This document shows, one piece after another, positions 1 through 64,000 of a DNA stretch of 64,000 nt (its first letter is position 1; every line of letters begins with the position of its first letter). Below the pieces are notes generated by a model. That model searched no databases. It was not told the origin of the DNA and worked only from the letters and a program-made list of their open reading frames with translations. Origin of the DNA: Halogeometricum sp. S3BR5-2 (GTDB lineage: Archaea > Halobacteriota > Halobacteria > Halobacteriales > Haloferacaceae); the NCBI RefSeq assembly GCF_031624635.1, contig NZ_JAMQOQ010000002.1, positions 1 through 64,000 of the forward strand, written 5' to 3'. Made by a program: the position numbers and the translations under genes.

Positions 1-115
1 GCGGCCACAGCGGCGAGGTAACACCCGTACCCATCTCGAACACGGAAGTTAAGCTCGCCAGCGTGAACGCAAGTACTGGAGTGTGCGAACCTCTGGGAAC
101 ACGTTCTCGCCGCCT
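1..115 (+). rRNA. rrf: 5S ribosomal RNA (5' end cut by window)
   Basis: The sequence has the haloarchaeal 5S layout: the opening GCGGCC pairs with the closing CGCCGCC, and the internal blocks CCCATCTCGAACACGGAAG and AGTACTGGAGTG are characteristic of loop B/C and loop E regions. The usual first few bases (a TTAAG-like start) lie before position 1, so about five bases are missing. The 3' boundary is placed at the end of the closing helix and may be off by a base or two. It is the last rRNA of a 16S-23S-5S operon whose larger genes lie upstream of the window; the tRNA-Cys that follows fits the usual haloarchaeal order. Confidence 0.93.
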
Positions 116-144
116 CCACTCATACTCGAAGCGATATTCACACT

Positions 145-171
145 CGCCCGCACGGACCACCCGTGCGGGCG
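145..171 (+). terminator. Hairpin after 5S rRNA
   Basis: CGCCCGCACGG (145-155) and CCGTGCGGGCG (161-171) form a perfect 11-bp stem around the 5-base loop ACCAC. It is followed by ACTTTCATTTC. Its place just after the 5S gene suggests a transcript 3' end or a processing structure for the rRNA operon; the T-run is weak, so processing is as likely as termination. Confidence 0.6.
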
Positions 172-421
172 ACTTTCATTTCGAACTCCCAGCGACCGCT
201 ATCGTCGGACAGCAACTAGCGTCGAGTGACAGCCAAACTCGGTATCGACACCGGCTACGAACGTCACACGAGTACGCGAGAACTCCGGGTAGGCTCCGAG
301 AATGACTCGGTTCGTCGCTCCTGCTCACCGACTCGTCGCACTTCTTTGAGTCCGCTCTCGTCGCCCCGAACCCGAGGACTCGAGCGGGGTGATTCGTCTC
401 TCGACACTCCAGACCGCTAGG

Positions 422-427
422 CTTAAG
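422..427 (+). promoter_or_regulatory. TATA-like element of tRNA-Cys
   Basis: CTTAAG is centred about 29 bp before the first base of the tRNA, the spacing expected for an archaeal TATA box. It would let tRNA-Cys be transcribed independently of the rRNA operon. Confidence 0.5.
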
Positions 428-453
428 CGCGCAACATCACTACACGAAACCGC

Positions 454-529
454 GCCAAGGTGGCAGAGTTCGGCCTAACGCGTTCGCCTGCAGAGCGAAT
501 CTCCGCCGGTTCAAATCCGGCCCTTGGCT
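454..529 (+). tRNA. tRNA-Cys (anticodon GCA)
   Basis: Acceptor arms GCCAAGG (454-460) and CCTTGGC (522-528) pair perfectly. The anticodon stem TTCGC/GCGAA (483-487, 495-499) closes a loop with GCA at 490-492, and the T-arm is GCCGG-TTCAAAT-CCGGC. The unpaired base 529 is T, the discriminator required by cysteinyl-tRNA synthetases. CCA is not encoded. The place after 5S is the usual one for tRNA-Cys in haloarchaeal rRNA operons. Confidence 0.96.
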
Positions 530-726
530 TACCGTCGCTCCACTGATCTCTCCTCTACTCGGCTGTCCGAACGAGCAGATTCGCCTCGAAACGTCAGCGT
601 CGCCCGTTCGAGTCCCCGTGAGGGCGCACATCGAAGGTCCCGCGGTCTGACGACCCGTCTTCGCTCGACGAACCGGCGCCGGCGTTTCGACTCGCGGACC
701 ACCATGGGTCTGACGAAACGGTAACC

Positions 727-733
727 GTTATAC
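727..733 (+). promoter_or_regulatory. TATA-like element
   Basis: GTTATAC lies about 27 bp before the ATG at 757, implying an essentially leaderless transcript and supporting that start codon. Confidence 0.5.
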
Positions 734-756
734 GCCATCTATTCTTTGCTCGAACT

Positions 757-1614
757 ATGCAACGACGCGCCGCGGCTATCTACGTCGCACTCTTCGTAGT
801 CATCGGTGCGGCCTCCTACTCGCTTCTGGTGACGGCGGAGACGCCGCAGATCGAGTTCCAGAACCCCGAGTACGAACTGTCGTCCGGACAGACGTTCCAG
901 GCCGGGTCGCAGACGTACAACGTGACCGGAATAACCGCTGAGATGGAGGGCGGCGGGGCCGGGGGTTCGGCGTCGCTCGCACGGACCGGAACCATCGAGT
1001 ACACGAACCAATCGGCCGATTACACCGCCTCGTGGTCGAACAACTCCACGGTGAGCATCGACAACACGACGTGGACCGTCCTCGCCCCCGAGGGGGAGAA
1101 CGCGACGGAGTTCACGCTCCGCGAGGACGTCAACGAGACGGCGCTGCTCCAGCAGGACCAGAACGCCGAGGACGAGATGGTGACGGTGAACGGCACCCAG
1201 CAGGTCGTCATCCGGGAGAACGGCACGCGGCGTCTCACGCCGGCCAGCGAGTACTTCCCCGACCCCCGGTCGCAGAACTACAGTCAGGGAGCGACCCTCG
1301 ACTACCAGGGTAATCAGACGACCATTACCGCCGTCGGCGGCGGCGCGGTCGAAGTCTCTTGGACCGCCCCGCGAACGAACACCATCGACGTGAGCGACCG
1401 AGGCAACGTGACGCTCGGCGACCAGACGTACCTCGCCTACTTCCCGAACAACGAGACGATGCAGCTCACGAGCAACTTCGAGAACTACAACGCCCAGAGC
1501 GAGGAGATAGAGACGTTCCACACGCACGAGAACGGTCTGTGGGGAATCAGCATCCTCTCGTTCCTGACCGCCATCCTCCTCGTCGGCATGGCGTACATGC
1601 CCTCGCGGTACTGA
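757..1614 (+). CDS. Membrane-anchored protein of unknown function
   Basis: The 285-residue protein is not one I can assign to a function. It has an N-terminal hydrophobic segment (about residues 7-27), a long acidic, Asn/Thr-rich extracytoplasmic middle with many potential N-glycosylation sequons (for example NQS, NNS, NGT, NQT), and a C-terminal hydrophobic segment (about 262-280) ending in a short basic tail. The topology is therefore two membrane helices around one large outside domain. The start is the ATG that follows a TATA-like element by about 27 bp. It stands alone; the next gene runs the other way. Codon use matches its neighbours, so it looks like a native conserved haloarchaeal protein. 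Confidence 0.75.
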   Translation: MQRRAAAIYVALFVVIGAASYSLLVTAETPQIEFQNPEYELSSGQTFQAGSQTYNVTGITAEMEGGGAGGSASLARTGTIEYTNQSADYTASWSNNSTVSIDNTTWTVLAPEGENATEFTLREDVNETALLQQDQNAEDEMVTVNGTQQVVIRENGTRRLTPASEYFPDPRSQNYSQGATLDYQGNQTTITAVGGGAVEVSWTAPRTNTIDVSDRGNVTLGDQTYLAYFPNNETMQLTSNFENYNAQSEEIETFHTHENGLWGISILSFLTAILLVGMAYMPSRY

Positions 1615-1682
1615 ACGCGGACGCTCGTTTTCACGGCCGCTTCGATTCGGACCGTCCCGCCGAGGCCTCGCGGAGTCGCCGG

Positions 1683-1952
1683 TCAGTTCGGCGCGGGGAC
1701 CGGGTCGGCTTCGGACCCGCCGTCGCCGGGAAGGTGGTACAGTCGCTTCCGCGCGTCTTGGAGGTAGAGTCGTTCTTCGACGATATCTTCGTCGCGGAGT
1801 CGGTCGAGGGCGTACCGAACGGTCCGCGTCGGTAGGAGCGAGTGGTCGGCCAACTGTCGCTGCGTCAGCGGACCGTCGTGCTCCAGCACCTTGTACACGA
1901 GTTTCGAACTCGGCGGCATCTCCTGGAGACCGTCGGGTACCTCGCCAGTCAT
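1683..1952 (-). CDS. Small winged-helix DNA-binding protein (MarR/TrmB-like)
   Basis: The 89-residue protein is one winged helix-turn-helix domain: SSKLVYKVLEHDGPLT leads into a recognition helix containing PTRTVRYALDRL, followed by a beta wing (VEERLYLQDARKRLYHL). This matches the helix-turn-helix part of archaeal MarR/TrmB-like regulators, but it has no extra effector or dimerisation domain. The open frame continues upstream, but the ATG at 1952 is the first start that gives a coherent domain; upstream residues are Arg-rich and unlike haloarchaeal protein. It is divergent from the gene at 2097, with a 144-bp gap. Target unknown; it may be autoregulatory or control the neighbour. Confidence 0.8.
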   Translation of the reverse strand: MTGEVPDGLQEMPPSSKLVYKVLEHDGPLTQRQLADHSLLPTRTVRYALDRLRDEDIVEERLYLQDARKRLYHLPGDGGSEADPVPAPN

Positions 1953-2096
1953 ATATCTCGTTCGAGGAGGCGGACCACGCCAAGTGCTTCGGAGTTGTGC
2001 GCGTCGCTCGCACAACCTCGGAAGGCGCCGTCGTCGTCCGAACGTGGGATCGGCGCCGGGTACAGATAGAAGAGGCCCGGGCCCGTACCGGCGGAC

Positions 2097-2441
2097 GTGC
2101 CCGACCGAATCGACGACGACGCGCGCCCGCACGATATCGACGACACGCCCACGGTCACCTGTTCGCGGTGCGACCACGAGTGGGATTTGGAGTACGAACT
2201 CGACGATTTGGAGGTCGGAAACCAGTCGTTCGAGCAGTTCGCCCTCGACCACATGCGCCACACGGGACACTTCCCCGACGGCGTCTCGCCGTGGCTGGTC
2301 GCCTGCCGACGGTGTCCGGAGGGCGAGCGGTTCCTCTCGGAGGGGCCGGCCCGGCGGTGGGCCGAAACGCACGCGCGCCACGCGCGTCACGCGGTCGAAA
2401 TCGAACACGAGGACGATGCGAGCGTCGTCACGCCGGGGTGA
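2097..2441 (+). CDS. Small cysteine-containing protein, possible zinc binding
   Basis: This 114-residue acidic protein carries CSRCDHEW near residues 22-29 and CRRCPEG near 70-76, which together could hold one zinc ion in a ribbon-like fold. Histidines are frequent (DHMRHTGH, HARHARHAVEIEHE). The start is GTG; it is the first start in this frame after the upstream gene's promoter region. I do not recognise a function. It is probably a conserved haloarchaeal hypothetical. The gene is divergent from the winged-helix gene ending at 1683, which could regulate it. Confidence 0.7.
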   Translation: MPDRIDDDARPHDIDDTPTVTCSRCDHEWDLEYELDDLEVGNQSFEQFALDHMRHTGHFPDGVSPWLVACRRCPEGERFLSEGPARRWAETHARHARHAVEIEHEDDASVVTPG

Positions 2442-2630
2442 ACCGGCGTCGCTCGCGGCCGCGGTGAGCGGTTCGCCGCCGCGGTGACGGCGGTAGTCGT
2501 CGGTCGCCCGCCGTTCGGAGGCTACCAGTCGTGCGGTCGGTCAGTCGGTGAGAGAAGTAGTCGGAAGCGGCCGCGCGAGTCCGCGCCCGGCGCTCGCGTG
2601 GGGCCTCCCAGCGCGGGGAGACACGTCAGT

Positions 2631-2918
2631 TCAGTCGATGTGGCCTTCGGCGCGGAGCTGCTCCGCGTCCTGCTCGCTGTAGCGCCACTCGATGTTGCCT
2701 TTCTCGTCCTGCCAGTCCCACGGTTCGACGAGGACGACGTCGCCCTCCTGAATCCACGTGCGGTACTTCATCCGGCCGGGGATGCGGCCCATGCGCTCTT
2801 TGCCGTCCTGACAGCGCACGGTGACGTGGTTGCCGCCGTTGTGCTGTGTGACTACCGCGAACACTTCGTCGTCGTTGGGCATTCGGAGGTTCCGACGCCC
2901 GCTGGATTCTTCGCTCAT
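2631..2918 (-). CDS. eif1A: Translation initiation factor aIF1A
   Basis: The 95-residue product is a full-length haloarchaeal aIF1A, an OB-fold factor that binds the A site of the 30S subunit and promotes initiator tRNA placement and start selection. The conserved run through [39 protein letters not shown] and [16 protein letters not shown] matches the family closely. The N-terminus is short and polar and the C-terminus acidic, as usual. A TATA-like element about 28 bp before the ATG at 2918 supports this start. It is monocistronic, facing the methyltransferase gene in the same direction but with its own promoter. Confidence 0.97.
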
Positions 2919-2942
2919 GTGTGTACTATAGGGGCGTCATGG

Positions 2943-2949
2943 GTTTAAG
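2943..2949 (-). promoter_or_regulatory. TATA-like element of eif1A
   Basis: On the minus strand CTTAAAC lies about 28 bp upstream of the eif1A ATG, giving a leaderless or nearly leaderless mRNA. Confidence 0.5.
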
Positions 2950-3005
2950 CCATTGGTGATACGTGGTTCCGCGCCGCACGGCGTCCTCGCGCGGGCGCCG
3001 CCGCG

Positions 3006-3680
3006 TCACTCCGGAACGAACGCGCGGAACGTGTCGCGGTCGAGCGACCGCCACTCGACTTCCGCGAGGCCGACGCCGGTGAACACGTCGTTCCAGTCGC
3101 GGTAGTAGAGGGGCACTTCGCCGTCGACGTAGTTGACCGCCGGTCCGCCGGTGCGGTCCGCGGCCGTCGCCGAGTTCTCGTCGTCGGCGCCGGCCCCGCC
3201 GTCCGCGTCGCTCTCGCTTCCGTCGTCGCCCTCGTTCTCCACGGTGACGAGCAACGCGCCGGCGACGCGCGCGAGTTCGGCGAACACCCACTCCGAATCG
3301 GGGTGGAGATGTTGGAGCGTCTCCACCGAGTACACCACGTCGAAGGCGTCGTCGTCGAACTCGCGGACGACGGACTCGATGGCGTCGTGGTAGAACGTCC
3401 CTTCGGCCGAGAGTTCGGGGTACGCCTCCGCCATCACGTCGAACGCCTCCTCGTTTATCTCGACACCTGCGACGTCCTCGTACCCCTCCTCGAACAGGTG
3501 CGCGAGGTGTCGGCCCGAACTGCACCCGAGTTCCAGAATCGAGGGGTCGGACCCGGCGAACCGGTCGATTGCGTCGGCGAGTAACTCGCTCGTCTCGTTG
3601 GGTCCGTAGTAGGCGTAGTACTCCGGCGAGTACGCGCCGGAGCGTTCCGTCCACCGTCGGTGAACGTCGTTGGAATCCAC
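3006..3680 (-). CDS. Class I SAM-dependent methyltransferase
   Basis: The 224-residue protein has the Rossmann methyltransferase motif I ILELGCSSGRHLAHL, an acidic strand-2 end (GVEINEEAF) and the FDVVYSVETLQHLHP motif IV/post region, so SAM binding is clear; the methyl acceptor is unknown. A GTG at 3680 is chosen because the protein then begins like its paralogue at 42935 in this window (both have RRxWxERSG shortly after the start). Compared with that paralogue it carries an extra acidic Ser/Asp/Ala linker of about 30 residues before the last strands. It is followed at 87 bp upstream by the aminopeptidase gene in the same direction, possibly co-transcribed. Confidence 0.85.
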   Translation of the reverse strand: MDSNDVHRRWTERSGAYSPEYYAYYGPNETSELLADAIDRFAGSDPSILELGCSSGRHLAHLFEEGYEDVAGVEINEEAFDVMAEAYPELSAEGTFYHDAIESVVREFDDDAFDVVYSVETLQHLHPDSEWVFAELARVAGALLVTVENEGDDGSESDADGGAGADDENSATAADRTGGPAVNYVDGEVPLYYRDWNDVFTGVGLAEVEWRSLDRDTFRAFVPE

Positions 3681-3766
3681 TGCGTGGCCGTTCGCGGGGG
3701 AGGGGTATAGTCCCGTCGTCCCCGCCGTCCTCGTCCGACGGACGCGGAATCGGCCAAACGAACCGT

Positions 3767-5146
3767 CTACAGTTCGTCCGCCCAGGGCCAGTCCTTCTCG
3801 GCGCCCCACGGCCACGTCCCGGTGGCTTTCATCCCGACGTCGAAGTCGTCGTCGACGCAGGCCTCCCGTATCTCGGCGTCGTCGACGTGGTCGACCGTCG
3901 CGTCCGCGCGCGCGAGTCGGGCGACGCCCGCGGCGCAGAGGATGGACATGTCGCGCAGGTCGCGCACGTCGAGTTTGTCCATCGTGTCGCCGTGGGTGTG
4001 GCCCCACCCGCGGTCGTTGGCGCCCGACGAGGAACGGCCCTGCGCGCCCGCGACGCCGCGTTGGACGAACGGCCAGTGGTCGCTGTGCGGCCGGAGTTGC
4101 GACTCGGTTCGAATGGGAACCTCGTACTCGTCGCTGACGGCGTCGAACGCCTCGGATATCTCCTCGAAGCCGTGGTCGTGAATCTCCAACTGCCGGGAGT
4201 AGCCCGCGCCGTCGACGTTGAGGACGCACTTCACCTCGTCTAAGTCGTGGGTGTGACTCCAGTAGTACGACCCGTACAGACCGGTCTCCTCGGCGCCGAA
4301 GACGACGAGTCGGACCTTCGTCTCCAACTCGTCGGCGACGCGCGCGAGTATCTTCCCGACTTCGACGACCATGGCGGTGCCGAACCCGTTGTCGTTCGCG
4401 GCGGTCCCGACGTCGTGGCCGTCGACGTGGGCGGTGAAAAGCACCGCCTCGTCGGTGTCGGGGCCGACCGTCGCCTCGATGTTTCGAGAGGTGCCGCGGT
4501 CCGTCTCGCAGTCGACGGTCAGGTCGGCCTCGACGGCGCCGTCGTCGCAGTAGCGCTGGAGTCGCGCCCCGGCCTCCTTGCTCAGGCCGACGGCGGGAAT
4601 CGGTCCGGGGCCGTTCAGGTCGCCGATGCTCCCCGTCGGCGGCAGCGACCCCTCGATGTGGTTGTAGAAGACGAACCCGGCGGCGCCGGATTCGGCGGCG
4701 TAGCGGTACTTCTCCGAGCGGTGGACCCACCGGCCGTAGTCGTCGGGCGTGTCGCTCGACGCCATGGCGATGTCGCCGGTGAGGTCGACGTCCTCGAAGT
4801 CCTCCGGGAGGCCGTACCCCACGTCGACGAGTTCGCCCGTCACGTCTCCCGACGGCGTCCCCGGCAACTCCACCAGTTCGTGCGACCGCGCGAACGTCGT
4901 CTCCCGGTCGCCGTGGGCGACGGTGAGGCCGGCCTCGCCGCGCCGCCAGACGGGAATCGGGAACTCGTCGAACGTCACGTCGTCGAGGCCGACGTCCTCG
5001 AACGCCTCGGCCACGAGGTCCGCGCCGATTCGCTCGCCCTCGTGTCCGGGCATCCGGTCGTTCAGGTCTTCGAGGTCGGCGATGAGGTTCCATCCGACCG
5101 TGCTTCGGTAGGCGTCGCCTACGACTGCGTCCGGTAACCGTGTCAT
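3767..5146 (-). CDS. M28 family zinc aminopeptidase with PA domain
   Basis: The 459-residue protein has a protease-associated (PA) insertion in its first half (region around AMASSDTPDD... to GFVFYNH) and a C-terminal M28 dizinc catalytic domain. Visible metal and catalytic residues are H and D in FTAHVDGHDVGTAANDNGFG, the EE pair in FGAEETGLYGSYYW, D in LNVDGAGYS and H in GHTHGDTMDKL. It should release N-terminal amino acids from peptides. No signal peptide is visible with the start at 5146, so it is probably cytoplasmic. The frame stays open upstream to 5278, but that part is AT-rich promoter. It is divergent from the oligopeptide transporter operon, which suggests a joint role in peptide use. 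Confidence 0.88.
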   Translation of the reverse strand: MTRLPDAVVGDAYRSTVGWNLIADLEDLNDRMPGHEGERIGADLVAEAFEDVGLDDVTFDEFPIPVWRRGEAGLTVAHGDRETTFARSHELVELPGTPSGDVTGELVDVGYGLPEDFEDVDLTGDIAMASSDTPDDYGRWVHRSEKYRYAAESGAAGFVFYNHIEGSLPPTGSIGDLNGPGPIPAVGLSKEAGARLQRYCDDGAVEADLTVDCETDRGTSRNIEATVGPDTDEAVLFTAHVDGHDVGTAANDNGFGTAMVVEVGKILARVADELETKVRLVVFGAEETGLYGSYYWSHTHDLDEVKCVLNVDGAGYSRQLEIHDHGFEEISEAFDAVSDEYEVPIRTESQLRPHSDHWPFVQRGVAGAQGRSSSGANDRGWGHTHGDTMDKLDVRDLRDMSILCAAGVARLARADATVDHVDDAEIREACVDDDFDVGMKATGTWPWGAEKDWPWADEL

Positions 5147-5314
5147 CGTTTGGGGTGCAACATCTATTTTCAATAATCTTCCGATACAGTTGTCGGTTCT
5201 GTCATCTGGCGTCGGAATAATCCCGACGTCGTTAAGTAAATCTACGCATTCGAGCGTGGTCTTATCGAAAAACGCCACACCGTACCGACATATTCAACCA
5301 CGGTTGGAAAGAAC

Positions 5315-5320
5315 TTTATA
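5315..5320 (+). promoter_or_regulatory. TATA box of the peptide transporter operon
   Basis: TTTATA lies about 27 bp before the ATG at 5345, with a purine-rich GGAAAGAA BRE-like stretch just upstream. This decides the start at 5345 over the in-frame codon at 5327. The 198-bp divergent region 5147-5344 is much more AT-rich than the genes beside it and also holds the aminopeptidase promoter. Confidence 0.65.
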
Positions 5321-5344
5321 CTGCCATTGATGATAGCCAATGAC

Positions 5345-7075
5345 ATGGCCGAAGATAGCGAGCGGGTGAGGCGGCGCAGCTTCCTCAAAGCGGCGACGGC
5401 GGGTGGATTGGCTGGCATGACGGCGCTCGCCGGCTGTTCGGACCAGACCGGCGGCGGGGAGAGCGAGGGCGAAGGCGGGTCCGGCGGCGGTGGCGGCGGG
5501 AGCGAAACCGAAGGCTCCGATACGGGGTCCGACTCGAGCGGGTCCGGCGAGAGCCTCCCGACGTACACGTACGTCAACAACTCCCAGAGCTACAACCCGC
5601 CGAGACACGACGCCATCAATCTCATCGCGAGCCAGTTCGGCGACCTCGGCCTCGACATGGAGGTCGACGTGCTGGAGTGGGGAACGCTGTTCAGTCGAGT
5701 GTCGCAGGAGTACGACTACAGTTTCGCCACGTGGCACACGTTCTTCGTCTCCGAACCGGTGACGGAGCTGAACAACCTGTTCAACTCCAACAACACCGAC
5801 CCGGGCCAGGGGAACTACTCGGGGTACAGCAACCCCGAACTCGACGAGATGATGGGTAACTACCTGGCCGAACCGGACACGGATACCCGTATCAACCAGG
5901 CCCACGAGATTCAGAAGACGTTGATGGACGACGTGCCGACGATGCCCATCACGCAGATGCCGCAGGCGGCCATCTTCAACAGCAACCAGGTGTCGAACTG
6001 GCAGGCCGACCTCGCGAACGGGTTCAACTCCTACTGGACGATGATCAACCTGGAGATGGTCGGCGACAACACGGAGTTGAAGGGCTACTGGCCCGAGACG
6101 CTGTCGACGATGAACGTGCTGGGGCACAACGACGAGTCCAAGCACGTCTACCAGTTCAACATGCTGTACGACTTCCTGGTCCAACTCAACGACAACGCCG
6201 AACCGGACCCGGAGGTCAGCCTCGCGACGGACTGGAACCGCGTCGACGAGACGACGATGGAGTACACCATCCGGACGGACCACTCCTGGCACGACGGCGA
6301 AGACCTGACGGCCGAGGACGTCGCGTTCACGTACAACTACATCACCGAGAACGAGGTTCCGCTGTACTCCACGCAGGCGCAGTACATCGAGAACGCGGAA
6401 GTCGTCGACGAGCAGACGGTCCGCATCAACATGTCCCAGCCGCTGGGGCCGTTCAACCTCGCGGTGGCGAACCTCGTCCCCGTCATCCCCCAGCACAAGT
6501 GGGAGGGCCGGAGCAACCCGGCGCAGGCGAACATCCAGGAACCCGTCGGCAGCGGTCCCATGATGTTCGACTACTGGGAGCAGGGCAGCGAGTTCGGCAT
6601 GGTGCGCTTCGACGAGCACTTCGCGCCCGTCAGCTTCGAGCGGCGCTTCTGGCGCATCATCCCCGAGGCGTCGACGGTGTGGGAGAACCTCATCAACGGT
6701 CAACTCAACTACGAGCCGTTCGGCCGCATCGACCGGTCGCTCGACCAGAACCAGGACAACGAGAACATCGGCACGCGGTTCCAGACGGCGCCGACGTTCT
6801 GGATGTTCACGCCGAACGAGAGACAGCAGGGTCTCGACGACGTGCAGATGCGGAAGGCGCTGGTCGAGACGCTCCCGCGGACGCCCATCGTCGAGCAGAT
6901 TCTGTTCGGCTTCCCGGAGGAGGGGTACAACATCGTCTCCTCGGCGTTCGGTCCGCTCCACACCGAGGACGTGACCACCTACGACCAGAGCCCGGAGTCC
7001 GCGCGGGCCCGCCTCGAAGAGGCCGGCTACACGTGGGACGACAACGACATGCTCCAGGCACCGAGCGGTAACTGA
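5345..7075 (+). CDS. ABC transporter substrate-binding lipoprotein, oligopeptide type
   Basis: The 576-residue protein is a family 5 solute-binding protein (DppA/OppA type). It begins with a Tat signal (RRRSFLK, residues 9-15) and a lipobox ending LAGC with Cys31, then a Gly/Ser/Glu-rich tether, so it is exported folded and anchored as a lipoprotein. The family signature region is visible around ATDWNRVDETTMEYTIRTDHSWHDGEDLTAEDVAFTYN-type sequence near residues 290-335. An unusual point is that a second, partly similar lobe appears before it (residues about 75-220 read like the C-terminal half of such proteins), so the order of lobes may be atypical or the protein circularly permuted. It is first in a five-gene operon. 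Confidence 0.9.
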   Translation: MAEDSERVRRRSFLKAATAGGLAGMTALAGCSDQTGGGESEGEGGSGGGGGGSETEGSDTGSDSSGSGESLPTYTYVNNSQSYNPPRHDAINLIASQFGDLGLDMEVDVLEWGTLFSRVSQEYDYSFATWHTFFVSEPVTELNNLFNSNNTDPGQGNYSGYSNPELDEMMGNYLAEPDTDTRINQAHEIQKTLMDDVPTMPITQMPQAAIFNSNQVSNWQADLANGFNSYWTMINLEMVGDNTELKGYWPETLSTMNVLGHNDESKHVYQFNMLYDFLVQLNDNAEPDPEVSLATDWNRVDETTMEYTIRTDHSWHDGEDLTAEDVAFTYNYITENEVPLYSTQAQYIENAEVVDEQTVRINMSQPLGPFNLAVANLVPVIPQHKWEGRSNPAQANIQEPVGSGPMMFDYWEQGSEFGMVRFDEHFAPVSFERRFWRIIPEASTVWENLINGQLNYEPFGRIDRSLDQNQDNENIGTRFQTAPTFWMFTPNERQQGLDDVQMRKALVETLPRTPIVEQILFGFPEEGYNIVSSAFGPLHTEDVTTYDQSPESARARLEEAGYTWDDNDMLQAPSGN

Positions 7076-7154
7076 ATCTACCCGGCCGAGCGTCGGAGAA
7101 CCGACTCCGGCGCGGAATTTCACGTAATCAACGGTAATCATACAACACAGAATC

Positions 7155-8132
7155 ATGGGAAAAGCGAGTTTTGTTATCAGGCGCACGCTCCAACTCGTCG
7201 TGACGCTCTGGGCCGTCGGGACGGTGCTGTTCGGGCTCTTCCGACTCATGCCCGGGGACCCCACCTCCTACGTCGTCTCCTCGCAGATGACGCAGGAGGC
7301 GCGGCGACAGATAATCGCGAGCTACGGACTCAACGAACCGCTGTACGTCCAGTACGTCAAGTTCCTCCAGAACCTCGTCGTGCTGGACTTCGGGCAGTCG
7401 TTCCACTCCAACCAACCGGTCACGCAGGTCATCGCCACCTACCTGCCGAACACGCTGGTGCTCATGCTGACGGCGTTCGTCGCGGCCTACGCCATCGGCA
7501 TCACGCTCGGCGTGCTGTCGGGCTGGTACCGCGGGTCGCGCTTCGAGCGGAGCACCGTCATCACGGCGCTGACCGCCCGGAGCGTCCCGACGTTCTACGT
7601 CGGCCTCATCGTGCTGTGGATATTCGGCGCGGAACTGGGCGTCATCCCGATGAGCGGCATGACCAGCCTCGGAACGCAGAACGCCAGCTTCTGGGAGATG
7701 GTGTTCTCGGTCGACTTCCTGCACCACCTGCTCGCCCCGGCGTTGGTGCTCGGGTTCTACTTCATGGGCTATCCGCTTCTCATCATGCGCTCCAGCATGC
7801 TCGAAGTGCTCTCCGAGGACTTCATCGACGTCTGCCGGGCGAAGGGGCTCACCGAGCGGACGATAATGTTCAAACACGCCGCGCGGAACGCGATGCTCCC
7901 CGTCGTCACGGCGGCCGCCATCGCCCTCGGCTACGCCGTCGGCGGGAGCGTCCTCATCGAGACGGTGTTCGCGTGGCCCGGTATCGGTCGGGAGATGGTT
8001 CGGGCGGTCCTCCGACGGGACTTCCCCGTCGCGCAGGGGACGTTCATCGTCCTCGCCGCGACCATCATCATCCTGAACTTCGTCGCGGACCTCGCGTACG
8101 GCTACCTCGACCCCCGGGTGACGTACGACTAG
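7155..8132 (+). CDS. ABC transporter permease, DppB type
   Basis: The 325-residue membrane protein has six predicted helices and the family 5 permease layout: N-terminal helix with VVTLWAVGTVLFGLFRLMPGDP, then the coupling (EAA) region around DFIDVCRAKGLTERTIMFKHAARNAMLPVVT that contacts the ATPase. It follows the binding-protein gene after a 79-bp gap and is separated from the second permease by 4 bp. Together with that permease it forms the transmembrane channel for di-/oligopeptides (or a related solute such as nickel or sugars, which the family also carries). Confidence 0.92.
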   Translation: MGKASFVIRRTLQLVVTLWAVGTVLFGLFRLMPGDPTSYVVSSQMTQEARRQIIASYGLNEPLYVQYVKFLQNLVVLDFGQSFHSNQPVTQVIATYLPNTLVLMLTAFVAAYAIGITLGVLSGWYRGSRFERSTVITALTARSVPTFYVGLIVLWIFGAELGVIPMSGMTSLGTQNASFWEMVFSVDFLHHLLAPALVLGFYFMGYPLLIMRSSMLEVLSEDFIDVCRAKGLTERTIMFKHAARNAMLPVVTAAAIALGYAVGGSVLIETVFAWPGIGREMVRAVLRRDFPVAQGTFIVLAATIIILNFVADLAYGYLDPRVTYD

Positions 8133-8136
8133 ACCC

Positions 8137-9117
8137 ATGGCACAAGAAGAACAAACCGGTCGGTCGATATTCACCGACCTCGACGACAGTTCGTCCGGCG
8201 AGCAGGTCGACAAGTGGAAGCGGACGGCCCGCCTCTGGAAGGAGACGCTGATAGAGCAGTGGAAGATGCTGACCGACGAACTCTCGGTGAAGCTCTCGCT
8301 GTTCGTCGTGGCGGGGTTCGTGCTGATCGCCATCTTCGCCCCGTTCATCGCCCCCTACCCGCCGCTCCAGCGGCAGTACCAGGGGGACGACGGGATACTC
8401 ATCGAGAAGTGGGCCGACCCGTCGCTGCTCGGCGGCGACAGCGGCTACCTCCTCGGGACGACCGCCGAGGGCTTCGACATCTTCAGCCAACTCGTCTACG
8501 GGACGCGCGCGGCGCTGATGGTCGGCCTCATCGCGGCGGTGTTCACCGCGGGTATCGGGACGCTCGTCGGCCTCGTCGCCGGCTACTACGGCGGGAAGGT
8601 CGACGACGCCCTGATGCGCGTCGTGGACTTCCTGTACGGGATGCCGTTGCTCCCGACGGTCATCGTCCTCGTGGCGGTGTTGGGGCCGAACCTCTGGAAC
8701 ATCATCCTCGCGCTTATCATCCTGCAGTGGCGGTCGACCGCCCGCGTCATCCGCTCGCAGGCGCTGTCGCTCCGCGAGCGACCGTTCGTGAAGGCCGCGG
8801 AGGTGGCCGGCGCGAGCGACTGGCACATCATCAGCCGCCACCTCGCGCCGAACGTCCTGCCGATGACGTTCCTGTACGGGTCGTTCGGCATCGCGTGGGC
8901 CATCCTCGCGGAGGCGGGCGTCTCGTTCATCGGTCTCGGCGACCCGAACACCGTCTCGTGGGGCACGATGCTGCAGGCCTCGCGGGCGTACTCCGCGCTC
9001 CAGTTCGGAGCGTGGTGGTGGTTCGTCCCGCCGGGAATCTGCATCGGCCTGCTGGTCATCAGCGGCTTCCTCATCGGCCGCGGCTACGAAGAAATCACGA
9101 ACCCCAAGCTACAATGA
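8137..9117 (+). CDS. ABC transporter permease, DppC type
   Basis: The 326-residue protein has a long cytoplasmic N-terminus (about 55 residues, charged), the typical DppC first helix (SLFVVAGFVLIAIFAPFIAPYPP), LGTTAEGFDIFSQLVYGTRAAL as the conserved post-helix segment, and the EAA coupling region REREPFVKAAEVAGASDWHII-like around residue 215. It overlaps the next gene by 4 bases (ATGA), a sign of tight translational coupling. It pairs with the DppB-type permease. Confidence 0.92.
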   Translation: MAQEEQTGRSIFTDLDDSSSGEQVDKWKRTARLWKETLIEQWKMLTDELSVKLSLFVVAGFVLIAIFAPFIAPYPPLQRQYQGDDGILIEKWADPSLLGGDSGYLLGTTAEGFDIFSQLVYGTRAALMVGLIAAVFTAGIGTLVGLVAGYYGGKVDDALMRVVDFLYGMPLLPTVIVLVAVLGPNLWNIILALIILQWRSTARVIRSQALSLRERPFVKAAEVAGASDWHIISRHLAPNVLPMTFLYGSFGIAWAILAEAGVSFIGLGDPNTVSWGTMLQASRAYSALQFGAWWWFVPPGICIGLLVISGFLIGRGYEEITNPKLQ

Positions 9118-10166
9118 GTCTACTCGAAGTCGAAGACCTCGAAGTGTACTACGAGACCGAAGACGGGCCCGCACAGGCCGTCGACGGCGTCTCCTTCGAA
9201 CTGGAGGAGGGCGAGAACCTCGGCATCGTCGGCGAGTCCGGATGCGGCAAGACGACGCTGGCGAAGTCCATCATCGGCATCCTCCCCGACGCCGGCTACG
9301 TCAACGGCGGCGAGATACGGTTCAAGGACGACGACCTCACCGGGATGACGGGCAAACAGCGGCGCCGCCTCAAGTGGGAGGAGATATCCATGGTCGCCCA
9401 GTCGGCGATGAACTCCTTGGACCCCGTCTACACTATCCGCGAACAGATCGTCGAGGCCATCGAGACGCACCGGCCCGGTACCGGCCGGACCGAGTCGAAC
9501 GAAATCGTCACCGAGATGTTCGAACTCGTCGGGTTGGACCCCGACCGCGCCGACGACTACCCACACCAGTTCTCCGGCGGGATGCGTCAGCGCGCGATGA
9601 TCGCGATGTCTCTGGCGCTGGAACCGTCGCTCATCCTCGCGGACGAACCGACGACGGCGCTGGACGTCATCATGCAGGACCAGATCCTCAAGCGCATCGG
9701 GCGCATCCAGGACGAGGTCAACTCCTCGATGCTGGTCATCACGCACGACGTGAGCGTCGTCGCGGAGACGTGCGACCGCGTCCTCGTGATGTACGCCGGC
9801 AAGGTCGCAGAAGAGGGACCGGTCGAGGAGATATTCGGCCAGCCCTACCACCCCTACACCATCGGGCTGAAACGCGCGTTCCCGAACATCCGCAGGCCCA
9901 CGCAGGACCTCCTCTCCATCAAGGGCTACCCGCCCGAACTCGTCGACCCGCCCACGGGCTGTCGGTTCGCCGAGCGGTGCCCGATGGCGACCGACCGCTG
10001 CCGCGAGGAGGAACCCGAGGCCCACGAGATGAACGGTCTCCGGTCGTACTGCCACTACGCCGAGGACATCGACACCGAACTCCGACCGTACGCCGACAAC
10101 CCGGAGACGTGGAGTCAGACCGCCGCGGCCCGCAAGGCCGAGACCGGCGACGTCGGGGGTGACTGA
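9114..10166 (+). CDS. ABC transporter ATP-binding protein, DppD type
   Basis: The 350-residue ATPase has Walker [10 protein letters not shown] (about residues 39-47), Q-loop region, signature SGGMRQR, Walker B LILADEPTTALD and switch His (ITHDV). The C-terminal oligopeptide extension (PYHPYTIGL, then CRFAERCP with further Cys) is typical for peptide transporters. The ATG overlaps the stop of the upstream permease. It energises the transporter with the DppF-type partner. Confidence 0.93.
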   Translation: MSLLEVEDLEVYYETEDGPAQAVDGVSFELEEGENLGIVGESGCGKTTLAKSIIGILPDAGYVNGGEIRFKDDDLTGMTGKQRRRLKWEEISMVAQSAMNSLDPVYTIREQIVEAIETHRPGTGRTESNEIVTEMFELVGLDPDRADDYPHQFSGGMRQRAMIAMSLALEPSLILADEPTTALDVIMQDQILKRIGRIQDEVNSSMLVITHDVSVVAETCDRVLVMYAGKVAEEGPVEEIFGQPYHPYTIGLKRAFPNIRRPTQDLLSIKGYPPELVDPPTGCRFAERCPMATDRCREEEPEAHEMNGLRSYCHYAEDIDTELRPYADNPETWSQTAAARKAETGDVGGD

Positions 10167-10167
10167 G

Positions 10168-11262
10168 ATGAGCGACAGAGCGCTCCTCGAAGTCGAGAAC
10201 CTGAAGAAGCACTTCAAGGTGAACCAGGGCTGGATTGCCAGCATCATGCAGTCGGTCTCCGGCGACGACCCCGACTACGTCCACGCCGTCGACGGCGTCT
10301 CCTTCGAACTCCGCGAGGGGGAGACGCTCGGACTGGCGGGCGAGTCCGGGTGCGGGAAGACCACCACGGGGATGTCGCTCGTGAAACTGCACGACCCGAC
10401 CGACGGCGACATAGTCTACAACGACAAGAAGCTCTCGGAGGCCAACGAGGCCGAAATCGCGGAGTTCCGGCAGAACGCCCAGATGATCTTCCAGGACCCC
10501 TTCGAGAGCCTCAACCCGCGGATGACGGTGTACGACACCGTCGCGGAACCGCTCCGCATCCACGACATCCGCAACGAGACGGCGCGGGTCCAGCGCGCCC
10601 TGGAGTTCGCCGAACTCCTCCCGGCCGAGCAGTACTTCGACCAGTACCCGCACGAACTCTCGGGCGGGCAGCGACAGCGCGTCGCCATCGCGCGCGCACT
10701 CGTCCTCGACCCGGACTTCATCGTCGCGGACGAACCCGTCTCGATGCTCGACGTGAGTCTTCGGGCGGGCGTGCTGTCGCTGCTCGACCGCATGACCGAC
10801 GAGTTCGGCCTGTCGGTCGTCTACATCAGCCACGACCTCTCGCTCCTCAGACACATGTGCGACCGCCTCGCCATCATGTACATGGGGAAGATAGTGGAGA
10901 AGGGGCCGACCGACCAGATAATCGAGAACCCCCAACACCCCTACACGCAGGCGCTCATCAACGCCGTCCCCGTTCCCGACCCGGACGTGGGCCGCGAACG
11001 CGTCGAGTTGCAGGGCGAGGTGGGCGACGTCATCGAGATTCCGAGCGGCTGTCGGTTCAAGGCGCGCTGTCCGGACTACATCGGCGACGTCTGCGACCAG
11101 GTCGTCCCGCCGTTAGAACAGAAGGCGGACGTCGGCGTCGACCAGGACATCGCCTGCCACCTCTACGAGAGCGCCGAGGGGTACGACCCCTACGCCGAGT
11201 TGAGCGGGTCGCCGGGCGACGACTCCACGGGCGGCGACGCCTCGGCCCCCGCGGACGACTGA
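10168..11262 (+). CDS. ABC transporter ATP-binding protein, DppF type
   Basis: The 364-residue ATPase carries [24 protein letters not shown] (typical DppF Q-loop segment), [33 protein letters not shown] and the C-terminal PQHPYTQAL plus CRFKARCP cysteine region. The ATG at 10168 begins one base after the previous stop; a GTG at 10159 is possible but less likely. It is the last gene of the operon and is convergent with the SDR gene after 19 bp. Confidence 0.93.
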
Positions 11263-11281
11263 GTTCGGTTCAGGCCGCGAC

Positions 11282-12067
11282 TCACCGCTCGGCCCCCGCG
11301 GCCGCTTCGCGCTCCGTCAGGAACCGCTCGGTCTCCCGCTCGACGAGAGCGGGGAACCGCTGTGCGAGCGCCAACCCGATTCTCGTCACCCAGTCCGCGT
11401 AGATTACCGGCCCTTTCGACTCTATCTTCGCCGCCAACTTTCGCCCCACGTCCGCGGGGTCGCTCATCCGCGACGCCGGGTAGCCGAGCGTCCTCGCCGA
11501 CCGCGTCGCCGCCAGTCGGGGGTGCACGATGGTGCACGCCACGTTCTCGCGGCGGAGTTCCAGACGCAGCGAGCGAGTCAGCGACTCGACGGCTCCCTTG
11601 GTCGAGGCGTATCCGGAGAGCCCCGGGTTACCGACCCGGCCGGCGCCGGAACTCACGTTGTGGACGATTCCCCCGCCACGCGCCCGCATGTGCGGCAGCA
11701 CCGCGCGTATCGTCCGAACGTACCCGAAGTAGTTGACCTCGAAGACCCGCCGCGCGTCCGAGAGCGTCTGGTCCTCGAAGAACCCGTACTCCAGTACCGC
11801 GGCGTTGTTGACCAGGATATCGATCCGCCCCCACTCGCCGACGACGCCGGCCACCGCCGCCTCGACGTCCGCGTCGACCGTCACGTCGCACTCGTGGTAC
11901 CGAACGCGCTCCGGATGCGCCTCCCGGAGCGACTCGATTGCGTCCCCTTCGACGTCGAACCCGGCGACGCGATAGCCGTCCTCGACGAGAGCGGCGAGGA
12001 GGTGGTAGCCGATTCCCTCGTTGGCACCCGTCACGACGACGACCCGCCTGTCCACGGACAACTGCAT
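11282..12067 (-). CDS. SDR family NAD(P)-dependent oxidoreductase
   Basis: The 261-residue protein is a classical short-chain dehydrogenase: coenzyme motif TGANEGIGYH near residue 14, NNAAV near 88, catalytic Ser in NVSSGAG and YASTK (Tyr and Lys). The C-terminal third (SDPADVGRKLAAKIESKGPVIYADWVTRIGLALAQRFP) resembles SDRs with a C-terminal membrane-associating helix, so action on a lipid or hydrophobic substrate is possible. Substrate cannot be named. It stands between the convergent transporter operon and a TldD/PmbA-like gene with a 99-bp gap. Confidence 0.85.
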   Translation of the reverse strand: MQLSVDRRVVVVTGANEGIGYHLLAALVEDGYRVAGFDVEGDAIESLREAHPERVRYHECDVTVDADVEAAVAGVVGEWGRIDILVNNAAVLEYGFFEDQTLSDARRVFEVNYFGYVRTIRAVLPHMRARGGGIVHNVSSGAGRVGNPGLSGYASTKGAVESLTRSLRLELRRENVACTIVHPRLAATRSARTLGYPASRMSDPADVGRKLAAKIESKGPVIYADWVTRIGLALAQRFPALVERETERFLTEREAAAGAER

Positions 12068-12166
12068 ATCCGGCCGTACGTCGGGACGGACGATGAACTC
12101 GCTCCTCGGTGGGGTTCGACGGCGACCGCGGCGCGCCGACCGAACGGTCCCCGTCGCGGACGACCG

Positions 12167-13633
12167 CTACTGGTCGGCTTTCAGCGTCGCCGTGAGCCGA
12201 ACGCCGGGCGCCGTCACCGCGAACGGCAGGTGCGATTTGTGCTTCTCGCAGACGCCCGTCGTCGTCTCGCGGGCCGCGCCGAACGCCGAGAGCGTGCGGA
12301 GCACGTCGGGGTCGTAATCGAGCGAAAGGTCCTCGACTCGGCCGGCGCGTTCGCCGCCGTCGAGGCGGTAGCCCTCGGCTATCGGGAACTCCGCGGACCC
12401 GCAGTCGGGCCGCTCCTCGGTCTTGCGGTCGATGTCCTTCGCGTACAGCACGCTCGCCGGGAAGACGCCCGCGCGCTGGACGCGTTCGAACTCGTCGCGG
12501 AACCACGGCTCTCCGAAGCGCTCGACGTAGACGTCGGCGTCCGCGCGGAGCGCCCTCTCCCCGGCGTCGCCGGCGGCGACGTCGAGATGCCGCGCGTGGA
12601 TGCGCGGCGGTTGGCCGTGACCGAGGCTGGGGACGGCGTTGCCCGCCGGGTGCGCCCCGTCCTCGGCGGCGCTCGCCGTGTTGTGGAGGAGCCGTTCCAC
12701 CTCGCCGCCGTCGACGAGTCGCGTCGGCGTGGTCGGTCGGACCTCGGCGTCGTAGGCGCGCGCGCCCCACGACCCCGCGCGGACGCCGTCCTCGATGTCG
12801 AGCCCCTCGGGACCGATTCGGTCGCCGACGGCGTAGGGGCTCATCCCCATGTAGCCGGTGTCGGCTTCGAGGTAGTGCGAGACGAAGTGGAACAGTTGGC
12901 CGGCGGCCCGCGGACTCAGGGCGACGCTCGCCTCGCCCGTCGGCGCGTCGGCGACGTTCGCCGCCGAGAGCGCCCGCGCGTCGGCGGCCGCCGACTCGAA
13001 CACCGCGGGGAGTTCGTCGAGGAACGCCGCGCCCTCGGTCGACCCGGCGTGGCGGCGCACCTTCGGCCCGCCCTCGAGGTGGAGGCTGCACGTCACCTGC
13101 GCGCGGTCGAGCGTCGTCCGGACCGTGCTCCCGGTGGTGTTGCCCACCGTCTCCTCGACGTGCGCGTCGGCGTAGTTGACCCAGACGCGCCGGAGGTCCG
13201 GACCCGAGTTCTCGGCCGCCGCGATGCCGTCCTCGACGGCGGCGACTTTCTCGTCGACGCCGACGGCGCCGACGGGTTCGCCCGCCCATCCCTCGTGTAC
13301 CGCCCGGTGGGTGGTGTGCGCGTCGAACCTCGCGGGGTCGGACTGCGCGAGCATCCCCGCGCCCCGGACCGCGCGTTCGGCCTCGTCTTCGAGGCTCTCC
13401 TCGTCGAGGCTGGTCGTGTAGCGGTAGTCGGCCGCGCCGTCGGCGAACGTGCGGAGCCACACCCCGCTCTCGGCGAAGGAGACCCGGTCGCGCGGCCCCT
13501 CGTGGGTCACCACCGCGTCGGTCTTCTCCTCGTACACGCCGCCGACTTCGGCGTACGCCACCGCGTCGTCCTCCTCGAACCGTGCCAACAGCCAGTCCAT
13601 CGCGTCCAACGCGTCCTCGCGCTCGTCCGTCAT
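12167..13633 (-). CDS. TldD/PmbA family protein with altered metal motif
   Basis: The 488-residue protein belongs to the TldD/PmbA (U62) family, whose bacterial members form a TldD-TldE protease. The region GQLFHFVSHYLEAD aligns with the TldD site, where the family has HExxxH; here the glutamate is absent and the two histidines are one residue closer, so classical zinc proteolysis is doubtful and it may be the non-catalytic (PmbA/TldE-like) partner. No second family member is in this window. ATG 13633 is chosen; an in-frame start seven codons upstream is possible. C-terminal region has CGSAEFPIAEGYRLDGGE and a Cys-containing ETTTGVCEKH segment. Confidence 0.8.
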   Translation of the reverse strand: MTDEREDALDAMDWLLARFEEDDAVAYAEVGGVYEEKTDAVVTHEGPRDRVSFAESGVWLRTFADGAADYRYTTSLDEESLEDEAERAVRGAGMLAQSDPARFDAHTTHRAVHEGWAGEPVGAVGVDEKVAAVEDGIAAAENSGPDLRRVWVNYADAHVEETVGNTTGSTVRTTLDRAQVTCSLHLEGGPKVRRHAGSTEGAAFLDELPAVFESAAADARALSAANVADAPTGEASVALSPRAAGQLFHFVSHYLEADTGYMGMSPYAVGDRIGPEGLDIEDGVRAGSWGARAYDAEVRPTTPTRLVDGGEVERLLHNTASAAEDGAHPAGNAVPSLGHGQPPRIHARHLDVAAGDAGERALRADADVYVERFGEPWFRDEFERVQRAGVFPASVLYAKDIDRKTEERPDCGSAEFPIAEGYRLDGGERAGRVEDLSLDYDPDVLRTLSAFGAARETTTGVCEKHKSHLPFAVTAPGVRLTATLKADQ

Positions 13634-13742
13634 CGAGACGTGATACGAAATCACCCCACATGAATCCCCGAGAGGCGAGGCTCCCGCGCGGCCGGACGCG
13701 TTGAGAAACCGCCGCCCGCCGTCGCGCGGGCCGCGCGCGCCG

Positions 13743-14813
13743 TCACCCGGACCGCTCGTACAGCAGGGGTTCGCCGTCGGGCACCGCCAGGTCGAGAAGC
13801 GGGTCGTTCTCGTACACGGCCGCCCCCTCGTGCAGGCTGAGAACGTACCCCGAGCGTTCGGTGGCCACGCTCGATTTCGTCTCCCCGTGCGGCGTGAGGA
13901 CGTCCGCGACGACGTCCCCCGAGTCGACCCACTCGCCTTCCCGCACGCGGTAGCGGACGAGGCCGGCGGCGTCCGCGTGCGGATGGACGAACCGTTTCAG
14001 GTCGTCCTCGGCGGGCAACTCGAACGCCGTCGAGGGGGCGTGGGCGTCCGGAACCTCTTCGACCATCCCGAGGGCGGCGCAGACGCCGTACAGGCCGGCG
14101 ACGGCGGCCTCGCGAGCGTCCCGTTCGACGACGAACCGCCCGCCGAGTTCCGGGGTGAACGCGGGGACGCCGTCCGCGACGGCCGCACCGGTGAGGGTGT
14201 GTGCCAGCGCCAGTCGTTCCGTCTCCGCGCGGCCGAACTGGTTGACGACGGGGAGGCCGAACGCGTCGGCGAGTTCGACCACGCGGTCCCGGAGCGACGC
14301 CGCCGCCGCCTCCCCGCGACCCGCGCCGTACCCGACGCGCGGCCGAATCGTGTAGGGGTGCGTGGCGACCCACGAGGTGTGCAACGAGACGACGGCGTCC
14401 GCGTCGGCCCGTATCTCCTCGTACAGGCGCTCGCAGATGACCTGCTGGACGCGCGGGGGTGTCCCGCCTCCGCCGCCCTCGCCCTCGCGGCCGAACAGGC
14501 GGTTCGGGTCGTCGCCGTGGTAGTAGGAGGTCCGACTGTTCGTCCGGACGCCGGCGGGGTTCGTCACGGGGACGCAGACGACGGTTCCGCGGAGCGGTTC
14601 CTCGCGGATTCGGTCCAGAAACTCGTGTATCGCGGCCGTCCCCGTCGGTTCGTCGCCGTGAATCGCGCCGGTCGCCCACGCCGTCGGCCCCGGTTCCTCC
14701 CCCTCGACGACGACGACGGGGAGGCGTTCGGTCCCGCCCGTCGGCAACTCGGCGACGGACAGGTGGCCCGTCGCGGTCCCTCCGGGTTCCGACTCGGCGG
14801 TTCCGACCTTCAT
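13743..14813 (-). CDS. Succinylglutamate desuccinylase/aspartoacylase family protein
   Basis: The 356-residue protein has the M14-like zinc carboxypeptidase fold of the AstE/AspA family: GAIHGDEPTG (zinc His and Glu), the VCVPVTNPAGVRTNSR segment (substrate-binding Asn/Arg), LHTSW (third zinc ligand) and a TPELGG catalytic Glu region. The C-terminal third (after about residue 250) is the beta-barrel seen in such proteins with GEWVDSGDVVADVLTPHGE. Substrate is probably an N-acyl amino acid or similar amide. It lies in the same direction as the TldD-like gene after a 109-bp gap. Confidence 0.87.
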   Translation of the reverse strand: MKVGTAESEPGGTATGHLSVAELPTGGTERLPVVVVEGEEPGPTAWATGAIHGDEPTGTAAIHEFLDRIREEPLRGTVVCVPVTNPAGVRTNSRTSYYHGDDPNRLFGREGEGGGGGTPPRVQQVICERLYEEIRADADAVVSLHTSWVATHPYTIRPRVGYGAGRGEAAAASLRDRVVELADAFGLPVVNQFGRAETERLALAHTLTGAAVADGVPAFTPELGGRFVVERDAREAAVAGLYGVCAALGMVEEVPDAHAPSTAFELPAEDDLKRFVHPHADAAGLVRYRVREGEWVDSGDVVADVLTPHGETKSSVATERSGYVLSLHEGAAVYENDPLLDLAVPDGEPLLYERSG

Positions 14814-14947
14814 GCGGTTCTCGCCGCGGCGACGCGGTCTCTGTTCCCGTACATGCGGGGAGGTACCGAACCCCGCGGCATGAATCCCCCGGAGACGGAC
14901 GGCCCTCGCGGGGGGCGCGGCCCCGGGTTCGGCCCGTCCGCGCGGCG

Positions 14948-15202
14948 CTACCGCCGCCGCTCGCGTCGCTGTCGCTGTTCGTCGGCCTCCGCCTCGTAGG
15001 ACTCCGCGACGACGGTGTCGCGCATCTTCCGTCGGTACTCCCAGACGCCGGCCGCGAGGACGAGGACGGCGAGGACGGCGCCTCGGAGGGGCGTCCCCGC
15101 CAGCGCGAAGTAGGCGAACGCGGCGACGGCGAACGCGACGGAGAGACCGAGTCCGAGCGTCGTCCACCCGCGTCGTCGGTCCCGAGAGCGGGAGTTCGGC
15201 AT
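14948..15202 (-). CDS. Small two-helix membrane protein
   Basis: The 84-residue protein has a basic N-terminus (RSRDRRRGW), two adjacent hydrophobic segments (about residues 16-34 and 39-53) and a highly charged C-terminal tail rich in Arg, Glu and Gln. The frame is open further upstream but the ATG at 15202 is the first that leaves a sensible protein. Function not recognised. It follows the GH15 gene in the same direction after a 208-bp gap that contains one copy of the 21-bp palindrome. Confidence 0.65.
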   Translation of the reverse strand: MPNSRSRDRRRGWTTLGLGLSVAFAVAAFAYFALAGTPLRGAVLAVLVLAAGVWEYRRKMRDTVVAESYEAEADEQRQRRERRR

Positions 15203-15369
15203 GATGGCCTTATGGGTGGTCCGGATACGAAGGTGCTCCGGTCGGCGTTCCCGTCGTCCCGACGCCGGCTTAAAACAGGTAACCGTATTCGACCCGGCTG
15301 ACGGCGGTATTCTCCTGGTTTCGCCCCCTGCGGTCGCCGCCGACGATGGTATAAGACGAGCCACACGGC

Positions 15370-15390
15370 GACAGCCACTAAGGGACTGTC
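15370..15390 (+). repeat. 21-bp palindromic element, copy C
   Basis: Arms GACAG and CTGTC flank a core CCACTAAGGGA. It matches the two copies upstream of rdfA (37157, 37202): all share GACA at the left end, CTAAGG in the core and TGTC at the right end. The A-to-G change in the left arm is matched by T-to-C in the right arm, so the dyad is preserved. It lies 21 bp past the stop of the GH15 gene. Confidence 0.6.
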
Positions 15391-15410
15391 ACGAGATATC
15401 CGCCGTCAGG

Positions 15411-17477
15411 TCAGGCCGCGTCTCCGCTCGGAGCCATCCCGTACGGCTCGTCCCGCACGTGGCTCTCCGCGAGGAGGACGTACATCGCCTGACTCCACTG
15501 GAGGTTGCAGTTCCAGCGCACGGAGCCGTCGCCGCGGACCTGTTCGGGCAGGAGACCGGTCGCGGACGTCCACGTCGGCGCGTCCTCGAAGACGTACTCC
15601 CGGAGGGCCGCCTCGTCGCCGTCGAGCCATCGAACCGCGTCCGCGAACGCCTCGCAGAGGGGCCAGCCGCCGTCCTCGACGCTCCCGGAGGGGGTGAAGT
15701 CGTCCTCGGGGTAGCGGCCGACGCAGGCGGCGTCGTCGGCGCACCACGCCGGGTCCGTCGCCAGTTCCACCGTCGACCGCATCGTCTCGCTGCCGGCGTC
15801 GACGACGTTCCACGGCCACGTCGCCATGAACGCCGCCGCGTCCGGCCGTTCGTCCGGGGCCACGTTGCCGTCGCGTTCGGGGCTGTCGGCGGTGACGTAG
15901 TGGTCGCCGAGGTAGGCGTCCTCGCGGAAGCAGTAGCCGTCGAAGTTCTCGGCCCACGTCGCCGCCGTCTCGCGGCAGTCCGCGGCGAACTCGTCGTCGC
16001 CGCGCGCCTCGGCCAGTTCGGCCATCGCGCGCAGGCCGGCGATGGACGCGGCGCTCCCCTCCGTCGAGTGACCCCACACCTCCTCCCAGGGGTCTTGGGA
16101 CTTCCCGGGGAAGCCGTCGCCGTTGTCGTAGTCGAGGAGGAACTCCGCGGCCGCCCTGCTCATCCCGTAGTGCTCGTCGAGGACTTCCTCGTCGCCGCCG
16201 GTCTCCTCCCAGAGCAACCAGTGGGCGTAGATGGGTCCTCCCACCTGGTCGAGTTGGAGCGCCGTCCAGTTCGGTTCGCCGTCCGAGCGGTAGTTCTGCC
16301 ACCACGTCCCTTCTCGTTCGATGTCCCTGTCGTCGACGACGTCGTCGGTTATCTGCTTGTCGTCGAGCCACGAGAGCGCCCGACGCGCCTCCTCGACGGC
16401 GCCGCCGGCGAGCATCGCGGCGACGATGAACACCTGGTCGCGCGGCCAGACGAAGCGGTAGCCCTGGTCGTCGGGTTCGAACGCGCCGGCGACGGTGCCG
16501 CCGCTGGGGTCCTGCGCGCACTTGAGGCTCGTCAGCGACCGCTCGTACGTCGCGTTCGCCGTCTCGTCGTCCGTCGGGCCGTCGGAGACGCCCTCGTGCC
16601 ACGTCTCCCACGCGTCGGCGAACGCCTCCCGTTCGGCCTCGTAGCCGCGGTCCAGCGTCGAGGTCAGGGCGTCGAGGGCGTCCGACTCGCTGCGGCCGAA
16701 GCCGGCGGCCGTCGTCCACGTCGCCGCCTCGTCGTCGTCGAGGTAGAGGCCGAACCCGATGTCGAGGGAGCCCGCCATCTCGTCGTTCGCGTCGATGTAG
16801 CCGTCGTTCTCCCGGTAGATGTCGTGCCACGCGCTCTTCTCATCTCCCTCCGTCTCGCCGAGCAGTCCCATGCGACGGCCGTCGAAGGAGCGCTGTCCCG
16901 TCTCTTCTCGGCGGAGGGCGACGGCGAAGTAGCGCTCGCCGTCGTGGGAGACGACGCACTCGTACTCGCCGGCCTCGCCCTCGGCGGCGGTCGCGTACGC
17001 CTCGTCGGCCTCCGACTCCTCGCCGCCGTCCTGAATCGAGGAGTTGAGCACGGAGAACACCGTCCGCTCGCCCGCCTCGGAGAACGAGACGCTGTTCCGG
17101 ACGAGCAGCGCGGGCCGGTCGACGGAGACGACCACGTCCTGCGAGAGCGACGCCTCCGCCCCGTCCGCGAAGACGAACTCGTTGTCCAGATGTAGTTCGG
17201 GGACGCGCGGCGACTCGTAGGCGACGTCGCTGTCGGCGGCGTCCTCGCGCACGTCGAGCGTCTGCTCCCTGTCGGCGTCCCACAGGAGCGTGTGGAAGTC
17301 GCCGAACTGCTCGATATCGGCGCGGAACGCGGACGTCTCCTCGATGAGCGCGCCGCGCCAGTCCTCGTCGACGGCGCTGGAAGGGTACTGGTTCGCGGTC
17401 GTCAGCACGTAGCCGCCGTCCTCGCGGGGCGAACTGAGCAACCCGTCCTTGTCACTCGGGGGGTGAAGCCCGTCCAT
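15411..17477 (-). CDS. GH15 glucoamylase-type glycoside hydrolase
   Basis: The 688-residue protein has the archaeal/bacterial glucoamylase layout: an N-terminal beta-sandwich (about residues 1-290), a linker, then the (alpha/alpha)6 catalytic barrel. Key segments are YRFVWPRDQVFIVAAML (substrate-binding Arg-Asp), DPWEEVWGHSTEGSAASIAGL (catalytic acid Glu) and SATGLLPEQVRGDGSVRWNCNLQWSQAMYV (catalytic base Glu in LPEQV). It should release glucose from alpha-1,4-glucans or malto-oligosaccharides. No signal peptide is visible, suggesting a cytoplasmic enzyme acting on stored or imported glucan. A second, distinct GH15 protein is at 29079. Confidence 0.9.
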   Translation of the reverse strand: MDGLHPPSDKDGLLSSPREDGGYVLTTANQYPSSAVDEDWRGALIEETSAFRADIEQFGDFHTLLWDADREQTLDVREDAADSDVAYESPRVPELHLDNEFVFADGAEASLSQDVVVSVDRPALLVRNSVSFSEAGERTVFSVLNSSIQDGGEESEADEAYATAAEGEAGEYECVVSHDGERYFAVALRREETGQRSFDGRRMGLLGETEGDEKSAWHDIYRENDGYIDANDEMAGSLDIGFGLYLDDDEAATWTTAAGFGRSESDALDALTSTLDRGYEAEREAFADAWETWHEGVSDGPTDDETANATYERSLTSLKCAQDPSGGTVAGAFEPDDQGYRFVWPRDQVFIVAAMLAGGAVEEARRALSWLDDKQITDDVVDDRDIEREGTWWQNYRSDGEPNWTALQLDQVGGPIYAHWLLWEETGGDEEVLDEHYGMSRAAAEFLLDYDNGDGFPGKSQDPWEEVWGHSTEGSAASIAGLRAMAELAEARGDDEFAADCRETAATWAENFDGYCFREDAYLGDHYVTADSPERDGNVAPDERPDAAAFMATWPWNVVDAGSETMRSTVELATDPAWCADDAACVGRYPEDDFTPSGSVEDGGWPLCEAFADAVRWLDGDEAALREYVFEDAPTWTSATGLLPEQVRGDGSVRWNCNLQWSQAMYVLLAESHVRDEPYGMAPSGDAA

Positions 17478-17576
17478 GAGTACGCCGAAGCAATCGTCCG
17501 CCCCAACTACGTTCCTTTCGGCCGGCGGGCGATAGCGCCGGTACCGACGGCGGTTTCGGGCCGGTGCGCTCCCGCG

Positions 17577-18788
17577 CTACATGTCGTCCCAGGCGTCGAC
17601 GGCGCGCCGCACCCCGCCGACCTTCGTCAGCCACCGCGCGGAGATGAACTTCTTGAGCACCTCGGCGGGGCGGCCGCTGAACGTGTTCACCGGCGACCCG
17701 ACGACGCCGTGCGCGACGGCGTCGTCGGCGACGGAGACGAGCGTTCCCTTGTTGATGTACGACCAGTGGACGAGTTCGCGGCCGTCCACCTCGCGGGCGA
17801 CGTTCTGCCCGAGGTGTTTCCCCTCCTCCATGGCCGCCTCGGCCGTCGGCGGCGGCGACGCGTCGGCGTCGGGGTGGACCACCTGCTCCCACAGGTCGTG
17901 TTCGGTGTGCGGGCCGCCCTCGACGTCTTGGTTCACGAGGGCGGCGTCGCCGATGGCGAACACGCGGTCGTCGCTCGTCTTGAACGTCGAGTCGGCGTAC
18001 GCGCGGTTGTGGTCCTTGTCGACGTCGACGCTCCCCATCGAGTCCTGCCCGGTGACGCCGCCGGCCCAGACGAGGACGTCGTACGCCATCGAGTCGCCGT
18101 CGTCGAACTCGATTTCGTCCTCGCCCACCGAGGTCATCGCCTTCCCGGTGTCCACCTCGACGTCGTGACGCTCCAGTTTGTTCTGGATGGCGCCCTGGAA
18201 CTCGTGGTCGTGGCCGGGGAACACCTCGCCGCTCCGTTCGACGAGGTGGACGTCGATGTGCGAGTCGGTCCAGTCGCGCAGGGCGGCCACCTCGCCGGCC
18301 GTCTGGATGCCCGTCAGACCGCCGCCGCCGACGACCACCTTCGCCGGGTCGGTGCGGTCGGCGGCGACGGCGGCCCCCTTTATCCGTTCGTGGATGCTCA
18401 GGGCGTCGCCGAGGCTCTTGAGCGTCAGAGCGTGTTCTTCGAGGCCGTCGATACCGTAGAACGCGGTCTGACTCCCCAGGCAGACGACGCAGTAGTCGTA
18501 GTCGAGGGTGGTCCCGTCGTCGAGTTCGACTTCCCTGTCCGCGACGTCGACGTCGGCGACGCGGCCCTGCACGAACTCCGTGTCGTCGTCCGCTATCTCT
18601 TCGATTGGGACAGTCACGTGGTCTCGGACCGAGGGCTTCCGGATGCAGCGGTGGACTTCGTGGAGTACCAGGTGGTACGGGTCCTCCGACACCCAGACGA
18701 GGTCGGCGTCCTCGTCCAGTTCCTCCTGGAGGCTCCGAATCGCGGCGCTGCCGGCGTACCCAGACCCGAGCACAACAACTCGTGTCAT
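17577..18788 (-). CDS. Type II NADH dehydrogenase-like flavoprotein
   Basis: The 403-residue protein has two dinucleotide folds: an N-terminal FAD motif VVLGSGYAGSAA and a second NAD motif VVVGGGGLTGIQTAGEVA near residue 155, then FAIGDAALV (FAD-binding Asp) near 290. This is the pattern of NDH-2/sulfide:quinone reductase-like enzymes that pass electrons from NAD(P)H to quinone without pumping protons. A C-terminal amphipathic segment (NTFSGRPAEVLKKFISARWLTKVGG) fits peripheral membrane binding. It would feed the quinone pool used by the terminal oxidases. It is divergent from the enolase-superfamily gene. Confidence 0.87.
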   Translation of the reverse strand: MTRVVVLGSGYAGSAAIRSLQEELDEDADLVWVSEDPYHLVLHEVHRCIRKPSVRDHVTVPIEEIADDDTEFVQGRVADVDVADREVELDDGTTLDYDYCVVCLGSQTAFYGIDGLEEHALTLKSLGDALSIHERIKGAAVAADRTDPAKVVVGGGGLTGIQTAGEVAALRDWTDSHIDVHLVERSGEVFPGHDHEFQGAIQNKLERHDVEVDTGKAMTSVGEDEIEFDDGDSMAYDVLVWAGGVTGQDSMGSVDVDKDHNRAYADSTFKTSDDRVFAIGDAALVNQDVEGGPHTEHDLWEQVVHPDADASPPPTAEAAMEEGKHLGQNVAREVDGRELVHWSYINKGTLVSVADDAVAHGVVGSPVNTFSGRPAEVLKKFISARWLTKVGGVRRAVDAWDDM

Positions 18789-18897
18789 GGCTTCGCTCGT
18801 CCGAGGGCTCTCGCGTCACGGTCTTAAGCGCGATGGCGGGGGGTCTCGCGAGTCCGTTCGTCGCGTAGCGGCCGCCGCGCCGCGGCGTCTTCGCCGA

Positions 18898-18919
18898 CCG
18901 TCCGTGTTTTCACGGACGG
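18898..18919 (+). promoter_or_regulatory. Perfect 9-bp inverted repeat over a promoter
   Basis: CCGTCCGTG (18898-18906) and CACGGACGG (18911-18919) flank TTTT. The centre is about 27 bp before the ATG at 18936, exactly where the TATA element of a leaderless gene should be, so a protein bound here would block TBP. An operator is the simplest reading; a short hairpin is the alternative. Confidence 0.5.
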
Positions 18920-18935
18920 CGCTGAACACCGACGC

Positions 18936-20111
18936 ATGGCACCGGAGATAACGCGAATCGAGACGACGGAGTTCAGCTATCCGCTGGAGAACGTGGGGAT
19001 GGACGACGGGTACAACCTCGCCTACGAACCCGGCACGACGACCGAACGACGGCTGTTCGCCATCAAGATTCTGACCGACGAGGGGGTCACCGGCGAGTTC
19101 GTCGGCGGCAACTCCCCCGCGTTCGCGCAGGTCCACGAGGTGGCCGACCACCTCGTCGGCGAGAACGCCCTCCGCCGGGAGCGACACTGGAGCGAGATGA
19201 AACGCGCCCTGCGGAAGTACGACCGGATGGGCATCGGCCCCCTCGACATCGCCCTCTGGGACCTCGCCGGGAAACACTACGACGCCCCCATCCACGAACT
19301 GCTCGGCACCTACCGGACGCGCCTGCCGACCTACGCCTCGACGTACCACGCCGACGACAACGGCGGCCTCGACTCTCCGGAGGCGTACGCCGACTTCGCC
19401 GAGGAGTGCCTGGAGATGGGCTACGAGGGGTTCAAGATTCACGGCTGGGGCGGCAGCGACGACCAACGGGACATCAAGCGCGAGGTGGACACCGTCCACG
19501 CCGTCGGCGAACGCGTCGGCGAGAAGATGGACCTGATGATAGACCCCGCCTGCGAGTACGAGACGTTCGCCGACGCCGTCCGCGTCGGCCGCGCCTGCGA
19601 CGAGCAGAACTTCTACTGGTACGAGGACCCCTACCGCGACGGCGGCGTCTCCCAGCACGCCCACCGAAAACTCCGCGAGAAACTGCAGACGCCCCTGCTC
19701 CAGACCGAACACGTCCGGGGCATCGAGGCGCACACCGACTTCATCGACAACGACGCCACCGACTTCGTCCGCGCGGACCCCGAGTACGACGCGGGCATCA
19801 CCGGCGCGATGAAGATAGCGCACATCGCGGAGGGCCACGGTCTCGACGTGGAGGTTCACTCGCCCGGCCCCGCCCAGCGCCACTGCATCGCCGCGATGCG
19901 CAACGCGAACTACTACGAGATGGCCCTGGTCCATCCGGACTGCGACAACACCGGCGCGCCCGTGTATAAGGGCGACTACGAGGACGAACTCGACTCCATC
20001 GACGACGAGGGAACGGTCGGCGTCCCGGACGGCCCGGGCCTCGGCGTCGAGTACGACTGGGACTACATCGAAGCGAACGCCAACGGCGGCCGGACGTACG
20101 AGGGACTGTAA
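18936..20111 (+). CDS. Enolase-superfamily sugar-acid dehydratase (mandelate racemase group)
   Basis: The 391-residue protein has the enolase-superfamily N-terminal capping domain and a C-terminal barrel. Visible active-site elements are KIHGWG (strand 2 Lys-x-His), metal ligands in LMIDPACEYE (Asp), FYWYEDPY (Glu) and LQTEHVRG (Glu), and VHSPGPAQRH near the last strands. Haloarchaeal relatives dehydrate D-xylonate/L-arabinonate (XacD) or gluconate; its neighbours (MBL lactonase, SDR, aldehyde dehydrogenase, FAH dehydratase) favour a pentonate substrate. The exact acid is inference. It has its own promoter overlapped by an inverted repeat and is followed by a T-rich terminator-like run. Confidence 0.83.
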   Translation: MAPEITRIETTEFSYPLENVGMDDGYNLAYEPGTTTERRLFAIKILTDEGVTGEFVGGNSPAFAQVHEVADHLVGENALRRERHWSEMKRALRKYDRMGIGPLDIALWDLAGKHYDAPIHELLGTYRTRLPTYASTYHADDNGGLDSPEAYADFAEECLEMGYEGFKIHGWGGSDDQRDIKREVDTVHAVGERVGEKMDLMIDPACEYETFADAVRVGRACDEQNFYWYEDPYRDGGVSQHAHRKLREKLQTPLLQTEHVRGIEAHTDFIDNDATDFVRADPEYDAGITGAMKIAHIAEGHGLDVEVHSPGPAQRHCIAAMRNANYYEMALVHPDCDNTGAPVYKGDYEDELDSIDDEGTVGVPDGPGLGVEYDWDYIEANANGGRTYEGL

Positions 20112-20134
20112 CTTCTCCCGCCCCGTTCGGCGAG

Positions 20135-20145
20135 TTCTTTTTTCC
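20135..20145 (+). terminator. T-rich transcript end
   Basis: TTCTTTTTTCC follows the dehydratase stop by about 25 bp. Haloarchaeal intrinsic termination uses short T-runs after GC-rich sequence, so a 3' end here is likely, separating it from the MBL gene. Confidence 0.45.
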
Positions 20146-20168
20146 GGAACCGTCACGAACGACCGCGC

Positions 20169-21044
20169 ATGGTACACTCGATGTGGGGCGATTGGTTCGT
20201 GAACGACGAAATCGAGGCGGTCGAACCCGAGGGCCTCTCGGCGTGGTACCTCGGCGGCAACGGCTTCGTCTTCCGCACCGAGGAGACGACGCTCTACCTC
20301 GACCCGTACTTCGGCGACGGGTCGCCGCCGCGGACGATACGGATGGTTTCCGTTCCCGTCGACCCCGAGGCGGCCGAGATGTGCGACGCCGTTCTCGTCA
20401 CCCACGAACACATCGACCACATGCACCCGCCGTCGTACGCCCCCCTCGTGGAGAACCTCGACGCGGACGTGTACGCCCCGGAGGCGTCCTACGAGAACCC
20501 CGACTACGAGGGCGACTTGCAGGTCCCCGAGGAACACAAGAACGTCATCGAACCCGGCGACGACCTGACGTTCGGCGACATCGACGTCCACGTTCGCGGC
20601 GCGAACGACCCCGACGCCGAGGAACCGGTGACGATGGTCGTCGAATCCGGCGGGAAGACGTTCTTCGCCGCCGGCGACTCCCGTCCCGCCGAGGCTTTCG
20701 AAGACATCGCCGAGGAGTTCGACATCGACGCGGGCGTGTTCGCTTACGGCACCGTCGGTAACATCCACCACACCGAGGACGACCCCGCGGAGACGTATCC
20801 CACGGAGTGGTACAACGACGGCGCGCAGATGGCCGAGGCGGCGAACCAACTCGAACTCGACCGACTGCTCCCCACCCACTGGGACCTCTGGCGCGGTGTC
20901 GGCCACGACCCGAAGTCGCTGCACGAACACCTCGCCTCCTACGAGTACCCGCGCACCTTGGAGATAATCCGCGTCGGGGACCGCATCGAAGTCGGCGAAC
21001 CCGGCGTAATTCGGCCGAAGGACATCCGCGAGGGCGAGCGGTAG
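20169..21044 (+). CDS. MBL-fold metal-dependent hydrolase, UlaG-like (candidate pentonolactonase)
   Basis: The 291-residue protein has the metallo-beta-lactamase motif VTHEHIDHMH (HxHxDH type), the LDPYFGDGSPP segment typical of the UlaG (L-ascorbate-6-phosphate lactonase) branch, FFAAGDSR (metal Asp) and LPTHWDLWRGVG (late His). UlaG relatives open sugar lactones. As I recall, the Haloferax volcanii pentonolactonase of xylose/arabinose breakdown is also an MBL-superfamily enzyme, and the neighbours here are the other steps of that route. Lactone substrate is inference. It follows the dehydratase gene by 57 bp. Confidence 0.8.
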   Translation: MVHSMWGDWFVNDEIEAVEPEGLSAWYLGGNGFVFRTEETTLYLDPYFGDGSPPRTIRMVSVPVDPEAAEMCDAVLVTHEHIDHMHPPSYAPLVENLDADVYAPEASYENPDYEGDLQVPEEHKNVIEPGDDLTFGDIDVHVRGANDPDAEEPVTMVVESGGKTFFAAGDSRPAEAFEDIAEEFDIDAGVFAYGTVGNIHHTEDDPAETYPTEWYNDGAQMAEAANQLELDRLLPTHWDLWRGVGHDPKSLHEHLASYEYPRTLEIIRVGDRIEVGEPGVIRPKDIREGER

Positions 21045-21123
21045 CCGCCGAGAACCGGTAGAAACGACGCTTTCTCTCTTCCTCGGGCGGTTTTTGTGAC
21101 AGTAGCGACGGACCGGGGTGGGA

Positions 21124-21132
21124 AACTATATT
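21124..21132 (+). promoter_or_regulatory. TATA-like element
   Basis: AACTATATT lies about 28 bp before the ATG at 21156 and follows a T5 run (about 21091) that could end the previous transcript. Confidence 0.5.
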
Positions 21133-21155
21133 GTCACTCGAACTGAACCTGCGCT

Positions 21156-21686
21156 ATGGAATCCGCCGGCTTTCTCACCGCCCTCGGAACGACGTGTAAA
21201 CGGTACGGTCCGGGTCGGTTACCGAGGGCCGACCGCCGCGACGTCGGTGCGGGGTACGCGCTCGCGTCCGCCGCGACGGGGGCCACGCTGCTGTTCGCGG
21301 CCGTCTCGTGGGGGATGCACGGCATCGGGTCGCCGGTCGGGTCCGACTGGGAGTTCCTCGGTACGATGTCGCTGCTGGCGCTTCCGCTCGTCGTCCCGAC
21401 GTCGTTCGCCGCCGCGGTCCTCGTCTGGCGCGCCCTCCCCGCCGACGTCCCGCACTTCGGTGCGGTGGCCGGCCTCCTCTCGACCGTGGGAACGTATCTC
21501 CTCGCGTTGGGCGCCCTGTTCGCGTTCTACGCCGCCGTCGTGGTTCTCGAAGGGCGGTTCGACCAGATTCTCGAAGCGGTGGGGTTCGTGGCGCTCATCG
21601 GGTTCGTCGCCGTGGCTACCACGTGCTGGTTGACGATTCCGGTCGGAATCGTCAGCGGCGTCGTCCACGAACGCGTGACTCGGTGA
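21156..21686 (+). CDS. Four-helix membrane protein of unknown function
   Basis: The 176-residue protein has four hydrophobic segments (about residues 31-52, 68-90, 105-127 and 140-165) and short loops. No motif for a known transporter or enzyme is visible. The TATA-like element 28 bp upstream supports the ATG. It sits between two genes of the putative pentose pathway but has no evident role in it. Confidence 0.7.
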   Translation: MESAGFLTALGTTCKRYGPGRLPRADRRDVGAGYALASAATGATLLFAAVSWGMHGIGSPVGSDWEFLGTMSLLALPLVVPTSFAAAVLVWRALPADVPHFGAVAGLLSTVGTYLLALGALFAFYAAVVVLEGRFDQILEAVGFVALIGFVAVATTCWLTIPVGIVSGVVHERVTR

Positions 21687-21714
21687 CGCTGTCGCCCTCG
21701 ACCGATACAGCGTC
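21685..21714 (+). repeat. Inverted repeat between membrane protein and SDR genes
   Basis: GACGCTGT (21685-21692) and ACAGCGTC (21707-21714) are perfect 8-bp arms separated by 14 bp. The left arm begins inside the stop codon of the upstream gene; the right arm ends just before the GACTTAAC TATA-like element (about 21723) of the SDR gene. It may be a transcript-end hairpin or an operator. Confidence 0.4.
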
Positions 21715-21754
21715 GGCGAGTAGACTTAACACGAAAACGGGCGCACACGAACGC

Positions 21755-22549
21755 ATGGGAAGCGCTAGTTTCGACTTTAGCGACGAGACGGTCATCGTCA
21801 CCGGCGCCTCCGCCGGCATCGGTCGAGCCATCGCGCTCCGGTTCGGCGAGGCGGGCGCGACGGTCATCAACGCCGACATCCAAGAGGACCCGAAACGGGA
21901 AGGCGAGGACACGCCGACCCACGACAAAATCGAGGAATCGGGGGGGACCGCCGAGTACGCCGAGACGGACGTCTCCGACCCCGCCCAACTCGAATCCGTC
22001 GTCGAGGCGGCCCGCGAGTACGGCGGCGTCGACGTGATGGTGAACAACGCCGCCCGCCAGCACAGCGAACCGTTCCTCGACGTGGAACAGGAGGACTTCG
22101 ACAAACTGCAGGACACGAACGTCCGCGGCTACTACTTCGGGACGCAGGCGGCCGCGAAGGACATGATAGACCGCGACGACCCCGGCTGTATCGTCAACAC
22201 GGCGTCCATCAGTTCCGAAGTCGCCCAGTACGGCCAGGTGCAGTACGACGCGACGAAAGGGGCGATAAAGATGATAACGCGCGGGACGGCGCTGGAACTC
22301 TCCGACTACGACATCCGCGTCAACGCCATCGCGCCGGGGCAGATAGCCACCGAGTTCACCGAGGGCTGGAGCCAAGAGGCGCAGGACGCCGCGGGCGACG
22401 AAGAGGGGGAGTTCATCAAACCGATTCCGCTCCAGCGCGCCGGTCACCCCGAGGATTGCGCGGGGGCGACGCTGTTCCTCGCCAGCGAGGACGCCTCCTA
22501 CATCACGGGCGACCTCGTGTACGTCGACGGCGGCTGGACGGCTATCTGA
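21755..22549 (+). CDS. SDR family dehydrogenase (candidate sugar dehydrogenase)
   Basis: The 264-residue protein is a classical SDR: TGASAGIGRAIALRFGEAG, NNAAR, catalytic Ser in NTASISS, YDATKGA (Tyr and Lys) and VNAIAPGQIATEF. The C-terminus YITGDLVYVDGGWTAI is typical of glucose-1-dehydrogenase/3-ketoacyl reductase-like SDRs. In context it could oxidise a pentose or hexose to the lactone used by the MBL enzyme beside it; this is inference. The start is supported by the TATA-like GACTTAAC about 28 bp upstream. Confidence 0.85.
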   Translation: MGSASFDFSDETVIVTGASAGIGRAIALRFGEAGATVINADIQEDPKREGEDTPTHDKIEESGGTAEYAETDVSDPAQLESVVEAAREYGGVDVMVNNAARQHSEPFLDVEQEDFDKLQDTNVRGYYFGTQAAAKDMIDRDDPGCIVNTASISSEVAQYGQVQYDATKGAIKMITRGTALELSDYDIRVNAIAPGQIATEFTEGWSQEAQDAAGDEEGEFIKPIPLQRAGHPEDCAGATLFLASEDASYITGDLVYVDGGWTAI

Positions 22550-22618
22550 GCGGTTTTAGAGAGTCGTAGACGGAGCTTTTTCTGCGAGAGAAGTCGAGAC
22601 GGACGCTGACACTACCTC

Positions 22619-22722
22619 GAAAGCCCCCGGCGTCTGGACTCCCGCGGCTCGCTGCGCGTCTCGCTCGTTTCACTCGCTCGGTGCTTGCTTCGCCGGGGTT
22701 CGCCCAGACGCCGGCCCCTTTC
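22619..22722. repeat. Long structured inverted repeat between convergent genes
   Basis: CCGGCGTCTGG (22627-22637) and CCAGACGCCGG (22704-22714) are perfect 11-bp arms. Outside them GAAAG (22619-22623) pairs with CTTTC (22718-22722) across a symmetrical CCC/CCC internal loop. The 66-base interior is rich in CTCGCTCG repeats. The 273-bp gap 22550-22822 has no gene; a T5 run (22577-22581) follows the SDR gene. Elements ending in CCCCTTTCAGTCCC are, in my recollection, common between haloarchaeal genes; bidirectional termination is possible. Confidence 0.55.
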
Positions 22723-22822
22723 AGTCCCGCCCGCGGCGGTCATCGGTTCGTCGTCGCGTATCGGAGTCTCGGTTCTCTGAGCCGGGCGAAAGAAAATGGA
22801 GCGAACCGAGCGAGTTACGCGC

Positions 22823-24286
22823 TCAGTAGTCCTCGTAGACGGTCTTGATGATGGTGAAGAAGTCCATCCCCTCCTCGCCCTGTTCGCGGTAGGTCTCCGA
22901 GGAGGAGGCGTTCATCCCGCCGAACGGGACGTGCAGTTCGAGGCCGGTGGTCGCCTCGTTCACCTTGACGACGCCGAAGTCCACCTCGTCGATGAAGCGG
23001 TTCGCCTCCGTGTGGTCGTCGGTGACGATGCCGGCCGAGAGGCCGAACTCGACGTCGTTGACGAGTTCGACGGCCTCCTCGAAGTCGCTGTAGGTGGTGA
23101 CGCCGACGAACGGGCCGAACACCTCCTCCTGCATGATGTCCATGTCGTTGTCGACGTCGGTGAAGACGGTCGGCTGGACGAAGTAGCCGTCGTCGTACTC
23201 GTCGCCGTCGAGGCGCTCGCCGCCGTATTCGAGCGTCGCGCCCTCCTCCTTGCCTCTCTCGACGTACTCCAGCGTGCTCTCCAGTTCGCTCTCGCTGACG
23301 TGCGGACCCATCGTCGAGTCGTCGTCGAGACCGAAGCCGGGTTCGACGCTCTCGGCCTCCTCGACGAGGGCCTCGACGAACTCCTCGTACTGGGAGTCGT
23401 GGACGATGGCGCGTTCCGTCGCGGTGCAGGCCTGCCCGGTGACGCCGAACGCGCCGGACGCGACCGTCTCTGCGGCCTCCTGCACGTCGGCGCTCGGAGA
23501 GACGACGGTGGGGTTCTTGCTGCCGAGTTCGGTCTGGACGCGCTTGTGGTCCTCCGTCGCCTGCTCGTAGATCATCTCGCCGACCTGTCGGCTGCCGGTG
23601 AACGAGACGGTGTCGACCTCCTCGTGGTCCAGGATGGCCTGTCCGACCTCCTCGCCGCCGCCGCTGACGAAGTTGAAGACCCCGTCGGGGACGTCCACCT
23701 CGTCGGCGGCCTCGTCCATGCACTCGAACACCGCGCGCAGGACGTTCGGCGCCTCCTTCGAGGGCTTGATGACGAGCGTGTTACCGGTCGCCAGCGCGGG
23801 GGCCATCTTCCAGCAGGGGATGGCGATGGGGTAGTTCCACGGGACGATGAGGCCGGCGACGCCCATCGGTTCGCGCACGTAGTACAGGTTCTGGTCCGCC
23901 GCGCCCTTCTTCCGCTCGCCGGCGTAGTCGAGGGCGCGTTCGGCGTAGTAGTAGAAGATGTCTATGGCGCGGTTGACCTCGCCGTTGGCCTCGCCGCGGA
24001 GTTTCCCCTCCTCGCGGACGAGCGTCTCGGTGAGTTCTTCCTCGCGGGCGTCCATCCGCTTCGCCGTCTCGCGGAGGAACTCCCCGCGCGTGGCGGCGGG
24101 CGTGTCGGCCCACTCGTCCTCGGCGGAGGCGGCGGCGTCGATAGCGCCGTTCGTGTCCGCCTCGCTGGACCGCTGGAACGACCCGACGACCTCCGAGGTG
24201 TCGGCCGGGTTCTTTACGTCGAACGTCTCGCCGGTCTCCGAGTCTCGCCACTCCCCGTCGATGTAGTTCTGGTACGTCTCAGGCAT
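22823..24286 (-). CDS. NAD(P)-dependent aldehyde dehydrogenase (candidate 2-oxoglutarate semialdehyde dehydrogenase)
   Basis: The 487-residue protein is a full-length ALDH: VPWNYPIAIP (catalytic Asn), cofactor loop IKPSKEAP, FTGSRQVG, catalytic base in TELGSKNP and nucleophile Cys in GQACTATER. The C-terminal LHVPFGGMNASSSETYREQGEEGMDFFTIIKTVY is like sugar-acid semialdehyde dehydrogenases of haloarchaea (XacF type). In the pentose route it would oxidise 2-oxoglutarate semialdehyde to 2-oxoglutarate; substrate is inferred from neighbours. ATG 24286 is chosen over a GTG one codon upstream. Divergent from the FAH gene with a 112-bp gap. Confidence 0.87.
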   Translation of the reverse strand: MPETYQNYIDGEWRDSETGETFDVKNPADTSEVVGSFQRSSEADTNGAIDAAASAEDEWADTPAATRGEFLRETAKRMDAREEELTETLVREEGKLRGEANGEVNRAIDIFYYYAERALDYAGERKKGAADQNLYYVREPMGVAGLIVPWNYPIAIPCWKMAPALATGNTLVIKPSKEAPNVLRAVFECMDEAADEVDVPDGVFNFVSGGGEEVGQAILDHEEVDTVSFTGSRQVGEMIYEQATEDHKRVQTELGSKNPTVVSPSADVQEAAETVASGAFGVTGQACTATERAIVHDSQYEEFVEALVEEAESVEPGFGLDDDSTMGPHVSESELESTLEYVERGKEEGATLEYGGERLDGDEYDDGYFVQPTVFTDVDNDMDIMQEEVFGPFVGVTTYSDFEEAVELVNDVEFGLSAGIVTDDHTEANRFIDEVDFGVVKVNEATTGLELHVPFGGMNASSSETYREQGEEGMDFFTIIKTVYEDY

Positions 24287-24366
24287 CACCGAGACGTTCG
24301 AGCGCTCGACTTACGCCTCTTACGGCCGCGTCCGATCTTCGGAAATTCCACGCCGACTGCCACGAG

Positions 24367-24373
24367 AAATTAG
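24367..24373 (+). promoter_or_regulatory. TATA-like element of FAH-family gene
   Basis: AAATTAG is about 29 bp before the ATG at 24399, fitting a leaderless mRNA. Confidence 0.5.
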
Positions 24374-24398
24374 TGGCGTCGTCGCGTATCGGCAGTCG

Positions 24399-25271
24399 AT
24401 GCGATACTTCCGCGTTCGGATCGGCTCCGACGACCCCCGCCTCGTCGCCCGCGACGGCCGGACAGCCTACGATCTCTCGTCGGCGCGCCCGGCCCTCTCG
24501 TCGTTCCGCGACCTCGCGATGGTCGCCTCGACGACGGACCGCGGCGTCGACGACGTGGCCGAGGCCCTCCTCGACGACGCCCCCGTCGTCGGCGAAGACG
24601 ACGTCGAGTCGGGAGCGGTCCGTCCGGTCGTCCCGGACGAGGTGTGGGCCGCCGGCGTCACCTACGAGGTCAGCGGCGACGCCCGCGAGGACGAGAGCGG
24701 CCGCCCGGAGATGTACCAGCAGGTGTTCGAGAGCGAGCGCCCCGAACTGTTCTTCAAGGCGACGCCCTCGCGGACCGTCGGCCCCGACGACGAAATCGGC
24801 GTCCGCGAGGACTCCGAGTGGGACGTGCCCGAACCCGAACTCGGAGTCGTCCTCTACGAGGGGGATATCGTCGGCTACACCGTCGGCGACGACGTGAGCA
24901 GCCGCGACCTCGAAGGCCAGAATCCGCTGTACCTCCCGCAGGCGAAGGTGTTCGAGCGGTGCTGCGCCGTCGGTCCCTGCGTCGCCTCCCCGGAGACGGT
25001 CGCGGACCCGCACGACCTGGAGATGTCGATGACCATCTCGCGCGACGGCGAGACGGCGTTCGAGGGGGAGACCGATACCTCCCTGATGGCGCGGACCTGC
25101 GAGGAACTCGTCTCCTACCGCAACCGCCACGACGAGACGCCCGAACTCTCGGTGCTCCTCACCGGCACCTCCATCGTCCCGCCCGCGGAGTTCACCCTCC
25201 GGGAGGGCGACCACGTCGAGATAGCCATCGAGAACGTCGGTACGCTGACGAACACGGTGACCACCGTATGA
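24399..25271 (+). CDS. FAH-superfamily dehydratase (candidate 2-keto-3-deoxypentonate dehydratase)
   Basis: The 290-residue protein has the fumarylacetoacetate hydrolase fold: WAAGVTYEVS, PELFFKATPSRTVGP, the metal-binding pair in VPEPELGVVLYEGDIVGYTVGDDVSSRDLEG (Glu-x-Glu and Asp), and late LTGTSIVPP with HVEIAIENVGTLTN. Archaeal relatives (Sulfolobus KdaD; Haloferax XacE, as recalled) remove water from 2-keto-3-deoxyxylonate or -arabinonate to give 2-oxoglutarate semialdehyde, the substrate for the divergent ALDH. Assignment to the substrate is inference from context. Trehalose synthase gene follows after 31 bp in the same direction. Confidence 0.85.
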   Translation: MRYFRVRIGSDDPRLVARDGRTAYDLSSARPALSSFRDLAMVASTTDRGVDDVAEALLDDAPVVGEDDVESGAVRPVVPDEVWAAGVTYEVSGDAREDESGRPEMYQQVFESERPELFFKATPSRTVGPDDEIGVREDSEWDVPEPELGVVLYEGDIVGYTVGDDVSSRDLEGQNPLYLPQAKVFERCCAVGPCVASPETVADPHDLEMSMTISRDGETAFEGETDTSLMARTCEELVSYRNRHDETPELSVLLTGTSIVPPAEFTLREGDHVEIAIENVGTLTNTVTTV

Positions 25272-25302
25272 CGTCGAGCGACGCTCGCGGAGTGGTTCCC
25301 CG

Positions 25303-26820
25303 ATGACAGGCGCCGACGATTCGACCGACGCCCCGAACGGCGACGGCGACGAGGAGACCCCCTCGGTCCCCGGCGACCTCGTCGTGGTCTCGAACCGCCA
25401 GCCCTACTCCCACGAGTACGACGACGAGGGGAACGTCGTCGTCGACGAACCCGCCGGCGGTCTCACGGCCGGTCTCGACCCCGTCATGCAACGCGTCCAC
25501 GGGACGTGGATCGCGTGGGGAGACGGCGAGGCCGACCGCGAGGTGACCGGCGAGGACGACGTCGTCCGGATGCCGCCCGAGGAGGAGTCCTACGACCTCA
25601 AGCGCATCTGGCTCTCCGACGACGAGGTGGAGGCCTACTACTACGGCTACAGCAACCGCGTGCTGTGGCCCCTGAGCCACGGCGGCATCTGGAAGACGGA
25701 GTACGCCAACCGCCACTGGCGGCGCTACCAACAGGTGAACGGCCGCTTCGCCGACGCCGTCGTCGACGCCATCGACGAGGACTCGGTGGTCTGGTTCCAG
25801 GACTACCACTTCGCGCTGGCGCCCCGGATGGTCCGCGAGGAGGCCCCCGACGCCCTCCTGACCCACTTCTGGCACATCACGTGGCCCGGGTGGGACACGT
25901 TCCGCGCCTGCCCGCAGGCCGACGACCTCTTGGACGGCCTGCTGGCGAACGACGTGCTCGGCTTCCACGTCGAGCGCTACTGCCAGAACTTCCTCGACTG
26001 CGTCGACCAGGCGTTCGAGGACGCCTTCGTCGACTACGACGACAACCGCGTCCAGTACGAGGGCCACACCACCTACGTCCGGGCGTTCCCCCTCGGCGTC
26101 GACGCCGACGGCATCGCGGAGTCCGCCTCTTCGGCCGACGAGGAGTCCTGGCGGGCGTTCAAGCGCGACCGCGGCATCCCCGAGGAGTCGAAAGTCGCCC
26201 TCGGCGTCGACCGACTCGACTACACGAAGGGCATCGTCGAGCGACTGAAGGCGCTCGAACAGTTCTGGAAGGGGCGCCCGGAGCGACAGGGCGAACTCAC
26301 CTACGTCCAGAAGGCCGACGAGTCGCGGTCGCTCATCCCCGAGTACCAGAACCTCCAGACGAACGTCGACGAGGCCGTCGAGCGCATCAACGAGCGCTTC
26401 GGAACCGACGAGTGGACGCCCGTCGTCTACATCGACGACTGGCTCGAGAGCGACGAACTCAACGCGCTGTACCGCTACAGCGACGTGATGCTCGTCAGCG
26501 CCCTCCGCGACGGGATGAACCTCGTCGCCAAGGAGTACGTCGCCTCGCAGGTGGACGACGACGGCGTCCTCGTCCTCTCCGACCAGACGGGCGCCTACGA
26601 GCAACTCGGCGAGCACTCGCTGGTCGTCAACCCGCACGACACCGAGCGGTTCGCCCGGACCATCGAGGAGGCGATGACGATGGACGCCGAAGAGCGTCGC
26701 GAACGGATGTCGGCGCTCCGCGAGGGCGTCCACGACGAGGACCTCAACGCGTGGATGGTGGACGTGTTCGCCGCCGCCGAGGAGGCCGGCGAGCGACGGA
26801 CGGACGCGGACAGGCAGTAA
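25303..26820 (+). CDS. otsA: Trehalose-6-phosphate synthase (GT20)
   Basis: The 505-residue protein is a GT20 glycosyltransferase that joins glucose from a nucleotide sugar to glucose 6-phosphate. Family segments: VVSNRQPYSHEY at the N-terminus with the GGLTAGLDP loop, WFQDYHFALAP, THFWHITWPGWDTF, GVDRLDYTKGI (donor/acceptor binding) and DVMLVSALRDGMNLVAKEYVASQ (conserved Glu). It has an acidic 30-residue N-terminal extension. No OtsB-type phosphatase is fused to it or lies next to it. Role: compatible-solute or storage trehalose. It is 31 bp after the FAH gene and may be read through from that promoter; convergent with rpiA. Confidence 0.93.
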   Translation: MTGADDSTDAPNGDGDEETPSVPGDLVVVSNRQPYSHEYDDEGNVVVDEPAGGLTAGLDPVMQRVHGTWIAWGDGEADREVTGEDDVVRMPPEEESYDLKRIWLSDDEVEAYYYGYSNRVLWPLSHGGIWKTEYANRHWRRYQQVNGRFADAVVDAIDEDSVVWFQDYHFALAPRMVREEAPDALLTHFWHITWPGWDTFRACPQADDLLDGLLANDVLGFHVERYCQNFLDCVDQAFEDAFVDYDDNRVQYEGHTTYVRAFPLGVDADGIAESASSADEESWRAFKRDRGIPEESKVALGVDRLDYTKGIVERLKALEQFWKGRPERQGELTYVQKADESRSLIPEYQNLQTNVDEAVERINERFGTDEWTPVVYIDDWLESDELNALYRYSDVMLVSALRDGMNLVAKEYVASQVDDDGVLVLSDQTGAYEQLGEHSLVVNPHDTERFARTIEEAMTMDAEERRERMSALREGVHDEDLNAWMVDVFAAAEEAGERRTDADRQ

Positions 26821-26871
26821 AACAGGTCGCCGGGCGTTCTTCAGCCGTTTCGTCTCGCCGCTCCGCGCCGC

Positions 26872-27744
26872 TCAGAACTCGACGTGTTCGACGTCGTCGT
26901 CGGTGCCGTATATCACGTCGTCGACCATGTCCACGAACAGGCCGTGCTCTTGGGCGCCCGGGATGCGGGCGAGGTCGGCCGCGCGGCCCTCGATGTCGTC
27001 TATCTCGCCGAAGTCGCAGTCGACGATGAGGTTCCCGTTCGCCGTGAACAGCGGTCCGTCCTTCTTCTCGGCGTAGCGCAGTTGCGGGTCGCCGCCCTGC
27101 TCTTTCACCCACGACTGCGCCACGTTGCGCGACTCGGGCAGCACCGACAGCGGAACCTCGTACGACAGCGGCGTCGACTGCTTCTCGTCGTCGGTGGCGA
27201 TGACGAGGCGGTCGGCCATCTCGTCGATGAGTTTCTCGCGGGCGTGCGAGGCGCCGCCGCCCTTCACGACGTGGGGGTTCTCGGGGTCCCACTGGTCGGC
27301 GCCGTCGATGGCGACGTCCAGCGACTCGAACTCGTCGACGTCCGTCAGGGGGATGTCGAGTTCGCGCGCCAGGTCGTGACTCTGGAGGGAGGTGGCGACG
27401 CCGCGGATATCCTCCAACTCGCCCGATTCGAGTTTCCAGCCGATGGCGGCGATGGCCCACGCCGTCGTGCTGCCGGTGCCGAGGCCGACGTCCATGCCGG
27501 ACTCGACCATCTCTGCGGCCTCGATGCCGCCGCGGCGGCGCTTGTCCATCAGCACGTCCTCGGGGCTGCTCTTGATGCGCGTCGGCGAGGGGACGACGCG
27601 GATTCGCTCGCGTATCTCCCCGTCGTCGAGTTCGACGTCCGCGCTCTCCAGTTTCTCTCGCGCCGCTTCGACCGCCTCGTCGGTCGACTCGGCCCACGCG
27701 CTGATCTCTTCGCCGTTCTCGTCGTAGACGAACTGTTTTGCCAT
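26872..27744 (-). CDS. rpiA: Ribose-5-phosphate isomerase A
   Basis: The 290-residue protein has the RpiA signature segments: VGLGTGSTTAWAI (phosphate loop), DGADQWDPENPHVVKGGGASHAREKLID (catalytic Asp, Glu and Lys) and the C-terminal EHGLFVDMVDDVIYG. It interconverts ribulose 5-phosphate and ribose 5-phosphate. Compared with typical RpiA (about 220-230 residues) it has an acidic N-terminal extension of about 50 residues (starting MAKQFVYDENGEEI). It is the second gene of an operon with gnd, with a strong Shine-Dalgarno sequence that overlaps the gnd stop. Confidence 0.94.
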   Translation of the reverse strand: MAKQFVYDENGEEISAWAESTDEAVEAAREKLESADVELDDGEIRERIRVVPSPTRIKSSPEDVLMDKRRRGGIEAAEMVESGMDVGLGTGSTTAWAIAAIGWKLESGELEDIRGVATSLQSHDLARELDIPLTDVDEFESLDVAIDGADQWDPENPHVVKGGGASHAREKLIDEMADRLVIATDDEKQSTPLSYEVPLSVLPESRNVAQSWVKEQGGDPQLRYAEKKDGPLFTANGNLIVDCDFGEIDDIEGRAADLARIPGAQEHGLFVDMVDDVIYGTDDDVEHVEF

Positions 27745-27750
27745 TGGTGT

Positions 27751-27757
27751 CTCCTCC
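27751..27757 (-). promoter_or_regulatory. Shine-Dalgarno site of rpiA
   Basis: On the minus strand GGAGGAG ends 6 bases before the rpiA ATG and overlaps the gnd TAG stop by one base. Because most first genes here look leaderless, this marks rpiA as an internal operon gene with its own ribosome loading. Confidence 0.65.
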
Positions 27758-28824
27758 TAGTTGGGGTCGCCGTCGTACGATTCGCGCTTCTCGGGTCGCA
27801 GGGTGTCCTCGCCGCTCTCTTCCTGTCGGATGTCGCTTCGCGCGGTGTTGTCGACGCGGCCGGTGACGCGTTCGTCCATCAGGCTCTCCTCCTCGCCGAA
27901 CGGGTGGAGGCCGAAGCCGTGGCGCATCAGGGCGACGGCGCGCGGGGCGTGCTTCTGGTTCCCGCGCGATTTGAACAGTTCGATGACCGACTGGGTGATG
28001 ACGGGCACCGGCGTCTCGCCCTTGAACGCCTCCTGCACCAGCCAGTTCACCTCGCCGGTGTCCTCGACGAAGTTCGGCACGTCCTCGAAGTTCTCGGGGG
28101 CGTCGGAGAACTGGTCCTCGTTCTTCAGCCCCTTCGACATCAGTTCGACGAGCCAACTCTCGATGACCGCGCCGTTGTTCCACGTCTCGAAGAGGTCGCC
28201 CATCTCGCCGTCGAGGTCGAACTGCCCGGCTTCGAGGAGTTCGACGCCCTCCGCGATGGACTGCAGCATCCCGAACTCGATGCCGTTGTGGACGAGTTTG
28301 ACGAAGTGGCCGCTGCCGGGTTCGCCGACGTGGATGAGACCGCCCTCCACGGAGAGGGTGTCGAGGTAGGGTTCGGCTATCTCGAAGCCCTCCTCCTTGC
28401 CGCCGACCATGAAGCAGGCGCCCTCCTTCGCGCGCGGCGGGCCGCCGCTGGTGCCCGTGTCGAGGAAGTAGACGCCCTCGTCCCAGCAGCGTTCCTCGCG
28501 ACGGATGGAGTCGCGCCAGAAGGAGTTGCCGCCGTCCATCACGACGTCGCCCTCGTCGAGTTCGTCGACGAGTTGGTCGAGTTGGTCGTCTATCAGTTCG
28601 CCCGAGGGGAGCGACAGGTAGACGACGCGCGGCGGGTCGAGTTTCTCCGCCAGCGTCTCGTACTCGCCGGCGTCGTGCACTTCGACGCCCATCTCTTCCA
28701 GTTCGGGCCGGTCCTCGGCGTCGAGGCCGACGACGCGCATGTCTTTTCCGACGGCCTGCCGCGCGAGGTTGCCGCCGATCTTTCCCAATCCGACGATACC
28801 GAGTGTGAGTTCTTGCTCAGACAT
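27757..28824 (-). CDS. gnd: 6-phosphogluconate dehydrogenase (decarboxylating)
   Basis: The 355-residue enzyme oxidises 6-phosphogluconate to ribulose 5-phosphate and CO2. N-terminal Rossmann motif GLGKIGGNLAR, then MDGGNSFWRDS, DTGTSGGPPRAKEGACFMVGG and the catalytic KLVHNGIEFGMLQS (Lys and Asn) are all present. It is the shorter GndA-like form, but with a distinctive 50-residue C-terminal tail rich in Arg and Glu. The ATG at 28824 follows a coherent start (MSEQELTLGIVG). The product is the substrate of the downstream rpiA, 12 bp away, so the pair makes ribose 5-phosphate. Divergent from the GH15 gene. Confidence 0.94.
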   Translation of the reverse strand: MSEQELTLGIVGLGKIGGNLARQAVGKDMRVVGLDAEDRPELEEMGVEVHDAGEYETLAEKLDPPRVVYLSLPSGELIDDQLDQLVDELDEGDVVMDGGNSFWRDSIRREERCWDEGVYFLDTGTSGGPPRAKEGACFMVGGKEEGFEIAEPYLDTLSVEGGLIHVGEPGSGHFVKLVHNGIEFGMLQSIAEGVELLEAGQFDLDGEMGDLFETWNNGAVIESWLVELMSKGLKNEDQFSDAPENFEDVPNFVEDTGEVNWLVQEAFKGETPVPVITQSVIELFKSRGNQKHAPRAVALMRHGFGLHPFGEEESLMDERVTGRVDNTARSDIRQEESGEDTLRPEKRESYDGDPN

Positions 28825-29078
28825 GTGTGTGTCTCTGTCGTCGTGCATCGCCGTCCGCGCGTTCGGCGCCGCCGCACGCGCGTCTCCGTGATTTACCGCG
28901 AACACGAGGCGAGGGAGGCGCTCGGGGGCGCCTTCCCCGTCCGCAATACGTGTCAACGAGCGCCCGCGACGACTAAAATCGTGGTGGCCGACGCGTTTAA
29001 TCCGCCCGTCGCCGAACCTGACGCCGAACCGACGGTACGGCCGGAAACGCCGGTCACCGGGGGTCTCATCACGCAGCC

Positions 29079-30950
29079 ATGAAGGAGTTCACGCCGATTT
29101 CGGACTACGGTATCGTCGGTAACTTGGAGACGTGTGCGCTCGTGAGCGACGAGGGCGCAATCGACTGGTGTTGCTTTCCGTACCTCGACTCTCCGAGCGT
29201 CTTCGCCGCCCTCCTCGACGCCGGCCGCGGCGGGACGTTCGCCGTCGCGCCCGTTCGGGAGCACGAGTCGCGGCAGCGATACCTCGACCGGACGAACGTG
29301 CTCCAGACGACGTTCGAGACGGCGTCGGGGACGATGACCGTCACCGACTTCATGCTCGCGTCGGGGGAGCGGTACGCCGAGGACTACCCCGCCGACGCCG
29401 TCTACCGGAAGGTGACCTGCACCGAGGGTAGCGTCGACGTGCGCGTCGAGTTCGAACCCCGGTTCGACTACGCCCGCGCCGACACGCGGGTCGAGTCGAC
29501 CGGCGGGGGCGTCGTCGCCGAGGCCGACGGGGAGTCGCTGTTTCTCTCGTCGCCGGTCGACCTCGCCGTCGAGAGCGTCGAGGACGGCGAGGGCGGCGGC
29601 GACCGGGCGACGGCGACCTACCCGCTCTCCGCGAACGAGTCCCACTGGTACGTCGCCCAGTACGGGGACCGCGAACCGCTGGCGGGCGGCACCTGCGACG
29701 ACCTGCTCTCCGACACCGTCGACTACTGGCGCGGGTGGGCGCACACCTGCGGCGACGCGACCGAGACCTGCCTCCTCGACGGCCGGGCGCACGACGTGGC
29801 GGTCCGCTCCGGTCTCGTCCTGAAACTGCTGATGCGGCGGGACACGAGCGGTATCTGCGCCGCGCCGACCACGTCGCTACCGGAGGACGTCGGCGGCGTG
29901 CGCAACTGGGACTACCGCTACTCGTGGATACGCGACGGCGCGTTCACCGTCCGCGCGCTGACGCACCTCGGTCACTACGAGGAGGCGGAGGCCTACTTGG
30001 ACCGCTTTCTCGACCTCTCGAAGGAGTTCCACCCCGACGATATCAAACCGCTGTACGCGATGGACAGAGGCGAGGAACTCGAAGAGGAGGACCTCTCGCA
30101 CCTCTCGGGCTACCTCGACTCCGCGCCCGTCCGCGCGGGCAACGACGCGGCCGACCAGACGCAACTCGACGTTTACGGCGAGTTGATCCTCGCCATCTAC
30201 CAACTGCTGTGGGACGGCCGCGAGATAGGCGAGGACGACTGGCGGGCGGTCAGCGACATCGCGGACCACATCTGCGAGGTGTGGGACGAACCGGGGTCGG
30301 GAATCTGGGAGGTCCGCGGCGACGACCACCAGTTCGTCTACTCGAAGGTGATGTGCTGGGTCGGCCTCGACCGGGCGATTCGGATGGCCGAGGAACTCGA
30401 TTACGCGTCCGCCGAGGACCGCTGGTCGACCGTCCGAGAGGAGATTCACGAGACGGTGCTCGAACGCGGCTACGACGAGGAGTTGGGCAGTTTCACCCAG
30501 CGCTACGACGACGACACCCTCGACGCCACGGGACTGCTCATCCCGCTGACGGGCTTTCTCCCGGCCGACGACGAACGGGCCGTCTCGACGGTCGATACGA
30601 TACGCGAGGAACTGGCGACCGAGGAGGGACTCGTCTTCCGCTACAAAGGGGGCGCCGACCCGCTTCCGGGCGAAGAGGGGGCGTTCGTGCTCTGTTCGTT
30701 CTGGCTCGTCGACGCCCTCGCGGTCACCGGGCGGGTCGAGGAGGCCGAGGCGGTGTTCGAGAACGTGCTGGAGTACGCCGAACCGCTCGGCCTGCTCTCC
30801 GAGGAGATAGACGCCGAGACGGGGCGACTACTCGGCAACTACCCGCAGGCGTTCAGCCACATCGGACTGGTGAACGCGGCGCTGTACCTCGCCGAGGCGC
30901 GTCTGGACCGCGAGATACAGCCGTTCGGTTCGCACTCCTTCGAGGAGTGA
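29079..30950 (+). CDS. GH15 glycoside hydrolase, trehalase-like
   Basis: The 623-residue protein opens with ISDYGIVGNLETCALVSDEGAIDWCCFPYLDSPSVFAALLDAGRGG-type sequence, the hallmark of the GH15 subgroup with prokaryotic trehalases, then a beta-sandwich and an (alpha/alpha)6 barrel. Barrel motifs include RNWDYRYSWIRDGAF, a catalytic acid in GSGIWEVRGD and a catalytic base in GLLSEEIDAETG. No signal peptide. Closeness to otsA supports trehalose as substrate, but glucoamylase or glucodextranase activity cannot be excluded. The nearest TATA-like element (GTTTAATC, about 28993) would leave a leader of about 55 nt, unusual for this genome. Confidence 0.85.
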   Translation: MKEFTPISDYGIVGNLETCALVSDEGAIDWCCFPYLDSPSVFAALLDAGRGGTFAVAPVREHESRQRYLDRTNVLQTTFETASGTMTVTDFMLASGERYAEDYPADAVYRKVTCTEGSVDVRVEFEPRFDYARADTRVESTGGGVVAEADGESLFLSSPVDLAVESVEDGEGGGDRATATYPLSANESHWYVAQYGDREPLAGGTCDDLLSDTVDYWRGWAHTCGDATETCLLDGRAHDVAVRSGLVLKLLMRRDTSGICAAPTTSLPEDVGGVRNWDYRYSWIRDGAFTVRALTHLGHYEEAEAYLDRFLDLSKEFHPDDIKPLYAMDRGEELEEEDLSHLSGYLDSAPVRAGNDAADQTQLDVYGELILAIYQLLWDGREIGEDDWRAVSDIADHICEVWDEPGSGIWEVRGDDHQFVYSKVMCWVGLDRAIRMAEELDYASAEDRWSTVREEIHETVLERGYDEELGSFTQRYDDDTLDATGLLIPLTGFLPADDERAVSTVDTIREELATEEGLVFRYKGGADPLPGEEGAFVLCSFWLVDALAVTGRVEEAEAVFENVLEYAEPLGLLSEEIDAETGRLLGNYPQAFSHIGLVNAALYLAEARLDREIQPFGSHSFEE

Positions 30951-30981
30951 GGGGGCGCCGAGAGACCGACTGTCGCCTCGG

Positions 30982-31782
30982 TCAGTTCGACTCGATGACC
31001 TCGGCGGCGTTGTCGCGCGGCCGGTAGCCGATGGTTCGGAGGCCGTGCGTCAGCGACAGGCAGCGCTCGTCGTTCGCGGAGATGGCGTTGACCGTGACCG
31101 AGTTCTCCCCGTCGGGCAGGTCCGCGAGACTCGCCGCCCGCACGGCGTCCTTGCAGTCGCTCGGACTCAGCCACATCGCGCGGGCGAACCGGGCGGCCTC
31201 CTCGGCGTACTCCTCGGAGACGGGGTCGGTTACCTCGTCTTTGAGGTCCTGCTCGGAGAGCAACCACCCGATGCGGAGGTTCACCGTCTCGACGCCCTCG
31301 CGGTGGGCGAAGTAGTTCCCCATCGCCTCGCCGGCCACCTTCGTGACGCCGTAGAAGGAGTCCGGCGCCGTCTCGTCGTCCGGGTCGATGACGTCGGCGT
31401 CCGCGCGCATCGTCTCGGGTTCGTCCGGGTCGGCCACGATGTGGCCGTTCGTCGCGTGGTTCGAGGAGGCGTACACCACCCGGCCCACGTCGTTCTCGTC
31501 GGCCGCGTAGTAGGCGTTGAATGCGCCGTCGACGTTGACCTCCTTCACCTCGTCCCACTCGGCGTACGGCGAGGGGTTCGCCGCGAGGTGGACCAGGACG
31601 TCCGCGTCCTCGGGCAGTTTCTCGACGAACTGCTCGCGGTCGGAGACGTCGACGACGACGCTCTCCATCCCCTCCGTCTCCGAGTGCGTCATCGGCGTGA
31701 CCTTGTGCGTCTCGTGGTCGAAGGCTTCGACGGCCGCGCTCCCGACGTTGCCGTCGGCTCCGGTGATAGCGACGTGTGCCAT
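30982..31782 (-). CDS. azf: Extended SDR, candidate NAD-dependent glucose-6-phosphate dehydrogenase (Azf type)
   Basis: The 266-residue protein has a GADGNVG Rossmann motif (residues 8-14), catalytic Ser in YASSNHA and YGVTK (Tyr144, Lys148). Haloferax volcanii has an extended-SDR glucose-6-phosphate dehydrogenase called archaeal Zwischenferment; sequence style and the nearness of gnd and rpiA support the same role here, providing 6-phosphogluconolactone. An alternative is L-arabinose dehydrogenase, a closely related haloarchaeal SDR, which would fit the pentose cluster at 19-25 kb. I favour Azf but not strongly. It is convergent with the GH15 gene after 31 bp. Confidence 0.7.
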   Translation of the reverse strand: MAHVAITGADGNVGSAAVEAFDHETHKVTPMTHSETEGMESVVVDVSDREQFVEKLPEDADVLVHLAANPSPYAEWDEVKEVNVDGAFNAYYAADENDVGRVVYASSNHATNGHIVADPDEPETMRADADVIDPDDETAPDSFYGVTKVAGEAMGNYFAHREGVETVNLRIGWLLSEQDLKDEVTDPVSEEYAEEAARFARAMWLSPSDCKDAVRAASLADLPDGENSVTVNAISANDERCLSLTHGLRTIGYRPRDNAAEVIESN

Positions 31783-31864
31783 GTCGGTGACAACTGCGCC
31801 GGCGAGGAGTAAAGCTTCGGCGGCCGCGCGTCCCGGTGCGAACGGCGTCAGAATCGCCCACCGG

Positions 31865-31873
31865 CTATTTTAC
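31865..31873 (+). promoter_or_regulatory. TATA-like element of oxidase subunit III
   Basis: CTATTTTAC lies about 27 bp before the ATG at 31896 and excludes the in-frame start 60 bp upstream. Confidence 0.55.
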
Positions 31874-31895
31874 GCTCCCTCCCGACGCCGAACGT

Positions 31896-32756
31896 ATGGG
31901 TACGGCAACCGACTCTGAGGACGAGGAGGGCGGACTCGGCCCTCCAGCGGGGTGGGATTTCCCCCGCGGACTCGACGAGTCGTCGTGGTGGCCGTTCATC
32001 GCCGCCGTCGGCGCGACGAACCTCTATCTCGGCGCGGGCCTGTTCATCATCGGCTGGACGGACTACTCGCTCGTCCCGAAGTTCCTCGGACCCCTGTTCT
32101 TCGGCGGCGGGGCGTTCCTGCTCCTCGTCGGCATCTTCGGGTGGCTCCACCAGGCGTTCGTCGAACCGTACTGGGAGCGAGACGCGAGCGTCCTCGACTC
32201 CGGCGTCCACCGACTCGGGATGCTCCTGTTCGTCATGACCGACATCGCGACGTTCGCCGCCGGACTCACCTACTACTACTTCGTCCGCCTCGGGTCGTGG
32301 CCCACCGAGGAGCTTCCGCACCTGCTCACGCCGGTGCTGGCGATAAACACCGTCCTGCTCGTCGGGTCCAGTTTCACCTTCGAGTACGCGCACAAGAAGC
32401 TCTCCGGCGGGGAGCACAAGCGGTTCCTCGCGTGGCTCGGAGTGACGCTGGCGCTCGGACTGGCGTTCGTCGGCGGACAGGTGTACGAGTATTACGAACT
32501 GATAGTGAGAGAGGGGTTCACCCTCTCCTCGGGACTGTTCGGTCCCGCGTTCTTCGGGCTGACGGGGCTGCACGGCCTCCACGTCGTCACCGGAGTCATC
32601 CTCATGGGTATCCTGCTCGTCCGAGGGCTGATGGGGCAGTTCGGCGCCGGCCGCGACACCGCCGTCAGGACCGTCTCGATGTACTGGCACTTCGTCGACG
32701 CCGTCTGGCTCGTCATCGTCGTGTCGCTGTATCTCGGGGCGGTGTACGGCGCTTGA
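31896..32756 (+). CDS. coxC: Heme-copper oxidase subunit III
   Basis: The 286-residue protein has seven predicted helices of the CoxC family: SSWWPFIAAVGATNLYLG at helix 1, LFVMTDIATFAAGLTYYYFVRL, FGLTGLHGLHVVTGVI and the last MYWHFVDAVWLVIVVSLYL (conserved YWHFVDxVW). Subunit III stabilises the catalytic core and its proton uptake. The N-terminal 25 residues are acidic and cytoplasmic. The gene is leaderless from a TATA element 27 bp upstream. It is the start of an oxidase region that continues with subunits I and II. Confidence 0.93.
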   Translation: MGTATDSEDEEGGLGPPAGWDFPRGLDESSWWPFIAAVGATNLYLGAGLFIIGWTDYSLVPKFLGPLFFGGGAFLLLVGIFGWLHQAFVEPYWERDASVLDSGVHRLGMLLFVMTDIATFAAGLTYYYFVRLGSWPTEELPHLLTPVLAINTVLLVGSSFTFEYAHKKLSGGEHKRFLAWLGVTLALGLAFVGGQVYEYYELIVREGFTLSSGLFGPAFFGLTGLHGLHVVTGVILMGILLVRGLMGQFGAGRDTAVRTVSMYWHFVDAVWLVIVVSLYLGAVYGA

Positions 32757-32828
32757 GGCCGGTCAGGCGTTCGGCGCGAAGCACCGAACGCCAGTAGATT
32801 TACCCTCGATTCCGCCCCTGGTTCTCCC

Positions 32829-33020
32829 ATGGCGACGCTCCCCGAACTCACGACGACGCAGGGCGTGTACGACTGGCTCCTCGCGCTGACGGTGCTGTTC
32901 GCGGCGTTCCTCGGGGCTCTCCTCCTCGCGTCGTTCCTCGGCTTCGTCCCCCCCATCGACCAGTTGGACGGGGGCGGCGCGCTCCTGTTCCCGGTCGCTC
33001 CGGCGCTCGGACTCGGGTGA
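32829..33020 (+). CDS. Small membrane protein of the oxidase region
   Basis: The 63-residue protein has one clear membrane helix (about residues 15-40, LLALTVLFAAFLGALLLASFLGF) followed by a short, weakly hydrophobic C-terminus. It lies 72 bp after coxC in the same direction, with a TAGATTTACC element about 30 bp upstream of the ATG that could be its own promoter. Such single-helix proteins are often accessory to terminal oxidases; function not established. Confidence 0.6.
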   Translation: MATLPELTTTQGVYDWLLALTVLFAAFLGALLLASFLGFVPPIDQLDGGGALLFPVAPALGLG

Positions 33021-33040
33021 GGTCCGTCGATTTGGGGTCC

Positions 33041-33547
33041 TCACGGCTCGGAGTCCGACCGGCCGGCCAGCATCCGAGCGAGTCGCGGCGAGTAGAACAG
33101 ACCGAGGCCGACGAGGACGCCGACGACGCCGCCCGGCAGGACGTACCCGCTCACCGCGACGCACTCGTTCATCGTCTCGACGGCGACGTAGTACTCCTCG
33201 CCCTCGTAGGCGACGAGGGCGCCGCCGCTGAACGCCGCCTCGTGTTCGAGTTCGCCGTCCACTTCGCCGGTCCCGCTCACCGTCCCGACGGCCGACTCGA
33301 ACGCCTCCTTCTCCGCGTCGCTCAGTTCCTCGTAGTCGAGTCGCGCCCACGAGGGGTCGACCATTCCCTCCGGCGCGTTGTGGTCGATGTCCTCCGGCGG
33401 CGTCACCGAGATGGCGGGCGCGCCGCAGAGGCCGAGGTCCTCCTGCACGGCCGCGTACCCGCCGAGGACGGCGCCGCCGACGCTGGCGGAGAACACGAGG
33501 GCGCCGAGGAACGGGAGGACGTACGTCGCGGCGTCGCTCCGGTTCAC
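33041..33547 (-). CDS. Two-helix membrane protein downstream of coxA
   Basis: The 168-residue protein has an N-terminal helix (about 9-33), an acidic outside domain with two or three cysteines (DLGLCGAPA, MNECVAV) and a C-terminal helix (about 134-152), ending in a basic tail. The two cysteines could form a disulfide outside the cell. The start is GTG at 33547, whose GTGA overlaps the stop of the 27-codon ORF that itself overlaps coxA, so translation is coupled to coxA. Probably an oxidase assembly or accessory factor; not recognised by name. Confidence 0.7.
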   Translation of the reverse strand: MNRSDAATYVLPFLGALVFSASVGGAVLGGYAAVQEDLGLCGAPAISVTPPEDIDHNAPEGMVDPSWARLDYEELSDAEKEAFESAVGTVSGTGEVDGELEHEAAFSGGALVAYEGEEYYVAVETMNECVAVSGYVLPGGVVGVLVGLGLFYSPRLARMLAGRSDSEP

Positions 33548-33627
33548 CGGATGTCACCTCCGCGCGTGGTCCGCCGCGGCGTGCGGTCGTCCGCCGTCGC
33601 CGACGCGGCGCGGCTTCTCGTCGTCAT
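33544..33627 (-). CDS. 27-residue coupled micro-ORF between coxA and the next gene
   Basis: This tiny frame starts with ATG inside the coxA stop (ATGA) and ends with TGA inside the GTG start of the following gene (GTGA). It encodes a basic, Arg- and Thr-rich peptide beginning MTTRSRAASATADD. It bridges coxA and the 168-residue gene so that ribosomes can pass from one to the next without a gap. It may be a real microprotein or only a translational relay. Confidence 0.45.
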   Translation of the reverse strand: MTTRSRAASATADDRTPRRTTRGGDIR

Positions 33628-35915
33628 TCCGAGACGTGGACGAGCGACGTTTGCAGACGGCCGCTCAGCATCTTGAACACGGTCGCCAACCCCGTTCCGT
33701 AGGCGAGGTGGGCGACGAACGCCACGAGGATGTAGCCGACGAGTTCCCAGCCGGACTGCCCGCTGTAGAACGCCACGAAGAAGCCCGGCAGCATCACCAC
33801 GGCGAACACGAGGCCCGTCCTGACGAGGGGTTCCCCCGGCAGGAAGTCCGCGAACGTGACGAACAGGAGCGCCCACGTCGTCATGCCGCCGCCGAGGAAG
33901 ATGAGGTAGCCGACGAGCGGACTGCCCTCGACCCCCACGAGTTCGGCGAGTTCGGCGAACGCCCCGAGTTGGAACACGCCGAGGAGGGAGCCGACGTAGA
34001 GGACGGCCGACATGAGCATCATGCCGACGAAGCCGGCGGCGGCGCCGACGACCACGTCGGTGCCGATGCCGGAGAGGTCCTCGAACGCCTTCGGACTGCC
34101 CGCGTCCGACTCCTTCTTCTGGTCGCCGACCATCTGGCTCTCCGCGGCGGGCCGCGTCTCCTCGGGCGGGGGGCTGGTGACGCCGTACTTCTCGGCGAGT
34201 CGCGCCTCGAACGCCTGCCACTCGCGGGTGAACTGCTGGGTCTTCTTCAGGTCCCACACGTCGGCGTCGCGGACGAGGTCGCCGAACCACAGCGAGTGCA
34301 GCATGTTGTACAGCCACAGGAGAACGCTGAAGCCGATGACGAACGCGCCCACGGAGGCGATGTCGTGGAGCCACTGGAATCGCGGGGGGTAGGAGGCGAA
34401 CCGCCGCGGCATCCCGAGGGCGCCGAGTATCAGGAACGCCGTGAACGTGACGAACACGCCGACGGTGCTGAGCACCGCCTGCAGGCGGGCCAGTCGCCGG
34501 TCGAACATCCGTTCGGTGATGATGGGGAACCAGTAGTAGGAGGCGGCGAACATCTGGAACGGGATGATCGCCATCAGGATCATGTGGAAGTGTCCCACGA
34601 CGTAGTAGGTGTCCTGATACATCACGTCGATGGGGATGGAGGCGAGGAAGACGCCCGTGATTCCCCCGATGACGAACAGACCGAGGCTCCCCGCGGAGAA
34701 CAGCATCGGCGCGGTGAGTCGGATGTCGCCCTTCCACATCGTCGTCAGCCAGTTGAACACCTTGATTGCGCTGGGGACGGCGATGGCGATGGAGACGATC
34801 ATAAAGGAGGTGAGAAGCCGCGGGTCCATCCCCGTCGTGAACATGTGGTGCGCCCAGACGCCGAACGACATCACGCCGATGGCGAGCGTCGAGTAGACGA
34901 CGAACTTGAACCCGAACAGCTTCCGCCCCGAGAACTTCGGGAGGATGGTGCTCATCAGCCCCGTCGCGGGTAGGAAAATAATGTACACCTCGGGGTGGCC
35001 GAAGAACCAAAAGAGGTTCTGATAGAGGATGGAACCGCCCGCCTCGACGGCGTAGAAGGAGGTGCCGAAGTTGCGGTCGAGAAGCAGCATGAGGATGGCG
35101 CTCCCGAGAAGCGGGAACGCGAAGAGGATGATACCGCTCGTCGTCAGCATCGACCACGTGAAGATGTCGAAATCGCCGATGTCGACGTCCGGACCCCGCT
35201 TCATGAAGATGGTGACGATGAAGTTTATCGCCCCCATCATCGTCGAGAGTCCGGAGAGATGCAAGCCCAGCAGCATGAAGTCTATCTGCGGGTTCGCCAA
35301 CTGCGTCGATAACGGGGTGTACAGCGTCCACCCCGTCGCCGGCGGGGCTAAGATGTAGAGTATCTCCAGCATCGACCGCGGGAGTCCGAGGCCGAGAACC
35401 CGCGCGATGACCTCCGTGATGAGGCCGCCGCGGACAAGAAGCAACGAGGGCGGGAGGAGCCAGAAGGCGATGGCGTTGATGCGCGGGAACGCCAGGTCGT
35501 CGGCGCCGACGAAGAGGGGGAGAAAGTAGTTCGCCATGCCGAAGAACACCGGGGTGACGAAGAAGAACAGCATCGTCAGCCCGTGCGTCGTGAACAGGGC
35601 GTTGTACGTCTCCTCGGACCACACGTCGACGGCGGGCGTCAGCAGTTCGGTCCGAATCATCATCGAGTCGACGCCGCCCCACAGGGCCGCCACGGTCCCG
35701 AAGACGAGGTAGAGGAGGCCGATGTCCTTGTGGTCAACGGTCGTCACCCACCGGAGGAGGTTCGCCTTCTTCTCGCGTTCTTCCGTCTCGTCGCCGCGGA
35801 CGTGGCCCCCGTCCGCGAGGATGGTCCGCGAGAGGTTCCGGAACGACCCGAACCGCGCGCGGAGGACGATCCCGACGACGAGACACGCCACGAACGCGTA
35901 CGGGGCGACGCTCAC
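33624..35915 (-). CDS. coxA: Heme-copper oxidase subunit I with extra C-terminal membrane domain
   Basis: The 763-residue protein is the catalytic oxidase subunit. Heme a ligands H111 (TTHGL) and H444, heme a3 ligand H442 (VVGHFHM), CuB ligands H307, H356, H357 and the cross-linked Tyr311 in GHPEVY are all present; GHPEV with Glu309 marks an A1-type enzyme. Beyond the canonical 12-helix core (to about residue 550) there is a charged linker and a further four-helix block (about 618-763), which looks like a fused DUF6789-like membrane domain (inference). It also has one extra N-terminal helix. Start is GTG 35915, overlapping the stop of a 14-codon leader ORF. Confidence 0.93.
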   Translation of the reverse strand: MSVAPYAFVACLVVGIVLRARFGSFRNLSRTILADGGHVRGDETEEREKKANLLRWVTTVDHKDIGLLYLVFGTVAALWGGVDSMMIRTELLTPAVDVWSEETYNALFTTHGLTMLFFFVTPVFFGMANYFLPLFVGADDLAFPRINAIAFWLLPPSLLLVRGGLITEVIARVLGLGLPRSMLEILYILAPPATGWTLYTPLSTQLANPQIDFMLLGLHLSGLSTMMGAINFIVTIFMKRGPDVDIGDFDIFTWSMLTTSGIILFAFPLLGSAILMLLLDRNFGTSFYAVEAGGSILYQNLFWFFGHPEVYIIFLPATGLMSTILPKFSGRKLFGFKFVVYSTLAIGVMSFGVWAHHMFTTGMDPRLLTSFMIVSIAIAVPSAIKVFNWLTTMWKGDIRLTAPMLFSAGSLGLFVIGGITGVFLASIPIDVMYQDTYYVVGHFHMILMAIIPFQMFAASYYWFPIITERMFDRRLARLQAVLSTVGVFVTFTAFLILGALGMPRRFASYPPRFQWLHDIASVGAFVIGFSVLLWLYNMLHSLWFGDLVRDADVWDLKKTQQFTREWQAFEARLAEKYGVTSPPPEETRPAAESQMVGDQKKESDAGSPKAFEDLSGIGTDVVVGAAAGFVGMMLMSAVLYVGSLLGVFQLGAFAELAELVGVEGSPLVGYLIFLGGGMTTWALLFVTFADFLPGEPLVRTGLVFAVVMLPGFFVAFYSGQSGWELVGYILVAFVAHLAYGTGLATVFKMLSGRLQTSLVHVSE

Positions 35916-35956
35916 GGAGAACTCCGAAGAGCGAACGGTTCGACTGCGTAGTTCAT
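35912..35956 (-). CDS. 14-codon leader ORF overlapping coxA start
   Basis: An ATG 30 bp after a TATA-like element opens a frame reading MNYAVEPFALRSSP and stopping with TGA inside the coxA GTG (GTGA). It is out of frame with coxA. A leaderless ribosome would thus translate this peptide first and reinitiate on coxA. It explains why coxA has a GTG start and no obvious leaderless or Shine-Dalgarno start of its own. The evidence is only positional. Confidence 0.45.
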   Translation of the reverse strand: MNYAVEPFALRSSP

Positions 35957-35982
35957 ATCGTCTTCGAGAATGGTCGTCCCTC

Positions 35983-35989
35983 GATTAAA
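35983..35989 (-). promoter_or_regulatory. TATA-like element of coxA
   Basis: On the minus strand TTTAATC is centred 30 bp before the leader ORF ATG at 35956 and about 71 bp before the coxA GTG. Confidence 0.55.
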
Positions 35990-36085
35990 TCTACTCCCCG
36001 ACCGGCCGAAAGATTCAACCTCCGGACCCCACAGACACGTCTCCGAGTCGGACAGTCAGTCGCCGCGTCCGGTGGGCCCACCAGA

Positions 36086-36093
36086 GTTTAGTT
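36086..36093 (+). promoter_or_regulatory. TATA-like element of coxB
   Basis: GTTTAGTT lies about 27 bp before the coxB ATG at 36117. The coxA and coxB promoters are divergent within about 160 bp. Confidence 0.5.
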
Positions 36094-36116
36094 CATATCT
36101 CTCGGAGTTGTACTCA

Positions 36117-37088
36117 ATGGACCGGACGCGCGCGCGCCTCGGCGGGTTCCTCGCTCTCGTCGTCGCCTTTCTCGCCCTCGCGACGACGCCCGCGGCGGCC
36201 CAATCCGTCAACAAGGCGCTCATCAACAACCTCAACCGCAAACTGCTGTACGTCGCCCTGCCGCTGATGATGTCCGTCGAGTTCATCATCTTTTACACCA
36301 TCTATCGCTACCGGAACAACGACGACCCGGCGCCGACCGAGGAGAACCGCCGACTCGAAATCACCTGGACCGTCGTCACCGCCATCATCCTCGCGTTCGT
36401 CGGCATCGCCTCGATGGTGGTGCTGGCGAACCCGTACATCTCTCCCGTCGTCGCCGCAGACAACGGCCCGCAGGAGGGCGGGACGAACCAGTACCTCCAG
36501 GGGGCGGTCCAACCCGACGACCCGAACGCCGTCGAAATCGAGGCGCTCGCCTACCAGTGGGGCTGGGAGTTCCGGTACGCGGGCGAGGAGAACGTGACGA
36601 CGAAGAAGAAACTGGTCATCCCGAAGGATAGGGACGTCTACATCCACGTCAGTTCCAAGGACGTGATACACGCCTTCTACTCGCCGAAACTCGGGCTGAA
36701 GCAGGACGCCATGCCCGGCGCGTACGCCACCATCCGGACGAAAGCGACCGAAGAGGGCGTCTACCCGTTCTACTGCGCGGAGTTCTGCGGCTCCGGCCAC
36801 GCCCGGATGGGCGGCGACGTGGTCGTCGTCTCTAACGACGAGTACCGGTCATGGGTGCGAGAACAGCGGAACCGCAACGCCACCGCGTCGGCGGTGGCCG
36901 ACGCGAAGGACGGAGCGGGGTCGGGCGACGATACGAATCTACTCGGAAACGCCACCACAGAGACGGGTGACGACGCGAATCTGCTCGACAACGCCACGAA
37001 CGGGTCTGAAGACGACACTGCGACGTCGGGTCCGAATCCGAGACTGCGCGCCGGCGACGCCACCGACCCGACGGTCCGGAGCGCGTAG
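36117..37088 (+). CDS. coxB: Heme-copper oxidase subunit II (CuA)
   Basis: The 323-residue protein has a signal-like first helix (about 8-28, ending AAAQ), two membrane helices (about 44-63 and 86-105) and a cupredoxin domain. CuA ligands are all visible: H185, C220, E222, C224, H228 and M231 in FYCAEFCGSGHARM, and the aromatic patch YQWGWEF for electron entry. After residue 245 there is a low-complexity tail in which DDANLLDNAT/DDTNLLGNAT-like units repeat about twice with N-glycosylation sequons, an unusual extension. ATG 36117 is set by the TATA element. Confidence 0.94.
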   Translation: MDRTRARLGGFLALVVAFLALATTPAAAQSVNKALINNLNRKLLYVALPLMMSVEFIIFYTIYRYRNNDDPAPTEENRRLEITWTVVTAIILAFVGIASMVVLANPYISPVVAADNGPQEGGTNQYLQGAVQPDDPNAVEIEALAYQWGWEFRYAGEENVTTKKKLVIPKDRDVYIHVSSKDVIHAFYSPKLGLKQDAMPGAYATIRTKATEEGVYPFYCAEFCGSGHARMGGDVVVVSNDEYRSWVREQRNRNATASAVADAKDGAGSGDDTNLLGNATTETGDDANLLDNATNGSEDDTATSGPNPRLRAGDATDPTVRSA

Positions 37089-37156
37089 CCGCGACCGCGG
37101 GCTCTCACCTCTCTCCTTCCTCTTCGACCGCGACCGGAGAACGGCGGTCCGAAGCT

Positions 37157-37177
37157 GACAACCACTAAGGGGTTGTC
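37157..37177 (+). repeat. 21-bp palindromic element, copy A
   Basis: Perfect 7-bp arms GACAACC and GGTTGTC flank ACTAAGG. It lies between coxB and rdfA, 113 bp before the rdfA ATG. Its core reads on the plus strand, like copy C at 15370. Confidence 0.65.
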
Positions 37178-37201
37178 TCTCTATCACTCTCCTCGGCGAC
37201 C

Positions 37202-37222
37202 GACAACGCCTTAGCGGTTGTC
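37202..37222 (-). repeat. 21-bp palindromic element, copy B
   Basis: Read on the minus strand it starts GACAACC, has GCTAAGG in the core and ends CGTTGTC, differing from copy A at only two positions (A to G and G to C). It is inverted relative to copy A, centre-to-centre distance 45 bp, and ends about 67 bp before the rdfA start and 30 bp before the candidate TATA element (CTTTTAC, 37251-37257). Confidence 0.65.
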
Positions 37223-37289
37223 GGAGGCGAGACGGGTCCCTGGACGGAGTCTTTTACCGCGACGGAGTCCAACGGGCCTCCACGAACCG

Positions 37290-38057
37290 ATGTGTAAAGT
37301 AGACGTCGCGGCCGACCGATTCGACCTGAACGCGCCGACGGCGCGGTACGACTCCCTCGACGCCTACCTCCTCGCGCGGTGGACGGGGGCCGACGGCGCG
37401 GAGAGCGAGGGGTACAAGTCGCTGACGGACTGGTTCAACCGCCGCCTGCTGAAGCGCGTCTACGAACTGGAGGGCCGCGACGCGACGAGCGTGCGCGCCG
37501 AGAGCGAGTACGAGGCGCTCACCGGCGAGGACGACGTGCGCCGGGACGAGGTGGCCGCCGACCTGCGCGCCGACGGCATCGACGCCGAGGAACTCCGGCG
37601 CGCGATGGTGTCGTGGAGCACGATGCGTAGACACCTCAACGGCTGTCTCGACGGCGAGAAACCCGAGCGGACGGCGACGACCGACTGGGAGCGAGAGAGC
37701 GTCCGCGTCGCCGCCGACCGCGTCCGCGAGAAGGTGCGCTCGGCGCTCACGTCGTTGGTCGGCAAGGGTCGACTCGCCGACGGCGAGGGCGTCGGCGTCG
37801 ACGTGCAGGTGAAACTCTCCTGTCCGGAGTGTCCCGCGCGCGTCCCCCTCGAAGACGCCCTCGACCGGGGGTACGTCTGCCGCGAGCATGCGGCCGGCGT
37901 CGACGACGCCGTCGCGGACGTCGAGGTGCCCGCCGGTGGGAACTCGGAGTCGTCGCGCGGCCTCGTTCCGTTCGGCGCGGCGTCGTTCCTCGGTGCGTCG
38001 CTCGCCGAGGAGGCCGCCGTCGCCCTCCAGGCGCTCCTCGCTCTCGCCGCCGTATGA
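37290..38057 (+). CDS. rdfA: Rod-determining factor RdfA-like protein
   Basis: The 255-residue protein starts MCKVDVAADRFDL and continues with a SLTDWFNRRLLKRVYE segment, both typical of the RdfA family, first linked to rod-shape determination in Haloferax volcanii. A CPEC...CREH set near residues 175-200 could bind zinc, and the C-terminus is hydrophobic (about 225-255). The stop overlaps the ATG of the SMC-related gene (ATGA), so the two are translated together. The paired palindromes upstream suggest specific control. Which of several RdfA paralogues this is cannot be told from sequence alone. Confidence 0.85.
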   Translation: MCKVDVAADRFDLNAPTARYDSLDAYLLARWTGADGAESEGYKSLTDWFNRRLLKRVYELEGRDATSVRAESEYEALTGEDDVRRDEVAADLRADGIDAEELRRAMVSWSTMRRHLNGCLDGEKPERTATTDWERESVRVAADRVREKVRSALTSLVGKGRLADGEGVGVDVQVKLSCPECPARVPLEDALDRGYVCREHAAGVDDAVADVEVPAGGNSESSRGLVPFGAASFLGASLAEEAAVALQALLALAAV

Positions 38058-39841
38058 GTTGGCGACTCGCCGTCGAGAACGTCGCCGGCATCCGCCGCGG
38101 GGAGGCGACGCTCGAACCCGGCCTCAACGCCGTCCGCGCGAGCAACTGGCAGGGGAAATCAAGTTTCCTTAGCGCCATCGGGACGGTGCTCGGGGCCGAG
38201 TCGACGCTCACGGAGGGGGAGTCGGAGGGTTGCGTCTCCCTGCGAACCGACGAGGGTGAGGAGTACGAAGTCCGACTCCGCCGCCGAGGCGAGACGGTCG
38301 TCGCCGAGGGGTCGCCGTACCTGACCGACGACGCCGACCGCGTCTGTCTCGACCTGTTCGCCCTCCTCGACGAGGGCAACGAGGTCCGGCGCGCCGTGCG
38401 GGAGGGCGCTGACCTCGGACCGATTCTCACCCGCCCGCTGGACTTCGAGGACATCGACGAGCGAATCGACGAGCACCGGCGCGAACGCGACGCCGTCGAC
38501 GACGACCTGTCCGCCGTCGACGCCGCGGCCGACCGCGTCCCGGTGCTCCGAACCCGCGCGGACGAACTCGAATCCGACCTCGCCGACCTCAGAGAGGCGC
38601 GCGAGGGCGTCGCCGCCGACGGCGACGAGGGCCTCCGCGAGGACCTCTCGACGGCCGAGGCCGAACGCGGCCGAGTCCGCGACCGGCGGGAGCGTCTGTC
38701 GGACACGGTCGACCGCGTCGAGGAGCGACTCGCGGAGCGTCGAGAGGAACTCGCGTCGCTCCCGGCGGTCGACGAGGGGGACGACGAGACACCCGAGGAG
38801 GAACTCTCGGCGGTCCGCGAGCGACACCGTCGCCGCGAACGCGACGCCGAACTCCTCCGCTCGGTGTACGAGGCGAACCGGCGCGTCGTCGAGGAGGACC
38901 GCCTCGACCTGCTGACGGACGTGACGCGCGGCGTCGAGGCCGACTCGCTCGACTGTTGGGTCTGCGGGCGGGAGACGACCGCCGAGAGCGTCGACGAGCG
39001 GTTGGCGGCGCTGGCCGACCGCATCCGGTCGCTCGAATCGGAGTCGGAGTCGCTGGCCGAAAGAGCCGACGAACTGGAGGCCGCGCGGGAGGAACGCGCC
39101 CGCGTCCGCCGCCGCCGGTCGGAACTCCGAGCGGAGGTCAGAGACCTCGAAGAGCGCCTCGCCGACGCAGAGCGCCGGTTGGCGGAGACGGACTCGGAGG
39201 CAGAGCGACTCGACGAGCGAATCGAGCGCCTCCGCTCGTCGCTGTCGGCGTCGACGGAGCGCGCGACGGACGTCGAGAGCGACCTGAAGTACACGGAGGC
39301 GCGCCTCGAAGACGCCCGCGAGGAACTCGCCGAGGCGGAGGCGGCCGCCGACCGGCGCGAGGAACTCCGAGAACAGCGCGAGCGGTTGACCGCCGAACTC
39401 GCGGACCTCCGACGCCGGAAGGCGGCGGTGAGGCGGCGGACGCGCGAGGCGTTCGACCGGACCATCGAGGAGGTGGCGGGGCTGTTCGAGACGAGTTTCG
39501 AGACGGCGCGCCTCACGAGCGACTTCGAACTCGTGGTCGCCCGCGACGGCCGCGAGGTGCCCACCTCGGCGCTGAGCGAGGGCGAGGTGGAACTGCTCGG
39601 CATCGCGGCGGCGGTGGCCGGCCACCGCGCCTACGACGTGGGAGAACGCGTCCCCGTCGTGACGCTCGACCGACTGGGCGGCATCGCCGACGACAACCTC
39701 GGCCGCCTGACGGAGTACCTCCTCGACCGCTCGGAGTACCTCGTCACCACCGCTTACCCCGAGCACTCCTCGGTGACGGGACACGAAGTCGACCCGGCGG
39801 AGTGGCGCGTCGTCTCCGACCGACCGGAGACGTCGCACTGA
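38054..39841 (+). CDS. Archaea-specific SMC-related ATPase
   Basis: The 595-residue protein has the head-coil-head plan of SMC/Rad50: Walker A NWQGKSS (residues 31-37), about 150-500 of heptad-rich, Arg/Glu-heavy coiled coil, a CWVC pair near residue 300 that resembles a Rad50 zinc hook, ABC signature LSEGE near 506 and Walker B-like VVTLDRLGG near 533. It is much shorter than Rad50 or SMC. Residue N in place of the usual G before Walker A (ASNWQGKSS) is a family trait. It is coupled to rdfA by a 4-base overlap, a combination seen repeatedly in haloarchaea to my recollection. Confidence 0.88.
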   Translation: MSWRLAVENVAGIRRGEATLEPGLNAVRASNWQGKSSFLSAIGTVLGAESTLTEGESEGCVSLRTDEGEEYEVRLRRRGETVVAEGSPYLTDDADRVCLDLFALLDEGNEVRRAVREGADLGPILTRPLDFEDIDERIDEHRRERDAVDDDLSAVDAAADRVPVLRTRADELESDLADLREAREGVAADGDEGLREDLSTAEAERGRVRDRRERLSDTVDRVEERLAERREELASLPAVDEGDDETPEEELSAVRERHRRRERDAELLRSVYEANRRVVEEDRLDLLTDVTRGVEADSLDCWVCGRETTAESVDERLAALADRIRSLESESESLAERADELEAAREERARVRRRRSELRAEVRDLEERLADAERRLAETDSEAERLDERIERLRSSLSASTERATDVESDLKYTEARLEDAREELAEAEAAADRREELREQRERLTAELADLRRRKAAVRRRTREAFDRTIEEVAGLFETSFETARLTSDFELVVARDGREVPTSALSEGEVELLGIAAAVAGHRAYDVGERVPVVTLDRLGGIADDNLGRLTEYLLDRSEYLVTTAYPEHSSVTGHEVDPAEWRVVSDRPETSH

Positions 39842-39994
39842 CCGCGGGCCAGGCCTACCGTCCGCCCGGACGGAGGGTCGGTATCGGCCGACCGGCCCGC
39901 CGCGGACCGTCGGCCTCCCGTCGCCGCGACCCGGCCGTCGCCCGCTTGGGCGCGAATCCGAAGATACCGCTCCGCATCTCCGATGGTTGGGAAC

Positions 39995-40002
39995 GCTTAT
40001 GG
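39995..40002 (+). promoter_or_regulatory. TATA-like element
   Basis: GCTTATGG lies about 29 bp before the ATG at 40028 and rules out the in-frame codon at 39983. Confidence 0.5.
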
Positions 40003-40027
40003 TGTTTTGCTCGCATCTGTCGGTAGC

Positions 40028-40363
40028 ATGGATTCAGATGGTGACGACGTCTCGGTGACGATGGAGATTACGGGGTCGTACGACGAGGTGCTGTCGAAGC
40101 TTTACGCCGAAGAGGAGGGCCGGCCGGGGCTCGAACCGCTGATGGAGGACGTCGACATCCTCCTCGACACGCTCGACCGGATGGAGGAGGGGACGCGTTC
40201 GGCCATCGCGGACAGACTGCCCGAGGAGATGACCGTCGACTACGACGCGGAGGCCGTCGTCGACCTGCTGCAGGTGCTCAAGCGCTACGACCTCGTCACG
40301 CTCGAAGGCAACACGTGGAAACCCGGGCCGAAGGCGGAGCGCCCGGACAGCCGACAGCGATAG
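40028..40363 (+). CDS. Haloarchaeal protein of unknown function
   Basis: The 111-residue acidic protein appears helical (VDILLDTLDRMEEGTRSAIADRLPEEM; DAEAVVDLLQVLKRYDLVTLEGNTW). The last part resembles a winged-helix end (recognition helix plus beta wing: LVTLEGNTWKPG), so it may be a small DNA-binding or adaptor protein. No function recognised. Promoter position supports the start. Confidence 0.65.
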   Translation: MDSDGDDVSVTMEITGSYDEVLSKLYAEEEGRPGLEPLMEDVDILLDTLDRMEEGTRSAIADRLPEEMTVDYDAEAVVDLLQVLKRYDLVTLEGNTWKPGPKAERPDSRQR

Positions 40364-40384
40364 TTCGACCCCGCTCGCGTCCCG

Positions 40385-41554
40385 CTACGGCTTCAGGAGA
40401 ACCTTCGTGACGCCCTCTTCGCGTTCGTCGAACCGCTCGTACATCTCCGGCGCCTTCTCCAGCGGTTCCACGTGCGAGACGATGAAGCCCGGTTCCGCGC
40501 GACCCTGCTCTATCATGTTCCGCAGGCGGCGGTCGTAGCGCTTCACGTCGCACTGGCCGGTGCCGACGCGGAGTCCGCTCTCGAACAGTTTCCCGAAGTC
40601 GACGCTGAGTTCGCCCGGTTCCTGCACGTGTTCGGGCGGGTTCGGGTCCGACGAGAAGTAGACGCCGACGACGCCGACTTTCCCCGTCGGGCGGACGGTG
40701 CCGATGAGGTCGTTGATGACCTGCGAGGGGTTCTCCCGCGACTTGTCGTAGGCGCCCTCGCCGTGGCTGTGCCGGCCGCCGTCGATGGCCTGGTAGCCGA
40801 CGGCGTCGACGCCCTTGTCGACTTTCCCGCCGTGCATCTCGGGGATGACCTCGGTGGGGTCCTCCTCCTCGAAGTTCACCGTCGTCGCGTCGCAGTACTC
40901 CTCGGCGAGTTCGAGGCGGCTCTCCACCCGGTCGACGAGGTATATCTCGGAGGCGCCCTTCAGTTTCGCGCTGTAGGCGGCCATCAGACCGACCGGACCG
41001 CCGCCGAAGACGACGACGGACTCCCCGGAGCGCAGGTCGGCGAGTTCACAGCCGTGCCACCCCGTCGGGAACACGTCGGCGAGCATGATGAAGTCCTCCT
41101 CGTGTTCGTCGCCGTCGGGGAGGGGCAGGGCGTTGAAGTCGGCGTGCGGGACGCGCACCTTCTCGGCCTGTCCGCCCTGATACGACCCCATCATCGCGTA
41201 GCCGTAGACGCCGCCGGGCGTGTCGGAGTCGACGTTCTCGCAGAACGCGGTGTAGTTGTCGACGCAGTTGCGGCAGTGACCGCAGGCGACGTTGAACGGG
41301 AGGACGACCCGGTCGCCGGGTTCGAAGCTCTCGACGCCCTCGCCGACCTCCTCGATGACGCCCATGATCTCGTGGCCGAACGCGCGGCCCTCGTCGATGG
41401 TCGTCCGACCCTCGTACATGTGGAGGTCAGACCCGCAGATGGCCGTCGTCGTGATGTCGACGACGGCGTCGTTCGGCCCCTCCAGTTCGGGGTCGTCTAT
41501 CTCCTCGACCGACATCTCGTGCGGTCCGCGGTAAATTGTAGCGTCGATAGGCAT
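40385..41554 (-). CDS. Zinc-dependent alcohol dehydrogenase, formaldehyde dehydrogenase-like
   Basis: The 389-residue medium-chain dehydrogenase has the catalytic zinc ligands CGSDLH and GHEIMG (Cys, His, Glu), structural zinc Cys4 in CGHCRNCVDNYTAFC and a Rossmann motif VFGGGPVGLMAA. The insert VGYQAIDGGRHSHGEGAY and DVFPTGWHGCELA resemble the glutathione-independent formaldehyde dehydrogenase subgroup (with tightly bound NAD), found in many haloarchaea. Substrate could be another aldehyde or alcohol. ATG 41554 is chosen; the frame upstream to 41692 has no matching sequence. Confidence 0.87.
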   Translation of the reverse strand: MPIDATIYRGPHEMSVEEIDDPELEGPNDAVVDITTTAICGSDLHMYEGRTTIDEGRAFGHEIMGVIEEVGEGVESFEPGDRVVLPFNVACGHCRNCVDNYTAFCENVDSDTPGGVYGYAMMGSYQGGQAEKVRVPHADFNALPLPDGDEHEEDFIMLADVFPTGWHGCELADLRSGESVVVFGGGPVGLMAAYSAKLKGASEIYLVDRVESRLELAEEYCDATTVNFEEEDPTEVIPEMHGGKVDKGVDAVGYQAIDGGRHSHGEGAYDKSRENPSQVINDLIGTVRPTGKVGVVGVYFSSDPNPPEHVQEPGELSVDFGKLFESGLRVGTGQCDVKRYDRRLRNMIEQGRAEPGFIVSHVEPLEKAPEMYERFDEREEGVTKVLLKP

Positions 41555-41763
41555 GAGAGAATCCGTTTCGTTCGAGCGTCGAGACGTAGTTAGGGCCTCT
41601 GCCTTCATGCACAAGCACCGCCGCAGTCCGGCGATTATCTCCGGTTCTCGGCGCCGGCGAACGACCGTACTCTCCGATTCGTGTCCGTTCATCCGACGAC
41701 GCGGCCGCGGAGACCTGAACGGCCGTTGTCACTATGTGGTGCGCTCGGCTACACGTCACCGTC

Positions 41764-42870
41764 ATGCCATCCGACTCACCGACCCGGCGACGGATGCTCC
41801 GCGGCGCGGGCGTCGCCCTCGCCGCGGCGTTCGCGGGATGCGGGGGAGCGCAGTCATCGGCCACCGAGTCGTCCGCGCCCGCGTCGGCGTCGACGGAGGG
41901 GGCGACGCCGACGTCGACGTCGACCGAACCGGCCTCGGCCGAACCCGCGACGTCGACGGAGTCCGAGGCCGAGGGCGAGTACACCGAGGTCTATCGGAAC
42001 GTCATCGATTCGGTCGTTCTGATACAGGTGTCCTCCGGCGGGCAGGGGTCGGGGTTCGTCTACCGCGACAACTTCGTCGTCACGAACGCCCACGTCGTCG
42101 GCGACGCCTCGGACGTGCAGGTCCGCTTCACCGACGGCGAGTGGCGCGCGGCGTCCGTCGTCGGCGTCGACCCCTCCGCCGACCTCGCGGTGGTGCGGGT
42201 GGAGGACATCCCCGACGACGCGGAACCGCTCCCGATGGTCGACGAGCAACCGGCCATCGGGACGGAGGTGGTCGCCATCGGCAACCCGTACGGTCTCGAA
42301 GGCTCGGTCACCTCCGGACTCGTCAGCGGCGTCAACCGCCTCATCCCGGCACCGAACGGCTACAGAATCCCCGACGCCATCCAGACCGGCGCGCCGGTCA
42401 ACCCCGGCAACTCGGGCGGGCCGCTCGTCACCCTCCACGGGGCGGTGGTCGGCGTCATCAACTCCGGCGGCGGCGAGAACCTCGCGTTCGCCATCTCGGC
42501 GGCGCTGGTGAAGCGCGTCGTGCCGGCGCTCGTCGAGGACGGCGAGTACCGCCACGCGTACATGGGCGCCGGGCTTCGGACCGTGACCCCGGACATCGCC
42601 GAACAGTTGGGGCTCTCCGAACCCCGCGGCGTGGTCGTCACCGACGTACTGGACGACGGCCCGTCCGACAACGCCCTGCAGGCGGGCGACGTCGTCGTCA
42701 GCGTCGGCGGTCGACGGGTCGACAGCCGACAGCAACTCGCCTCCTACCTCGCCCTGCGGGCGTCGCCCGGCGACTCGATTCGCGTCACGGTGCTCCGCGA
42801 CGGCCGGCGACAGCGAGTCGAGTTCACGCTGGGCACGCGTCCGCGGCAACCGGACACGACCTCGCGGTGA
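41764..42870 (+). CDS. HtrA/DegP-like S1C serine protease lipoprotein
   Basis: The 368-residue protein starts with a Tat signal (RRRMLRG, residues 8-14) and a lipobox with Cys26, then a Ser/Thr/Glu/Ala-rich spacer of about 40 residues, so it is exported and anchored at the cell surface. The trypsin-like domain shows the triad His in TNAHVV, Asp in PSADLAVV and Ser in NPGNSGGP. One PDZ domain follows (about 275-360; GVVVTDVLDDGPSDNALQAGDVV). Role: quality control of exported proteins. Divergent from the dehydrogenase. Confidence 0.93.
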   Translation: MPSDSPTRRRMLRGAGVALAAAFAGCGGAQSSATESSAPASASTEGATPTSTSTEPASAEPATSTESEAEGEYTEVYRNVIDSVVLIQVSSGGQGSGFVYRDNFVVTNAHVVGDASDVQVRFTDGEWRAASVVGVDPSADLAVVRVEDIPDDAEPLPMVDEQPAIGTEVVAIGNPYGLEGSVTSGLVSGVNRLIPAPNGYRIPDAIQTGAPVNPGNSGGPLVTLHGAVVGVINSGGGENLAFAISAALVKRVVPALVEDGEYRHAYMGAGLRTVTPDIAEQLGLSEPRGVVVTDVLDDGPSDNALQAGDVVVSVGGRRVDSRQQLASYLALRASPGDSIRVTVLRDGRRQRVEFTLGTRPRQPDTTSR

Positions 42871-42934
42871 GGCCCGCGCCGCCGACGCGACGGATTCCGG
42901 GGAGGCTTTACTCCCCGGCGCCCTCCCCCCGCCC

Positions 42935-43552
42935 GTGCAACCGGACGACAACCGTCGCGGGTGGGCCGAGCGCTCGGGGGACTTCTCGCCGGCCTACTAC
43001 GCCGAAATCGGGCCGAACGAGGTGAGCGAGACGCTCGCCGCCGTCTTCGAGCACTACGTCGACGAGGACGCCGCGATACTGGAGGTCGGCTGTAGCTCCG
43101 GCCGCCACCTCGCGCACCTGCTCGACCGGGGGTACGAGAACCTCACCGGCGTCGACATCAACGAGGACGCCTTCGAAGTGATGGCCGAGCACTACCCCGA
43201 ACTCGCGGAGACGGGGGCGTTCCGCGCCGGCGCCATCGAGGACGTGGTCGCCGAGTTCGACGACGACGCCTTCGACGTGGTGTACTCCGTCGAGACGCTC
43301 CAGCACGTCCACCCCGACGAGACGTGGGTGTTCGAGGAGCTGATTCGGGTCACCTCCGACCTCCTGATAACCGCCGAGAACGAGGGCAACAGCCCGCAAC
43401 GCGGCCGCGACGGCGCCGAGGTGAGCTACGTCAACGACGACTTTCCCCTGTTCCACAGAAACTGGAAGCGGGTGTTCTCCGACCTCGGCCTCGCCCAACT
43501 CCTCTCGGAACCAGGCAAGCGCGACACGGTCCGCGTGTTCCGCGCGCTCTGA
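42935..43552 (+). CDS. Class I SAM-dependent methyltransferase (paralogue of 3006-3680)
   Basis: The 205-residue protein has motif I ILEVGCSSGRHLAHL, VDINEDAFEVMAEHYPEL and FDVVYSVETLQHVHPDETWVF. It is clearly paralogous to the methyltransferase at 3006-3680, with long identical stretches, but lacks that protein's acidic linker. Start is GTG at 42935. It follows the HtrA gene by 64 bp in the same direction. Methyl acceptor unknown. Confidence 0.85.
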   Translation: MQPDDNRRGWAERSGDFSPAYYAEIGPNEVSETLAAVFEHYVDEDAAILEVGCSSGRHLAHLLDRGYENLTGVDINEDAFEVMAEHYPELAETGAFRAGAIEDVVAEFDDDAFDVVYSVETLQHVHPDETWVFEELIRVTSDLLITAENEGNSPQRGRDGAEVSYVNDDFPLFHRNWKRVFSDLGLAQLLSEPGKRDTVRVFRAL

Positions 43553-43582
43553 ACGCCCGAACAGAATCGCGAGGCCCGAGAA

Positions 43583-45463
43583 TCAGGGCGACCCGCTGGG
43601 AGTCGCCGTTCGGCCCGCCCTGGTCGCTCCGGTCCGGGTTTCGATTCCCGACTCGGTCCCGGTCCCCGTTTCCGTCTCGCAGGTGAACGCGTCGAGTCGA
43701 CGCTTTAGGTCCGCCGTCTGTTCGGTCAGGCGGTCGAGCCGCGACCGGACCTCCGAGATGGTCGCCACCCCGCTCTCGGCCCGGTCCGCGAGCGACTCGC
43801 TCCGTTCGGCGATGGTCCGGGAGCGCTCGGCCACGCGTTCGATGGCTCCGACGACTTCCTCGGTCGACCGGGCGCCGTCGTCGGTCGCCGCGGCGACCGT
43901 CTCCACCGACGCGTCGACGCCCTCGACCGTCTCCGAGAGCGCCGCGAACGCGTCGCCCGCGTCGGCCATGGTCGCCTTCCCGTCCCCGATGCAGGCTCTG
44001 GTCCGAGCCATCTCCTCCTGCACGCGCGCGACGTCCGCCACCGTTCGGGCGACGGTCTCCTCGATGGACGACGAGTGGTCGCGCGTCTCGTCGGCGAGGG
44101 TCTTGACCTCCTCGGCGACGACGGCGAACCCGGCGCCCGCCTCGTCGGCGCGGGCCGCCTCGATGTTGGCGTTCAGCGCCAGCATGTTCGTCTGCTCGGC
44201 GACGTCCTCGATGAGGTCGGTGCTCTCCGCGACGCCGTCCATCCGCCGGTCGAGCGACTCGACCAACTCCGCGAGTTCGTCGACGCTCCGTTCGATCTGT
44301 CCCATGGCCTCGACGGCCTCTTCGGCGGTCTGCGTCCCTCCCTCGGCGGCGTCGGCCGCGTGACCGGCCTCCTGAGAGACCTGGTCGGCGTTCGCGGCTA
44401 TCTCCTCGATGGTCGCCGACAGGGTGGTGAGTTCGTCGGTCGCGGATTCGAGCGTCTCCGCCTGCTCGCGGATGTCTGTCGCGAACTCGCGGGTGTCGGT
44501 CGCCTGGTCTCGTTGCGTCCGTTCGAGCGTCTCGGCGTCCTCGTACACCGACCGGGTCGTCCCCTCGACCGTCGAGGCGAACGCCCGGATGTCGACGACC
44601 GTCGACGAGAGTTCCCGCCGCATCCCGTCGAACGCGTCGCCGATTTCCGCGATGGCCTCGATGTCCGTCTCGGCGGGTCCCTCGGCGGTGAAGTCGCCCG
44701 CGGAGACGGCGTCCATCGCGTCCGCGAGTTCGTCCGCGCGCAGCAGCAGTCGCTCGTTCAGTCGCTCCACCTCCGCCCGCGCCTCCTCGCTGTCCCGGAC
44801 GTTCCGAATCTGCGCTCTGGTCTCCTCGCGGGAGCGCTCGATGGAGAACCAGTTCGCCACCAGCGCCGCCGACAGGGCGAGGAGGAACGTCGCGTGGACG
44901 AGCGCCCAGCCCATCGGTCGGGCGACCGCGTCGGGGTGGTTGTAGACGACTTCCGGATACGACATGCCGAAGGCGGCGTGCTCGACGGCGACGTAGCCGA
45001 CGCCCGTCGCGAACGGAAGCCAGTCCTCGTACACCGCGATGATACCGACGACGACGAAGAAGTGGAAGTGCGCCTCGATGAACCCCCCCGAGAAGTACAC
45101 GAGCACCGCCGACGACGTCATCAGTCCGACGGACACCACCGCGGTGCGGATGCGCCGCGGGAGCACCGGCAGCGCCGACAGGAGCGTCAGCGCGACGATG
45201 GCGCCGACGCCCGCGAAGAGGTGCGCCTCCGGGACGGCCGTGAACGTCGCACCCGTGACGTAGGGTTCGGTCCCGGTGTAGCTTCCCAGCGCGAAGAGGA
45301 AGGGCACGTGCGCCGCGAGTATCAGTACGATGTTCCGGTGACGGGCGCGCCAGGACTCCTCCGGGATGGAGTCCCCCCGCGGGATGTATCTAACAACGTC
45401 TCTCCCCTTACGCACCCACTGCCTCGGCGACGGAAGCCACGCTTCCGATGTCGGAGTGGACAT
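43583..45463 (-). CDS. Methyl-accepting chemotaxis transducer with six-helix membrane sensor
   Basis: The 626-residue protein has about six membrane helices (roughly residues 45-205), with [19 protein letters not shown] in the fourth/fifth region, a short HAMP-like segment (about 225-280) and a long signalling domain. The conserved hairpin tip is [42 protein letters not shown]. No extracellular ligand domain is seen, so it senses within the membrane or through it. A TATA element 27 bp upstream supports ATG 45463. The last 35 residues are Gly/Thr-rich. No che genes are nearby. Confidence 0.92.
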
Positions 45464-45485
45464 ACTGCGATAATCGTTTTATGCT

Positions 45486-45495
45486 ACATATATGT
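45486..45495 (-). promoter_or_regulatory. TATA box of the transducer gene
   Basis: The self-complementary ACATATATGT is centred 27 bp before the ATG at 45463, within a conspicuously AT-rich 100-bp gap. Confidence 0.55.
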
Positions 45496-45563
45496 GGGCT
45501 TCAAATAATCGTAGTTGATAATACTATTCCCGGCTGATCGCACCGTTCGACCCCATCCCGCCG

Positions 45564-46403
45564 CTATTCGGCGCGGAACCGAACGGCGACTCCGCTCGGG
45601 TCGGTCACCTCGAACCCGTCGTCGCGTTCGGCGACCGAAACGCCCGCTGCCGCGAGTCCCCGCCGGACCGCCGTCAGCGCGTCCCCGTCGGGGAGGAGGA
45701 ACTCGAACCACGCCACGCCGCGCCCGCCCGCCGGCCGCGTCCGCCCGTTCCAGACGTTCACGCCGAGGTGGTGGTGGTAGTCGCCCGCCGCGAGGAACAG
45801 CGCCGAGGGCGACTCTGACTGCACCCCCAGACCGAGCGTGTCCGCGTAGAACGACCGCGACGCCGGCAGCGACGTCGCCTCTAAGTGGATGTGCCCCACC
45901 GTCGTCCCGGACGGGGCGGCCGCGGCGCCGTCCGACGCCGAGAGGAGGTCGTCGAGGTCCAGCGGGGCCGTTCCCATGTTTATCGTCCCGTCCTCGTCCC
46001 GGGGCCACTCCGCCCGCGGCCGGTCGGCGTAGATCTCGACGCCGTTGCCCTCCGGGTCCGAGAGGTAGAGCGCCTCGCTCACGTCGTGGTCGGAGGCCCC
46101 GCTCGGTTCCGACCGGTCGCGGACCCGTTCGAGCGCGGCGCCCAACGCGGCGCGGGAGGGGACTCTGAACGCGGTGTGGAACAGTCCGGCTTCGTCGTCG
46201 TTTCGGGGCGGGGCGTCGTCGTCCCGCCGCAGGACGAGCAGCGCCGTCCCGTCGACGCCCAGCGTCGCCCTCTCCTCCGTCTCCGTCAGCACCGACAGGC
46301 CGACGACGTCGCGGTAGAACGCCGTCGTCGCCGCTATGTCGGCCACGGTCAGCGCGGTTCGACCGATTCGCGCGGCGTCGGGAACGAGGGGGGTTCGTGT
46401 CAT
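45564..46403 (-). CDS. VOC family ring-cleavage dioxygenase/glyoxalase-like protein
   Basis: The 279-residue protein has two vicinal-oxygen-chelate modules, each with beta-alpha-beta-beta-beta units: IGRTALTVADIAATTAFYRDVVGL and VGHIHLEATSLPASRSFYADTLGL. The second contains HHHLGVNVW, and ends EVTDPSGVAVRFRAE. This matches the CatE-type (catechol 2,3-dioxygenase-like) VOC proteins. Metal ligands are likely but the substrate is unknown. ATG 46403 is chosen; a GTATATAC element lies about 36-42 bp upstream, implying a leader of about 12 nt. Confidence 0.83.
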   Translation of the reverse strand: MTRTPLVPDAARIGRTALTVADIAATTAFYRDVVGLSVLTETEERATLGVDGTALLVLRRDDDAPPRNDDEAGLFHTAFRVPSRAALGAALERVRDRSEPSGASDHDVSEALYLSDPEGNGVEIYADRPRAEWPRDEDGTINMGTAPLDLDDLLSASDGAAAAPSGTTVGHIHLEATSLPASRSFYADTLGLGVQSESPSALFLAAGDYHHHLGVNVWNGRTRPAGGRGVAWFEFLLPDGDALTAVRRGLAAAGVSVAERDDGFEVTDPSGVAVRFRAE

Positions 46404-46641
46404 TCGCGGCTCTCGTCCGGGAGTTCGTCGCTCTCGGGTATATACCTCAGCGAACGCGAGGCTCACCACGTAACCCCGATGTCACCGGCCGCACGGAACG
46501 GTTCGCTCGGCGTCGATTGTGACGGACGGCCCCGCGTCCGGTCGTTCCGCTCGCCGCAGAAACTCCAGAGCAGAACAAATAATGGTTATCTTCTCCGGTA
46601 TCTAACATTCTGGAAGTGACGCGCTGTCACTGGTGAACTCA

Positions 46642-47400
46642 ATGAACGGAATAAGCGGCAAAGTCGCACTCGTAACGGGTGCGGGGTCGGGTATCGGACG
46701 GGCGACAGCGGTGGCCTTCGGCGAGGCGGGGGCGACGGTGGCCGCCGCGGACGTCGACGAGGCGGCGGCGACGGAGACGGCGCGACTGGTCGAGGAGGCC
46801 GGCGGGGAGGCGGCGGCGTTCCACGTCGACGTGAGCGACGAGGACAGCGTCGCGGCGCTGGTAGAGTCGGTCGTGGACCGCTTCGGCGGTCTGGACTTCG
46901 CGCACAACAACGCGGGCATCGAGGGCGAGGGCGGTCCGGTGGCCGAGCAGACCCTCGAAAACTGGGACCGCGTCATCGACGTGAACCTCCGCGGGGTGTT
47001 CCTCGGCATGAAACACGAGATTCCGAGAATCCGCGAACGCGGCGGCGGCGCCATCGTGAACACGGCGTCCGTCGCGGGCCTCGTCGGCGCCGCCGGTCTC
47101 TCGCCGTACTACGCGTCGAAACACGGCGTCGTCGGCCTGACGAAGTCCGCCGCGGCCGAGGTGGCCGAGGACGGTATCCGCGTCAACGCCGTCTGCCCCG
47201 GCGTCGTCGACACGCCGATGGTCGGGCGCTTCACCGAGGGGAACGAGGAGGCGATGACCGCGCTGGTCGAACCGCAGGCGATGAAGCGGCCCGCGGACCC
47301 GGCCGAAATCGCGGCGGCGGTGGTGTGGCTCTGCGCCGACGACTCCTCGTTCGTCACCGGCGTCCCCCTCCCCGTCGACGGCGGCTACGTGGCGCAGTGA
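46642..47400 (+). CDS. SDR family oxidoreductase
   Basis: The 252-residue protein is a classical SDR: TGAGSGIGRATAVAFGEAG, HNNAG, catalytic Ser in NTASVAG and YYASKHG, VNAVCPGVVDTPM, and C-terminal SFVTGVPLPVDGGYVAQ. It resembles glucose 1-dehydrogenase/2,5-dichloro-type SDRs; substrate not determinable. ATG at 46642 is used; a GTG nine bases upstream is also possible because a TATCTAAC element is about 30 bp before that GTG. Convergent with the GATase after 12 bp. Confidence 0.86.
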   Translation: MNGISGKVALVTGAGSGIGRATAVAFGEAGATVAAADVDEAAATETARLVEEAGGEAAAFHVDVSDEDSVAALVESVVDRFGGLDFAHNNAGIEGEGGPVAEQTLENWDRVIDVNLRGVFLGMKHEIPRIRERGGGAIVNTASVAGLVGAAGLSPYYASKHGVVGLTKSAAAEVAEDGIRVNAVCPGVVDTPMVGRFTEGNEEAMTALVEPQAMKRPADPAEIAAAVVWLCADDSSFVTGVPLPVDGGYVAQ

Positions 47401-47412
47401 GCGACGATTCGC

Positions 47413-48057
47413 TCACGCCGTCTTTTCTTCCCGACAGAACCGCGCGAAGTTCGCCAGCGTCCGCGTCGCCGTCGACTCGTCGAACGAGCGCTCGCCGTTC
47501 TCCCAGACGGCGTCGTACTCCGGCCGGATGGCGGGCGTGAACTCAGGGTGGTACTGGACGGTCCACACCGGATGCTCGCGGTGGCGCGTGGCGAAGTGGT
47601 CGTTGTAGTCTGTCGCGCCGACGGTCTCCATCCCTTCGCCGGGGTCGGTCACGAGGTCCGAGTGGAGGACGGGAACCACGGGTTCGACCCCCTCGAACAG
47701 CGGGATGTCGGCGAGCGACGCCTCCACGAGTCGGTTTCGGAACTCCCCGCTATCGACGACGGTCCCGCCGAGGGCCGCGTTCACGAGTTGGTGTCCGAAG
47801 CAGATGCCGAGGAGCGGGATTTCCTCCGCTACGACCGTCTCCACGAACCGCTTCTGTCTCCCGATCCACGGCTGGTCGGGTTCGTCGTAGACGCCGCACC
47901 CGCTTCCGCCGAGGACGACGCCGTCGACGCCGTCGAGTGACGGGTCCGACGTCCCGTTCGGGTAGCCGTGCATCTCCGCGTCGTCGCCCGGGAGGAGGCG
48001 GGCGACTTCGCCGGCCATGTGCCCGCCCTCCACCGCGTTGTCCACTACCAGTATCAC
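47413..48057 (-). CDS. Class I glutamine amidotransferase-like protein
   Basis: The 214-residue protein has the GATase1 triad: nucleophile Cys in GICFGHQL, His and Glu in VQYHPEF. It ends shortly after, so there is no synthetase domain; it resembles stand-alone GMP-synthase-type or gamma-glutamyl hydrolase-type GATases in haloarchaea. Start taken as GTG 48057 (VILVVDN), the first with a good domain start; the frame remains open upstream with non-conserved sequence. Divergent from the next gene with 159 bp between. Confidence 0.82.
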   Translation of the reverse strand: MILVVDNAVEGGHMAGEVARLLPGDDAEMHGYPNGTSDPSLDGVDGVVLGGSGCGVYDEPDQPWIGRQKRFVETVVAEEIPLLGICFGHQLVNAALGGTVVDSGEFRNRLVEASLADIPLFEGVEPVVPVLHSDLVTDPGEGMETVGATDYNDHFATRHREHPVWTVQYHPEFTPAIRPEYDAVWENGERSFDESTATRTLANFARFCREEKTA

Positions 48058-48185
48058 GTCGTCCGACGGTTCGGCGCCGAGCGTCTTACCCCCTCGGGTC
48101 CGGTTTCGCCCCCATACCCCGTCCCTCGCCGCCCACCCGTCGACGATAACGCCGGTGTGACCTGGTAACGCGTGCGTTCGCTGAG

Positions 48186-48192
48186 GTATATC
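48186..48192 (+). promoter_or_regulatory. TATA-like element
   Basis: GTATATC is 28 bp before the GTG at 48217, supporting a leaderless start at a GTG codon. Confidence 0.5.
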
Positions 48193-48216
48193 TCGGTCGC
48201 CCGCCTTCACCACATC

Positions 48217-48855
48217 GTGAAGGTACTCTTGCTCGGCGCGAGCGGACGAATCGGACGGCGAATCGCGAGCGAACTCCTCGACCGCGGGCACGCGGTGACC
48301 GGCGTCTCCCGCGGCGGGACCGTCGAGGAAATCGACGACCCTGCGTTCACCTCCCTCGCGGGCGACGCCACCGACGCGGACGCTCTGACGAAACTCCTCG
48401 CGGGACACGACGCGGTGGCCTCCGCGCTCGGTCCGAGCGGCGAGGAGTCGCCGGACGCCCTCGTCGCGATGATGACGGCGGTGGTCGAGGCGATGCGCCG
48501 GGCGTCGGTCGACCGACTCGTCTGGACCGGCGGCGCCGGCATCCTGCGGGTCGGCCCGGAGACGCGACTCGTCGACAGCGAGGAGTTCCCCGAGGAGTGG
48601 AAGCCGGTCGCCCGCGCCGCCGTCGAGGCGTACGACGTCCTCGAAGCGGCCGAGGACCTGCGGTGGACGTACCTCGCGCCCGCCGCCCTCATCGAACCCG
48701 GCGAGCGGACCGGCGAGTACCGGACGGCGACGGGCGAACTCGTCGCCGACGAGGAGGGCGACAGCCGCATCTCGATGGAGGACTTCGCCGTGGCGTTCGT
48801 CGACGAACTGGAGTCGGGCGAGGGGGTCCACGCGAAACTCGGGGTCGGCTACTGA
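48217..48855 (+). CDS. NAD(P)H-binding atypical SDR
   Basis: The 212-residue protein begins with a Rossmann motif VLLLGASGRIGRRIASELL and has GDATDADAL and the LVWTGGAGIL segment of atypical SDRs (NmrA/YwnB-like, COG2910). Active-site Tyr-x3-Lys is not evident, so it may be a flavin/NAD(P)H reductase or a redox sensor. Start GTG 48217 is supported by the promoter. Confidence 0.82.
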   Translation: MKVLLLGASGRIGRRIASELLDRGHAVTGVSRGGTVEEIDDPAFTSLAGDATDADALTKLLAGHDAVASALGPSGEESPDALVAMMTAVVEAMRRASVDRLVWTGGAGILRVGPETRLVDSEEFPEEWKPVARAAVEAYDVLEAAEDLRWTYLAPAALIEPGERTGEYRTATGELVADEEGDSRISMEDFAVAFVDELESGEGVHAKLGVGY

Positions 48856-48900
48856 CGGACCGGAGGGACCGCCTTCGCGGGCGTCGGAACGCGGCGGTTC

Positions 48901-49176
48901 TCACTCCCGCCGGCCCCGGTAGAGGTAGACGAAGACGGCGACGGGAACGCCGGCGACGACCGCGTAGTGCCACTCGCCCGCGAAGACGCGCGGCGCCCAG
49001 AGGACGAGGAGGACGACGAACCCGACGAGGGTGCCGACGACGGCCCCGCCCTTCGCGTCCCCGAAGTACTCCGTGGCGGCGCCGACGAGGGCGAAGAGGA
49101 CCACCGCGGCCGCCGCGACCGCAACCTCGTCGAACGAGGAGAGGAGACCGTGTCCGGGGTCGAAGAAACTGGGCAC
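48901..49176 (-). CDS. Small membrane protein of unknown function
   Basis: The 91-residue protein has about three short membrane helices (residues 18-35, 45-62 and 70-86) and a GTG start. It ends with an Arg-rich tail. No family recognised. It is convergent with the upstream SDR gene and lies divergent from the transporter gene at 49336. Confidence 0.6.
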   Translation of the reverse strand: MPSFFDPGHGLLSSFDEVAVAAAAVVLFALVGAATEYFGDAKGGAVVGTLVGFVVLLVLWAPRVFAGEWHYAVVAGVPVAVFVYLYRGRRE

Positions 49177-49335
49177 GCGCCGACGGACGCCGCGCGAGGC
49201 TTTGGCTCCTTCTCACGGGGCCGAGAACGTCGTCTCGGGAGACGCTTCAACCCGTTCTCGACGGGCGGTGACCCGCACGCGACGGTCGACCGCGAACCGT
49301 ACGACTCACGGTGTCCGCTCCCACACGCGTACCCG

Positions 49336-50304
49336 ATGGACCGAGACCGGTTACTGGCGGCCGCGCCGCTCCTCGCGGCGGCCCTCTGGGGCGGGATGTA
49401 CGTGGTCAGCAAGTGGGGGTTCCGCGAGGTTCCGCCGCTCACGCTCGTCTTCCTTCGCGTCGCACTCGGCGCCGGAGCGCTCTACGCGGTCGTTCGGCTC
49501 ACCACCCCGGAGCGGTCGTTCTCCCGGCGGGACTGGCGACGGCTCGCCGGACTCGCGGCGTGGCTCACGGCGGCGCTCTCGACGCAGTTCGTCGGGACGG
49601 ACCTGACGAACGCGAGTCAGGGGGCGCTGCTGACGGTGCTGACCCCCGTGTTCATGGTCGCTCTCGGGGTGACCGCCCTCGACGAACGCCTCTCGCGGCG
49701 GAAGCTGCTCGGAACCGCGCTCGCTCTGGTCGGAACGCTCGTCGTCCTCGCCGGCCGGTACGACCCGACCGCCGTCGCCGGCGGCGGACTCGCCGGCGTC
49801 GGCCTGCTGCTGTTCTCGGCGTTCGCCTTCGCCGGCTTCTCCGTGTTCGGAAAGCCTCTCATCGAGCGCTACTCCGCGCTGGAGACGGTGACGTACGCGA
49901 CGCTCCTGTCGGTCCCCATGTTCGGCGCCCTGGTCCCGTTGGAGTGGTTTCTCGACCCGGGCGCCTTCGCCTCCGTCGCGGTGACCCCGACGCTCGTCGC
50001 CGCGGTTCTCTACCTCGGACTGCTGAGCACGGCGGCGGCGTGGTACTGCTGGTACAAGGGGATGGAGTACGCCGACGCGAGTTCGGTCGCCGTGTTCTTC
50101 TTCGCCCAACCCGTCGTCGGCGTCCTGCTGGGGGCCGTCGTCCTCGGCGAACGCGTCGGCGTCGAGATTCTCATCGGCGGAGCGCTCCTCGTCGCCGGCG
50201 TCTACGTCGTGAACCGCGCCGGGGAGTCCGGGGACGCGGGCGGGGCGGAGGAGGCGGACGCGGGGGCAGAGGCGTCACGAACGCGGCCCGCGCGCTCCGA
50301 GTAG
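49336..50304 (+). CDS. DMT family transporter with two EamA domains
   Basis: The 322-residue protein has ten predicted helices formed by two EamA repeats (about residues 7-140 and 150-290). Typical segments are LLAAALWGGMYVVSKWGFREVPPLTLVFLR at the start and DASSVAVFFFAQPVVGVLLGAVVLGERV in the second half. It should export or import a small metabolite; direction and substrate unknown. The C-terminal tail is Ala/Glu/Arg-rich. Confidence 0.9.
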   Translation: MDRDRLLAAAPLLAAALWGGMYVVSKWGFREVPPLTLVFLRVALGAGALYAVVRLTTPERSFSRRDWRRLAGLAAWLTAALSTQFVGTDLTNASQGALLTVLTPVFMVALGVTALDERLSRRKLLGTALALVGTLVVLAGRYDPTAVAGGGLAGVGLLLFSAFAFAGFSVFGKPLIERYSALETVTYATLLSVPMFGALVPLEWFLDPGAFASVAVTPTLVAAVLYLGLLSTAAAWYCWYKGMEYADASSVAVFFFAQPVVGVLLGAVVLGERVGVEILIGGALLVAGVYVVNRAGESGDAGGAEEADAGAEASRTRPARSE

Positions 50305-50351
50305 TCGCGGCGGCCCCGACGCTTATTGACCGGTCCGCGGTAGTAGACATC

Positions 50352-51557
50352 ATGGATTCGGAGCACCGCCGACGGGAGTTTCTCAAAATCTCGGCGGCGG
50401 CGACCGGTCTCGCGTCGGTCGGCGGGCGCGCGGCGGGCAGGCGGGTCCCCGCTCCCGACGGCGCGTCCGGAGGCGACTCCGCACCCCGGTCGGGTCCGGC
50501 CGACTGCGCGGACGGCGCGTCGGTCGAGAGCGCGGAGCCGATAGACGTCCGCGGGGCGATGTACCTGCCCGCGCGAGCGCTCACGTTCTACCAGATGTGG
50601 GCGGACTACGACGAGGCGGTGATCGAACGCGACCTCGGATACGCCGCGGACGTGAACCTCAACGCCGTCCGGACGTGGCCGAGTTACGAGTTCTGGAAGC
50701 GGGAGCCGGCGGCGCACGAACGCCGCATCGACCACTTCCTCCGCGCGGCGTCCGAGCGGGGCATCTCGGTGCTGTTCAGCCTCTTCGAGGGGAACGGCGT
50801 CTGGCCGACCGAGGAGAACCTCACCGACGACAACCCGTTCACCGGCGTCGGCGTCCGGTCGCCGGGGAACGCCCTCCTCGCCGACCGGTCGCGGTGGGGC
50901 GAGGCCGAGCGGTTCGTCGAGTGGTTCGCAGAGCGGTACGGCGACGACGACCGACTGCTCGCCGTCGAGGCGATGAACGAACCGCACTGGGACTCGCGGA
51001 CGAAGCCGTTCGCGCGGTCGATGTTCGAGACGCTCGCCCGGAATCGGGGATCCGTCCCGCTCACCGTCGGGTCGACGAGCATGGTGAACAACGCGACGTA
51101 CCTCGACTGGGGCGTCGACGCGCTCCAGTTCCACTACAACTTCCCCCGCTCGGAGGAGCGCTACCGGCGCTTCCTCGACCGGATGCGCGGCCTCGCCGAC
51201 GAGTTCGACGGCCCGACGTGGCTGGGCGAGTGGCAACGCGTCCGGTCACCGCCGTTCGGCCCCTGTCCGCCGAACGACGACCACACCTACCCGAACTACG
51301 CCTCGCTCGCGCCCGCGATTCGCGACTCGGGGTTCGGCAACTTCTTCTGGTCGCTGATGGTGAAGCCCGCCTACCTGCCGCCGATGCGCGGGAACGGCGT
51401 CCTCAACGGCCTGTTCCACGAGGACGGCGCCGTCTGGAGTCTGGAGGACGCCCGAGCCATCAAGGCGATGTCCGGCGACCCCTCCGTCGACGGCCTCGAA
51501 GAGCGCTCCGAGTGGCCGGAGTGGGCGGCGGGCGTCAAGGAGTTCGCCTGCCGCTGA
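50352..51557 (+). CDS. Secreted GH5-like glycoside hydrolase
   Basis: The 401-residue protein starts with a Tat signal (HRRREFLK) without lipobox Cys, so it is exported and perhaps released. The catalytic domain is a (beta/alpha)8 barrel of clan GH-A: acid/base Glu in VEAMNEPHW and nucleophile Glu in TWLGEWQRV, spacing about 95 residues. It resembles cellulase-family or mannanase-like enzymes, but substrate is unknown. It lies 47 bp after the DMT transporter and might share a transcript; a TATA-like TTATTGACC at about 50324 could also serve it. Confidence 0.85.
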   Translation: MDSEHRRREFLKISAAATGLASVGGRAAGRRVPAPDGASGGDSAPRSGPADCADGASVESAEPIDVRGAMYLPARALTFYQMWADYDEAVIERDLGYAADVNLNAVRTWPSYEFWKREPAAHERRIDHFLRAASERGISVLFSLFEGNGVWPTEENLTDDNPFTGVGVRSPGNALLADRSRWGEAERFVEWFAERYGDDDRLLAVEAMNEPHWDSRTKPFARSMFETLARNRGSVPLTVGSTSMVNNATYLDWGVDALQFHYNFPRSEERYRRFLDRMRGLADEFDGPTWLGEWQRVRSPPFGPCPPNDDHTYPNYASLAPAIRDSGFGNFFWSLMVKPAYLPPMRGNGVLNGLFHEDGAVWSLEDARAIKAMSGDPSVDGLEERSEWPEWAAGVKEFACR

Positions 51558-52097
51558 TCAGCAGTCGTCGGCGCGACGGACGTCCGCGAGTCTGTTGTTC
51601 GAGACGTCGTTTCCGCTCTCGAAGTCGAACGCCGACGGGGACGTAGACGCGGACGTCGAATCCGACGTCGAGGCGGAACCTGACGCCGCGACGACGGAGA
51701 CGCCGACGAGGTTCTCCCGGACCGCGCAGTCCGCCAGTCGCGGGGTCGCGACCCCTTCGAGGAGGAATCCGTACCCGTTCCCCGTCGCTTCGACGCCGCG
51801 CACCGTCGCGCGGTCGACGTTTCGGAGGGAGACACCGACCTCCCACGCCTCGACGACGACGTTCTCGACGACCACCTCGGAGAGCGCCGACTCGCCGCCC
51901 GCCGCTATCGCCGTCGTGTCCGAGACGCCGCCGCCGACGAGGGCGTGCCCCCGACCGTCGAGCGTGACGCCGTCGGCAGCGATTCGAACCATCGCCTCGG
52001 ACGCCGGGGAGACGCCGCTGACGACTCTGTCATCCGTCAGCGCGTACTCGCCCGATTCGGTGATTCGCCCGTCCTCGGGCACCGGTCTCGGAGCCAT
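51558..52097 (-). CDS. Right-handed beta-helix (NosD/CASH-like) protein
   Basis: The 179-residue protein shows CASH-type turns: ADGVTLDGRGHALVG, then VENVVVEAWEVGVSLRNVDRATVRGVEATGNGYGFLLEG and CAVRENLVGVSVV. That gives only about 4-5 coils, short for the family. A Ser/Thr/Asp-rich linker of about 20 residues precedes FESGNDVSNNRLADVRR, the last partial coil. No signal peptide is seen with the start at 52097; the frame continues upstream into the promoter of the next gene. Could be a truncated surface protein. Confidence 0.6.
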   Translation of the reverse strand: MAPRPVPEDGRITESGEYALTDDRVVSGVSPASEAMVRIAADGVTLDGRGHALVGGGVSDTTAIAAGGESALSEVVVENVVVEAWEVGVSLRNVDRATVRGVEATGNGYGFLLEGVATPRLADCAVRENLVGVSVVAASGSASTSDSTSASTSPSAFDFESGNDVSNNRLADVRRADDC

Positions 52098-52266
52098 GCC
52101 GGCCGGTACGTCGGGCGAGGTTAAGGTCGCTCGGGCGGTCTCGGTGTCGTCTCCGAGAAGGGGTCGTATCCTCCCGGTTTCCGTCACCGATACCTCACCG
52201 AGAAGTGCCCACTCTCCGCCCAGCGGCTTGCCTGCAGCGGTGGATTCCCACGGCAGATCCTGACGG

Positions 52267-52277
52267 AAAAATATAAT
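52267..52277 (+). promoter_or_regulatory. TATA box of the Mrr-like nuclease
   Basis: A strong AAAAATATAAT run is 28 bp before the ATG at 52301. It is more AT-rich than most promoters in the window. Confidence 0.6.
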
Positions 52278-52300
52278 TATTACCAGAGAAAGTATTTTCC

Positions 52301-53641
52301 ATGACACTACTCGACGATCTGTCGGGCTTCGAGTTCGAGGACGTGATGGAAGACGTCTTCCGAAAACTCGGCTACCAGAACGTCCGTCAGTCGGAGAAAA
52401 CGGGTGACGAAGGGCGAGATATTCTGATGGAAGAGCGCGTGAACGGTCAACGACGCGGTATCGTTGTCGAATGTAAACACAAAGACCGAGTCGGTCGTCC
52501 GGTCGTCCAGAAACTCCACTCTGCGGTCACGACGTACGATTTCACCGGTCCGAAGCGCGGTATCATCGTCACAACCGGGTCGTTCACCGATCAGGCCCGC
52601 GAGTACACGCGCAAGCTCAGGGAGCGAGGCGACGGAACCGAGATACAGTTAATCGACGGTAGCGACCTCAGAGAAATGGCCGATGACGTCGGCCTCGACC
52701 TCTACAACGGCCGAATCGAGATCGTCTGTGATCAGACGCTCCGACCGATCGATCCGGCGGGCGGCGTCGACAAACCGGTGCGCGACGCGTTTCGGGACGT
52801 CGCGAACTTCGACGCTCGAACCCTCTCCACGGTCGACTCGACGGTCCGGTTCGAGCCGGTCGTTTCAGTCGACGCACGAACCGACGCGACGTTCGAGACG
52901 TCGGTCGGCGTCATCCACCGAGTGGACGAGCGGGACCGTCTGCTGCTGGACGCCAGCGGTGATGCTCCGAGCGTTGCAGACGGAACGATCCGACAACTCG
53001 TCGCGGACGGCGGCCAGCACACGGTTCGCCTCGACGACCCCCGCATCGTCGATTCGTTCAGCCGACGGACGTCCGATCACTTCGGGCAGTCGGAGACCGA
53101 TTACAAGGAGTGGACCGTCGACCGCCTCCGGGCGCAGTACACGACGACCGTCGAGTACACCGGCGACAACAACGTCGACTACGAGAAGGAGTGTGAGCCG
53201 CAAGTGTCGGACGTCTCGATTCAGTCGATCGATTCGGTGTACGTCCCGCGGATACGCTCTCGGACGACGCTGAAGGAGTACGAGTATTCGTTGGAGTACT
53301 ACGCCGCGGGTCCGTCGCGGTCGACGGTCGAGAACGGAATCGGCCGATGCGTCCACTGCGGCGCGACGTGGCTGAAACACACCTACTGCGACAACTGCGG
53401 AAGCATCAACTGCCGGCGTCACACCAGAACCGAACGGCTCGAAGGTGAGCCGGTCTGTACCGGCTGTGCGGTCTCCGACCGCTTCGCGCTCCGCAAGCGA
53501 TTCTTCTACGACGAGGAGAATCTCGCGACCTTCCGCGAGCAGTACGAGGATCGCCCGGTACACATGAAGGCGATGGAGAACAAACCGATGGTCGCGAGCA
53601 CGGTGGCGATGGTGCTCTTCGCGATGCTCTTTCTGATCTGA
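52301..53641 (+). CDS. Mrr-like restriction endonuclease with zinc ribbons and C-terminal membrane helix
   Basis: The 446-residue protein has an N-terminal Mrr/PD-(D/E)xK nuclease domain: SGFEFEDVMEDVFRKLGY, GDEGRDI (catalytic Asp) and VVECKHK (Glu-x-Lys), Q in VVQKLHSA, and IIVTTGSFTDQAREY. Residues about 160-340 are an unassigned beta-rich region. Two CxxC pairs (CVHCG, CDNCG) and a later CTGC from residue 350 suggest zinc ribbons. The last 19 residues form one membrane helix. Such a nuclease tied to the membrane is unusual; it may cut incoming DNA. Codon use is less GC-biased than the neighbours. Confidence 0.8.
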   Translation: MTLLDDLSGFEFEDVMEDVFRKLGYQNVRQSEKTGDEGRDILMEERVNGQRRGIVVECKHKDRVGRPVVQKLHSAVTTYDFTGPKRGIIVTTGSFTDQAREYTRKLRERGDGTEIQLIDGSDLREMADDVGLDLYNGRIEIVCDQTLRPIDPAGGVDKPVRDAFRDVANFDARTLSTVDSTVRFEPVVSVDARTDATFETSVGVIHRVDERDRLLLDASGDAPSVADGTIRQLVADGGQHTVRLDDPRIVDSFSRRTSDHFGQSETDYKEWTVDRLRAQYTTTVEYTGDNNVDYEKECEPQVSDVSIQSIDSVYVPRIRSRTTLKEYEYSLEYYAAGPSRSTVENGIGRCVHCGATWLKHTYCDNCGSINCRRHTRTERLEGEPVCTGCAVSDRFALRKRFFYDEENLATFREQYEDRPVHMKAMENKPMVASTVAMVLFAMLFLI

Positions 53642-53705
53642 CCCGCCCGGCCGAGGTCGACCACCCGTGCGGTTATCCGCGTCGGGTACTCAGCGTCACA
53701 CGTCG

Positions 53706-54623
53706 ATGCTGGGCTACGCCTGTATGAACCGCACGCTGCGAGAGCGCGACCCGCCGCTGCGGTGCAACCGGGGGATGCAACGGAAGACGTGGGAGTCGCG
53801 GGGACTGGAGTACGCCTCCGAACTCGCCCTCCAGAACTTCTCCGACCTGTCCGAGATACTGCGCTGGAACGTCGACCACGGCATCTACTTCTACCGCTGT
53901 ACCTCCGATCTAGTTCCGTGGAACTCCCAGTTCGAGTTGACCGACCTCCCGGACTACGAGGAGATAGCCCGAATCGCCGCCGACTGCGGCCGGTTCGTTC
54001 TGGACAACGAGATGCGCTTCACGTTCCACCCGAGCCACTGGTGCAAACTCGCCAGCGAGTCGGCGGACACCGTCGAGAACTCTATTCGCGACCTCGAAGT
54101 GCACGGCTCGTGGCTCGACCTGCTCGGTCTCCCTCGAACCCCGTACTACGGTATCAACGTCCACATCGGCGCCCACTACGGCGACAAGGAGGCGACGGCC
54201 GAACGCTTCCGCGAGGCCGTGAACCGCCTTTCGCCCGCCGCCCGCGAGCGTCTGATCGTCGAGAACGACGACGAGGAGGGCCTCTGGAGCGTCCCCGAAC
54301 TGGTGGAGGCGGTCGCGGAACCGCTCGGGGTGCCCGTGGTGTTCGACTACCACCACCACCAGTTCGCCAGCCGGGGGCTCACGTACCGGGAGGCCTTCGA
54401 GTCGGCCGCGCGGACGTGGGGGGACATCCGCCCCATCGCACACTACTCCGAACCCGCGCGGCTGTACGGGGAGGACGCGCGGCCGCAGGCGCACGCCGAC
54501 TACGTCTCGTCGGTCCCCGATTGGCTCCTCGACGGCGCGGACGTGATGCTCGAAGCCAAGGCGAAGGAGCGGGCGCTGCTCCGCTATCGGGACGGGACGG
54601 AATCGGTCGCCGCGGAGTCGTAG
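53706..54623 (+). CDS. uvsE: UV damage endonuclease (UvsE/UVDE)
   Basis: The 305-residue TIM-barrel enzyme nicks DNA 5' of UV photoproducts, independent of NER. Family markers: LGYACMNRTL at the start, EILRWNVDHGIYFYRCTSDLVPWNSQFEL, FHPSHWCKL, YGINVHIGAHYGDK, IVENDDE and YHHHQ; these supply metal-binding His and Glu residues. The chosen ATG at 53706 begins MLGYACMN as in family members; an upstream in-frame ATG (53667) adds sequence without similarity. It lies 64 bp after the Mrr-like gene. Confidence 0.93.
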   Translation: MLGYACMNRTLRERDPPLRCNRGMQRKTWESRGLEYASELALQNFSDLSEILRWNVDHGIYFYRCTSDLVPWNSQFELTDLPDYEEIARIAADCGRFVLDNEMRFTFHPSHWCKLASESADTVENSIRDLEVHGSWLDLLGLPRTPYYGINVHIGAHYGDKEATAERFREAVNRLSPAARERLIVENDDEEGLWSVPELVEAVAEPLGVPVVFDYHHHQFASRGLTYREAFESAARTWGDIRPIAHYSEPARLYGEDARPQAHADYVSSVPDWLLDGADVMLEAKAKERALLRYRDGTESVAAES

Positions 54624-54660
54624 CCGGTCGGTCGGCTGGGGGGCCGAGACGACTCCCGGT

Positions 54661-55530
54661 TCACTCCGCCGATTCGGGCGTCCCCGCGGCGGCGTAGCGC
54701 ACCGTCACCAGCGGCAGCCCTAACAGCGAGATGCGCTGTTCGGCCAGTACGTCCGCTTCGTCTCCGAACTCCTCGAAGCCGTCGAACGACGAGCCGAGGT
54801 CGTCCGCCGGCAGGACGCGGAACCGCTGGGCGGCCGGGAGGCGAAACGCGCCCGCGGCAGTGTGCAGGTACAGTCCGCCGTCCGGGCAGTCGGTCGTGAG
54901 GGCGACGCCCGCCCCGTCGTGCTCCATTCGGAGAACGGTCGAGAGGTTCGCGCCGGGGAGCGGCACCGCGATGTCGACGAACCGCTCTCCGGCGTCGACG
55001 TAGCTGGCGTAGACGGCGACGAACACCGCCTCGCCCGTCTCGTCGTCGGTTCGGACCCACAGCCGAGGGTCCTCGCGCGGGTCGTCCGCGGCCGCCGCGT
55101 CGGCCAGCGCGAACAGGTCGCTGGAGACGCGCTTTCGGTCCTCGCCGGGGCCGGGGAGGTTCAGCTGTTCGATTCGGCTCGTCACCCGACTCGCGAGACG
55201 CGCGCCGAGCGCGTACGGTCGGTGCCACTCCGCGTCGACGGTCATCCCGAACGAGGCGGTCCGCTCGTAGAGCGCGCGGACGTCGGGGTGGACGGCGCCG
55301 GGGTCGAACCCGGGGCGGGCGTAGTCGTCGAGCGAGCCCATCTCGCCGGGGACGCCGTCGCCGCGGAGGCCGCCGCGCTCCGGCCACGCCGGGCCGACGT
55401 ACCGGTCGCCGTGCAGGGGGGAGAGCGGCACGCCGCGGGCGGCGCGACGGGCGCCCGCGAGGACGCCGCCGACCGCCAGTCCGACGCCGCCGAGACCCAG
55501 CGCGACCCTCCGAGTCAGACCCTCGAACAC
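54661..55530 (-). CDS. Conserved protein of unknown function, possible Tat-type signal
   Basis: The 289-residue protein begins with a TRRVALGLGGVGLAVGGVLAGA region: two Arg and a hydrophobic stretch, like a weak Tat signal, so it is probably exported or membrane-anchored. The rest is an alpha/beta domain with no known catalytic motif. GTG start at 55530. Convergent with uvsE. Not recognised. Confidence 0.65.
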   Translation of the reverse strand: MFEGLTRRVALGLGGVGLAVGGVLAGARRAARGVPLSPLHGDRYVGPAWPERGGLRGDGVPGEMGSLDDYARPGFDPGAVHPDVRALYERTASFGMTVDAEWHRPYALGARLASRVTSRIEQLNLPGPGEDRKRVSSDLFALADAAAADDPREDPRLWVRTDDETGEAVFVAVYASYVDAGERFVDIAVPLPGANLSTVLRMEHDGAGVALTTDCPDGGLYLHTAAGAFRLPAAQRFRVLPADDLGSSFDGFEEFGDEADVLAEQRISLLGLPLVTVRYAAAGTPESAE

Positions 55531-55790
55531 GGGTTCCGTACGGACCGTCGAACGTTAAGGCCGGCGCCCGTCTGCCGACCGCCCTCCCGGCGTCCGCGGA
55601 GTCCAAAATGATAGTTACGGACAGTCGCGGACAGACGCCGGTCGGACGCGGGCGCGGACGGCGCCGAGTGCGGCGGGTCGCGCCCGGCCGCGGCGCGCGA
55701 TGTATTACCGAAGAACATTCCCGAACTAGATAATTCCTTTGCGTGGAGCCGAGTCTTCATTCCCAAAATGGAACTTCAATTCCGAATTAG

Positions 55791-57971
<2,181 letters not shown>

Positions 57972-58418
57972 GCGTCCAATCGGCGCCACTCGAGACGAAC
58001 GCCCGGATTCCGACCCGGCCGCGCGCCCCGACGTCGCGTCTATCGCCGTCGGTCGGGTTTTGCGGCGACTGTTTCTACCGGGGAGGCGCGCACCGCGTGA
58101 CCCATCGGCATCGGCGGAACGACGCGACGGCTCCACCGGGGTTTTCGGGCGCGGATTCCGCTCTCCTCCCCCTCCTTAGCGGGTACCGAACGCGGACGAA
58201 CGGCGTCCGCTCGTAGCCGTATCCGCGTGTCGTCGGGGGTGCTTCGCCCGACGAACAACTCGCCCGTCCGTTTCGGCCCCATCGGCCGCGGCGTTTCCGG
58301 CCAGTTACCCGATTGTCCCAGCGAACTACGCTACCGAGAGAAATAAATGTAACTCAAACGGAATAATTTTCCTGGGCACGCGCCAACATAAGACAGGGTG
58401 CTGTCAATACCCTCGGAC
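57972..58418. other. Intergenic region after katG, no gene seen
   Basis: This 447-bp gap has GC-rich, low-coding sequence in the first three quarters and an AT-rich promoter at its end (58310-58395), including AAATAAATGTAAC and the ACATAAG element at 58386. A frame on the minus strand (58040-58282) is Arg-rich with no similarity and is judged a chance frame. Confidence 0.5.
58386..58392 (+). promoter_or_regulatory. TATA-like element of the BMP transporter operon
   Basis: ACATAAG is about 30 bp before the ATG at 58419, supporting that start over the GTG at 58398. The upstream 70 bp are markedly AT-rich. Confidence 0.5.
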
Positions 58419-59567
58419 ATGTTCGACGAATCACAGGACGGCGCTACCGAGCGGACGATCTGCCGACGCGGGTTCCTCGCGTCCGGTACGGCGCTCGCCG
58501 GCGCGGCAGCGCTCGCCGGGTGTCTCGGCGGCGGAGACGACGGCGGTGGTGGCGGCACCGGTGAGACGGACGGCGGTGGCGGGAATGGCGGCGGCACCGA
58601 GACGACGAACATCGCCATCGTCTCCAGCCCCGCCGGTTTCGACGACAACGCGTTCAACGACCTCGCGTTGGAAGGCTTGCAGACCGCGAGCGAGGAGTAC
58701 GATATCGAGATCAATCAGGTCGAAGAGACCGAGCAGGCGCAGTACCAATCGACGCAGGCCAACCTCGCTCAAAGCGGCGACTACGGCCTCATCGTGCTGG
58801 TCTCGTACAACCACACCGAGGCGTTGACGCAGAACGCGGCCGACTACCCCGACCAGAACTGGATGCTCATCAACGACCACGTCGACCAGCCGAACGTCGC
58901 CGGCTACACGTGGGCGAACCATCAGATGTCGTACCTCGCGGGCGTCCTCGGCGGGACGATGACGACCGAAGAACTGACCGGCGGCGGCGGTTCCACGAAT
59001 CCCGACAACGCTCAGATCGGGTTCGTCGGAGGCGTAGACGGCTCGCTCATCAACGCGTTCGAGCGCTCGTACGTGGCCGGAGCGGAGTGGGTCAACTCGG
59101 ACGTGCAGGTCAACGTCGGCTACATCGGCAACTACACCGACACGAGCACGGCCGCTGACATCGCGAGTTCGCAGTACGACGACGGTGCGGACATCGTCTA
59201 CCACGCCGCCGCCGCCGCGGGTCGCGGCGTCTTCGAGGCCGCACAGGAGAACGAGCGCCTCGCCATCGGCGTCGACGCCGACCAGTCGACGACGCTCCCC
59301 GACTTCCAGGACGTCATCATCGGCTCGGCGGTGAAGTACATCAACGAGGGAACCCGCGAAGTCGCCGTCGCCGTCGCGGAGGACGACTTCCAGAGCGTCG
59401 CCGGGGCGAACACGCTCGGACTGGAGGACGAGGCGGTCGACTGCGTCATCGGGCAGGCCTACGAGGGCCAACTTCCCGACGCCGTCCAGCAGAACCTCGA
59501 CGAGGCGAAGCAGGCGATCATGAACGGCGATATCACCGTCCCCTGTACCGCCGCCGGGTGTAACTGA
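58419..59567 (+). CDS. BMP family substrate-binding lipoprotein
   Basis: The 382-residue protein belongs to the Bmp/PnrA-like periplasmic-binding group used in nucleoside ABC transporters. It has a Tat signal (CRRGFLASG) and a lipobox with Cys35, then a Gly/Glu-rich tether. Domain markers: NIAIVSSPAGFDDNAFNDLALEGLQTA at the start, then YTWANHQMSYLAGVLGG, and DIVYHAAAAAGRGVFEAAQ. Substrate likely a purine nucleoside or similar. First gene of a four-gene operon with ATPase and two permeases. Confidence 0.92.
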   Translation: MFDESQDGATERTICRRGFLASGTALAGAAALAGCLGGGDDGGGGGTGETDGGGGNGGGTETTNIAIVSSPAGFDDNAFNDLALEGLQTASEEYDIEINQVEETEQAQYQSTQANLAQSGDYGLIVLVSYNHTEALTQNAADYPDQNWMLINDHVDQPNVAGYTWANHQMSYLAGVLGGTMTTEELTGGGGSTNPDNAQIGFVGGVDGSLINAFERSYVAGAEWVNSDVQVNVGYIGNYTDTSTAADIASSQYDDGADIVYHAAAAAGRGVFEAAQENERLAIGVDADQSTTLPDFQDVIIGSAVKYINEGTREVAVAVAEDDFQSVAGANTLGLEDEAVDCVIGQAYEGQLPDAVQQNLDEAKQAIMNGDITVPCTAAGCN

Positions 59568-59609
59568 CCGTCCATCGTCCCTCTTCGATGGATACCCGTC
59601 TCACTTCCC

Positions 59610-61229
59610 ATGCCAGATAACGCACAGCATCCGGCCGTCCGACTCGAGGGTATCACCAAACGCTTCGGCGACGTGGTCGCCAACGACGGCGTCGACTTCG
59701 CGCTGGAACGCGGGACGGTTCACGCTCTGCTCGGCGAGAACGGCTCGGGTAAGACGACGCTGATGAGCATCCTCTACGGCCTCTACGAGAAGGACGCGGG
59801 CGACATCGTCGTCGACGGCGAGCGACGCGAGTTCGACTCGCCGCGGGACGCGATGGACGCCGGCGTCGGGATGATTCACCAGCACTTCCAACTCGTCGAA
59901 CCGATGACCGTCCTCCAGAACATCATCTTGGGCCACGAGCCGACCGAGAACGGCCTCGTAGACGAGTCTGTCGCCCGCGAGCGAGTGACTGACATCTGCC
60001 GCCGCTACGAGTTCGACGTCGACCGGCACCTCGACACGCCGGTCCGAGACTTCGACCTCGGTTCCCGCCAGCGCGTCGAAATCGTCAAGAGCCTCTATCG
60101 AGGTGCCGACATCCTCGTGTTCGACGAGCCGACGGCCGTCCTCACGCCCCAAGAGGTCGACCGCCTCGCGGACGTGATGGCCGAACTCACGGACTCGGGT
60201 CGGTCGCTCGTCTTCATCACGCACAAACTCGACGAGGCGTTGACGGTCGCCGACGAGGTGACCGTGCTCCGAGACGGCGAGGCGGTCGGCACCGTCGCCG
60301 CCGCCGACACGACCGAGCAGGAACTCGCGCGGATGATGGTCGGCCGCGACGTCCTCACCGAGAGGCGCCCCCGCGAACGCGAGACCGGCCCGCCGAAACT
60401 CGGGGTCGAGGGACTGTCCGTGGACGGCGACCGCGGCCGAGAGCGGGTGTCCGACGTCGACCTCACGGTCCACGAGGGCGAAATCCTCGGCGTCGCCGGC
60501 GTCCAGGGCAACGGCCAGACCGAACTCGTCGAGGCCGTCACCGGTCTGCGGTCGGCGTCGTCGGGACGTATCACGTTCGACGGCGACGACGTCACCGACG
60601 CGAGCCGTCGCCAGCGCATCCGAGCCGGTATCGCCTACGTCCCCGAAGACCGTCAGACGGAGGGGCTGGTCCAATCGTACGACCTCGTCCGAAACGCGTT
60701 GCTGGGGAACCAGACCGTCGGTCGGTTCGTCTCCCGGCGGTTCATCGACTGGGCGGCGGTCCGCGACCACGCCGCGGACATCGTCTCCGAGTACGACGTT
60801 CAACCGCAGAACCCGGAGGCGCGTGCGCGGTCGCTCTCGGGGGGCAACCAGCAGAAGTTCATCGTCGGTCGCGAAATCGAACACGACCCGGCCGTCATGG
60901 TGGCCGCCCACCCGACTCGCGGGGTCGACATCGGCTCCATCGAGTTCATCCACGACCGACTGGTCGCCCTCCGCGAGACGGGCTTGGCCGTCCTGCTCGT
61001 CTCCTCGAAACTCGAGGAGATTCGGGCGCTGTCGGACCGAATCGCCGTCATGTACGAGGGCGAGTTCATCGACGTGGTCGACCCCGACGACGTGACCGAC
61101 GAGGACCTCGGCTTGCTGATGGCGGGTCGTCGCCTCGACGGCGAACGCGCCGCCGAGGGGGACGCCCCCGACTCCGAGCGCTCGGAGGGGTCGGACGACG
61201 CGGTCGAGAGCGGGGGCGTCGCGTCGTGA
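59610..61229 (+). CDS. ABC transporter ATP-binding protein (two ATPase domains)
   Basis: The 539-residue protein has two ABC domains in tandem, as in nucleoside/ribose transporters. The first has Walker A LGENGSGKTTL and signature-like DLGSRQRVEI, Walker B DILVFDEPTAVL. The second has a degenerate Walker A (GVQGNGQTEL) and an intact LSGGNQQKFIVG signature. This asymmetry is usual for the family. Start ATG 59610, 42 bp after the binding protein gene. Its acidic C-terminal tail overlaps the next gene by 4 bases. Confidence 0.93.
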   Translation: MPDNAQHPAVRLEGITKRFGDVVANDGVDFALERGTVHALLGENGSGKTTLMSILYGLYEKDAGDIVVDGERREFDSPRDAMDAGVGMIHQHFQLVEPMTVLQNIILGHEPTENGLVDESVARERVTDICRRYEFDVDRHLDTPVRDFDLGSRQRVEIVKSLYRGADILVFDEPTAVLTPQEVDRLADVMAELTDSGRSLVFITHKLDEALTVADEVTVLRDGEAVGTVAAADTTEQELARMMVGRDVLTERRPRERETGPPKLGVEGLSVDGDRGRERVSDVDLTVHEGEILGVAGVQGNGQTELVEAVTGLRSASSGRITFDGDDVTDASRRQRIRAGIAYVPEDRQTEGLVQSYDLVRNALLGNQTVGRFVSRRFIDWAAVRDHAADIVSEYDVQPQNPEARARSLSGGNQQKFIVGREIEHDPAVMVAAHPTRGVDIGSIEFIHDRLVALRETGLAVLLVSSKLEEIRALSDRIAVMYEGEFIDVVDPDDVTDEDLGLLMAGRRLDGERAAEGDAPDSERSEGSDDAVESGGVAS

Positions 61230-62359
61230 GCGACGCCGATTCGAGCCGCGCGCGCGCCCTGCTCGACCGGGCGGCCGACCGCGTGTTCGACCTGACGGTC
61301 CTCGAACGACTCGCGCTCGCCGCGGCGTCGACGGCGCTGGCGCTCCTCATCGGTCTCGTCGTCGTCGCGGCGGCGGGCTACGACCCGGTGCAGTTCCTCC
61401 GATTCGTGTTCGTGGGGTCGTTCGGCGACGCCAGCGCGACGGCGCGGACGCTCAAGTTCACGACGATTCTCACGCTGACGGGGGTCGCCGTCGCCATCGC
61501 CTTCCGCGCCGGCGTGTTCAACATCGGGGTGCAGGGTCAGTTCGTCGTCGGCGGATTCACCACCGTCGTCACCATTCTGTGGCTCGCACCGATGTTCCCC
61601 GCGGGGACGGTCGGCGGCGTTCTCCTGATGGTCTTCGGGACGCTCGCGGCCGTCGTCGCGGCCGGTGCCTACGGCGCGCTTCCGGGGATACTGAAGGCGT
61701 ACGCCGACGCCAACGAGATCATCACGACCATCATGCTGAACTTCGTCGCCGTCGGCGTCGTCGGCTACCTCGTCGAGGGGGCCTTTCGCGGCGAGGGCAA
61801 CCGAGCCCCCAACACCGAACGACTGCCCGAGTACGTCTCGCTCCCGCGAATCGTCTACGACAACCCCGACTTCTCGATTCTCGGGTTCGCGGCGGCGCTT
61901 CTCGTCGTCGCCCTCGTCGCCGTCGTCATGGCCCGAACCACCGTCGGCTACGACATGGTGACGAGCGGCTTCCAGCAGGCCGCCGCGACGTTCTCCGGGG
62001 TCGACGCCGAGCGAACCATCGTCACGACGATGACGCTCTCGGGGATGGTCGCGGGCGTCGCGGGCGCGGTGTTCGCCATCATGATTCAGGGCTACTACAG
62101 CGACCCCGCCGGCGTCGGGACGTACGGCTTCGACGCCATCGCGGTGAGTCTGCTCGCCGCGAACAACCCGCTGGGGGTCGTCCCCGCGAGTCTGCTGTTC
62201 GGCGGTCTCGACTCCGCGGCGTCCTACATCAGCATCAACAGCGACGTCCCCGTCCAGTTGATCGACGGTATCGTCGGACTCGTCGTGCTGTTCGTCGCCG
62301 CGCCGGAACTGTTCCGGATGGCCGCCGAACGAATCGGTCTCGGAGGTGCGGACCGATGA
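61226..62359 (+). CDS. ABC transporter permease (nucleoside/BMP type)
   Basis: The 377-residue membrane protein begins with a GTG inside the stop of the ATPase gene (GTGA) and has about eight to ten helices of the branched-chain/nucleoside permease family. Family segments: GVFNIGVQGQFVVGGF and GALPGILKAYADANEIITTIMLNFVAVGVVGYL, and a late GFDAIAVSLLAANNPLGVVPASLLFGGL. It forms the channel with the next permease. Confidence 0.92.
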   Translation: MSDADSSRARALLDRAADRVFDLTVLERLALAAASTALALLIGLVVVAAAGYDPVQFLRFVFVGSFGDASATARTLKFTTILTLTGVAVAIAFRAGVFNIGVQGQFVVGGFTTVVTILWLAPMFPAGTVGGVLLMVFGTLAAVVAAGAYGALPGILKAYADANEIITTIMLNFVAVGVVGYLVEGAFRGEGNRAPNTERLPEYVSLPRIVYDNPDFSILGFAAALLVVALVAVVMARTTVGYDMVTSGFQQAAATFSGVDAERTIVTTMTLSGMVAGVAGAVFAIMIQGYYSDPAGVGTYGFDAIAVSLLAANNPLGVVPASLLFGGLDSAASYISINSDVPVQLIDGIVGLVVLFVAAPELFRMAAERIGLGGADR

Positions 62360-63411
62360 GCGGTGCGACGCTCCGTACCGACGAACGGTCGCGGCTCCTC
62401 GTCGGGACTGTCCTCGTCGTCGCCGCGCTGGCGGTCGTCTCCACGACGGTATTCGACCTGCCCGTCGGGGCTATCCTCACGGTCGGATTCGTCGAGAGAG
62501 CGCTGCAAGCGGCCTCACCGATCGCTCTCGCGGCCGTCGGCGGACTCTACGCCGAGAAGAGCGGCGTGTTCAACATCGGACTGGAAGGGTTCATGATATT
62601 CGGCGCGGTCGCCGCCGCGACGTTCACTTACCTCTTCGGCGGGGACGCACCGAGCCAGACCACCCTCTGGCTCGGCATCCTCGGAGCGACGTTCGTCTGT
62701 GGCCTGCTTTCGGTCGCGTTCGCCGTGTTGCTCGTTCGATATCAGGCCAATCAGATCGTCGCGGGGCTCGCCGTCTGGTTCATCGGTCTCGGGTTCGGCC
62801 CGTTCACCGCCGTCCTGCTGTGGGGCAACCGGAACAGTCCCGGGTTGACGAGCATGAGCAGCGTGACCGTCCCGGGACTGTCCGAAATCCCGATTCTCGG
62901 CCGCGTCCTGTTCGACACGTCGCCGCTGGTGTGGCTGGCCGGCGCCCTCGCCGTCGCCGCGTGGGTCGTCCTCTTCCGCACGAAGTACGGGTACTGGGTA
63001 CAGGCCGCGGGCGAGAACCCGGAGGCGCTCGACACGGCCGGCATCGACGTCACCCGCATCCGCTACGCGGCCGTCATCTTCTCCGGCGTGATGGCCGGAC
63101 TCGGCGGAGCCGTGCTGATGGCGCACGCCGGGTCGTTCACCGGAACCGGCGACACGATGGTCAACGGCCGCGGGTGGATCGCCATCGTGGCCTACCTGTT
63201 CGGGAACTACAACCCTATCGGCGCGGCGCTCGCGGCGCTCCTGTTCGGCGGTCTCGACATGCTCCAGATTCAGTTCCAGACGGCGGGCATCGAACTCCCG
63301 AACCGACTCGTCAACCTGTTCCCGTACGTGGCCGTCATCGTCGTCCTCACCGTCTGGGGGTCGACGCGAATGCCGTCGTCCGTCGGCGAACACTACGAAA
63401 GCGAGGAGTGA
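62356..63411 (+). CDS. ABC transporter permease (nucleoside/BMP type)
   Basis: The 351-residue protein starts with ATG overlapping the previous stop (ATGA). It has the second-permease pattern GLYAEKSGVFNIGLEGFMIFGAVAAATF, then RYQANQIVAGLAVWFIGLGF and YGYWVQAAGENPEALDTAGIDVTRIRY (the coupling region) and GRGWIAIVAYLFGNYNPIGAALAALLFGGL. Last gene of the operon. Confidence 0.93.
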   Translation: MSGATLRTDERSRLLVGTVLVVAALAVVSTTVFDLPVGAILTVGFVERALQAASPIALAAVGGLYAEKSGVFNIGLEGFMIFGAVAAATFTYLFGGDAPSQTTLWLGILGATFVCGLLSVAFAVLLVRYQANQIVAGLAVWFIGLGFGPFTAVLLWGNRNSPGLTSMSSVTVPGLSEIPILGRVLFDTSPLVWLAGALAVAAWVVLFRTKYGYWVQAAGENPEALDTAGIDVTRIRYAAVIFSGVMAGLGGAVLMAHAGSFTGTGDTMVNGRGWIAIVAYLFGNYNPIGAALAALLFGGLDMLQIQFQTAGIELPNRLVNLFPYVAVIVVLTVWGSTRMPSSVGEHYESEE

Positions 63412-63496
63412 GCGGCCGAGACTCGCCGGAGCCGTTTCCTCCGCGGTTCGACGCCTCTCCTCGTTCGCTCGCCGGTGACCCCCAGTTCGCGTCGTC

Positions 63497-64000
63497 TCAC
63501 CCGTCGTCGCCGTCCCGGAGGCGGTTGCCGAAGAAGCCGACCAGTCCGTCGACGCGGCCGGTTCCGTAGAGCGCGACGAGTATCGCGCCGACGCCGTTGA
63601 ACATCAAGTCGGTGACGATGTCGTCGATGCCGTAGACGGTGACGAGACCGCCGAGGGCGAACTCCAGCACTTCCCAGAAGACCCCCGCCGCGAGGACGAA
63701 CACGACGATGAACACCGTTCTGAACTCGGAGGGGACCTCGATGTCGGCCGAGTGGAGTTCCAACGCCCGGAACGCCGCGTAGCCGAGTCCGGCGACGACC
63801 GTCGCCGAGAGCGTGTGCGTTATCTCGTCGTACCACTGGTACCTGTCGTAGAACCCGAGGAAGCCGACGACGTGGAGGAGCATCGAGAGCGTGACCCAGA
63901 CGACGAGGCCGGCGTCCATCCGGTAGCCGTACTCGCGGCGGAGCAGCGCCGGCAGGAACGTCACCCCGAGTCCGACGGCCCCCGACGCGACGAGCGGCGC
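63497..64000 (-). CDS. Membrane protein, 5' end beyond the window
   Basis: The frame stays open to the window edge: 12 codons upstream of the GTG at 63964 continue with hydrophobic residues (APLVASGAVGLG), so the real start is probably past 64000. The visible part has about four helices, with WYDEITHTLSATVVAG and GVFWEVLEFALGG and a DDIVTDLMFNGVGAILVALYG segment. This acidic-helix pattern resembles DUF2238/VanZ-like small membrane proteins, but I cannot name it. Confidence 0.7.
   Translation of the reverse strand, partial: APLVASGAVGLGVTFLPALLRREYGYRMDAGLVVWVTLSMLLHVVGFLGFYDRYQWYDEITHTLSATVVAGLGYAAFRALELHSADIEVPSEFRTVFIVVFVLAAGVFWEVLEFALGGLVTVYGIDDIVTDLMFNGVGAILVALYGTGRVDGLVGFFGNRLRDGDDG

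Follow-up and report, generated by a model that had tools for sequence, protein, structure and literature searches.

The paired palindromes in front of the rdfA-ASRP operon of Halogeometricum sp. S3BR5-2 are, at a rough probability of 0.78, the transcriptional operator of that operon, to which a dimeric regulator would bind. This reading is based on a comparison of a 64,000-nucleotide stretch of contig NZ_JAMQOQ010000002.1 (hereafter, the window; Table 1) with 391 genomes of the class, 90 of which carry a close RdfA. Judged from sequence comparison, the recurring palindromes very probably represent a dedicated regulatory switch, and not a chance repeat or the end of a transcript. In the proposed mechanism, a dimeric DNA-binding protein would recognize a 21-bp dyad through two half-sites around CTWAG, and its binding just upstream of the rdfA-ASRP promoter, usually at two sites 45–71 bp apart, would set the expression of the operon.

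Table 1. Positions of the palindrome copies, the presumed promoter and the surrounding genes in the window
Feature	Position	Strand	Description
Palindrome C	15370..15390	.	Third copy; GACAGCCACTAAGGGACTGTC; 8/10 pairs; 22 kb from A and B
coxB	35970..37088	+	Upstream neighbour; stop 68 bp before palindrome A
Palindrome A	37157..37177	+	Putative distal operator site; GACAACCACTAAGGGGTTGTC; half-sites GACAACCACT-A-AGGGGTTGTC; 9/10 pairs
Palindrome B	37202..37222	-	Putative proximal operator site; minus strand reads GACAACCGCTAAGGCGTTGTC; 8/10 pairs
TATA-like element TTTTA	37252..37256	+	Presumed rdfA promoter, inferred from sequence; 34 bp before ATG
rdfA	37290..38057	+	RdfA family PF21811, CKVD subfamily, 255 aa; candidate palindrome binder
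ASRP gene	38054..39841	+	Archaea-specific SMC-related ATPase; NF045487, 414 bits (cut-off 300)

Palindromes and presumed promoter of the rdfA-ASRP operon

The original prediction, made from the window alone, had described two near-identical 21-bp palindromes in opposite orientation, 45 bp apart from centre to centre and outside any gene. This description holds: copy B, taken on the minus strand, differs from copy A by two mismatches, and both copies are intergenic, between the coxB stop codon (37088) and the rdfA ATG (37290). By chance, no match of this kind would be expected in the window, and none was found in shuffled versions of it. The inventory was incomplete, since a third copy, C, had been missed; it lies directly beyond the stop codon of a gene for a GH15 glucosidase, at a distance of 168 bp upstream of the start codon (ATG) of a minus-strand gene that encodes a small membrane protein. 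In a search of the whole genome with two mismatches allowed, A, B and C were the only ones to match the pattern exactly. A search of positions 36800–37500 against Rfam gave no meaningful match. Two tandem 42-bp repeats with 74% identity were also observed towards the 3΄ end of the coxB coding sequence (36922–37005).

The unit consists of two 10-bp half-sites arranged as a dyad around a single central A/T. Its core, CTWAG, reads the same on both strands except at that central nucleotide, and the strand on which CTAAG is read varies, both copies being swapped in a congener (G002) relative to the window; the core had therefore been wrongly called asymmetrical (as CTAAGG), and the argument against a plain terminator that had been built on this asymmetry had a false premise. 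CTWAG is the most conserved part of the sites, which had been selected by that core. It is constant across RdfA clades, whereas the flanks differ by clade: window-type (GACA-class) sites read GACAAC-N2-CTWAG-N2-GTTGTC, and in those of a second class CTWAG is preceded by NNNACAC or TTAACA and followed by the corresponding mirror image. Paired sites 45–71 bp apart are common across rdfA loci, and evidence for helical phasing of the spacing was not convincing (resultant 0.29–0.38 for periods of 10–11 bp).

Copy B ends 29 bp upstream of the TATA-like element. Similar distances were found in G002 (~30 bp) and in Haloferax (31 bp), and the distance is ~50 bp in Haloarcula. Such a position upstream of TATA, from ~30 bp in the window and Haloferax to ~50 bp in Haloarcula, suggests activation, or repression via the paired sites, and not simple blocking of TATA. 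The start of the ASRP gene overlaps the end of rdfA, and the two belong to the same operon. The RdfA of the window passes the PF21811 profile (132.7 bits, cut-off 27), although it is far from classical RdfA (~133 versus ~250 bits to this profile). A second conserved element, GTACAC...CGTCAA-ATTTATTA / GTCAAAAACTATTACTGA, was seen downstream of the palindrome and ahead of the start codon in the promoters of six loci (L097, L113, L122, L125, L130 and L132) and of Haloarcula loci.

Conservation of the dyad across haloarchaea

The check proposed in the original prediction, namely whether the motif recurs upstream of rdfA in other haloarchaea, was carried out, and the motif was found there in several haloarchaeal families, as the operator idea requires; carriers include Haladaptatus halobius, Halorussus salinisoli, Halostella pelagica and several Haloarcula species. 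We tested the enrichment of CTNAG-centred 21-bp dyads in the 90 loci with a close RdfA. With at least 7 of 10 pairs, 37 dyads were present in the 300 bp before rdfA, compared with an average of 2.16 in Markov shuffles (n = 50; at most 5 dyads in any one shuffle). With at least 8 of 10 pairs, 27 dyads were found in these upstream regions (25.2 kb in total) and 7 in the 364 kb that make up the rest of the same loci, which corresponds to a density ~56 times higher before rdfA; four of these 7 are Haloferax sites that precede the first gene of the rdfA operon. At 9 or more of 10 pairs, 12 dyads remained before rdfA and 0 elsewhere. The dyad symmetry thus exceeds chance expectation, as judged both from the window shuffles and from the enrichment upstream of rdfA.

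The presence of the motif follows the RdfA tree: as a label on the tree it requires 7 changes, compared with 29.6 when labels are shuffled. It was found in all members (6/6) of the clade that comprises the RdfA of the window and those of Haloferax and in 30/32 members of the short-RdfA clade, where degenerate versions are visible by eye in the two exceptions (L115 and L119). The motif is absent, with few exceptions, from the MGCKVD clade and from a clade with a divergently oriented ASRP gene, and about half of the CKVD rdfA loci are without a recognizable CTWAG dyad. At 28 loci of RdfA paralogs belonging to other subfamilies, including the classical one, no motif was found at the operator position; one dyad-like match was seen among them, at –33 in L271. 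Overall, the motif is conserved before the same gene in diverged lineages, and its position near the promoter is constrained.

Among the closest relatives (G001–G004), RdfA homologs are only distant. G002 retains coxB, both palindromes (56 bp apart) and the TATA region, and rdfA and most of the ASRP gene are deleted, the remnants being a few residues around ASRP position 100 and residues 482–595; by sequence, the sites can thus outlast the operon. This deletion is recent (L061, about 4868–5370), with the ASRP C-terminal remnant following coxB. In G004, coxB is followed by neither the operon nor the palindrome. The motif matches of four genomes (G001, G003, G014 and G082) fall within the coding sequence of a TrmB-family protein and were rejected as chance. 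Four Haloferax genomes and H. alexandrinus pBNX82-2 contain a single palindrome before the TATA of the operon, which is arranged there as V-type-ATPase-D-like gene, rdfA and ASRP gene, and the site adjoins a divergently transcribed ABC transporter gene in all but one of these genomes (G109). Since this single site precedes the first gene of the operon, the position of the site is at the operon start, wherever that lies.

Sites of this kind are rare elsewhere. In the 391 genomes, TTAACRNNCTWAGNNYGTTAA was found at 12 sites and TACACNCTWAGNGTGTA at 10, with 0 matches in each case for the reversed-pattern control, and all of these sites are on contigs that carry this rdfA. The other copies are promoter-proximal: extra sites precede the start codons of other genes, mostly 34–43 kb from rdfA, namely before the 5΄-deoxyadenosine deaminase gene in Haloterrigena/Natrinema-like genomes and Halostella, before a VVSDAF-RHHzn operon in Haloarcula and before the threonine synthase gene in one genome. 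In annotated records, the rdfA locus and the extra-site locus are the two ends of a conserved island of purine and selenium-dependent molybdenum hydroxylase genes on megaplasmids such as pHTUR01 and pNG700, and the fixed distance is due to the synteny of the two loci. Most motif-bearing operons are tied to this island. Full-length YqeB, encoded by an island gene, is present in 30 of the 391 genomes, all of which have a short-clade RdfA or the related G197 locus; the window genome is without YqeB. On pNG700 (L280, 230000–279900) and pHTUR01 (L279, 170000–219900), a short-clade rdfA-ASRP operon was observed at one end of a 35–43 kb island.

Candidate binders and alternative roles of the sites

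The operon's own RdfA may bind the dyad, which would amount to autoregulation. We consider RdfA the best candidate, at somewhat less than even odds, because it is the only likely regulator that was found with both operator classes and because the operator flank changes with the RdfA clade. RdfA is predicted to be helical, with a C-terminal CxxC...CxxH zinc site. In the AF2 model, helices span residues 82–94, 99–105 and 109–119, and S108, T111, R113, H115 and L116 are invariant; the helix pair 99–105 and 109–119 around these residues reads like a helix-turn-helix. No recognized DNA-binding fold was found in RdfA, and the helix-turn-helix reading had no Pfam or PDB match; a Foldseek comparison of the fold with the PDB gave no match at E ≤ 0.001 and none with Z ≥ 5. 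Positions 110 and 114, in the putative recognition helix, track the operator class, but columns outside the helix do so equally well, so that the two positions are not diagnostic of specificity.

Alternatively, the binder could be RHHzn, an RHH-like zinc-ribbon protein and the main competitor of RdfA for this role, or another shared regulator, with rdfA-ASRP only its target. RHHzn was present in all 26 genomes tested from the short-RdfA motif group, which has the second operator class, and absent from all 34 motif-negative rdfA genomes tested; its gene lies downstream of the ASRP gene or adjoins site-bearing promoters. The N-terminus reads like a ribbon-helix-helix (AF2 helices 11–19 and 25–35, at low confidence), a fold that typically binds palindromes. 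However, none of the 10 tested genomes of the GACA class has the protein, among them the window's and those of Haloferax, in which the same 21-bp CTWAG dyad occurs, and its ribbon-helix-helix reading had no Pfam, NCBIfam or PDB match. We therefore regard a binder of this kind as possible but rather unlikely. Two uncharacterized conserved families accompany the short-clade rdfA-ASRP operon (L182, 7803–8648; L179, 6190–7113): one has an RHH-like N-terminus and a zinc ribbon, the other is HTH-like, and neither had a Pfam or NCBIfam match above cut-off.

The palindromes might instead resemble parS in function, as sites at which the SMC-related ATPase is loaded or anchored, with RdfA serving as its adaptor, to organize a chromosome or plasmid domain. 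In parABS systems and at SMC loading sites, short palindromes lie near the gene of a DNA-binding protein and are linked to a chromosome-organizing ATPase. The window sites resemble these in being short palindromes beside the genes of a candidate DNA-binding protein and of an SMC-type ATPase; they differ from parS in being few, promoter-proximal and operon-specific, with no ParB-like neighbour seen. That the operons with these sites code for an ATPase of the SMC superfamily, that extra sites occur at the other end of the island in Haloarcula, Haloterrigena, Natrinema-like genomes and Halostella, and that one pHTUR01 site is close to an orc1/cdc6 gene would all be in keeping with such a role. 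However, the constant distance is accounted for by gene synteny, every site is promoter-proximal, there are few sites per genome, Haloferax has a single site, and copy C of the window is separated from A and B by no such island. These observations make a parS-like role improbable. Less probable still is the specific version in which the sites on Haloarcula, Haloterrigena and Halostella plasmids bracket the 34–43 kb island, which the ATPase would fold or insulate as a single domain; if this were true, RdfA-ASRP would be an archaeal site-specific chromosome-looping system. The orc1/cdc6 gene of Haloterrigena turkmenica pHTUR01 (L164, 3357–4589; NC_013744, 171356–172588) lies 2.3 kb from the extra palindrome, and this is a single case, no general link between the sites and orc1/cdc6 having been seen.

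It is very doubtful that the palindromes are recombination sites, for example of att type, at the boundaries of a mobile island. The conserved island, which accompanies the short-clade RdfA on megaplasmids, does have sites at its two ends, but they precede start codons, are often paired and have flanks that differ between lineages. No island goes with the sites of the window and of Haloferax, and the annotated examples show no recombinase that regularly adjoins the sites. Least credible is a role as hairpins that end or process the transcripts of upstream genes, including coxB, for whose transcript the original prediction had suggested terminal hairpins. RNA folding does give a hairpin for every single copy (–10 to –18 kcal/mol, z –2.4 to –4.4) and a strong fold for the A/B pair (–36.7 kcal/mol, z –4.0), but a terminator search found 0 terminators and no T-run follows the sites, the motif goes with the downstream gene and not with coxB while the upstream gene changes between genomes, the Haloferax site lies between divergently transcribed genes, and the would-be loop, CTWAG, is the best conserved part, so that an intrinsic terminator was rejected.

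Relation to known systems and to cell shape

In Haloferax volcanii, RdfA-Sph3 (HVO_2174-HVO_2175) is rod-determining (PMC10869688). The window operon shares with it the two-gene arrangement of an RdfA family protein and an SMC-like ATPase, but its RdfA, unlike that of H. volcanii RdfA-Sph3, belongs to the divergent CKVD subfamily. The second gene of the operon is a clear member of the ASRP family (NF045487); the paper on this family covers the proteins only, and upstream, promoter and palindrom are absent from its text (PMC9389158). In H. volcanii, rdfA and sph3 transcripts increase when the regulator CsmR is deleted; the binding site of CsmR is TATCA-N4-TGATA (PMC13286277). This site is likewise a promoter-proximal palindrome of a regulator that affects rdfA, but it is unrelated in sequence to GACAAC-N2-CTWAG-N2-GTTGTC and has another length and core. 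Neither copy A nor copy B matches it, and membership in the CsmR regulon was rejected. The window palindrome is not described in PMC10869688, PMC9389158 or PMC13286277, and no other report of it was found in a literature search that covered few subscription journals.

The suggestion that the palindromes might be the operator of a cell-shape regulator is thus well supported by the comparative evidence as far as the operator is concerned, but its link to cell shape is unsupported for this RdfA subfamily, because the subfamily is distant, the 28 loci of other subfamilies are without the motif and most of the operons are tied to the island. Few genes have been connected with archaeal cell shape, and those of RdfA and its SMC-like partner are among them. 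A clade-specific, conserved 21-bp operator would provide a concrete DNA target with which to ask whether RdfA acts as a regulator that binds DNA or as an adaptor for the SMC-related ATPase. Moreover, a large RdfA subfamily travels with the purine/selenium-molybdenum island, an argument against linking all RdfA-SMC pairs to cell shape.
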